The notes beneath the pieces were generated by a model. The model saw only the letters and a list, made by a program, of their open reading frames with translations. It ran no database searches and was not told where the DNA came from. From assembly GCA_021161555.1 (NCBI GenBank), contig JAGHAI010000108.1:1-39310 (forward strand): a stretch of DNA of 39,310 nt. Reading direction: 5' to 3'. A program made the translations under genes and the position numbers. The DNA comes from a bacterium (GTDB taxonomy: Bacteria; UBP14; UBA6098; B30-G16). This document shows, piece by piece, positions 1-39,310 of this stretch (the first letter of the stretch is position 1; each line of letters starts with the position of its first letter).

Positions 1-2
1 AT

Positions 3-722
3 AGCGTGCTTATATCGATTACAATCAGCACCTGTCCAATGATGTTTACGATAGACAGTTTGCCAACACATCCGTCGCTGCCCGGGCTGCCGCAGCAGGA
101 TACATTTTTCCTCAAAGATATATATGCTCCATTTCTTGGGGGTGATTCGCTCAGCTGGGAGGCGACATATCTTGTCGGTCAGTTGAGAAGTGCTGGTGGT
201 ATAGTTGAGCAGGCGATAATGATATTGGATACCGGTTGTGTTCCGCTCGATTTTGAACTTTCAACCTATTCCGTCTGGGTTGATACTTCTGCAGACACAG
301 TTGGTTCGCCCTGGTGGACGCCAAATGACAGCACGGTTTCAAATCCAAATGAATACATCCTTCGGGCAATCGCCACGGGATTTAACACCCCAAGACTGCC
401 TCTGGCGGACACCGTGCAGTTCAAACGGGAAGAATCCTATTACTATGTCGTCACGGAAACGCCGAGGGAGATAAAGGACAGCGTGGTATATATGGGTTCG
501 GATACGGTTAGATGCTGTTTCTATTCGGCAGACCTGTATGGATATGACCTCATTCCGACCATCGACGAGACGGGAGTAAATCTTCAGGGGTGGAGTTCTC
601 CTTATCCACAGAAATCGTTCTACTTGCATCTGGCGCTGACGACGCCGACTTCTATTGGAACAGACCTGACGCATCTCGAGGGAATGATAATTTTGCATAT
701 TCGGGGAATGGCGCACGAATGA
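3..722 (+). CDS. hypothetical protein, 5' end truncated by the window edge
   Basis: Open frame from the window edge (track ORF 6..722) with no upstream stop in frame; beta-rich secreted-protein-like composition; no family recognised. Confidence 0.5.
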   Translation, partial: SVLISITISTCPMMFTIDSLPTHPSLPGLPQQDTFFLKDIYAPFLGGDSLSWEATYLVGQLRSAGGIVEQAIMILDTGCVPLDFELSTYSVWVDTSADTVGSPWWTPNDSTVSNPNEYILRAIATGFNTPRLPLADTVQFKREESYYYVVTETPREIKDSVVYMGSDTVRCCFYSADLYGYDLIPTIDETGVNLQGWSSPYPQKSFYLHLALTTPTSIGTDLTHLEGMIILHIRGMAHE

Positions 723-828
723 TTTTTGATTTTTCGCACTGCGTAAAATTGAATACAAATTTGCCGAAAAAATCCGTATTGCTGAGAAACGACGATGTAG
801 TATTAAACTTTATCTGGGGTTTTTTAGA

Positions 829-2265
829 ATGAAGGTGTTTTTGGGGACAATGGCTTTTGTCGTTCTGGTGTCATCTGTTTTGGGATGCACCATCGGTGTA
901 TTTTCGCCGCTTGCCACAGCGGATGATAGACCTATGCTGTGGAAAAACCGTGATGTGCCAAATGTCGCTCAACAATATATATATGTCGAAGCGGAACACA
1001 ATTTCGTGGCAATAACCTATCAGGGCATATATGACAAAGTTTACGGCGGCACGAACGATGCTGGCTTCGGAATTGTGAACACGGATACATACAATCAGGG
1101 GAACTGGCGCAGTTATGGAATATCCGATGGGGAAGTTATGTTCATCGCACTTTCTCAATGCGAATCTGTGTGGGATTTTCTCGGTATTCTGGATTCTCTT
1201 TTCGCGGATACATCAGTGGTATTGCGCAGCACGCATTGTTATGGAGTTATCGATAAGTTCGGGAACGCCATCGTCGTGGAGGCGACCTGCACGAACTATG
1301 TATATTTCAACGCAGCCAGTGCTCCTTATGGATTTTTAGTCCGCACGAACTTTGCAATAAGCGGAGACGATACTCTGAGGAGAGGATGGGATAGATACAT
1401 CAGGGCTCGTTCAGTATTGGAACCTCTCGTTCCCCTCGATGTCAGGGATGTTCTTGAAACAGCTCGAGACCTCGTGACAGCGGAACTCGACCCAAATCCA
1501 CTGCCATTTGAAGGAACAATCGATAGCTTTCCTTATGGATACATTTCCACGGAAAACACGATAAACCGCTATTACACCGCTTCCTATCAGATAATAGTGG
1601 GGTCAGCGGAAATAGACAATCCTCAATATCCTGTTCTCTGGAGTGGATTTGGCATTCCGTATGCGACCATACCTGTTCCCCTGTGGGTGAATTCCAGAGA
1701 AGTGCCTCCACAGATGACCGGTTCAGGTGCAACTATGTGCAGCGACGCTCAATTTATCAAGGGGCAGATACACGACCAGCCCGATATAAGATTGTTCAAC
1801 ACGCAAACGGCATATAGAATTCACGAATTCTTATCCCCCGTCGAAGAAAATGTATTCGGTCAATATTATGGATATATGAGCCTGTGGGCGAAGTTCGGCG
1901 TTTCCGAAGACACACTGGCTTATATTCAACAAGACCTGTGCAATCAGGTGGCGGGAAGATATGAAGAAGTGCGCGGACTTTTCGTAGAAGAACATAACTA
2001 TTTAAAAATACAGAACATATCGATAAAATCCTATCCAAATCCGTTCAATTCTGCGGTTAAGATTGAAATTTCCAGTCCGAAAAACAATTTTAAGCACATA
2101 GAAATACTGGACATCAAGGGAGGGAAAGTTTTTGAAACGACACTTTCCCCATATACATCCACCTTTATGTGGGAACCATCTTCAAAGCTATCTTCTGGCT
2201 TATATATAGTTTCAGTAAAATCTGGCGAATATCGGGCAACAAGCCGACTGATATTATCCAGATGA
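829..2265 (+). CDS. secreted Ntn-hydrolase-like protein (C45 / choloylglycine hydrolase-like acyltransferase) with type IX secretion-like C-terminal sorting domain
   Basis: Signal peptide followed by CTIGVFSPLATADDRPMLWKNRD (Cys nucleophile plus NRD motif typical of Ntn hydrolases); C-terminus SYPNPFNSAVKIEISS...LSSGLYIVSVKSGEYRATSRLILSR is T9SS type A-like. Confidence 0.75.
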   Translation: MKVFLGTMAFVVLVSSVLGCTIGVFSPLATADDRPMLWKNRDVPNVAQQYIYVEAEHNFVAITYQGIYDKVYGGTNDAGFGIVNTDTYNQGNWRSYGISDGEVMFIALSQCESVWDFLGILDSLFADTSVVLRSTHCYGVIDKFGNAIVVEATCTNYVYFNAASAPYGFLVRTNFAISGDDTLRRGWDRYIRARSVLEPLVPLDVRDVLETARDLVTAELDPNPLPFEGTIDSFPYGYISTENTINRYYTASYQIIVGSAEIDNPQYPVLWSGFGIPYATIPVPLWVNSREVPPQMTGSGATMCSDAQFIKGQIHDQPDIRLFNTQTAYRIHEFLSPVEENVFGQYYGYMSLWAKFGVSEDTLAYIQQDLCNQVAGRYEEVRGLFVEEHNYLKIQNISIKSYPNPFNSAVKIEISSPKNNFKHIEILDIKGGKVFETTLSPYTSTFMWEPSSKLSSGLYIVSVKSGEYRATSRLILSR

Positions 2266-2321
2266 AATTCTGCTTGCAAATTTTTTTAATTTTTATTTGT
2301 TCTTAATCTCTAAAAAAGTGC

Positions 2322-2350
2322 TTGACAATAAGGGTTTTGATGTATATTTA
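2322..2350 (+). promoter_or_regulatory. sigma70-like promoter for the tRNA-tuf cluster
   Basis: TTGACA at 2322-2327; TATATT/TATTTA between 2343 and 2350; spacing 15-17 bp; ends 17 nt before the first tRNA. Confidence 0.6.
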
Positions 2351-2366
2351 CAAAAATATTGTTTTT

Positions 2367-2439
2367 GCTGGCGTAGCTCAGGCGGTAGAGCAGCTGATTT
2401 GTAATCAGCCGGTCGGGGGTTCAAATCCCTCCGCCAGCT
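2367..2439 (+). tRNA. tRNA-Thr (anticodon TGT)
   Basis: Acceptor GCTGGCG/CGCCAGC; anticodon stem GCTGA-TTTGTAA-TCAGC; T-arm GGGGGTTCAAATCCCTC. Confidence 0.95.
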
Positions 2440-2483
2440 GATTGGCAATACAGACACAATTCATTGAAATTTTAAGATTAGAT

Positions 2484-2567
2484 GGTGGGGTACCCAAGTG
2501 GACAACGGGGGCAGACTGTAAATCTGTTGGCGCACGCCTTCGGTGGTTCGAATCCACCCCCCACCAT
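2484..2567 (+). tRNA. tRNA-Tyr (anticodon GTA)
   Basis: Acceptor GGTGGGG/CCCCACC; anticodon loop CTGTAAA; long variable arm; T-arm GTGGTTCGAATCCAC. Confidence 0.95.
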
Positions 2568-2574
2568 ATATAAA

Positions 2575-2648
2575 GCGGGAGTAGCTCAATTGGCTAGAGC
2601 ATCAGCCTTCCAAGCTGAGGGTTGCGGGTTCAATCCCCGTCTCCCGCT
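2575..2648 (+). tRNA. tRNA-Gly (anticodon TCC)
   Basis: Acceptor GCGGGAG/CTCCCGC; anticodon stem-loop TCAGC-CTTCCAA-GCTGA; T-arm GCGGGTTCAATCCCCGT. Confidence 0.95.
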
Positions 2649-2669
2649 TTAATTAAATAAGGAAAGCTT

Positions 2670-2897
2670 ATGTTTAATCAGGTGAAAAAAGAAGATGGAA
2701 AGTGGTATATCATTTCTTCCAAGGGAGAATATGGTGGATTTGAGGAAATAGTGAGGGATAATGGCGAAATTGTCGCCGCAGAAAGTCCGCAAAGAGAATT
2801 TGTTGTGAAAAGGGATGGCAGGTTCTGGATAGTGAGATTTGAAATTCCCTCCGGGGAAAAAGTTGTGGAACTTGGACCTTATTTGGAAGTTCAATAG
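2670..2897 (+). CDS. small hypothetical protein (75 aa) inside the tRNA cluster
   Basis: ATG preceded by AAGGAAAG; MFNQVKKEDGKWYIISSKGEYGGFEEIV...; fits exactly between tRNA-Gly and tRNA-Thr. Confidence 0.65.
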   Translation: MFNQVKKEDGKWYIISSKGEYGGFEEIVRDNGEIVAAESPQREFVVKRDGRFWIVRFEIPSGEKVVELGPYLEVQ

Positions 2898-2911
2898 ATG
2901 ATTGACATACT

Positions 2912-2984
2912 GCCCACTTAGCTCAGACGGTAGAGCACTTCCTTGGTAAGGAAGTGGTCCCCGGTTCAAGTCCGGGAGTGGGCT
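2912..2984 (+). tRNA. tRNA-Thr (anticodon GGT)
   Basis: Acceptor GCCCACT/AGTGGGC; anticodon stem-loop CTTCC-TTGGTAA-GGAAG; T-arm CCCGGTTCAAGTCCGGG. Confidence 0.95.
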
Positions 2985-3000
2985 ATTGACGGAGTTAGCT

Positions 3001-3075
3001 ATGAAATTGTTGTGTCCAAAATGTTCCGCTGCCAATATGGTGCCTCCAGCGGACCTGAGGAGATGGAACCTATGA
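3001..3075 (+). CDS. candidate microORF, MKLLCPKCSAANMVPPADLRRWNL (24 aa, single CxxC)
   Basis: ATG 7 nt after GGAG; stop codon overlaps the next candidate ATG (ATGA at 3072-3075). Confidence 0.35.
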   Translation: MKLLCPKCSAANMVPPADLRRWNL

Positions 3076-3149
3076 AGGAAAAACACAATAAAAGGCAGGA
3101 TATATTTGGACTTTTAGAATCACTTTATAGTGGATTTTTGGACAATTAA
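3072..3149 (+). CDS. candidate microORF, MKEKHNKRQDIFGLLESLYSGFLDN (25 aa)
   Basis: ATGA overlap with the upstream microORF; ends 27 nt before tuf. Confidence 0.3.
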   Translation: MKEKHNKRQDIFGLLESLYSGFLDN

Positions 3150-3176
3150 GAACACAAATCATAAGGAGGATTTGAA

Positions 3177-4385
3177 ATGGCGAAGGAGAAGTTCGAAAGG
3201 ACGAAGCCCCATGTCAACATCGGGACGATTGGACACATTGACCATGGGAAGACGACGCTTACTGCGGCAATTACGATGGTTCTTGCGCGCAAGAATCTTG
3301 CACAGGTAGCAACATTCGATTCCATCGACAGCGCACCTGAGGAAAAGGCACGAGGCGTCACCATCAATACTGCCCATGTGGAATATGAGACTGAGAAAAG
3401 GCACTATGCCCACATCGATTGTCCTGGGCATGCTGACTACATCAAGAATATGATTACCGGCGCGGCGCAGATGGACGGTGCTATTCTCGTCGTTTCCGCC
3501 GCAGATGGTCCTATGCCGCAGACGAGAGAACACATCCTTCTCGCCCGTCAGGTTAATGTGCCGGCAATTGTGGTGTTTATGAACAAAACCGATATGGTAG
3601 ATGACCCCGAACTGCTGGACCTGGTGGAGCTTGAAGTTCGTGAACTGCTATCAAACTATGGTTTCCCTGGAGATGAAATCCCAATTATCAAAGGCAGCGC
3701 ACTTGAAGCGATGAACAAAGGATTGAACGAAAGCACACCAATAGACGACCCCGCGTTCAAGCCGATACTCGACCTTATAGATGCAGTTGACGATTATATT
3801 CCCACACCAGTTCGCGATACGGACAAGCCCTTCCTTATGCCTGTCGAAGATGTATTTTCCATCACGGGTCGCGGGACAGTTGCCACAGGCAGAGTGGAGC
3901 GCGGAAGAATCAATCCGGGCGACGAAGTCGAAATCGTTGGCATAAAACCCACGAGAAAAACCGTTGCCACGAGCCTCGAGATGTTCCGAAAAATCCTCGA
4001 TTACGCAGAAGCAGGCGATAATGTGGGTATTCTGCTTCGCGGAATTGAGAAGAACGAAGTTGAGCGCGGAATGGTGCTTGCAAAACCAGGCACAATTACT
4101 CCGCACACAAAATTCAAGGGACAGGTCTATGTATTGAAAAAGGACGAAGGCGGTCGCCACAAGCCATTCTTCTCGGGCTATCGGCCACAGTTCTACTTCC
4201 GAACGACAGATGTAACAGGCACAATCAAATTGCCCGAAGGCGTCGAAATGGTTATGCCCGGCGATAATGTTGAAATGGAAGTCGAACTGATTTCGCCAAT
4301 CGCTATGGAACAGGGTCTTCGCTTCGCAATTCGTGAAGGCGGAAGAACAATTGGCGCTGGCGTCGTGGGCGAAATTATAGAATAA
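3177..4385 (+). CDS. tuf: elongation factor Tu
   Basis: [58 protein letters not shown] motifs; strong SD AAGGAGG. Confidence 0.98.
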
Positions 4386-4438
4386 TTTTATCAACGGGGC
4401 AGACGCCAAAAACTGCCCGATGTAAACAGGAGTTGGTT

Positions 4439-4609
4439 ATGGCTAAAAAAGGAAAATCTAAAAGGGAGCACATAATCCTTGCCTGCACCGTCTGCAAGTC
4501 AAGGAATTACATTACGCAGAAAAATAAGCAAAATACTCCCGACCGCCTCGAACTGAAAAAATACTGCCCCAGGTGTAGAAAACATACAATACACAAGGAA
4601 ACAAGGTAG
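4439..4609 (+). CDS. rpmG: 50S ribosomal protein L33
   Basis: [56 protein letters not shown], 56 aa; below the ORF-track cut-off; SD AGGAG. Confidence 0.93.
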
Positions 4610-4615
4610 AATTTC

Positions 4616-4644
4616 AATGGGGGACATTGTCCCCCATTTTTTTT
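4616..4644 (+). terminator. Rho-independent terminator after rpmG
   Basis: AATGGGGGACA-T-TGTCCCCCATT followed by a T-run. Confidence 0.85.
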
Positions 4645-4876
4645 GAAAAAATTGTGAAAAAATATTAACAATTTTATCTTTGAAAATAATATGTGCATCA
4701 CATATATAGGTGAATTAAACATAAGAGGATACATCGCATCACAATCGAAGGTGAAGATAGACTTCGCGCCTGGATGCTCGTAATAGAGGAGCGAAGGAAC
4801 TCGCTTACAAGACTAATCGAAGACTATAAAACATTTATAGAGAAGAAAAAATGACAGAAATAGAGGGATGTAAACT

Positions 4877-5142
4877 ATGGATGCGGAAAAGCTTCTTTCT
4901 CTCGCCATAGAATTTCACGGGCATAAGTGTCCTGCGATGCCACTTGGTCTTCGTGCGGGGCTTGCTGCGATGAAAACGCTCGGTGTGCAAAGAGCGATGT
5001 ATTCGATATCGAATTTGAAAAATCGCGCAGCACCTTTTACTGGGATGAATGCGAAAACTGCGGCGAAATTGTATTCGCTCATGGGTTGCGATTGAAAAAC
5101 GGGAAAAAACTTTGTCTGCCCTGTTTTGAAGGGAATATATAG
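4877..5142 (+). pseudogene. FmdE-family protein, internally deleted and frameshifted
   Basis: N-terminal [28 protein letters not shown] in one frame; C-terminal zinc finger [42 protein letters not shown] in the -1 frame; the central part of the family appears missing. Confidence 0.7.
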
Positions 5143-5907
5143 ATGCACACGATGAACTCATTATACTTTGCTCCGCCTATATTTTTTATCATCGCATTTG
5201 TCTTCTCGATGCTCGGAATGGGCGGCTCGCAGCTATATATTCCGATACTGTTCTGGCTCGGAATGGATTTTAAAACGCAAGCTATTCCCCTGGGGATGCT
5301 TTTGAACATCGTCAATTCATTATCCGCGGCATTTGTATATGGCAGAAAGAAATTGACAAACTGGCGCGTTGCCGTTCCGTTCGGGATATCTATGATACTT
5401 TTTGCGCCAATCGGAACGATGGCAAACATCCATCTTCCAACGCGTCCGATAATTCTTGTCTTCGCCGTTTTCACTGCAACTGCTGCCCTGTTAATGTTAA
5501 GTGGATGGAAACCCAAAAGAGGCTCGCTATCCAATCACGAGCGTATTTTTCTTGGACTTGTTTCGGGCGCATTTCTCGGTTTCTTCGCAGGACTCATCGG
5601 CAGAGGCGGGGGAAGTTTTGTCGTGCCTCTACTGTATATTGCAGGATTAGAACCGAAACTTGCGGCGGCAACATCCTCTGCGATTGTATCATTTTCGGGG
5701 CTTTCCAGTTTTGTGTCGCATATCGCCACAGCCGCACGACCACAATGGACAGTATGGATATTATGCGCCATAGCAGTCCTCCTCGGCAGCCAGACAGGGT
5801 CAAGAATAATGGCGGGAAAGATGAAATCGAAATCAATTAAAATCGTCTTTGGCGTGGTTCTTCTTGGCGTGGCAGCGATTCTTATAATAAAAGATGTGCT
5901 TCGATAA
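5143..5907 (+). CDS. sulfite exporter TauE/SafE family membrane protein
   Basis: Multi-TM protein with duplicated glycine-rich GMGGSQLYIPIL and GLIGRGGGSFVVPLLY motifs. Confidence 0.88.
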   Translation: MHTMNSLYFAPPIFFIIAFVFSMLGMGGSQLYIPILFWLGMDFKTQAIPLGMLLNIVNSLSAAFVYGRKKLTNWRVAVPFGISMILFAPIGTMANIHLPTRPIILVFAVFTATAALLMLSGWKPKRGSLSNHERIFLGLVSGAFLGFFAGLIGRGGGSFVVPLLYIAGLEPKLAAATSSAIVSFSGLSSFVSHIATAARPQWTVWILCAIAVLLGSQTGSRIMAGKMKSKSIKIVFGVVLLGVAAILIIKDVLR

Positions 5908-5998
5908 CAGCAATTTCACGATTTCTCAATGTTTCATCGATATTCGATTCAATGATAGATGTGATTTAATCTCGGGCATAAATTTGCTTTAGAAAAAG

Positions 5999-7027
5999 CT
6001 ATTTTTTCACAATAATCGGCGCTCCATCGAAAAGTCCGAGCGTGCCTTCTATTATAACAGGCTCGCCGACTTTTATCCCCGCAATCACCTGCGCCAGACT
6101 GTCGTTTTCTATGCCGAGCTTCACCTTTCGGGCGCGAGCTTTTTCCCCATCTGAGACGAATACCAATGTGTCGTTCACAATAGCACTCTGACGAATCACA
6201 ATTGCAGAATCAGCTTCCGCAGTTATTATGTGAACGGTGGCGAACATTCCGCTGCGGAGTTTTCCGCTGCCATTTTCAAACACAACCGTCGCCTTGTATG
6301 TTCCCGACATTGGGTCGGCGAGGTGTTCGACGCTTTCAACTTTGCCCCAGAATGTGGTATCGGGAAACGCATCGACTTCCATAAAGGCATCCTGCCCCGT
6401 CTTCACCTCTACGATGTCCCTCTCGGAAATTTCGCATTCGACCTTCACCTTTCTCAAATCAACCACGGTAAGGACGGCGGGAGCGCCAGCCATAGGCATC
6501 ATAGCGTTGAAGAATTCGCCCTCTTCGGAATTTATGGAGGCAACGATACCAGAAAAAGGCGCCCGGAGTTCAGTGTTTTTGATTGCAAGTTCATACATCG
6601 CCTTTGCGGCTTTATATCCTGCTTCAATCTGGTCGAACTGCTGCTGAGATATCGACCCCTTTTCAAGCAAATTTTTCATCCTGTTGTAATTTTCCTCTGC
6701 CGCACGAAACTGAGCTTCTGCCTGATTGAGCTGTTCAGGTGAAAGCCTGGCAAGAAGCTGACCCTTGCGGACCTTATCGCCCTCTTTGACGAGAATTTTC
6801 GTCACCCAGGAACTCATCCCTGGTGCGACTGGAACTTCACGATATCCCTTAATCGTCCCGCTGTAATCCACCGTTCGGAAAATTTTTCCGATGCGAGCAG
6901 GCACCACACGGGTTCTCAATGCACCGACGATGACTTTGTTCCCCGTGTTCTTCTGATTTTCGCTGGATTTGTTGCACCCTGCGATAAAAATCGCCAATGC
7001 AAGCACTGAAAGTATTGCTCTTCTCAT
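5999..7027 (-). CDS. RND-type efflux periplasmic adaptor (HlyD/MFP family), lipoprotein
   Basis: MRRAILSVLALAIFIAGC lipobox; WVTKILVKEGDKVRKGQLLARLSPEQLNQAEAQ; LRAPFSGIVASI; start 1 nt after the tolC-like stop. Confidence 0.9.
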   Translation of the reverse strand: MRRAILSVLALAIFIAGCNKSSENQKNTGNKVIVGALRTRVVPARIGKIFRTVDYSGTIKGYREVPVAPGMSSWVTKILVKEGDKVRKGQLLARLSPEQLNQAEAQFRAAEENYNRMKNLLEKGSISQQQFDQIEAGYKAAKAMYELAIKNTELRAPFSGIVASINSEEGEFFNAMMPMAGAPAVLTVVDLRKVKVECEISERDIVEVKTGQDAFMEVDAFPDTTFWGKVESVEHLADPMSGTYKATVVFENGSGKLRSGMFATVHIITAEADSAIVIRQSAIVNDTLVFVSDGEKARARKVKLGIENDSLAQVIAGIKVGEPVIIEGTLGLFDGAPIIVKK

Positions 7028-7028
7028 C

Positions 7029-8384
7029 TTATTCTTCCTTTTTTGAGATTTTTTCAATTTTCGCTTCCAATTGTCCTGTAAAATATTCGAGTTCTGCTTT
7101 TTTTATGTTATATTCTGCAAGATATTGATTTCTGTTCAGTTTTGCCCTCGTAAGGTCGGTGTGTGCATCGAGCAGTTCTGAATTGGTTGCGGCGCCTGCG
7201 TGGAACAAATCGCTCGTAACCCTGTAATTTTCCTCCGCCACCTCAAGTTCTTTTTTGGCTACATCGAGTTTCCTGCGCTTCTCGTCCATCGAAAGATATG
7301 CTGCACGTGCTTGCAGCGCTATACCATCCATAGCGGACTTACGCATAAATTCCATCTGCTTCTTCTGTTCCTTTGCCTTACTCACAGCGGCGATGTTCCC
7401 GCCCCAGTTGAATATATCCCACTTAATAGCCCCGACCGCCGTCCAGTGGTCATACCAATCGTTTTTCAGTTCCCTGTTCGGCTTTTCGTAATCGTAGTAG
7501 AACATTCCCACAAGGGACGGCAAAAGTCCTTCCCAGGCGAGGGTAACCTGTTTTTTCGACGCAGCAAGTCCAACATCCAGCAACCTCACATCCACGGCAT
7601 TTCTAATAGCCCACGCCACTGCACTATCCAGCGGAAAGACATAATCTTCAAAGGAAAGACTTTCTGCGACTTCGATGTTTTTGTCCTGAGGATATCCAAT
7701 CGCAAGACACAGCGCACTTCGGGATAATTGCACAGCGTTCTGCGCCTGAAGAATCAAAAGTTCGACCTCTGAACTCTTCACCTGCGCGCTCAAAAGGTCT
7801 TTTTTGTGAATCATCCCCTGTTCATACATATTCTGCAAATCCTTTATGTGCGCATCTATCTGTGCTTTGGACGCATTTGCTATTTTTAAAAAAGTCTTCG
7901 CCTGAAGGAACTGGAAATATGCCTTTTCTGTGTTGAGGACGGTCTGCAGTTCGCTTTTTCTGAGAGATAGATACTTCTGGTCGACGCCCAGATTTGCCAG
8001 CGACAGCGCAGTGAACAACTGCAGACTCAACGGTTGAGTTATGCCGATTTCTGCTTTTTCCATTTCCGCCTTTCCCATTTCTATACGCATAGGTTCCATA
8101 TCGGGAAGCGGAAACGGAAATGACGACGGGTCCATAACGGTGTATGGTGCTTCGTCAAGTCTCGTATATGTGGCAGTTATGCTTGCGGAAGGGAACAGCG
8201 CCGTGAGAGATTGGTATCTCTGCGCCTTTGCGGAATTTAACTCGTGTCTGCTGCCGAGAACCTGCGGATTTTGAGTAATTGCAAGTTCGATACATTCGTC
8301 CAGTGTTAGAACCTGAGAAAATGCCGACGACAATGAAAGCAGTAAAAATAAAAATACGACCATTTCTATGATAAAAGATTTCAT
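7029..8384 (-). CDS. TolC family outer membrane efflux protein
   Basis: Signal peptide; LTLDECIELAITQNPQVLGSRHELNSAKAQ; coiled-coil repeats typical of OEP family; 4-bp overlap with upstream TetR gene. Confidence 0.9.
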   Translation of the reverse strand: MKSFIIEMVVFLFLLLSLSSAFSQVLTLDECIELAITQNPQVLGSRHELNSAKAQRYQSLTALFPSASITATYTRLDEAPYTVMDPSSFPFPLPDMEPMRIEMGKAEMEKAEIGITQPLSLQLFTALSLANLGVDQKYLSLRKSELQTVLNTEKAYFQFLQAKTFLKIANASKAQIDAHIKDLQNMYEQGMIHKKDLLSAQVKSSEVELLILQAQNAVQLSRSALCLAIGYPQDKNIEVAESLSFEDYVFPLDSAVAWAIRNAVDVRLLDVGLAASKKQVTLAWEGLLPSLVGMFYYDYEKPNRELKNDWYDHWTAVGAIKWDIFNWGGNIAAVSKAKEQKKQMEFMRKSAMDGIALQARAAYLSMDEKRRKLDVAKKELEVAEENYRVTSDLFHAGAATNSELLDAHTDLTRAKLNRNQYLAEYNIKKAELEYFTGQLEAKIEKISKKEE

Positions 8385-9016
8385 TTGAGCACTCCTCTTG
8401 AAAATATGCGGTAAATCAAATCGGAGTCGAGTTCAATTTCGGACTGACCGAAAAACTTTTCCGTTAAAAATCCCCAAATAAGTCCACGCAAAACTGTCTG
8501 CAAATATTCCGTTTTTATGTAAAATTGCCCTTCATCGAAACGCCTGTAAAACTTGTTTGACATCTCCTGAATCCTGATCTTAAAATCTTCCACCGTCTGA
8601 TGAATCTGCTTCATAAAATCGTATGCACTGCTCGGCAACGAGTGATAAATAAACCTGAAAATATCCACATTCTCCGTGAAGTAGTCCATAACAGTTTGAA
8701 TTACTTGCTTGACCAGTTCATCGAACTCTCCTTCGCTCTCCATAATCGTCTGCAACTTATCGATTAAAATGTTCAATCTCATCCAGAAAATTTCCGAGAG
8801 AAGTTGCTCCTTATTTTTAAAATAAAGATACAGCGTTCCCTTTGAAAGCTCAGCTTTTTCGGCAATCTTGTCCATAGAAACACCGGCAATTCCTTCCTGT
8901 TTCAAAAGTTCCACCGTCGCGGATATAATTATCTCCCGACGCTGCCGTTTCTCCCTCTCTCTCCTCTCCTTCGTGGACAATTTATTCCCCCTTTTTATTG
9001 TTGTCTCTCCACTCAA
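8381..9016 (-). CDS. TetR/AcrR family transcriptional regulator
   Basis: IISATVELLKQEGIAGVSMDKIAEKAELSKGTLYLYFKNKEQLLSEIF HTH signature. Confidence 0.93.
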   Translation of the reverse strand: MSGETTIKRGNKLSTKERREREKRQRREIIISATVELLKQEGIAGVSMDKIAEKAELSKGTLYLYFKNKEQLLSEIFWMRLNILIDKLQTIMESEGEFDELVKQVIQTVMDYFTENVDIFRFIYHSLPSSAYDFMKQIHQTVEDFKIRIQEMSNKFYRRFDEGQFYIKTEYLQTVLRGLIWGFLTEKFFGQSEIELDSDLIYRIFSRGVLK

Positions 9017-9035
9017 ATGACCCGCTATTAAGAAA

Positions 9036-9079
9036 ATGACTATGCAGTCATAATATGAAGATATATTTTTCTATGTCAA
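9036..9079 (-). promoter_or_regulatory. promoter of the TetR-TolC-HlyD operon with overlapping palindromic operator
   Basis: Minus strand: TTGACA (9079-9074), 18-bp spacer, TATTAT (9055-9050), followed by ATGACTGCATAGTCAT inverted repeat (9051-9036). Confidence 0.65.
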
Positions 9080-9205
9080 GAGAAATTTTAAGCAATTTTT
9101 TAAATTTTTACTGAAAAAATCTATCGGTTGAAATTGACTGAAAATTTTGGGGATTATTTTTATCATTTGATTTTTTTACTTCATAAATTTATAATGTTTG
9201 AAATT

Positions 9206-10423
9206 ATGTCATCGCGATTAAAAATATCATTGTTTTTACTTTCACTGTTCGCCATTCAGGCGGTCTGGGGACAGGCTATATTTATCCTTCCATCAGAAAG
9301 GGGTTCGCCCCTTTCGGGAAATTTTAACTACCGCCTTTCAAGATGCGATTCTATGGTTATGATGAAGATATCCGTTCAGCTTTCCAACAATTCCCTGCAA
9401 TTTTTGAATAATAACGGGAATTTCAAAGCCCGATACCGCATCGACGGCGCTATATACAAGGGCGATGAACTCCTCGAAAATAAATCCATCGAAGATAGCG
9501 TGCTGGTAAACCATTTTTCCGAAACAAATCTCTCAGAGCCGTGGCAAGCTGGAACACTATCGTTCAAACTTCCAGCTGGAAAATACAGACTATTCATCAT
9601 TCTAAAAGACCGCAACGCAAAAACCGACGCGAAGGCAGAAGCGAGTATAAAAATCCCTGATTACAAAAAACTGCGCCTTTCCACACCGTGGTTTTTCGTT
9701 CCGCATAACGATTCTATAATAATTTCATCAAAAATTCCTGCAATATTCGACACACTGGGAATAGCAGCAAATGCTTACGACATCCCCGACGGCGCAAAAT
9801 GCGAACTGACAATCTCGGGAGTGCGATATCGAGCCAAAAAATATCCTGCAAAACTTGGATTTGAAGGGAAAGATGCGATAATTACTGCACTATTCGTAAT
9901 CTCGGAAATGCCAGGGGGAGAATACGAAGCAAAACTGACGCTGAAAAACAGAAAAGGCAAAAAAATTGCATCGGCAAAGACGGAATTCACCATCGTTCAA
10001 ACGCCTCTATCGATGTATCGCTTTCACTTCGACGAGCTCTTAAGGCAGCTGGAACTCATCGCAAATCCCTCCGAGGTGAACGCCCTCGAAGATGCAGATT
10101 CAACAACACGAGACTCACTCTGGGAAGATTTCTGGAAAAAGCGAGACCCTACACCATCCACAGAGCTGAACGAAGTTAAAGAGGAATTTTTCAAAAGAGT
10201 GCAGTATGCAAACGAAAATTTTGGAACCCCGACAAAACGCGGCTGGGAAACGGACAGAGGCAGAGTTTACATAACTTATGGGCAACCAAATGAAATCGAA
10301 CGACACCCATTTGAAATCAACACATATCCATACGAAGTGTGGTATTATTATTCTCTCGGGCTTACATTTGTGTTCGTCGATACCTTTGGAGACGGCGATT
10401 ATCAATTGCGAGAGACGAGATAA
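9206..10423 (+). CDS. GWxTD domain-containing protein, exported
   Basis: Signal peptide MSSRLKISLFLLSLFAIQAVWGQA; C-terminal LWEDFWKKRDPTPSTELNEVKEEFFKRVQYANENFGTPTKRGWETDRGRVYITYGQPNEIERHP; internal ATG chosen over TTG 9128. Confidence 0.88.
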   Translation: MSSRLKISLFLLSLFAIQAVWGQAIFILPSERGSPLSGNFNYRLSRCDSMVMMKISVQLSNNSLQFLNNNGNFKARYRIDGAIYKGDELLENKSIEDSVLVNHFSETNLSEPWQAGTLSFKLPAGKYRLFIILKDRNAKTDAKAEASIKIPDYKKLRLSTPWFFVPHNDSIIISSKIPAIFDTLGIAANAYDIPDGAKCELTISGVRYRAKKYPAKLGFEGKDAIITALFVISEMPGGEYEAKLTLKNRKGKKIASAKTEFTIVQTPLSMYRFHFDELLRQLELIANPSEVNALEDADSTTRDSLWEDFWKKRDPTPSTELNEVKEEFFKRVQYANENFGTPTKRGWETDRGRVYITYGQPNEIERHPFEINTYPYEVWYYYSLGLTFVFVDTFGDGDYQLRETR

Positions 10424-10508
10424 CCAATTATAATTATAACCAGCTATGACCAATTATAACCAATCAATAACGACCAGATGATTGAAAAAATTATCGGAGG
10501 ACGAAAAG

Positions 10509-10814
10509 ATGTTTGGAAAGGATTTTATGAAAAAACTTCAGCAGGCACAGTCGGCAATTTCAGAAATGCAGGCAAAACTTGACGAAATAAAGGTGGAATT
10601 TTCCACCGGCGGCGGTATGGTCACCGTCGTTATGAACGGGAAAAAGGAACTTCTCGATTTGCGCATAGATGCACAGGTCGTTGACCCGAACGATGTGGAA
10701 ATGCTCCAGGACTTGATTATAGCTGCCATAAATGGCGCTTCTATGCAGGTTGAAGACGAAATTCAAAAACAGATGGGAGATTTGCAAAATCTGCTGGGAA
10801 CTAACATCATATAA
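10509..10814 (+). CDS. YbaB/EbfC family nucleoid-associated protein
   Basis: MFGKDFMKKLQQAQSAISEMQAKLDEIKVEFSTGGGMVTVVMNGKKELLDLRID; SD TCGGAGGA. Confidence 0.9.
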   Translation: MFGKDFMKKLQQAQSAISEMQAKLDEIKVEFSTGGGMVTVVMNGKKELLDLRIDAQVVDPNDVEMLQDLIIAAINGASMQVEDEIQKQMGDLQNLLGTNII

Positions 10815-10834
10815 TATAAAAAAGGAGCGAAAAA

Positions 10835-11980
10835 TTGAAGACGAATTATGATGTAGCAATAATTGGCGGCGGTATTATCGGCTGCGCCATTGCATACGAA
10901 TTGTGCAAACTCGGAATAAACGATATCGTCGTCTTTGAAAAAAGTTATATATCTTCTGGTTCAACGGGGCGCTGTGGAGCAGGAGTCCGTCAGCAGTGGG
11001 GACTAAAACTCAATGCACTTCTCGCAAAAAAGAGCGTGGAAATTTTCGAAAACCTATCCGATGAACTCGGAATGGACATCGAATTCAGGCAGGGGGGATA
11101 TCTGGTTCTGGCACACAATGAGAAACAGGTGGAACAGTTTGAAAAAAATATTGCACTTCAAAATTCGCTTGGCATTCCGTCCCGATTTGTTGACCACAGG
11201 GAAGCAAAGGAAATCTGCCCGCCTATAAACACAGAATCTTTCATCGCTGCCACATATTGCCCCACAGACGGACACGCAAATCCATTTTTGACCAATTTTG
11301 CATACGCAAATGCGGCAGAACGGCTCGGCGCAGAAATCAGAAAATACACCGAAGTAATTGACATCATCGTGGAAAATGGAGCGGTAAAGGGCGTTATGTT
11401 GAAAAATGGCGAAAAAATTTATGCTCCTGTGGTGGTAAATGCCGCAGGTCCCTGGTCTAAAGAAGTGGCTAAAATGGCTGGCGTTGACATTCCCACATAT
11501 CCCGAAAGACACCAGATACTCGTCACTGAACCGCTTGAAAGAATGTTCGATACAATGGTCATTTCGTTTCAAATCGGGATTTATTTGCAACAGGTTCCCC
11601 ACGGCAGTTTTGTTATGGGCATAGGCGAGAAGGAAGAGCCATCGCACAATTATAGAAGTTCCTGGCAGTTTTTAGAATTCATAACCGGTGAACTACTGAA
11701 CATTTTACCTGTGATGTCGCAGGTTAGAATAGTTCGGCAGTGGGCAGGTTCCTATAATCGCACGCCAGACGCCGCCCCAATCCTTGGAGAACACCCGAAA
11801 GTAAAGGGATTTTTCCAAGCTGTGGGATTTTCCGGACACGGATTTATGATTGGACCGATGACCGCAAGAACTATCGCACAACTCATCGCCGGGGAGGAGC
11901 CGGAAATTGACATATCACCGCTTTCAGTTGAAAGGTTCGAGCGAGGCGAGCTCGTCGTTGAGCCAAGTGTGGTGGGATAG
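10835..11980 (+). CDS. FAD-dependent oxidoreductase (DAO / sarcosine oxidase beta-like)
   Basis: DVAIIGGGIIGCAIAYEL dinucleotide-binding motif; STGRCGAGVRQQWG; TTG start after AAGGAG. Confidence 0.9.
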   Translation: MKTNYDVAIIGGGIIGCAIAYELCKLGINDIVVFEKSYISSGSTGRCGAGVRQQWGLKLNALLAKKSVEIFENLSDELGMDIEFRQGGYLVLAHNEKQVEQFEKNIALQNSLGIPSRFVDHREAKEICPPINTESFIAATYCPTDGHANPFLTNFAYANAAERLGAEIRKYTEVIDIIVENGAVKGVMLKNGEKIYAPVVVNAAGPWSKEVAKMAGVDIPTYPERHQILVTEPLERMFDTMVISFQIGIYLQQVPHGSFVMGIGEKEEPSHNYRSSWQFLEFITGELLNILPVMSQVRIVRQWAGSYNRTPDAAPILGEHPKVKGFFQAVGFSGHGFMIGPMTARTIAQLIAGEEPEIDISPLSVERFERGELVVEPSVVG

Positions 11981-12003
11981 AAATCCTTTGGAATTAACTC
12001 ATA

Positions 12004-12024
12004 CTTGCTATATTATTTAGCAAG
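12004..12024 (+). promoter_or_regulatory. inverted repeat overlapping a possible -10 element upstream of pdxJ
   Basis: CTTGCTA-TATTATT-TAGCAAG with TGCTATATT extended -10-like sequence inside. Confidence 0.35.
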
Positions 12025-12108
12025 AGTGTTATAAAATATTAAATTACACGGCATCTCGTTGATTTAAGATGAATAGAAACCGACAACAAATTAAATACTG
12101 GAGGAAAT

Positions 12109-12840
12109 ATGCCGAGGCTTTCTGTAAATGTTGACCACATCGCAACTCTTCGTCAATTGAGGGGAACGAAATATCCTGACCCGGTGCTGGCTGCGTATCT
12201 TGCGGAACTTGGCGGAGCCGACGGAATCACAATTCATCTGAGACAGGACAGAAGACACATTCAGGACAGAGACCTGTTTTTGTTGAGGCAAACAGTTTCA
12301 ACACATCTCACCCTTGAAATGGCGCCCACAGAAGGTATGGCTCAAATTGCGCTCAAAGCTCTGCCCGATATGGTCACGCTCGTCCCCGAAAGGAGCGGAG
12401 AAAACACAACGGAGCGCGGGTTCAATCTCGAACAGGAAGGCGGAGAAATCGAACCCATCGTGAGAAAATTACAGGAAGGCGGAATGGAAGTTTCCCTATT
12501 CATCGACCCCACAGAAACAAATGTCCGCATCGCTGGTGAAATTTCTGCCGATTTCGTCGAACTCAACACGACCTTTTATGCCGAATCGGAAGATTTTGAA
12601 AAGGAGCTCGAAGAACTTGATAAAATCGAACGGGCTGCAAATCTTGCAGTTAAGCAAAAATTAGGCGTTGCCGTTGGACACGCTCTCGACTATCAAAATG
12701 TCCTGAACATCGCAGAAATTTCCGCCGTCGAAGAATTTTCAATCGGACACAGCATAATATGCCGGGCAGCTCTGGTCGGTATGGAAAGAGCAACTCGGGA
12801 AATGAAGGAACTTATTACGCGAACGGGCACTGACAGATAA
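12109..12840 (+). CDS. pdxJ: pyridoxine 5'-phosphate synthase
   Basis: LSVNVDHIATLRQLRGTKYPDPVLAA...GADGITIHLRQDRRHIQDRDL; LVPERSGENTTERGF. Confidence 0.97.
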   Translation: MPRLSVNVDHIATLRQLRGTKYPDPVLAAYLAELGGADGITIHLRQDRRHIQDRDLFLLRQTVSTHLTLEMAPTEGMAQIALKALPDMVTLVPERSGENTTERGFNLEQEGGEIEPIVRKLQEGGMEVSLFIDPTETNVRIAGEISADFVELNTTFYAESEDFEKELEELDKIERAANLAVKQKLGVAVGHALDYQNVLNIAEISAVEEFSIGHSIICRAALVGMERATREMKELITRTGTDR

Positions 12841-12962
12841 ACTGTTATAAAACTTCAATTATTACGAAATACAATTCACATTGATTTTTACCAAAATCCT
12901 TTATTCAGATGAAACAGTTTAAAAACTCTTGAAATCGCGAATTATTTTGCTATATTTTATTT

Positions 12963-13149
12963 GCGGGAAGGGAATATAAACCCCAACACTAGTCCAATGG
13001 AGGGTGCTCCCGGATGTTGAGCTAACGCGATGACCTTCGTTTGAGGCTTCGGCTTTGAACGAAGCGAGCGGATGCAAAAGACTGATGGCGGCTATAAAAT
13101 CCTCTAATGTGCCCTTAGGTAGGGTTTGGACAACCTTCCCGCATATTTT
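12963..13149 (+). ncRNA. probable structured small RNA of about 180 nt, 6S-like architecture; family not established
   Basis: Closing stem GCGGGAAGG (12963-12971)/CCTTCCCGC (13134-13142), inner stem AAACCC/GGGTTT, strong apical hairpin CTTCGTTTGAGGC-TTCG-GCTTTGAACGAAG, T6 tract after the stem; upstream TTGAAA-N16-TATATT promoter. Confidence 0.6.
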
Positions 13150-13444
13150 TTCCCTGAAAACACATTTCAAATTCCTCCAAAAAACCGCTAATTCCACAAG
13201 TAGCCCATTTAAGCTACCCTGAAATTCTGCTGCAAATAATTGGATATATGAAAAACTGAACAAAATTTTGTATTTGACTTTTTTAAATAATTTTACTATT
13301 AAGAAAAATTTGAATAATAAAAAATCATTAACTTCGGGCAAAATCAACAACTTCGCATAGAGGACAGTTTCGTCGGTATGTTCCTTGCAATGATATTTTA
13401 TGCTCATTTCGTAAAAACAAAGATTTTATAAATAGGAGGGAAAA

Positions 13445-14059
13445 ATGTATCTTGTCGGCATCACGGGGATGATAGCTTCGGGCAAGAGCACAGTTGCTAA
13501 ATTATATAAAGAAATGGGCGCATATCTTCTCGATGCGGATAAAATAGGGCATCAACTTTTGAACAACAATACCATCAAAAGGCGAATAATTGAGACCTTC
13601 GGGCGTGAAGTATTGGACGAAAAGGGCGCAATAGACAGAAAGAAACTGGCGGACATCGTATTCTCAAATGGAGAAAAACTGGAGCAACTGAATGAAATAA
13701 CGGAAAAACCGATAACATCCATTCTCCGAGAAAAGATAATGGAACTTCAGGATGCAGGATTTCCAGGCATAATAGTCATAGATGCCGCACTTCTTCCCAA
13801 GTGGGAACTGCGAAAAGTTATGGATGTCATTGTTCTTGTGGAATCGCCAAAATGGCAGTTGAAGAACAGGCTCGTTCGTCAGCGAGGCTATGCATCCGAC
13901 GATGCAGAGCGCAGAATAAAAGCTCAGGAAAAAATCTTCGTGGATTTTCATCCGCAGAAATCGATTGTCGTAAAAAACAACGGCGACTTTTTGGAACTCC
14001 GCTCAAACGCTATGGCAGTGTGGATGCAGATTAAGGAACTCGCAAAAAAGAAAAAATGA
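13445..14059 (+). CDS. coaE: dephospho-CoA kinase
   Basis: VGITGMIASGKSTVAKLYKEMGAYLLDADKIGHQLL; SD AGGAGG. Confidence 0.95.
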   Translation: MYLVGITGMIASGKSTVAKLYKEMGAYLLDADKIGHQLLNNNTIKRRIIETFGREVLDEKGAIDRKKLADIVFSNGEKLEQLNEITEKPITSILREKIMELQDAGFPGIIVIDAALLPKWELRKVMDVIVLVESPKWQLKNRLVRQRGYASDDAERRIKAQEKIFVDFHPQKSIVVKNNGDFLELRSNAMAVWMQIKELAKKKK

Positions 14060-14068
14060 AAAACCAGG

Positions 14069-14839
14069 TCATTTCCCCTTCGCCTCGTTCCAGAATTTGT
14101 CCATTATTTCCAGTGTCGGTTCTTCTATCTTTTCCTCGCGCAACTTCTTCTCTATGTATCGAAATCGTTTTGAAAACTTTTCGTTCGTTCTGCGCAGTGC
14201 CATCTCGGAATTTATTTTTAAAAATCTCGCAAGATTTGTAATTACGAACAGCACATCGCCGATTTCATCCTCGATTTTATCCGCGTCGTTCGATTTGAGC
14301 GCTTCATCCAGTTCTGATATTTCCTCGCGCAGTTTTTCCCTTACATCTTCGATTTCAGTCCAATCGAACCCGATGCGCGCCGCCTTTTCCTGCATCCTTT
14401 GAGCAACAAGAAGCGCCGGCATCGAACGCGGAATGCCATCGAGCAGTGAGGCATTTTCGTCATTTTCCTTGCGCTCAGAAAGTTTTATATTCTCCCAGTT
14501 GTGCAGGACTTCGTCCGCGCCGGATACTTCCACATCGCCGAAGACATGGGGATGTCGCCTGATAAGTTTTGCGCACACATATTCAATCACATCGTCTATG
14601 TCGAAATCGCCCGCTTCTGCGCGAATGTCCGTATGAAAAATTATGTGGAGAAGCACATCCCCGAGTTCCTCCTTCATATCATCATAATTTTCGCTGTCTA
14701 TCGCATCGACAAGTTCATACACTTCCTCGATGAGATAGGGCCGCAGAGATTTATGCGTCTGTTCTCTATCCCAGGGACATCCGTCAGGGGCACGGAGACG
14801 GCGAACTATTTTGACCAATCTGTCAAATGATTTGCTCAT
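14069..14839 (-). CDS. mazG: nucleoside triphosphate pyrophosphohydrolase
   Basis: LRAPDGCPWDREQTHKSLRPYLIEEVYELVDAID...EELGDVLLHIIFH; second EIGDVLFVITNLAR; internal ATG preferred over 14938. Confidence 0.95.
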   Translation of the reverse strand: MSKSFDRLVKIVRRLRAPDGCPWDREQTHKSLRPYLIEEVYELVDAIDSENYDDMKEELGDVLLHIIFHTDIRAEAGDFDIDDVIEYVCAKLIRRHPHVFGDVEVSGADEVLHNWENIKLSERKENDENASLLDGIPRSMPALLVAQRMQEKAARIGFDWTEIEDVREKLREEISELDEALKSNDADKIEDEIGDVLFVITNLARFLKINSEMALRRTNEKFSKRFRYIEKKLREEKIEEPTLEIMDKFWNEAKGK

Positions 14840-14951
14840 TTCAACCGCTTTCTTGATAAGATTCCGTTTATTTATTTGTGATTTCGTCGCTAAATTATAT
14901 ATTAAAAAAAGTTTTTTGAAACCAAAATTTCTTCCCATAATTTAATTTGCG

Positions 14952-15563
14952 ATGAGCGAACTAAAAGCAATCATAGGTCTTGGCAATCCAGGAGACAGAT
15001 ATTCAAATACACGGCACAACATAGGTTATCTCGTCGTCGATGCCCTTCTGCAAAAATTTCGCGGGAACTGGAAACCAGGTCGGGGAAACTTTTTCTACGC
15101 ACAGGTGAAAATTGGAGGGAAATCTATTTATCTTCTGCGCTCATCGACATATATGAACGACAGCGGCATCGGAGTGACAGGCGCTGTGCAAAAGTTAAAT
15201 TTTTTTCCGGATGAACTACTTGTGATTCTCGACGATTTTGCACTTCCGTTCGGGCAAATTCGCATAAGAAAAAGCGGCTCAGACGGCGGGCACAACGGTC
15301 TCGCATCGATAATATATCATCTGAATACACAGGATTTTCCACGAATGCGCATCGGCATCGGACCGCTGCCCGATGGAATGAGCAGCGCCAATTTTGTTCT
15401 CGGTGAATTTCTCGAAGACGAACGGAAAGCACTTCCTCAAATAATCGATAGATGTTCCGATGCTGTGGTCGTCGCAGTTCGGCAGGGAATTGACAGGGCA
15501 ATGGAAAAATTCAATAGACGCATAAACGAGAAAGATAGAGAACTGCAGAACAACAAAATATAA
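14952..15563 (+). CDS. pth: peptidyl-tRNA hydrolase
   Basis: IIGLGNPGDRYSNTRHNIGYLVVD; YMNDSGIGV; KSGSDGGHNGLASI. Confidence 0.96.
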   Translation: MSELKAIIGLGNPGDRYSNTRHNIGYLVVDALLQKFRGNWKPGRGNFFYAQVKIGGKSIYLLRSSTYMNDSGIGVTGAVQKLNFFPDELLVILDDFALPFGQIRIRKSGSDGGHNGLASIIYHLNTQDFPRMRIGIGPLPDGMSSANFVLGEFLEDERKALPQIIDRCSDAVVVAVRQGIDRAMEKFNRRINEKDRELQNNKI

Positions 15564-15580
15564 ATTGGAGGGAGAAAAAA

Positions 15581-17374
15581 GTGAGGGAAAAATTATTATT
15601 GTCGGGCAATGAGGCAGTTGCCCGTGGCGCTTATGAAGCAGGCGTGCATTTCGCCGCTGCCTATCCGGGAACGCCATCGACGGAGATTCTCGAGGCGATA
15701 GCGAAAAACTACGCCGATAAAATCAAGTGCCAGTGGGCAACGAATGAAAAAGTCGCTGTGGAAGTCGGCATCGGAGCATGCTATGGCGGGGCAAGAACGC
15801 TGACAGCGATGAAACATGTCGGCGTGAATGTCGCGGCAGACCCACTTTTCACGCTATCGGAAACGGGAGTGAACGGCGGATTTATCCTCGTCTCCGCAGA
15901 CGACCCGGGGCTCCACTCATCTCAAAATGAGCAGGACAACAGAAGATATGCAAAATTTGCCAAAATGATTCTGCTCGAACCTTCCAATTCGCAGGAAGCA
16001 AAGGACTTCGTGAAAATAGGGATAAATCTTTCCGAAAAGTTCGACCTGCCTGTGATGTTGCGAATAACGACACGGATTTCCCATTCAAAAAGTGTGGTCG
16101 AAATCAGTGAACGCGAAGAAGTGCCGGTGAAGGAATACATCCCCGACATTAAGAAGCGAGTTGTGATACCATCGCACGCGAGAGTGCTGCACAGAAAACT
16201 CGAAGAGCGATTGCTCGAAGTGAAAAAATATGCGAACGAAATCGAAATTAACAAAATCATAGATGGAAATTACACAAAGGACGGCAAAAAAATCGGCATC
16301 ATTTCGAGCGGTATTTCTTTTAATTATGCTCGTGAAGTTTTTCCCGACGCAAGAATGTTGAAACTCGGTATGCCATATCCTTTCCCTGTGGAGCTTGCCA
16401 GAGAATTTGTGGATTCGGTGGATGAGATATGGATAATTGAGGAAAATGAGCCGTTCATAGAAGAGGAACTTCGCATAGCGGAACTGGGCGACAAAATCAC
16501 AGTCGGCAAGGACAAAATTCCTCTCTGCGGGGAACTCAATCAGGCAATCATTCGCGAAGCCATTCTTGGAGAAACTCCTCGCACACCTGAAGTCGATGTA
16601 TCGCAACTGCCCGCAAGACCTCCCGTTCTCTGCCCTGGATGTCCACATAGAGGAATATTTTATGTCGCGAAAAAGTTAAAACTGCACGGGACAACGGACA
16701 TAGGATGCTACACTCTTGGCGTAATTCCGCCGCTTGAACAGGGTGAAACCTGCAACTGTATGGGCGCATCCATCGGCGTCGCATACGGAATTGGCATCGC
16801 TCAGGGAAAGGAGGTCGGCAAAAAATTTCTGGCATACATCGGCGATTCGACATTTTTGCACAGCGGAATGACAGGATTGGTCAACATCGCATATAACAAA
16901 GGAAATACCGTGGTCTGCATACTCGATAATTCCACCACAGCGATGACAGGACACCAGCCACATCCAGGGACGGGCATTACGATAACGGGCGAAAAAACCT
17001 TCAAGGCGGACTATGCGGAAATAGCGAAGGCGCTCGGCATAAAAAAGGTTTTCAAGACCGACGCATACAATCTGCAGGAAATTGAAAAGGCCCTGAAGGA
17101 AGCAACGGAAACCGACGAACCCGCAGTAATCATCAATCAGGGGCGATGTATTCTGCTCGACTGGAAAAAACTGGACATCGTTCCGTTCCGCGTTGACCCG
17201 GAAAAATGCACCGCCTGTGGAATATGTCTGCGCGTCGGCTGCCCCGCAATATCAAAGGACCCGAAAACAGGAAAAGCAGTGATAGACGAACTGCTCTGCG
17301 CCGGTAACTACTGCACCGTATGCGCACAGGTTTGCCCATTTGATGCAATTTCTCAGGCGGACGATGATAATTAA
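15581..17374 (+). CDS. iorA: indolepyruvate ferredoxin oxidoreductase subunit alpha
   Basis: GNEAVARGAYEAGVHFAAAYPGTPSTEI; TPP-binding CPGCPHRGIFY, GDSTFLHSGMTGL; C-terminal ferredoxin cysteines; GTG start. Confidence 0.94.
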   Translation: MREKLLLSGNEAVARGAYEAGVHFAAAYPGTPSTEILEAIAKNYADKIKCQWATNEKVAVEVGIGACYGGARTLTAMKHVGVNVAADPLFTLSETGVNGGFILVSADDPGLHSSQNEQDNRRYAKFAKMILLEPSNSQEAKDFVKIGINLSEKFDLPVMLRITTRISHSKSVVEISEREEVPVKEYIPDIKKRVVIPSHARVLHRKLEERLLEVKKYANEIEINKIIDGNYTKDGKKIGIISSGISFNYAREVFPDARMLKLGMPYPFPVELAREFVDSVDEIWIIEENEPFIEEELRIAELGDKITVGKDKIPLCGELNQAIIREAILGETPRTPEVDVSQLPARPPVLCPGCPHRGIFYVAKKLKLHGTTDIGCYTLGVIPPLEQGETCNCMGASIGVAYGIGIAQGKEVGKKFLAYIGDSTFLHSGMTGLVNIAYNKGNTVVCILDNSTTAMTGHQPHPGTGITITGEKTFKADYAEIAKALGIKKVFKTDAYNLQEIEKALKEATETDEPAVIINQGRCILLDWKKLDIVPFRVDPEKCTACGICLRVGCPAISKDPKTGKAVIDELLCAGNYCTVCAQVCPFDAISQADDDN

Positions 17375-17407
17375 AAAAATCCTGCTGGCGAAAAATTTTT
17401 TTAGAAA

Positions 17408-17442
17408 CAGCGGGCGGTAAAAAATCGCCCGCTGAATTTTTT
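17408..17442. terminator. bidirectional Rho-independent terminator between iorA and the hicA-like gene
   Basis: CAGCGGGCG-GTAAAAAAT-CGCCCGCTG flanked by T/A tracts. Confidence 0.85.
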
Positions 17443-17472
17443 AAAAAATACTTCGTTCGCCTTTTTCGGTGT

Positions 17473-17697
17473 CTATAAAAGTTTTTCCAATTCTTCCCAG
17501 TGCATTCCTATATCTTTCAAAATTTTCTTCAATATTCCCTTTGAGACATCCCTCCCCTTATGAACGGGAATAGTCAACCACCTACCATCTTTATTTTTCA
17601 TCACAATATGACTGCCGCTGGAACGAATTTTCTTAAACCCAAGTTTCTCAAGTGCGCGCAGAAGTTTCGTGGGACTAACTGGATGCAGTCGGCTCAT
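17473..17697 (-). CDS. hicA: HicA family toxin (mRNA interferase-like)
   Basis: LLRALEKLGFKKIRSSGSHIVMKNKDGRWLTIPVHKGRDVSKGILKKILKDIG, HicA dsRBD-like fold with GSH catalytic motif. Confidence 0.9.
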   Translation of the reverse strand: MSRLHPVSPTKLLRALEKLGFKKIRSSGSHIVMKNKDGRWLTIPVHKGRDVSKGILKKILKDIGMHWEELEKLL

Positions 17698-17908
17698 ATA
17701 TTTCAACCTCCTCCACTGCTCGCTCTATTGGAACATCCTCGCCGAGCTGTTTTCGAGCCTCGATGTGAAGACGAATAGCGTCCTGAATATTCATAAGCGC
17801 TTCCTCATAACTTTTGCCCTGACTATAACATCCTTGCAAGGCGGGAACTTCGGCGATATAATCGCCATCCTCATCCTGCTCGATTATCACGGTATATCTA
17901 TAACGCAT
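17675..17908 (-). CDS. hicB: HicB family antitoxin, short form
   Basis: YTVIIEQDEDGDYIAEVPALQGCYSQGKSYEEALMNIQDAIRLHIEARKQLGEDVP; overlaps hicA. Confidence 0.9.
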   Translation of the reverse strand: MRYRYTVIIEQDEDGDYIAEVPALQGCYSQGKSYEEALMNIQDAIRLHIEARKQLGEDVPIERAVEEVEIYEPTASS

Positions 17909-18131
17909 TATGGGAACTCCTTGTTTTTCCCGATTAAAATATATACAGTAAAAAATTTTATGTAAATATCAACTTTTCCCTATGTTTTGGAATCGGGCGC
18001 TCGGGTTTTCTTGCCGTTTCAAGCCGTTCCTCAAAAATTATTTCATATTTGTTTACTTTATCCTCCCGAGTTTATATTTCAAAATCGCATTGCGAATCTG
18101 CTTTACCCGATAAGGAATTTTAAAAAGTTTT

Positions 18132-18797
18132 TCAGTCGCTGATTTTGGCGGAAATTACAGAATAGAAATGCTGCATCCTAACCGTTGAAGAGCTTGACGG
18201 CATTCTATACAGCAGATGAAAATCGATGATGTCGGTTTCGCCAGCGTCCCAGGTGCTATCGCCGAGGGCAGATGGGTCTTCCGCATAAAGATTTTCAAAT
18301 TCGTCTGTCGTGCCGATGTCTTCCGGGAGAACAGTCCAATCGGCAGCGGGGTCCGTGGAAAGTGTTGGGTCTGCGGATTCAAAGGCATAAGAACCAACAA
18401 GTGTGTCAACGCCCCGACAGAGAGTATCGGAAAAGTCAGAATGCACCCAATCGGGTCCGCTCAAACTCTCGTTGAAAAAGGCATTTATGTCGAGAGTAAT
18501 TCCGCCGGTGTTTTCAATCCAGAATATATGGTGAATTTTGTCGCAGGGCATAACTGGTGCAGTGGCGGAATCGAGCGATGCGGAAAAAGTGTCTGCGTCG
18601 AGGGAAAACGAGAGCGGCGGAGTTGTATTTTCCACGCCCGTGCCGCCTTCGTTGCATATCCACGAAGCACCAATCATACGAACAGAAAGAATTATATATA
18701 CAGTATCTGGCGAAGAAGAACTCGTCCAATCCTGCCCAAAAGAAAGCATAACAATGCCGAGAATAACAATAAATGTAATGTATGTTTCTTTCTTCAT
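18132..18797 (-). CDS. hypothetical exported protein
   Basis: Signal peptide MKKETYITFIVILGIVMLSFGQ; Asp/Ser/Thr-rich extracellular-like body. Confidence 0.65.
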   Translation of the reverse strand: MKKETYITFIVILGIVMLSFGQDWTSSSSPDTVYIILSVRMIGASWICNEGGTGVENTTPPLSFSLDADTFSASLDSATAPVMPCDKIHHIFWIENTGGITLDINAFFNESLSGPDWVHSDFSDTLCRGVDTLVGSYAFESADPTLSTDPAADWTVLPEDIGTTDEFENLYAEDPSALGDSTWDAGETDIIDFHLLYRMPSSSSTVRMQHFYSVISAKISD

Positions 18798-18961
18798 CGC
18801 TTAATAAATATTTTTTTTAGTATATATAAAAATAAAATTTCTGCAAGAAATCTTTTTAATTAAAAAGTGAATTTGAAATTATCTTATAAATTCCCCAGAA
18901 AAGAGGGGCAAAGGATTAGGGGATTCATTTTGTATTGTTTAATTTGCATTTTGCATTCTGC

Positions 18962-20389
18962 CTATTCTTCCTCATAGTGCACGACGAATGCTTTTAGATA
19001 AGTCATATGTTCTACGGCGAATTTTGGACCTTCGCGTCCCATACCGCTGTCCTTAATTCCGCCATAGGGCATAACATCGGCGCGGAATGTTGGCACATCG
19101 TTTACGATGACGCCGCCCACATTGATTTCCTGAAATGCCTTTCTGGCAGCCCTGATGTCGGCGGTGAAAATGCCTGCCTGCAATCCATATCTGCTGTCGT
19201 TGACCATCGCAATAGCCTCGTTGATGTCAACCACAGGGTTTACAACCACAAGCGGAGCAAAGGCTTCCTTCTGAATCACATCGGCGTTCTGCGGAACATT
19301 TGTAAGCACGGTTGGTTCGAACAGCGTTCCGTTTCTCTTTCCGCCACACAGCACATTTCCGCCCTTTGAAACTGCATCGGCTATCAGTCCTTCGATGCGA
19401 ACGGCATCCTTTTCCGAAATCACAGGACCGACATCGGTATTTTCCTGCAGCGGGTCTCCCAGTCTCAGCTTTGTTGACGCACTGACGATGTGTTCAACCA
19501 GTGTGTCGAAAATTGTCTCCTCAACATAAACTCTCTGAACGGATATGCAGACCTGCCCAGCCAGAGCCATTGCTCCGAGAACAATTCTATCTGCTGCTCG
19601 CAGCAGGTCGGCGTCCGCGAGGACGATTGCTGCGGAGTTTGAGCCGAGTTCCATAGCGATGTGCTTCATCCCGACCTTCGCGGCGAGTTTCTTGCCCACT
19701 TCTGCGCTTCCTGTGAATGTCACCACCTTTATTCTGTCGTCAGCCGCAATCGGCTCGGCAATTTTTGCACCACTTCCAGGAAGGACTGATACGGCATCGG
19801 CGGGATACCCGGCATCGAGGATGAGTTTGCCGAGCATAAGTCCTGTTATTGGCGTTGCGGAAGCGGGTTTCAGTATAAATGGATTACCTACGGATATGGC
19901 GGGCGCTATTTTGTGCATAGCAAGATTGAGCGGGAAATTAAAAGGCGTAATTGCAAGCACCGGTCCTGCGGGAAATCTCTGATAGAACCCCCATTTTTTT
20001 GCGCCGTTTGGTGCTATATCGTAGGGCAACACCTCTCCGATGGGTTCTCGTGTTAGAGCGGCGGCGAGTGCAAGGGTTTCCTGCGCCCTGCTGACCTCTC
20101 CTCGCGCTTCCCTTATCGTCTTGCCCATTTCAAGGGAAATTGTCCGCGCAAAGTCTTCCGCTCGCTGCGTGAGAAGATTTTTTGCGCGAAGCAAAATATC
20201 CTCGCGATGTCTCGCACAGAGATGGGATGTTTCGTCGAAAGAAAATTCTGCTCTGGATATAGCTTCTTCCACTATTTCCTCAGTCGCAGCACTGACGCGA
20301 CCAACAATCGAACCATCATAAGGCGAATGAATTTCAAATTTCTCATCGCTGTATATCTCCTTACCGCCCGCAATTAAAGGATAATCCAT
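18962..20389 (-). CDS. aldehyde dehydrogenase family protein (non-acylating NAD(P) type)
   Basis: ITPFNFPLNLAMHKIAPAISVGNPFILKPAS; MELGSNSAAIVLADADL; GQVCISVQRVYV catalytic Cys. Confidence 0.94.
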   Translation of the reverse strand: MDYPLIAGGKEIYSDEKFEIHSPYDGSIVGRVSAATEEIVEEAISRAEFSFDETSHLCARHREDILLRAKNLLTQRAEDFARTISLEMGKTIREARGEVSRAQETLALAAALTREPIGEVLPYDIAPNGAKKWGFYQRFPAGPVLAITPFNFPLNLAMHKIAPAISVGNPFILKPASATPITGLMLGKLILDAGYPADAVSVLPGSGAKIAEPIAADDRIKVVTFTGSAEVGKKLAAKVGMKHIAMELGSNSAAIVLADADLLRAADRIVLGAMALAGQVCISVQRVYVEETIFDTLVEHIVSASTKLRLGDPLQENTDVGPVISEKDAVRIEGLIADAVSKGGNVLCGGKRNGTLFEPTVLTNVPQNADVIQKEAFAPLVVVNPVVDINEAIAMVNDSRYGLQAGIFTADIRAARKAFQEINVGGVIVNDVPTFRADVMPYGGIKDSGMGREGPKFAVEHMTYLKAFVVHYEEE

Positions 20390-20497
20390 AGCAAAACCCC
20401 CTTGTTAAGAAATTATTTTTAGACAACCAATAAAATAAAGATTATACCTTGACAACGAAAATATTTTTATAAATTTTTAAAAAATAAGGAGGGAAGT

Positions 20498-20884
20498 ATG
20501 AATATTGGGGTTGTTTTAATTGCTCTTTCTGTTCTCATTATGGCGTGGGCGCTGGAACGCATCTTCACGAAGATACAGACTGTTGAAAGGCACATTATTG
20601 GTCTGCGGAAACGAATAAAGACTATCGAAAAGCGCGTTATGAGAGGAAACATATCGACGGCAAAATCTTCAACGGCGACCAGAACTATCGGGTTTGCTCC
20701 GCAGAACACAAATCCGAAGCCCAAACAAAAATCTATGCCCACCGAAACTGTCTGCTCGTTCTGCGGAACAAAATACAGTATGGAACTGGATAAATGCCCA
20801 AAATGCAATCATATTAACATAGAAAAATACAGGGTGAGAAGAAATACATCTTCAAAAGATGCTGACGAAGACCTCGATATTTAA
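20498..20884 (+). CDS. hypothetical membrane-anchored zinc-ribbon protein
   Basis: N-terminal TM helix, basic coiled segment, CSFCGTKYSMELDKCPKCNH; SD AAGGAGG. Confidence 0.7.
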   Translation: MNIGVVLIALSVLIMAWALERIFTKIQTVERHIIGLRKRIKTIEKRVMRGNISTAKSSTATRTIGFAPQNTNPKPKQKSMPTETVCSFCGTKYSMELDKCPKCNHINIEKYRVRRNTSSKDADEDLDI

Positions 20885-21174
20885 TTTTTGCGGTAGATTG
20901 TCTTATCTCCCATAATAATCTCGTCGATTATCGCCACAATTGATGTGTCAACAGGTCGATTTTTCAATCCGCTCGCCGTTCTGGCGGAACTTCCACGAAC
21001 TATTAAGACGATATCTCCAATGCCAGCGTCAACGATATCGACGCCGACCAATTTCAATCCTTTTGGCGTTAAGTCCTCTGGATTCAGTGCTTCAAGAGTT
21101 AGAAGTTTAAAACCCTTTATCAGTTCGTCCTTTCTTGTGGAAACGACAGTGCCGACCACCCTTGCTATTTCCAT
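20881..21174 (-). CDS. EutN/CcmL family bacterial microcompartment vertex protein
   Basis: MEIARVVGTVVSTRKDELIKGFKLLTLEAL...LVGVDIVDAGIGDIVLIVRGSSART...VDTSIVAIID. Confidence 0.92.
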   Translation of the reverse strand: MEIARVVGTVVSTRKDELIKGFKLLTLEALNPEDLTPKGLKLVGVDIVDAGIGDIVLIVRGSSARTASGLKNRPVDTSIVAIIDEIIMGDKTIYRKN

Positions 21175-21211
21175 CTTTATCCCCTAATAATGTGTCGTGT
21201 CAACATAATTT

Positions 21212-22432
21212 TTACTTCTTATTTGGATATAACCCTCTGTCTTCTGCAAGAGGCTTTTCTTTCTTTTCATCGGAGAAATCTTCCGTGATTTCGTCTTTCT
21301 TCTTTTTCTTATCGTCTTCGCTTTCGATTTCAAATTCCTTCCATCCCTTATCGGAGCTTCCAACTATTCCAGCGACGCGAAGTTTGAAGTCGTCGGGATT
21401 GGAAGCGTGTGTTAGAGCAGTTTCGAGCGAAATCATCCCCCTTCTGTAGAAGTAGAACAGCGATTGGTCAATCGTCTGCATACCATACTGCACAGTTCCC
21501 TGCGAAATCAAATCCTTTACCGATGCAGTTTTTTCGGGGGTTACGATGCACTCGCGCACAGCTCCTGTGCCGACGAGGACTTCCACAGCGGGAACACGAC
21601 CTGGCTTGTCCGAACGATGGACGAGCCTCTGCGAAATCACAGCCTGAAGCGTGGATGCAAGAACCAATCTGATTTCCTGATGCTGATGAGGCGGGAAAAA
21701 CGAAAGAATTCGATATATCGTCTGCAGTGCGTCAAGCGTGTGCAGAGTGGAAAGGACAAGGTGTCCTGTGTCCGCTGCCTGAAGTGCGATTTGCATAGTG
21801 TCCATATCTCGTATCTCGCCCACCAGTATCACATCGGGGTCCTGTCTCATAGCACGGCGGAGAGATTCCGAGAAGGAAAATGTATCTATTCCGATTTCCC
21901 GTTGAGCAATTATGCTCTTCTTGTTCGTGTGAAGATACTCGATTGGGTCTTCGATGGTTATGATGTTCTCCGCGCGGGTTCTGTTTATGTAATCTATCAT
22001 AGAAGCCAGCGTCGTCGATTTTCCGGAGCCAGTTACACCAGTGACCAAAACTAATCCGCGTCGTTTTTCGGATATTCTGCGGACAATTGCGGGAAGATTC
22101 AGTTCCTCAAATCCGGGAATTTTTGTGTTAATCAGCCTGAATGCGGCGGCAAAAGTTTCCCGCTGGTGAAAGAGATTGACGCGAAATCTCTCCCCCGACT
22201 GCAACTGCAGCGCAAAGTCCAGCTCGAGTTCCCTGTCGAAGCGCTCGCGCTGTGATACTGTTAAAGTATGGTGCAGGATGTCCTCCATATCCTGCTGTTC
22301 TATGGGTGGGATTCCCTTCGCCCGTTTGAGCTCGCCGTGTATTCTGAAGACCGGTGGAACGCCGACACGAAGGTGCATATCCGATGCGGGAAGCTGCGGC
22401 ATTTGTTTTAACAAAGCAGTTATATCAATCAT
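21212..22432 (-). CDS. pilT: type IV pilus retraction ATPase PilT
   Basis: ASDMHLRVGVPPVFRIHGEL; GLVLVTGVTGSGKSTTLASMIDYIN; DPDVILVGEIRDMDTMQIALQAADTGHLVLSTLHT. Confidence 0.94.
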   Translation of the reverse strand: MIDITALLKQMPQLPASDMHLRVGVPPVFRIHGELKRAKGIPPIEQQDMEDILHHTLTVSQRERFDRELELDFALQLQSGERFRVNLFHQRETFAAAFRLINTKIPGFEELNLPAIVRRISEKRRGLVLVTGVTGSGKSTTLASMIDYINRTRAENIITIEDPIEYLHTNKKSIIAQREIGIDTFSFSESLRRAMRQDPDVILVGEIRDMDTMQIALQAADTGHLVLSTLHTLDALQTIYRILSFFPPHQHQEIRLVLASTLQAVISQRLVHRSDKPGRVPAVEVLVGTGAVRECIVTPEKTASVKDLISQGTVQYGMQTIDQSLFYFYRRGMISLETALTHASNPDDFKLRVAGIVGSSDKGWKEFEIESEDDKKKKKDEITEDFSDEKKEKPLAEDRGLYPNKK

Positions 22433-22512
22433 ATTTTACTCCTTGAAATCTCCTGCTGACTTTTAAACATCACAAAGTTAAAAAGCAGCATATTATTTCA
22501 GATTTACATATT

Positions 22513-23028
22513 TCATTCGGGTTCAAGAAGGAACAACACCTGCCCGAACTCCACAGGTGACGCATCTTCAACTGATATTTTAACAATTTTGCCCGAAACT
22601 TCCGATTTCACTTCGTTGAAGAGTTTCATTGCTTCTATAAGGCACACCACCTGTCCCTTTGATATGTGGTCGCCAACTTCCACATAAGGCGGAGAATCTG
22701 GCGACGGCTTGCGATAGAATGTTCCAACCATCGGTGCTTTTATGGAAATGTATCTGTCTTCATCTTCAACTTTCTTCTCAGCGGGAATTTCTTCCTTTGG
22801 TGGTTCTTTTTCCTGCGGAACAGGAGTGCTTTGCTGTGCAGCTGGTTGAATTGGCGGCGAAGGCGGCGCAACTGTGGAAGTCACAACACCATTACTCTGA
22901 ACAGGAACTACACCAGAACTGCTCTTCCTGATAATGACCTTTCGACCGCCGAAATAATGGACTTCAAGCTCCGCTATATCGCTCGTTTCCACAAGCTCTA
23001 TCAGCTCTTTTATCTTGCTTCGATTCAT
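22513..23028 (-). CDS. accB: biotin carboxyl carrier protein of acetyl-CoA carboxylase
   Basis: MNRSKIKELIELVETSDIAELEV; Pro/Gln linker; APMVGTFYRKPSPDSPPYVEVGDHISKGQVVCLIEAMKLFNEVKSE biotinylation motif. Confidence 0.95.
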   Translation of the reverse strand: MNRSKIKELIELVETSDIAELEVHYFGGRKVIIRKSSSGVVPVQSNGVVTSTVAPPSPPIQPAAQQSTPVPQEKEPPKEEIPAEKKVEDEDRYISIKAPMVGTFYRKPSPDSPPYVEVGDHISKGQVVCLIEAMKLFNEVKSEVSGKIVKISVEDASPVEFGQVLFLLEPE

Positions 23029-23063
23029 AATTTTCTCCTCATTTGAAGAATTATATATCTTAG

Positions 23064-23092
23064 AAATTATAATCATATAACATTGGTGTCAA
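23064..23092 (-). promoter_or_regulatory. promoter upstream of accB
   Basis: Minus strand TTGACA (23092-23087), 17-bp spacer, TAATTT (23069-23064). Confidence 0.55.
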
Positions 23093-23325
23093 GAAATAAT
23101 GTCCACAGGGAGTCTGAAACTAATTCCTCATAGTTTTGAAATAATAATCTTAAGAACCTGGCTTTTCGATTTCCCGATGAGGCAAAGCAGATTTTTTCTT
23201 ATATGAAAAACAAATAATTTTGATTATGCTAAAAAAATTGTTGCACAAAAAAGCAAATTTCTATATAAATTATAAAAATCCTTCAGAGGTTTTACATAAA
23301 TCTGAAATTTGAAAGGAGGCGTGTC

Positions 23326-23583
23326 GTGGAAGACGCTTTGAATGTGCTTGTTGAGCGAATAGGTAAGCTTCTTGAACGCTACGAAAAAGTTAATGCCGAA
23401 AAAAAGCAGTTGCTTGAAGCAAATTCGGCTCTTGAAGAAAGAGTTAAGGAACTTCAGGAACGAATTGATGTTCTGGAGCGAGAAGCCGAAGAATTGAGAA
23501 ATAAAACAAAGGGGAGTGAAGTAGCGCAGGAAAAACTCGATTCTCTGCTATCTCGAATAAACGAAGCAATAGGTTCGGAATAA
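23326..23583 (+). CDS. small coiled-coil protein, ZapB-like
   Basis: 85 aa, almost entirely heptad coiled coil, directly upstream of zapA; GTG start after GGAGG. Confidence 0.65.
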   Translation: MEDALNVLVERIGKLLERYEKVNAEKKQLLEANSALEERVKELQERIDVLEREAEELRNKTKGSEVAQEKLDSLLSRINEAIGSE

Positions 23584-23611
23584 ATTTTTTAACGGGGGAA
23601 ATCAGGGACTT

Positions 23612-23905
23612 ATGGCAGAATCTGAAAAAATCGCAATTCCCGTAAAAATATTCAATCAAGAACTGCGAATACGCACTGACGAGCCACCTGAATATGTCAG
23701 AGAAGTGGCGAGGTATCTCGATTCCAAGATATTCGAAGTGGTCAATAGTGCAAGTGCAACATCGCCTACGAAAGCTGTGATTCTCGCAGCATTGAATATC
23801 ACTGATGAACTGTTTCGTGAACGGGAAAAATATAGGGAACTCTTTGAAAAAGTGAAAAGCCAGACCGAAATTATCGGCCAGAAGCTTGCTGAAATTGAGG
23901 CTTAA
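23612..23905 (+). CDS. zapA: cell division protein ZapA
   Basis: IPVKIFNQELRIRTDEPPEYVREVARYLDSKIFEV...PTKAVILAALNITDELF. Confidence 0.88.
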   Translation: MAESEKIAIPVKIFNQELRIRTDEPPEYVREVARYLDSKIFEVVNSASATSPTKAVILAALNITDELFREREKYRELFEKVKSQTEIIGQKLAEIEA

Positions 23906-23999
23906 CATTCGCTAAATTAGACTTTTTCAGGAGTTCCGCTCGCAAAATTCTTCTCCAATATGTCCCTTGCTCCTCCAATATATACGGAGGTGGTGAGAT

Positions 24000-25568
24000 A
24001 TGTATTTGTCCACAGTCACTCTAATACTTGTTTTCGTGGCGCTTGGGGTTGTTGGCTTTGTCGTGGGGTTTTTCGTCAGCAAAATTCTTCTCAAAAGAAC
24101 CATAAAGGAAGCCCGAACGCACGCCGAAAAAATCATTGCCGAAGCTGAAAAGGAAATCGAAATCAGGCGCAGCAAAATGGAACTCGAGCTCGAGAAGGAG
24201 CGAAATCGACAGAGAAGCGACTTCGATAGGATGACGCGGTCAAAGCGAAACGAGCTTAACAAGCTTGAAAAACGACTTGAAGAACAGCGCGAATCGATAG
24301 AAAGTCGGGCGGATTTCATAAGGCGTCGCGAGAGAGAGCTGTCCAATTTTGAAAAGCAACTTACTTCAAAGCAAAAGTCATTATCCCTGAAGGAAAAAGA
24401 GCTTCAGGAAGTGCTTCATCGTGAGAATGAGAAGCTTGAACGCATTGCGGGAATGACGCAGGAAGAAGCGAAGCGTGTTTTGATGGAAAATCTTGAGGCG
24501 GAAGCGCGGGCAGAAGCGGCGCAGAGAATCAAGCAGATTAAAGAAGAGGCGGAGATGAAGGCGGAGCGCGAGGCGAGGGAAGTGATAGTTTCCGCAATTC
24601 AAAGATGTGCCGCAGAGACAACAGTGGAATCGACGGTATCCGTTGTATCGCTGCCGTCGGATGAGATTAAGGGAAGGATAATCGGACGGGAAGGAAGAAA
24701 CATCCGCGCTTTTGAAACCGTCACAGGTGTCGATGTCATCGTCGATGATACGCCAGAAGCGATAATTCTTTCGGGATATGACCCTATCAGGCGGGAAGTG
24801 GCTCGCATCGCTATGGAAAAACTGATTATGGACGGCAGAATTCACCCCGCGCGAATCGAAGAAGTCGTGGCGAAAGCCGAAAAGGAAATCGAAAACATTT
24901 TTAAGGAAACAGGTGAGCAAATCTGCTTCGAACTCGGGATACACGACCTGCATCCCGAACTCGTCAAACTCATCGGACGGTTGAAATACAGAACCAGCTA
25001 CGGGCAAAATGTCCTCCAGCACTCGAAGGAAGTGGCATACCTCGCCGGATATATGGCATCTGAACTCGACCTCGACCCCAAAATTGCAAAAAGATGCGGC
25101 TTGCTCCACGACATCGGCAAGGCAATAGACAAGGGACAGGAAGGAACTCACACGGAACTTGGCTATCAAATAGCGAAGAAATACGGCGAGAAAGAAATCG
25201 TTCTCAATGCGATACAGGCGCATCACGAGGATGTGGAAATCACATCGCCATACACGGTTCTGGTGCAGGCGGCAGATGCCGTATCCGGAGCAAGACCAGG
25301 AGCGAGAAGGGAGACTCTTGAAAATTATATCAAGAGGCTGCAGCGCCTTGAAGAACTTGCAGATTCCTTTCCAGGCGTCGGAAAGACATACGCAATTCAA
25401 GCTGGAAGGGAAATCCGCGTCATTGTCGAACCCACCAAGGTCGATGACAGACAATCAGAAATTCTTGCCGCCGAAATTTCTCAGAAAATCCAGAGCGAAA
25501 TGGAATACCCGGGGCAGATAAAAGTCGTCGTAATAAGGGAAACTCGAGCGGTGGACTATGCTAAATAA
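24000..25568 (+). CDS. rny: ribonuclease Y
   Basis: N-terminal TM and long coiled coil; KH domain IKGRIIGREGRNIRAFETVTGVDVIVDDTPEAI; HD domain LLHDIGKAIDK. Confidence 0.96.
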   Translation: MYLSTVTLILVFVALGVVGFVVGFFVSKILLKRTIKEARTHAEKIIAEAEKEIEIRRSKMELELEKERNRQRSDFDRMTRSKRNELNKLEKRLEEQRESIESRADFIRRRERELSNFEKQLTSKQKSLSLKEKELQEVLHRENEKLERIAGMTQEEAKRVLMENLEAEARAEAAQRIKQIKEEAEMKAEREAREVIVSAIQRCAAETTVESTVSVVSLPSDEIKGRIIGREGRNIRAFETVTGVDVIVDDTPEAIILSGYDPIRREVARIAMEKLIMDGRIHPARIEEVVAKAEKEIENIFKETGEQICFELGIHDLHPELVKLIGRLKYRTSYGQNVLQHSKEVAYLAGYMASELDLDPKIAKRCGLLHDIGKAIDKGQEGTHTELGYQIAKKYGEKEIVLNAIQAHHEDVEITSPYTVLVQAADAVSGARPGARRETLENYIKRLQRLEELADSFPGVGKTYAIQAGREIRVIVEPTKVDDRQSEILAAEISQKIQSEMEYPGQIKVVVIRETRAVDYAK

Positions 25569-25600
25569 TGCTCGTCGAAAATCTTAATTCAGTTTGTGTT

Positions 25601-25631
25601 GCTCCCGAATTTTTTCGGGAGCATTTTTTTT
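25601..25631 (+). terminator. Rho-independent terminator after rny
   Basis: GCTCCCGAA-TTTT-TTCGGGAGC followed by T-run. Confidence 0.88.
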
Positions 25632-25710
25632 GCGACAGCAGAAATATTGTTGTTAAGATAGTTTTTTGGACTAAATTATTAAATTGAAGGCAAAATTTGA
25701 GAGGTGCATA

Positions 25711-28700
25711 ATGATTTTACTGGCAATTTTAATATTGTTCGCATCATCATTTGGCGGAGAAATTTTCGTCGATGTCGAATATAATCGTTCTGACTTTTCA
25801 ATTATTTCCGATGGCAATTATTACCACATAGTTTCGCAGAATTGTGCCGTTTTCGGAGATGCCGGTGGCCCGGAATATCTTGCAGAACCGGTGCATATTC
25901 TCCTTCCGCCGCACACAAAGGCAAAATCTATGAGGATTGTTTCCGCAGAGTACGATTTTTTTGCGGAAGATATTTTCATCGCACCTTTTCAACCGCCGAC
26001 TATACGACCTATGCCAGGATTGGATATTTCGCCGGGTTTTCTGCCGCATAATCCACAGAAATATTCGCAGGATAGTTTTACGCCATCACAGCCGGCAAAA
26101 TTTACAGGCGGCGGAAATTTATCCGGATACTCGATGGCGGACATCATTGTTTTTCCATTGAGGTATAACCCGTTCAGAAGAAAAGTTGAATACTTAAAAT
26201 CATTGAAAATTTGTGTGGAATATGAGAACGGTATATCCACATCTGCGCCTGCTGTGCGTTCTCCGAAAAGTGAGCAAATTTTTTCGCGAATAGTCCGCAA
26301 AATTGCAAAAAATCCCGATGCCATTTCCCTTTATTCTGCGCTGTGGGCAATTGATGTGGGAACGAAGGATTATGCAGTCGTGTGTGCGGAAAGTTATTCT
26401 TCCACCGATGCTATGGAAAAATTTCGCCTCGCACTGCGCAGGCAGGGCTGGAACGATACGCTTATAACGGTGGAATCCACATCTTCTTTTCCCGGCAGTG
26501 ATGAGGGCGAAAAGTTGAGAAATGCTTTGAAAAATTTATATGAAAGTTCGGGCATTGCCGCTGTCGTTCTCGTGGGAGATATAAATGCGGTGCCTTTCAG
26601 ATATGGGTATGCTATGGATTGCGGCGCAGGAATTATGCCGGATGAAAATTATATCCCCTGCGACCTGTATTTCGCCGATTACGATGGGGACTGGAACGCG
26701 AACGATACTTTTCCCTACGGCGAAGTTTCGGACAGCGTGGATTTATATCCCGATGTTTTAATCGGCAGGATTTCGGCGGATTCTCCGACCGAATTCAGCA
26801 ACTGGGTTGACAAATACACCACCTATGTTGAAGATACCCCTGCCGATTTCGGAGCGGAAGCGCTGTTTCTCGCAGAAATCCTGTGGGATGACCCGTTCAC
26901 AGATTCGGGCGTCGGCAAGGATATGGTCAGGGATGATGCTCTGCCGTCCTGGTTTGAGTTGACGAGATTGTATGAAACTCTTGGGAATGAGACGATGTTA
27001 TCTGTCACATCCGCGTTCAACGACGGCTATGGCATTACAAATCACGATGGACACGCATTCTGCTCCATAATCGGCGTCGGCGATGATTACTTTGATTTGA
27101 GCGATGCGGACGCGCTGCACAATTATCCTCGATGTGGGGTTATGTATTCCATCGGCTGCTGGCCTGCAGCGTTCGACTACGACTGCATCGCTGAACACTT
27201 CATCACAAATCCCGACGGCGGATTTGTGGCATTTGTCGGAAATTCAAGATACGGCTGGGGCTCGCCAGGAAATCCCGGATACGGATACTCGGACTACTTC
27301 GACCACGATTTCTGGAAAAATATCTTCGGCGGTTCTCCCGCCATAGGCGAGGCTCTTGCCGTTATAAAGTCTTTTTATACACCCTTTGCGAGGTGGGAAA
27401 ATGTCTGGCGGTGGAAAATTTACGAAATCAATGTGCTCGGCGAACCCGGAATGGTCGTATGGCAGGATGAACCAGTTGCCAGGGAATATGAACTGCCATC
27501 TCTTATAGAATCCGGCGGCGCTCCACTTTCGATAACATCTGAAACGCAGATTTCTATGACGGCGATTCAGGACGGTGAGATAATCGACAGAAATGAAGGT
27601 GCTGGAAGCGTCGAACTGTGGGTTGAACCTATCACATCTTCTCCAATCGAAATATCAGCCTTCTCGCCCGATGGATTCTTAAAAATATTCACCGATTCCA
27701 TTTATGTCGATGCTGGTGTGCCTTACATTGCCCTCGATTACCTTTCACAGAACACAATTTCGCCTGCTGAAACTGCCTCTGTCATCTTTTATATGCGCAA
27801 CTACACTTCCACTGGCGGGGCTTTTTCGTGGAGTCCCGAATTAACCAGCGGAGGAGAAATCCTGTCGTATGAAGCGGGTCCTTCTGCAATTTTTGGCGAA
27901 GATACATTTTCGCTGTCCGCCGCCATCGTTGCAGATGAGGAACTGGCGAACGGCGAGCAAGTGTTATTGCAATTGAACTGCGTCTGCGACGATGATACTT
28001 TTCCCGTTCCAGTGGCTATCGAAGGAATTGCGCCGGTTCTTTCCGTCTGTTCGGTGAAACTTTTCGGTTCGCATTTCGGAGAAGCGGCGCTGCCAGGGGA
28101 AGATTATTCGCTGTTCGCTGAAATAGTAAATTCTGGTTCAGATTCATACATCGGAGATGTGTCGGCGAGCAGTCCTTCGTCTTATCTCACTATTTATGGC
28201 ACCTCACCGGTGGAAGCACACAGCGGAACGACCTTTACAGCATCGCCAATCGCTCTGTCCGTGTCTCCCGTGTGTCCATCGCCGTCAGTTCAGCCGATTA
28301 TTTTCTCCTTCGATGATGGCGAAGCTGATACCTTTTATCTGTCCGTCGGTGAGGGAAAATTTTTGGACGATGCGGAAGGCACGCCGCATTTCAGTATGGG
28401 TAGTTCCTGGCATCAAACGACGGATGATTTTCACGACGGCGCTCATTCATATCGCTGCGCGGACGAGATTTCGGGATTATACCCCGACAACACAGACGCA
28501 TATCTTACGAGCGACACAATTGTGATTGGTGAAAGGGCGGTGCTTTCCTTCTGGATGAGATATGAAGTCACCACCCTTGAGGATGACTATGGAACGGATG
28601 GGCTCTATCTTTATATCTACGATATAGACGATGATTCGCTTGTGGAAATTGCCTTCATCGGCGGCGGCGGTGCTTTGCCCTTCACCAATTTTGAAATGGG

Positions 28701-29130
28701 CTGGACGCACTGGCAGTTCAAAATTCCGTTTGCCGCGCAGAAGAAAATTTTGGTTGAGTTCCGATTTCTTTCCGATTACGGAGATAATGCACAGGGCTTT
28801 TTCATCGACGATGTTTATGTGAAGTGGCAGCGGACAATTGTGGAAACGACCACAGATATACAATCCTCTCTGCAAAAGCCGAAGATACCTATTTTGTCAA
28901 TTGCGCCAAACCCGTTCAATTCATCCTGCAAAATCGCCATCGACAATCTGGATGAGAATGCGGATATCGACATATTTGACTTATCGGGAAAGAATCTATA
29001 CCATCGCTCAATTCGTGCGCCGAAGAAGACCATCGTCTGGCATCCGAAGGACATCGCAAGCGGAATATATCTCTTCAGGGCAAAGGGAAAGAATTTTTCC
29101 ACGCAGAGGAAAATTTTCTTCATCAGATGA
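25711..29130 (+). CDS. C25 family cysteine peptidase (gingipain-like) with T9SS-type C-terminal sorting domain
   Basis: Propeptide-like N-terminus, AAVVLVGDINAVPFRYG, HDGHAF, YSIGCWPAAFDYDCIAEHFITNPDGGFVAFVGNSRYGWGSPG; C-terminus IAPNPFNSSCKIAI...ASGIYLFRAKGKNFSTQRKIFFIR. Confidence 0.88.
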   Translation: MILLAILILFASSFGGEIFVDVEYNRSDFSIISDGNYYHIVSQNCAVFGDAGGPEYLAEPVHILLPPHTKAKSMRIVSAEYDFFAEDIFIAPFQPPTIRPMPGLDISPGFLPHNPQKYSQDSFTPSQPAKFTGGGNLSGYSMADIIVFPLRYNPFRRKVEYLKSLKICVEYENGISTSAPAVRSPKSEQIFSRIVRKIAKNPDAISLYSALWAIDVGTKDYAVVCAESYSSTDAMEKFRLALRRQGWNDTLITVESTSSFPGSDEGEKLRNALKNLYESSGIAAVVLVGDINAVPFRYGYAMDCGAGIMPDENYIPCDLYFADYDGDWNANDTFPYGEVSDSVDLYPDVLIGRISADSPTEFSNWVDKYTTYVEDTPADFGAEALFLAEILWDDPFTDSGVGKDMVRDDALPSWFELTRLYETLGNETMLSVTSAFNDGYGITNHDGHAFCSIIGVGDDYFDLSDADALHNYPRCGVMYSIGCWPAAFDYDCIAEHFITNPDGGFVAFVGNSRYGWGSPGNPGYGYSDYFDHDFWKNIFGGSPAIGEALAVIKSFYTPFARWENVWRWKIYEINVLGEPGMVVWQDEPVAREYELPSLIESGGAPLSITSETQISMTAIQDGEIIDRNEGAGSVELWVEPITSSPIEISAFSPDGFLKIFTDSIYVDAGVPYIALDYLSQNTISPAETASVIFYMRNYTSTGGAFSWSPELTSGGEILSYEAGPSAIFGEDTFSLSAAIVADEELANGEQVLLQLNCVCDDDTFPVPVAIEGIAPVLSVCSVKLFGSHFGEAALPGEDYSLFAEIVNSGSDSYIGDVSASSPSSYLTIYGTSPVEAHSGTTFTASPIALSVSPVCPSPSVQPIIFSFDDGEADTFYLSVGEGKFLDDAEGTPHFSMGSSWHQTTDDFHDGAHSYRCADEISGLYPDNTDAYLTSDTIVIGERAVLSFWMRYEVTTLEDDYGTDGLYLYIYDIDDDSLVEIAFIGGGGALPFTNFEMGWTHWQFKIPFAAQKKILVEFRFLSDYGDNAQGFFIDDVYVKWQRTIVETTTDIQSSLQKPKIPILSIAPNPFNSSCKIAIDNLDENADIDIFDLSGKNLYHRSIRAPKKTIVWHPKDIASGIYLFRAKGKNFSTQRKIFFIR

Positions 29131-29181
29131 ACTTATGCACATTAAACATTCTTTTGAAATTATAGAGGGGGACTCTGGTTT

Positions 29182-30078
29182 ATGAACATACTTAAAACGA
29201 TAGGAAACACGCCATTGATTGAACTCGTTAACTTTTCACCTGAAGGGAGGCATATTTTTGCCAAACTTGAAGGGGAAAATCCTGGCGGCAGTATAAAGGA
29301 CAGGATAGCGGTTTCGATGGTTGAATCTGGGGAGCGAAATGGTAGTTTGCGCTCTGGTGGAACGATAATTGAACCCACAAGCGGAAACACCGGTATCGGT
29401 CTTGCGATGGTCGCTGCGGCGAAGGGATACCGCTGTATTATTGTTATGCCGGAAAATATGTCGGAAGAACGGAGAAAAATTTTAAGATATTTTGGTGCGG
29501 AAGTAATTCTGACGCCTGCCGAAAAGGGTATGCTGGGCGCCATCGAAAAGGCGGGAGAAATTGCCGAAAACACCGAAAATAGTTTTATGCCCGACCAGTT
29601 TTCCAATCCTGCCAATCCATCTGCGCATCGGGAAAACACAGGACCTGAAATATACGATGCTCTTGGTTTCGTTCCCGATGCTTTTGTAGCGGGAGTTGGC
29701 ACCGGAGGAACAATTATAGGCGTTGCGCAGTATTTTAAGCTGGATATTTCCGCAGATATAGAAATTGTCGCTGTGGAGCCGTCCGAATCTGCCGTTTTGT
29801 CCGGAGGAGAAAAGGGAGCACACAATATTCAGGGCATTGGTGCGGGTTTTGTTCCGCCGATGTTCGATGCTGAACTCATCGATAGGATTGTTCAGATTTC
29901 GAGCGATGAAGCCACAGATATGACAAAGGAACTTGCCCGAAAGTGCGGAATTGCGGCGGGAATTTCATCGGGTGCGAACCTTGCCGCTGCAATAAAAATA
30001 GCCCAAAAAATGCCGGCCGATTCGTCCGTTGTGACCGTTTTCCCCGATAAAATTGACAGATACCTTTCAATTTTATGA
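29182..30078 (+). CDS. cysK: cysteine synthase family PLP enzyme
   Basis: IGNTPLIELVNF; GGSIKDRIAVSM; EPTSGNTGIGLAM; VAGVGTGGTIIGV. Confidence 0.93.
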   Translation: MNILKTIGNTPLIELVNFSPEGRHIFAKLEGENPGGSIKDRIAVSMVESGERNGSLRSGGTIIEPTSGNTGIGLAMVAAAKGYRCIIVMPENMSEERRKILRYFGAEVILTPAEKGMLGAIEKAGEIAENTENSFMPDQFSNPANPSAHRENTGPEIYDALGFVPDAFVAGVGTGGTIIGVAQYFKLDISADIEIVAVEPSESAVLSGGEKGAHNIQGIGAGFVPPMFDAELIDRIVQISSDEATDMTKELARKCGIAAGISSGANLAAAIKIAQKMPADSSVVTVFPDKIDRYLSIL

Positions 30079-30081
30079 CCG

Positions 30082-30942
30082 ATGATTACTATGCCGCATA
30101 GAAAATACATATCGCTTATATTATCCCCCGAAGGAGGGCAAAAGAGCCTTTCATTCCGATTGCAGAAATGGCAGCTCTGGACGGTTACATTGACCATTGT
30201 GCTGGGCTGGTTGTTTCTATTTCTGGGTATTCTGGGCGCAGTATTCTTCGCTCGTTTTGCGGCGAATGAACGCGCACTCATAGCGGAAAACAACCGCCTT
30301 CGTATGGCGCTTGTAAAGGCTGATTCTCTCCGACAGGAACTGGACAAAATGAGAGCGATGCGCAAACTGATGGAAAAAGCCCTTCTCGTTGCAAAGAGAA
30401 AGGAAGAAGGGTTAAAACTCGATTCCGATGAAAATTTTCCTGATTGGTTGTCAAGAGGTTCGGTTTTCAACGGGGCTTCATCGCTGCCGGAACTTACGAA
30501 ATATCTTGAGGACATAAAACGAGCCGAAGCCTACATACCTTCGGGATTGCCTGCGCAGGGTGTGATTACTGCGAAATTCGGGGAAACCGGCGGGATTTTC
30601 AGGTCCCCTCATTCGGGAGTTGATATTCTTGCTCAAATAGGAACCCCCGTTCGGGCTACTGCTGACGGCATCGTCTCAAAAGTGGACGAAGATAGCGAAC
30701 TCGGGCGTTTCGTCGAAATCGACCATTTGAACGGATACCGAACGATATATGCCCATTTATCGGATTTTAGCGTGGAGAGAGGCTCGCCAATCAGGCGGGG
30801 AAGTATCATCGGGCATAGCGGAAAGACTGGAAAGGCCAGGAATCCGCACATACACTATGAGGTGCTATATGCGGGAAAACCCATCGACCCCCTGAAGAAG
30901 ATAACCAGCCCGAAATACACGACTGCGGATTCAGGTAAATGA
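30082..30942 (+). CDS. M23 family metallopeptidase, membrane-anchored
   Basis: TM helix then coiled coil; HSGVDILAQIGTPVRATADGIVSKV...YAHLSDF...NPHIHYEV with intact zinc ligands. Confidence 0.93.
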   Translation: MITMPHRKYISLILSPEGGQKSLSFRLQKWQLWTVTLTIVLGWLFLFLGILGAVFFARFAANERALIAENNRLRMALVKADSLRQELDKMRAMRKLMEKALLVAKRKEEGLKLDSDENFPDWLSRGSVFNGASSLPELTKYLEDIKRAEAYIPSGLPAQGVITAKFGETGGIFRSPHSGVDILAQIGTPVRATADGIVSKVDEDSELGRFVEIDHLNGYRTIYAHLSDFSVERGSPIRRGSIIGHSGKTGKARNPHIHYEVLYAGKPIDPLKKITSPKYTTADSGK

Positions 30943-30958
30943 TGGACAATTACGATGT

Positions 30959-30983
30959 AAAAATTTGCGCAAATTTTTTTTGC
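30959..30983. terminator. AT-rich palindrome/possible weak terminator
   Basis: AAAAATTTGC-GCAAATTTTT followed by further T residues. Confidence 0.4.
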
Positions 30984-31032
30984 TTTTCGTCATAGAACTT
31001 ATATCTTTGCTTTTTTGAGAAAAGGTGAGGAA

Positions 31033-31431
31033 ATGGCGTTTTTAAAAAACATAGGTCAGAGGAATTCTTCGGAACATCTTAATACATTTCTCGGGGATGG
31101 CACGACGCTTTCTGGCGAATTTTCAGTTTCTGGAAGCGTCCGCATAGATGGATATTTTACGGGCAAGTTATCAGCCACAGGGCATTTGACAATTGGTCAG
31201 AATGGCTATGTGAAGGCGCAGAATACGATTCACTGCCAGAGCGCGCACATTGCGGGGACTGTGGAAGGCAATATCATTGCGCCACAGAAAGTTTTCCTGA
31301 CAAAGACGGCGCGGATTTTCGGCGACATTACCACACAGGTTCTCGTGATTGAAGAAGGTGCAATTTTCAACGGGCGAAGCGAAATGGAAAGCACATTTGA
31401 CGAGCAACTTATAGCATCCGATGGCGGATGA
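31033..31431 (+). CDS. bactofilin family polymer-forming protein
   Basis: LNTFLGDGTTLSGEFSVSGSVRIDGYFTGKLSATGHLTIGQNGYVKAQ...GTVEGNIIAPQKVFLTKTARIFGDI. Confidence 0.92.
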   Translation: MAFLKNIGQRNSSEHLNTFLGDGTTLSGEFSVSGSVRIDGYFTGKLSATGHLTIGQNGYVKAQNTIHCQSAHIAGTVEGNIIAPQKVFLTKTARIFGDITTQVLVIEEGAIFNGRSEMESTFDEQLIASDGG

Positions 31432-31510
31432 TTGTTGACAACTATGTTGATAAGTCGGTTTATTATGTTGATAAACTACGGTATTTGCTTTCAATATAAG
31501 GAGTTATGCT

Positions 31511-31816
31511 ATGGAAAAAATTGTTGAAAAGATACGGGAATCGGAGGAGAAGGCATCGAAATTGATTGCATCTGCCGAAGCGGAAGGAAGAAGACAACTT
31601 GCGGAAAAGAAAGCGGAAATTGAAGAATTGCGCGCAAAACTCGATGACGAAATAGCGGAGATAATCGAAAAGGCGAAAAAAGACGGCGAAGATGATGCGA
31701 AACCTGAAATCGAAGCGCTTGAGGAGGAAACCACAAAGAAAATCGAAGCGCTTGAGGAAAGATATGCGAAAATAAAGGATGAACTTATACAAAAGGTGAT
31801 TTCGCAGTTCAAGTGA
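31511..31816 (+). CDS. V/A-type ATPase subunit H/G-like coiled-coil protein
   Basis: IVEKIRESEEKASKLIASAEAEGRRQLAEKKAEIEELRAK..., immediately upstream of the I subunit. Confidence 0.75.
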   Translation: MEKIVEKIRESEEKASKLIASAEAEGRRQLAEKKAEIEELRAKLDDEIAEIIEKAKKDGEDDAKPEIEALEEETTKKIEALEERYAKIKDELIQKVISQFK

Positions 31817-31834
31817 TATTTTCAGGAGTTTTAT

Positions 31835-33778
31835 ATGGCAACAGTTCCTATGACAAAAATCGGTATTATTGGCTACGGCAGCGATGGAAAGAAGATTGTC
31901 GAATTTTTGCAGAAGGAAAGCGTGGTTGAACTCGTTCCGCTGGAAGAACCAGAGGGAAGCAGTATCGAATTGGAGCAGACAATCCGCAGGCTTGATAATT
32001 GTGCGAGTTTTCTAATCTCATTTTGCAAAAATCCGCCGAAGAAACCGATATTGTCACCAGAGAAAGCCCGCGCTCTCATTGCGGAGCAGAATGTAGATGA
32101 AATGCTGTCCACGATTGAAAATTTGCGCAGTGAATACGAAAAATTAAAGTCCAAGATTGCGAAAAATCGGGGCTACATACAAATTCTCGAACCGTGGCGA
32201 AATTTGGATTCACCGCTGTCGTCGATAAAGGATACAGCGAATGTAAGGATTCGTATGGGGACGATTCCACCGCAGTTCGTTGAAATTTTTGAACACGAAG
32301 TAATCGAACAAAAATTGCTTTTCTGGCGCGAGATATCCCGCGGACACGATGGGATGCACATCGTCATTGCATATCACAACACGATTTCCCAATGGCTCGA
32401 TGAACTCCTCGCAAAGGTGGAATTTACCCACTGGGAGCCAAAACTATTTTCGGACACTCCCCAGCGGGAAATCGCAGCGCTGAAGGACAAAATATCTTCC
32501 GCAAAGGCAGAACTGCAGAAGATAACAGCGCAGGCAGAAGATTTGGCAGACAAAATTCCCGTTCTCTGGGCTACGGCAGACCACTATGAGCAGTTGCTCG
32601 AACAATACACTGCCCGTGCATCATCAATGAAGACCGAAAGAACCTTTGCAATGCAGGGCTGGATTCCCCAAAAACTATTTCCGCGCCTGAAAAAGCGGCT
32701 CGAAACTACATTCGATGCAATCGAAGTTATGAAACTGCCCGTTCTTCCCGAAGATGAACCGCCTGTGGCACTGAAAAATCCATTTTTCATCGAAGCATTC
32801 GAAATCATAACCGACCTTTATGGGAGACCTAAAAAGGGAATGGTTGACCCAACGCCTTATGTCGCTCCTTTCTTCGCCATCTATTTTGCCCTGTGCCTGA
32901 CTGATGCAGGATACGGACTGCTCATAACTATAATCGGCGCATTGGGTTTGTTCCTGATGAAACAGCCTTCCGCGCAGAAATTTTTCAGAATGATTCTGTA
33001 TGTCGGAATACTCACAATCGGAGCGGGCATTATTACGGGTGGATATTTTGGCATTGCTATGCCTGAACCGTCGCAGGCGACGGGGCTGGCAAAATTTGCG
33101 CTATCTCTAAAATTGTTCGACCCACTGCGCGACATTATGACATTCTTTGCAATCTCAATCGCTCTGGGCATTATTCAGTTGAGTGTCGGTTTTCTCCTAT
33201 CGGGATATGTGCAGTTGCAGGCATCGAAGAGTTTTTTGCAAAAACTTCACGCGGTTTTCATCTCGCTTTCCTGGACGGCAACCACTGTCGGCGTTGGATT
33301 TTTCGTTATGTATTATGTTATACCCGAGAAGCTTGCTTCGCTTGGTCCGCTGGGCGTGACGATTTTGAAATTCGGAGCGGCTGGCATAGTGATAGGACAT
33401 CTCATCATCGGCAAACTTGCAGGGAAATCGCTTGGGGAATCCATCGGGAACGCATTCGGCTTCGACGGACTTTACGGTATTATCAGTGTCTTTTCCGACC
33501 TGTTGTCCTTCGTCAGAATCACGGCGCTCGGGCTTTCCACAGGAATTGTAGCAGGTGTCATCACCAATATGACAATTCAGATGAAGGGCGCACTGTTCGC
33601 CGCGGGAATAATTATCTTAATTGGCGGACATATCTTCTATTGCCTGTTTTCGGCTCTCGGCGCATTTGTCCATCCAACTCGATTGCAGTTTGTCGAATTT
33701 TTCAGCAAATTCTACGAATCCGGCGGAAAGGCATTTGAACCCTTCAGGCGGAAATATCGAAGAATAGAAGTCATTTGA
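31835..33778 (+). CDS. V-type ATP synthase subunit I
   Basis: N-terminal coiled coils; C-terminal multi-TM PTPYVAPFFAIYFALCLTDAGYGLLIT; GFDGLYGIISVFSDLLSFVRITALGLSTGIVAGVIT. Confidence 0.93.
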   Translation: MATVPMTKIGIIGYGSDGKKIVEFLQKESVVELVPLEEPEGSSIELEQTIRRLDNCASFLISFCKNPPKKPILSPEKARALIAEQNVDEMLSTIENLRSEYEKLKSKIAKNRGYIQILEPWRNLDSPLSSIKDTANVRIRMGTIPPQFVEIFEHEVIEQKLLFWREISRGHDGMHIVIAYHNTISQWLDELLAKVEFTHWEPKLFSDTPQREIAALKDKISSAKAELQKITAQAEDLADKIPVLWATADHYEQLLEQYTARASSMKTERTFAMQGWIPQKLFPRLKKRLETTFDAIEVMKLPVLPEDEPPVALKNPFFIEAFEIITDLYGRPKKGMVDPTPYVAPFFAIYFALCLTDAGYGLLITIIGALGLFLMKQPSAQKFFRMILYVGILTIGAGIITGGYFGIAMPEPSQATGLAKFALSLKLFDPLRDIMTFFAISIALGIIQLSVGFLLSGYVQLQASKSFLQKLHAVFISLSWTATTVGVGFFVMYYVIPEKLASLGPLGVTILKFGAAGIVIGHLIIGKLAGKSLGESIGNAFGFDGLYGIISVFSDLLSFVRITALGLSTGIVAGVITNMTIQMKGALFAAGIIILIGGHIFYCLFSALGAFVHPTRLQFVEFFSKFYESGGKAFEPFRRKYRRIEVI

Positions 33779-33797
33779 CTCATTCAATTTTCTCGTT

Positions 33798-34532
33798 ATG
33801 GCATTTCACATAGCCGAATATAAATATCTCGATGTGCTTTCGGGAAAGGTCATTCTTGAACTTGGCTGTGGCAGAGGGCATACCGTTGCGGAGTTGTCTG
33901 AAAGGTTTGAAAAGATATTTGGCGTTGACCCCGATATTTTTCTTCTCTTCGACGAACTGGCTAAGAGGCAATTTTCCTGTGCGCAGAACTTTTTTGTCGC
34001 AGGCGGAAGCGGAGAGAGTCTTCCGTTTGCAGACGAAACATTCGACGGCGTGATTTCTCACTGGTCTCTTCACCACTATCGGTATCCCCTTACGGTTCTG
34101 CGCGAAGTGTGGCGCGTTCTGCGGAATGATGGCTGGTTGTATCTTGCCGATGGCGTGGATTATCCCGATGAAAAGATGACACTGCAGCAGAGAAATCATC
34201 AGAACTTTCACAGGTTTGCCGTTGCCGCGGATAGATATCGAAAGCGCGACCATTATCCGCTGCGGACAGCCGACAGCATCGAAAAGATTCTTGAAAGAGC
34301 GGGGTTTTCCGTATCCGAAAGCGTGATAGTTTCGGAGGAAGACCCAAACGACTCGAGAAGAGAAGAAGACTATGTTCGCGGATATATCGAAAATTTGTCC
34401 GCCCTTATGGAGAGAATGCTGGAACTTGAAGCACCGATGAAACTGGTGGAAGACCTGAAAGACCTGATAAAATCGATAAGGGATAACGGAATCAGGACGG
34501 CGCCGTTCGCCATAATCACCGCTAAAAAATAG
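33798..34532 (+). CDS. class I SAM-dependent methyltransferase
   Basis: VILELGCGRGHTVAELSERFEKIFGVDPD; LPFADETFDGVISHWSLHHY. Confidence 0.9.
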   Translation: MAFHIAEYKYLDVLSGKVILELGCGRGHTVAELSERFEKIFGVDPDIFLLFDELAKRQFSCAQNFFVAGGSGESLPFADETFDGVISHWSLHHYRYPLTVLREVWRVLRNDGWLYLADGVDYPDEKMTLQQRNHQNFHRFAVAADRYRKRDHYPLRTADSIEKILERAGFSVSESVIVSEEDPNDSRREEDYVRGYIENLSALMERMLELEAPMKLVEDLKDLIKSIRDNGIRTAPFAIITAKK

Positions 34533-36128
34533 ATGATGAAGGATAACTTTCCACTGAAAATATCGATAATTGTTTTTCTTGCAGCGATATTCATCCTTTT
34601 GATGTATTCCCTCAACAGAACGAACTGGCACCTTGTCTATGCGCTCGATGACCCCTATATACATCTTGCGATGGCAAAAAATTTCTCGAAGCATCTTGTG
34701 TGGGGCATCACAAAATATGGGTTCACATCGTCGTCGTCGTCGCCGCTGTGGACATTGATACTGTCCGCAGCGTTTCTTATCGTGGGAATGAACGAAATTG
34801 TTCCGTTTATAATAAATTTGATACTCGCAATAGTTTTATTATATGCCATCGACAAAATACTGAAAAGATACATATCAAGCAGGCTAATATTGTTGATAAT
34901 TCTCGTTGGGACGGTATTTCTAACTCCTCTTCCTGCTCTGGTGTTCTGCGGACAGGAACATATTTTGCACATAATTTTGCTATTGTCTTTAATATATTAT
35001 TTTACACAATTTGCCTCTGTCAGCGTAGAAAAGAGAAAAAAAATTATTTCAAAAGATTTTCTTGTGATTCTGTCGCTTGCGTTTCTGTCCACAGCGGCGA
35101 GATATGAATCTTTATTCGTAATCGCGTCGGCTTCGTCGTATTTGCTTTTGCGCAGAAAATTTATACAGAGCGTCGCTCTTGCCGTTGCGGGTTCAGCGCC
35201 AGTTGTGATATACGGAATAATTTCCGTCGCAAAAGGATGGTGGTTCTTTCCAAATTCCATCGTATCGAAGGCAAATGTGCCGCTTCTGTCAACAATTGGA
35301 ATGGAAAAATTTTTGTTCGATATATACAAAAATTTTTCCGAATTTCACATCACATTTATGCTTCTTATTGCGTTGATATTGCTGAATATACTGAAGAAGG
35401 ACGGCGACAGAATGAGCAGAATTCTTCTTTTCATATTCATAGCATCAACATCTATGCACATACTGTTTGCAAAGATGGGATGGTTTTACAGATATGAAGC
35501 ATATCTCGTTGTCGTCGGCATTTTTTCGATTTCCATTGCCGCGGCAAAAAACCCCAGCCGATTTGCAATTCTTAAGGGCGGAACGCACAGGAAATATAAA
35601 ATATTATCTATCGCTGTTTTAATTTCGCTTGTGGCATACTTTCTCGTTCATCGCGGCACAGAAGCATTGATATACATACCGACTGCGACGAAAAATATTT
35701 TTGAGCAGCAGTATCAGATGGGGCTTTTCCTTCACAAATACTACGATGGACAGTGTGTGGTTGCAAACGATGTCGGCGCGATAAATTTTCTCGCCGACAT
35801 CAAATGCCTCGACCTTTTGGGACTTGCATCTATGGAAGTGGCTGAGATGTATCGTGATAAAAAATTTTCTCCCGAAAATATTAAAAAACTTGCGCGGGAA
35901 AAGGACGCGAAGATAGCAATTGTGTATGCCGAATGGTTCGATAAATATGGCGGACTCCCGAAAAACTGGCAGTTTGCAGGACAGTGGAAGATATTCGATA
36001 ACATAGTCTGCGGCGAGGATGTGGTTTCGTTTTTCGCCGTTGGAGAGGACAGGAAAAAATTGCGCAAAAATTTGAACGATTATATAAAAGACCTGCCCGA
36101 AGATGTAAATGTGCTGATTATGTTATGA
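34533..36128 (+). CDS. multi-pass membrane protein, probable GT-C-fold glycosyltransferase-like
   Basis: DDPYIHLAMAKNFSKHLVWGITKYGFTSSSSSPLWTLILSA acidic loop and SSPLWT motif, many TM helices, soluble C-terminus. Confidence 0.65.
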   Translation: MMKDNFPLKISIIVFLAAIFILLMYSLNRTNWHLVYALDDPYIHLAMAKNFSKHLVWGITKYGFTSSSSSPLWTLILSAAFLIVGMNEIVPFIINLILAIVLLYAIDKILKRYISSRLILLIILVGTVFLTPLPALVFCGQEHILHIILLLSLIYYFTQFASVSVEKRKKIISKDFLVILSLAFLSTAARYESLFVIASASSYLLLRRKFIQSVALAVAGSAPVVIYGIISVAKGWWFFPNSIVSKANVPLLSTIGMEKFLFDIYKNFSEFHITFMLLIALILLNILKKDGDRMSRILLFIFIASTSMHILFAKMGWFYRYEAYLVVVGIFSISIAAAKNPSRFAILKGGTHRKYKILSIAVLISLVAYFLVHRGTEALIYIPTATKNIFEQQYQMGLFLHKYYDGQCVVANDVGAINFLADIKCLDLLGLASMEVAEMYRDKKFSPENIKKLAREKDAKIAIVYAEWFDKYGGLPKNWQFAGQWKIFDNIVCGEDVVSFFAVGEDRKKLRKNLNDYIKDLPEDVNVLIML

Positions 36129-36259
36129 AATTGTCATCATTATTTTGATAAAATCGCTCTTTAAAAAAATTTCCTGTGGACGACTGCATTATTGAACCTG
36201 CGATTGAAAGTGTAAGTTCGTTATGTCTATTCTGAAAATGTTTTTTTATCGTGTAGTTT

Positions 36260-39085
36260 TCATTTCAGCAATTTTTTTAAAAATTTTCCGGTGATGGAAT
36301 TTTTTGATTTTGCAATATCTTCTGGTGTTCCCTCCGCCACGATTTTGCCGCCCATTTCTCCACCTTCGGGACCGAGGTCGATGACCCAATCTGCGTGTGC
36401 AATCACATCGAGATTATGCTCAATCACCACGATTGTGTTTCCCTTCTCCACGAGTTTATCGAGAACTGAAAGCAGGACTTTTACATCGTAGGCGTGCAGT
36501 CCAACAGTGGGCTCGTCGAGTATGTATAGTGTATTTCCAGTTGCTATGTGAGTTAGTTCCTTTGCGAGTTTTACGCGCTGTGCTTCTCCGCCTGAAAGTG
36601 TTGGAGCGGGCTGTCCAAGACGAATGTAGCCAAGTCCAACATCGTGAAGTATCTGAAGTTTGCGAACGATAGGTGGAATGTTTTCAAACAGCGTCAGCGC
36701 CTCGTCAACGGTCATATCCAGAACATCCGCAATGGAATGCCCCTTAAATTTTATTTCGAGAGTTTCCCGATTGTATCTTTTCCCCTTACACACATCGCAG
36801 TGTATGTAAACATCGGGAAGGAAGTGCATTTCAAGTCTTATCATCCCGTCGCCAGAACACGCTTCGCATCTGCCTCCCTTCACATTGAAAGAAAATCTTC
36901 CTGGTTTATATCCTCTCGCCCTCGATTCTGGCAGAGATGCAAAAAGTTCTCTAATGGGTGTGAAAACTCCCGTATATGTTGATGGATTTGAGCGTGGTGT
37001 TCGTCCGATTGGCGACTGGTCTATGTCAATTACTTTGTCGAGATACTGCAAGCCGATTATTTCTCTGTATTCGAGCGGTTTTATGTGAGCGCGATGGTAA
37101 TATCTCGCAAGTATTGGATACAGTGTTTCGTTTATCAGCGTCGATTTCCCGGAACCAGAAACCCCTGTGATGCAGATGAATTTCCCCAGCGGAAATTTTA
37201 CATCGATGTTTTTTAAATTGTGCCCCGATGCGCCGCGGAGAACGAGAAATTTCCCATTTCCAGCCCGTCTCCGTTCGGGAATTTTTATCCTCAATTTGCC
37301 CGTCAAATACTGCCCTGTGTAACTTTCAGGTGTTTCTTCTATATCTTTTACCGTTCCCTGCGCGACGACATTTCCCCCAAAAGTTCCCGCGCCAGGTCCC
37401 AGATCGACGATATAATCTGCTCTGCGGATAATATATCTGTCGTGTTCCACGATGATTATTGTATTTCCCAGGTCGCGCAGCCGTTCGAGTGTGTTCATCA
37501 ATCTTTCGGTATCTTTGGCGTGAAGCCCTATCGTTGGTTCGTCGAGAACATAGAGGACGCCGACCAAGCCTGAACCAATTTGAGTTGCAAGATGAATTCT
37601 CTGCGCTTCACCGCCAGAAAGCGAATGAGTTATCCTGTCCAGCGTCAGATATCCAACGCCGACATCGCATAGAAACTGCAATCTCTGTCGGATTTCTTTA
37701 ACAATTTGTTCAGCAATTATCCTGTGAGTGGGTGTCAGTTTTTCCATTAAATTGCTGAAAAAATTGTGAGCGTTCTTCACGGACATTTCCACTATTTCGT
37801 GAATGTGTTTTCCTGCAATCGTCACCGCTCTTGATTCGGGTCTCAATCTTGAACCTCCACAACTGCTGCAGGGAACGGATATCATAAACCTCTCAATCCA
37901 GGCGCGCATATTTGCTGAATCGGTCTGACGGTATCGCCGCTCCAGATTCGGGATAACTCCTTCGTAAACGCCGCGCCATACGCCCTGGTGATGTCCATCA
38001 CTGCTCGTATATTCCATCTCCAATTCCTCCGGCGAGCCATAGAGGACAATGTTTTTCTGTTCGTCGGTGAGCGATTTCCACGGCTTGTGCAGTGGAATGT
38101 CATATTTTTTGGAAAGCGCCTTCAACTTGGCGAAATACCATCCTCCAATCGGGTCCCGCCAGGGAACTATTGCGCCTTCTATGAGTGAAAGATTTTCATC
38201 GGGAACAATCAATTCGGGGTCGATGCGCATCTGAACGCCGAGACCAGAACATTCCTTACAGGCACCATAGGGGGAATTGAAGGAGAACATCCTCGGCGAA
38301 AGTTCCTGAATGCTCGTTCCACAATCGGGACACGCCATCTTTTCGGAAAAAAATCTTTCCTCGCCCGTATCATAGTCGAGGACGACGAGAAGACCATCTC
38401 CATATTGTAGCGCTGTTTCAATGGATTCCGCAAGACGACCGCGATATTTTTCATCCACGACGAGCCTGTCAACCACGAGTTCGATGTCGTGCTTTTTATT
38501 CTTGTCGAGGCGGATTTGCTCGTCCATCGTCTTAATTACTCCATCAACTCTTACGCGCAAAAATCCTTCCCTCTGCAGTTTTTCAAACAGGGATTTATGT
38601 TCGCCCTTTCTGCTGCGGACGATAGGGGACAGAATGATAATCCTGTGTCCTTCTGGCATAGATAGAATTTCGTCGGTGATGCCCTGAACCGTCCACCTGA
38701 CAATCGGTTTTCCGCAAATCCAGCAATGCGGCGTTCCTATGCGAGCGAATAAAAGACGCAGATAGTCGTAAATTTCCGTCGCGGTTGCCACTGTGGAACG
38801 AGGATTGTGCGAAAGTTTTCTCTGCTGAATTGCAACTGCAGGGGAAAGTCCCTCGATGCGTTCTACATCGGGCTTTTCCATCAGCGATAGAAACTGCCTC
38901 GCATAGGCGGATAATGACTCGACATAGCGCCTTTGACCTTCTGCGTATATCGTGTCGAAGGCGAGCGAACTTTTTCCCGAACCGGAAAGTCCCGTGATGA
39001 CGACAAGTTTATCGCGGGGAATTTTTACGCTGATGTTTTTGAGATTATGTTCCCGCGCTCCTTCAACTGTTATATATTTTTCCAT
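36260..39085 (-). CDS. uvrA: excinuclease ABC subunit A
   Basis: [60 protein letters not shown]; duplicated LSGGEAQR signatures; zinc-binding cysteines. Confidence 0.98.
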
Positions 39086-39148
39086 CTGTTTCCCGATGTA
39101 TTTTTCTATAAAGATGAATTTTTAACGATATAATTTAACAATATAAAA

Positions 39149-39164
39149 AATTTTCCGGAAAATT
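39149..39164. repeat. 16-bp perfect palindrome between uvrA and the downstream divergent ORF
   Basis: AATTTTCCGGAAAATT. Confidence 0.9.
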
Positions 39165-39212
39165 GCAATGTAATAAAGCCTACGGGGAGTATAACTTATT
39201 TTGTGTAATTTT

Positions 39213-39266
39213 GGAGGTTATATAAATTAACCTCCCTGGCATTGAAAACCAAAAAGCAGGGAGGTT
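39213..39266 (+). promoter_or_regulatory. two mutually exclusive hairpins in a 5' leader; the second buries the Shine-Dalgarno
   Basis: Stem A GGAGGTTA (39213-39220)/TAACCTCC (39228-39235); stem B AACCTCCCTG (39229-39238)/CAGGGAGGTT (39257-39266); shared segment 39229-39235; SD GGGAGG lies in stem B. Confidence 0.7.
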
Positions 39267-39270
39267 TCAA

Positions 39271-39310
39271 ATGAAACGACACTTCTATGGTGGTCGCAAG
39301 GTAAGTTGTG
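39271..39310 (+). CDS. start of an ORF truncated by the window edge (MKRHFYGGRKVSC...)
   Basis: ATG 6 nt after GGGAGG; continues past window end. Confidence 0.55.
   Translation, partial: MKRHFYGGRKVSC

Follow-up and report, generated by a model that had tools for sequence, protein, structure and literature searches.

The window analysed here, a stretch of 39,310 nucleotides that makes up the whole of contig G000:C90, ends in two overlapping hairpins, one of which pairs the Shine-Dalgarno sequence of a reading frame that runs off the contig. The question raised by this arrangement is whether it constitutes a translational switch, as a first-pass annotation of the DNA had proposed, and to what kind of gene it belongs. 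We conclude that positions 39185–39310 are very probably the left end of an IS256/Mutator-type element that has gone in upstream of the promoter of uvrA, that the hairpins make up the leader at the 5′ end of the transposase gene, and that the stronger of the two, stem B, probably serves as a lock on translation.

Table 1. Features of the insertion locus and of the transposase leader, in window coordinates.
Feature	Position	Strand	Basis
uvrA (excinuclease ABC subunit A)	36260–39085	-	NF001503, 1502 bits; TIGR00630, 1431 bits
Sigma70-like promoter TTGCAA-17-TATATT, upstream of uvrA	39140–39168	-	motif match
Left part of multi-copy IS256/Mutator-type element	39185–39310	+	repeat matches; ends at contig end
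Left terminal inverted repeat GGGAGTATAACTTATTTTGTGTAATT	39185–39210	+	alignment of copies
TATAAC, putative -10 of a hybrid promoter at the junction	39190–39195	+	inferred by comparing the sequence with ISCth4/IS256
Stem A, 5′ arm GGAGGTTA	39213–39220	+	seen in sequence, folded
Stem A, 3′ arm TAACCTCC	39228–39235	+	seen in sequence, folded
Stem B, 5′ arm AACCTCCCTG, the anti-Shine-Dalgarno	39229–39238	+	seen in sequence, folded
Stem B, 3′ arm CAGGGAGGTT, with the Shine-Dalgarno inside	39257–39266	+	seen in sequence, folded
Shine-Dalgarno GGGAGG	39259–39264	+	6 nt before ATG
Start of transposase reading frame MKRHFYGGRKVSC...	39271–39310	+	open to contig end

A multi-copy element at the contig end

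The last 126 bases of the window match about 25 places in its own genome (2.3 Mb, 234 contigs), and the contig stops inside the element because the element is a repeat; several contigs start or stop within it. In the alignment of copies the left end has the consensus GGG(N)2TATAACTTATTTTGTGTAATT, and the right-end partner in other copies, reverse complemented, reads GAGTCTGCAACTAATTTTGTGTAATT at the aligned places. The terminal inverted repeats are asymmetric and carry the conserved terminal G/C that is characteristic of the IS256 family. Complete short copies measure about 100–510 bp. The left ends on contigs C90, C108 and C83 are identical, and the right ends on C203, C128 and C68 are near-identical over the compared stretch, which suggests that these copies are recent and that the assembly lost their middle. 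Since the youngest copies are incomplete in the assembly, lacking their middle, an intact transposase copy may exist; none of the element's family turned up in the genomes searched, and the transposase in G000 and G002 is present as fragments only.

The reading frame that the first-pass annotation had described as a new one needs another description, the part contained in the window being the first 13 codons of a transposase-type frame that in longer copies reads MKQHFFGG...VRDFLRESVFEFLRDEIERILEAWADEVKRVFGV. In those copies its N-terminus aligns with the N-terminus of distant IS256-type transposases, and pieces of two of them were matched, at profile positions 21–47 and 58–84, by a profile built from 12 distant IS256-type proteins; a 74-residue piece from copy C163 had no Pfam match, though the profile of relatives matched it. 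Fragments in the same genome match the Pfam family Transposase_mut (PF00872) above the cut-off, and a 204-residue stretch of a related copy, G002:C190, matches both PF00872 (E = 1e-33) and the NCBIfam IS256 model (E = 5e-36), the latter at 124 bits, which is below the full-length cut-off of 150 because only 204 residues are present. By both models the transposase is of the IS256 family. What begins at 39271, within a mobile element present in multiple copies, is a transposase gene and not a gene of the host preceded by a riboswitch.

The element is also found in two other genomes of the class, on contigs QNEG01000190.1 (presumably a Guaymas MAG, to judge from the scaffold name) and JAGGUN010000038.1. 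When genome contigs were scanned with the 20-base left end, the matches were confined to the two relatives already known and an unrelated site in Chitinophagaceae, and viral contigs yielded nothing when searched with either a transposase fragment or the inverted repeat.

Pairing of the Shine-Dalgarno sequence

Both stems, their overlap, the GGGAGG and the ATG (39271–39273) lie exactly where the first-pass annotation had placed them. The arms of stem A enclose a 7-nt loop, stem B consists of 10 perfect pairs, and positions 39229–39235 are common to both, so that the two helices indeed exclude each other, as had been claimed. The fold of 39181–39310 reaches -40.7 kcal/mol, as compared with -25.5 ± 3.1 kcal/mol for dinucleotide shuffles (z = -4.85), and none of 200 shuffles was as low; the structure therefore exceeds chance.

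Similar pairing was seen in far more distant members of the family. A search of 386 genomes provided distant IS256-type transposase genes, mostly 20–35% identical, and the 75 nt upstream of the start codon were examined for each. Among 49 leaders with a frame and a candidate start, 13 without a strong Shine-Dalgarno were excluded, leaving 36 that are not all independent (L154 and L192 are the same G037 gene). The mean upstream pairing probability of the Shine-Dalgarno was 0.80 in these 36, as against 0.49 in 59 other genes, which are open reading frames chosen by rule rather than curated genes (Mann–Whitney p = 1e-7), and 0.49 in shuffled leaders. The probability exceeded 0.8 in 56% of the IS256-type leaders, compared with 10% of the other genes and 12% of the shuffles. 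A looser count, of helices with 9 or more pairs and one mismatch allowed, did not set IS256-type leaders and other genes well apart (22 of 36 and 25 of 59, respectively; p = 0.06). The sequences of these leaders diverge and the Shine-Dalgarno region is still paired, for example by ACCTCCTGGGG...CCCCAGGAGGT in L131 and by GGGGTATCTCC...GGAGATACCCC in L156. A literature search found no title or abstract on such masking for IS256, which is not proof of its absence. If the masking holds across IS256, a simple translational lock would be common to a very common group of insertion sequences.

That short copies of 100–500 bp without a transposase gene retain the leader, and that a copy in G009 keeps stem A alone with no ATG after it, would fit a role of the inverted repeats as DNA, either as sub-terminal transposase-binding sites or as cruciform-forming MITE ends, with the overlap of the Shine-Dalgarno being incidental. 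However, the distant IS256-type leaders, although of different sequence, pair exactly the Shine-Dalgarno region; such pairing in divergent leaders is not predicted by DNA binding and therefore counts against a DNA-level role, which we consider unlikely.

With the hairpins read as elements of an mRNA leader, what matters is the balance between them. The first-pass annotation held that one helix hides the ribosome site and the other frees it, in the manner of riboswitches, thermosensors and autoregulated leaders, and it recommended folding 39181–39310 and comparing the energies of the two stems. In isolation these are -10.7 kcal/mol for stem A and -17.6 kcal/mol for stem B (-18.1 with flanks), a deficit of 7 kcal/mol for stem A, and stem B came out as clearly the stronger. 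For transcripts starting at 39085 to 39231 it dominates the computed ensemble, with a mean open probability of the Shine-Dalgarno of at most 0.18; in a read-through transcript from 39181 the site is open with a probability of 0.002 (0.2%), and it becomes exposed only for starts at 39233 or later. Stem B is dominant throughout 37–80 °C, heating lowering stem A first and not stem B. Since stem B is favoured over this whole range and for nearly every transcript start, it is, in the model, a lock rather than a two-state switch. A thermosensor was considered and rejected, as in the modelled temperature series the Shine-Dalgarno stem was not opened and the site was still closed at 80 °C.

A true two-state switch, with stem A freeing and stem B hiding the ribosome site, would nonetheless account for the exact geometry of the overlapping stems, and stem A does reach 12–35% for starts at 39205–39213. 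Stem A is also kept in the G002 copies and, among own-family copies that are mostly decaying and non-autonomous, shows a slight excess of pairing and covariation, with a score reached by 12 of 500 shuffles. The compensatory changes for which the annotation had suggested aligning homologous leaders are thus weakly apparent in stem A; in stem B of the same copies covariation was not above shuffles, a point against the lock. Set against a switch are the dominance of stem B from 37 to 80 °C, with stem A rather than stem B yielding to heat, the related copies C95, C159 and G002:C190, in which the Shine-Dalgarno is closed for all starts tested, and most of the distant IS256-type leaders, which have an analogue of stem B and, by eye, no evident stem A. 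Moreover, an Rfam search of the region gave no family and nothing above a 17-bit chance match, in agreement with the annotation, which had recognised no known riboswitch core, and the gene is a transposase. We therefore regard a two-state switch as very unlikely: the hiding of the ribosome site by stem B is supported, by the fold and by its recurrence in distant IS256-type leaders, and the switching is not.

That the hairpins are a chance by-product of a purine-rich Shine-Dalgarno lying near its complement is highly improbable, for although other genes with a strong Shine-Dalgarno also average 0.49 upstream pairing and a helix of 9 or more pairs with one mismatch is possible in 25 of the 59, the z of the region, its 10 perfect pairs and the IS256-wide pairing excess all argue otherwise.

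Insertion position and transposase expression

The host gene adjoining the insertion is uvrA, and its -35-like box begins 16 nt outside the left end of the element; in DNA as AT-rich as this, the uvrA promoter match alone does not exceed chance. A perfect palindrome, AATTTTCCGGAAAATT (39149–39164), overlaps this promoter between the -35 and the -10 and is possibly an operator, and a similar palindrome, TTTCCGGAAAA, is found next to the G002:C190 copy at its right end.

Across the copies, 13 of 23 right-end flanks carry TTG at precisely 16 nt from the element, and none of 5000 rotations gave so high a count. The -35/-10 score on right ends peaks at the same offset, where 11 of 23 have at least 8 of 12 matches (0 of 400 rotations). 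On left ends the promoter score also peaks at offset 16, more weakly (0 of 400 rotations), and the TTG count is weak (4 of 23, reached by 505 of 5000 rotations). The copies lie at a fixed distance within the range, 15–17 bp upstream of a -35 box, that is known for TnGBS/ISLre2/ISKra4 insertions. Flanks with ends 16 nt upstream of -35 boxes can be seen, for example, at L010:3580, L014:3438, L018:3368, L078:2735 and 39140–39184 of the window. Copy C95 (L010 from about 3580) sits immediately ahead of the promoter of what we take, from a reading of the product, to be the gene of ribosomal protein S15 (rpsO). In front of rpsO the relatives diverge too strongly for an empty-site comparison.

No target-site duplication was detected in the 13 complete copies (L010, L011, L014, L016, L017, L018, L021, L078, L079, L080, L085, L086 and L124), including the 8- or 9-bp duplication by which the IS256 family is recognised, and the match between their flanks was no better than that of shuffled flank pairs. 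In G184 and G111, by contrast, distant IS256-type relatives are flanked by clear 8-bp duplications. The G184 copies L201 and L203 of a distant IS256-type element, likewise with 8-bp duplications, apparently lie inside terminator-like hairpins.

We give an even chance to the view that an IS256-type lineage acquired fixed 16-nt insertion without target-site duplication, in addition to a Shine-Dalgarno-masking leader that is general to IS256-type elements. If an IS256-type lineage does target promoters, such targeting would have arisen outside the two Mutator lineages known for it. The fixed promoter distance, if true, would imply targeting via the promoter or its polymerase in more Mutator lineages, and the missing duplication would require a different account of the joining of ends.

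As a translational lock, stem B would keep transposase synthesis low, above all from outside read-through, as transcripts from neighbouring promoters would carry the whole leader and remain untranslated. Productive transcription would come from a hybrid junction promoter of the circular intermediate. The right end carries TTGCAG, and in the circle the abutted ends, separated by an 8-bp spacer, would bring it together with the TATAAC of the left end into a promoter with a 17-bp gap. Transcripts from this promoter would start near 39203–39205, still containing both stems; for such starts the Shine-Dalgarno is computed to be open about 2–7%, and transposase synthesis would therefore be low even then. 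Stem A, as the weaker alternative, would at most delay or slightly loosen the lock during RNA synthesis. Given that the copies are mostly decaying and non-autonomous and that no intact transposase was found, the lock may by now have nothing left to act on here.

Comparison with known systems

The element has much in common with the IS256 family (p-MULT 1, Transposase_mut): its fragments of transposase are hit by both PF00872 and the NCBIfam IS256 model, it shares the inverted-repeat TTTTGTGTAA core with distant IS256-type elements, among them those of G184 and G034, and its Shine-Dalgarno is masked as in distant IS256-type members. IS256 insertion is reported to be random, with no preferred position relative to promoters, and p-MULT elements produce 8- or 9-bp duplications (PMC3942029), whereas here the distance of the copies from -35 boxes is 16 nt and no duplication can be detected. 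A fixed distance upstream of the -35 is shared with TnGBS/ISLre2 (p-MULT 3) and some ISKra4 elements (p-MULT 4), whose insertions lie 15–17 bp ahead of the -35 in sigmaA promoters; in p-MULT 3 it is mostly the right end that faces the promoter (PMC3942029). Models of the ISKra4 and ISLre2 transposases (NF033572 and NF033529), however, had no match in G000 or G002, the two genomes with transposase remnants of the element, nor did they appear among the NCBIfam hits that gave the IS256 match.

In ISCth4, a member of the IS256 family, the -35 is in the right and the -10 in the left terminal repeat (PMC7780238), and TTGCAG and TATAAC occupy similar places in the present element. The ISCth4 copies differ from ours in mostly having 8-bp duplications and in their intact transposase.

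The leader would follow the same logic as those of IS10, IS50, IS200 and ISPpu9, which belong to different transposase families. In IS10 and IS50, the transposase ribosome site is masked by inverted repeats. In ISPpu9 it is blocked by mRNA structure (PMC8450116), and a folded transposase leader in IS200 is indicated by the title of a reference cited in that paper (PMC8450116). At the end of the window, the structure is a leader with which an IS256-type transposon masks its Shine-Dalgarno, a device of a known kind in an element with an unusual insertion habit.
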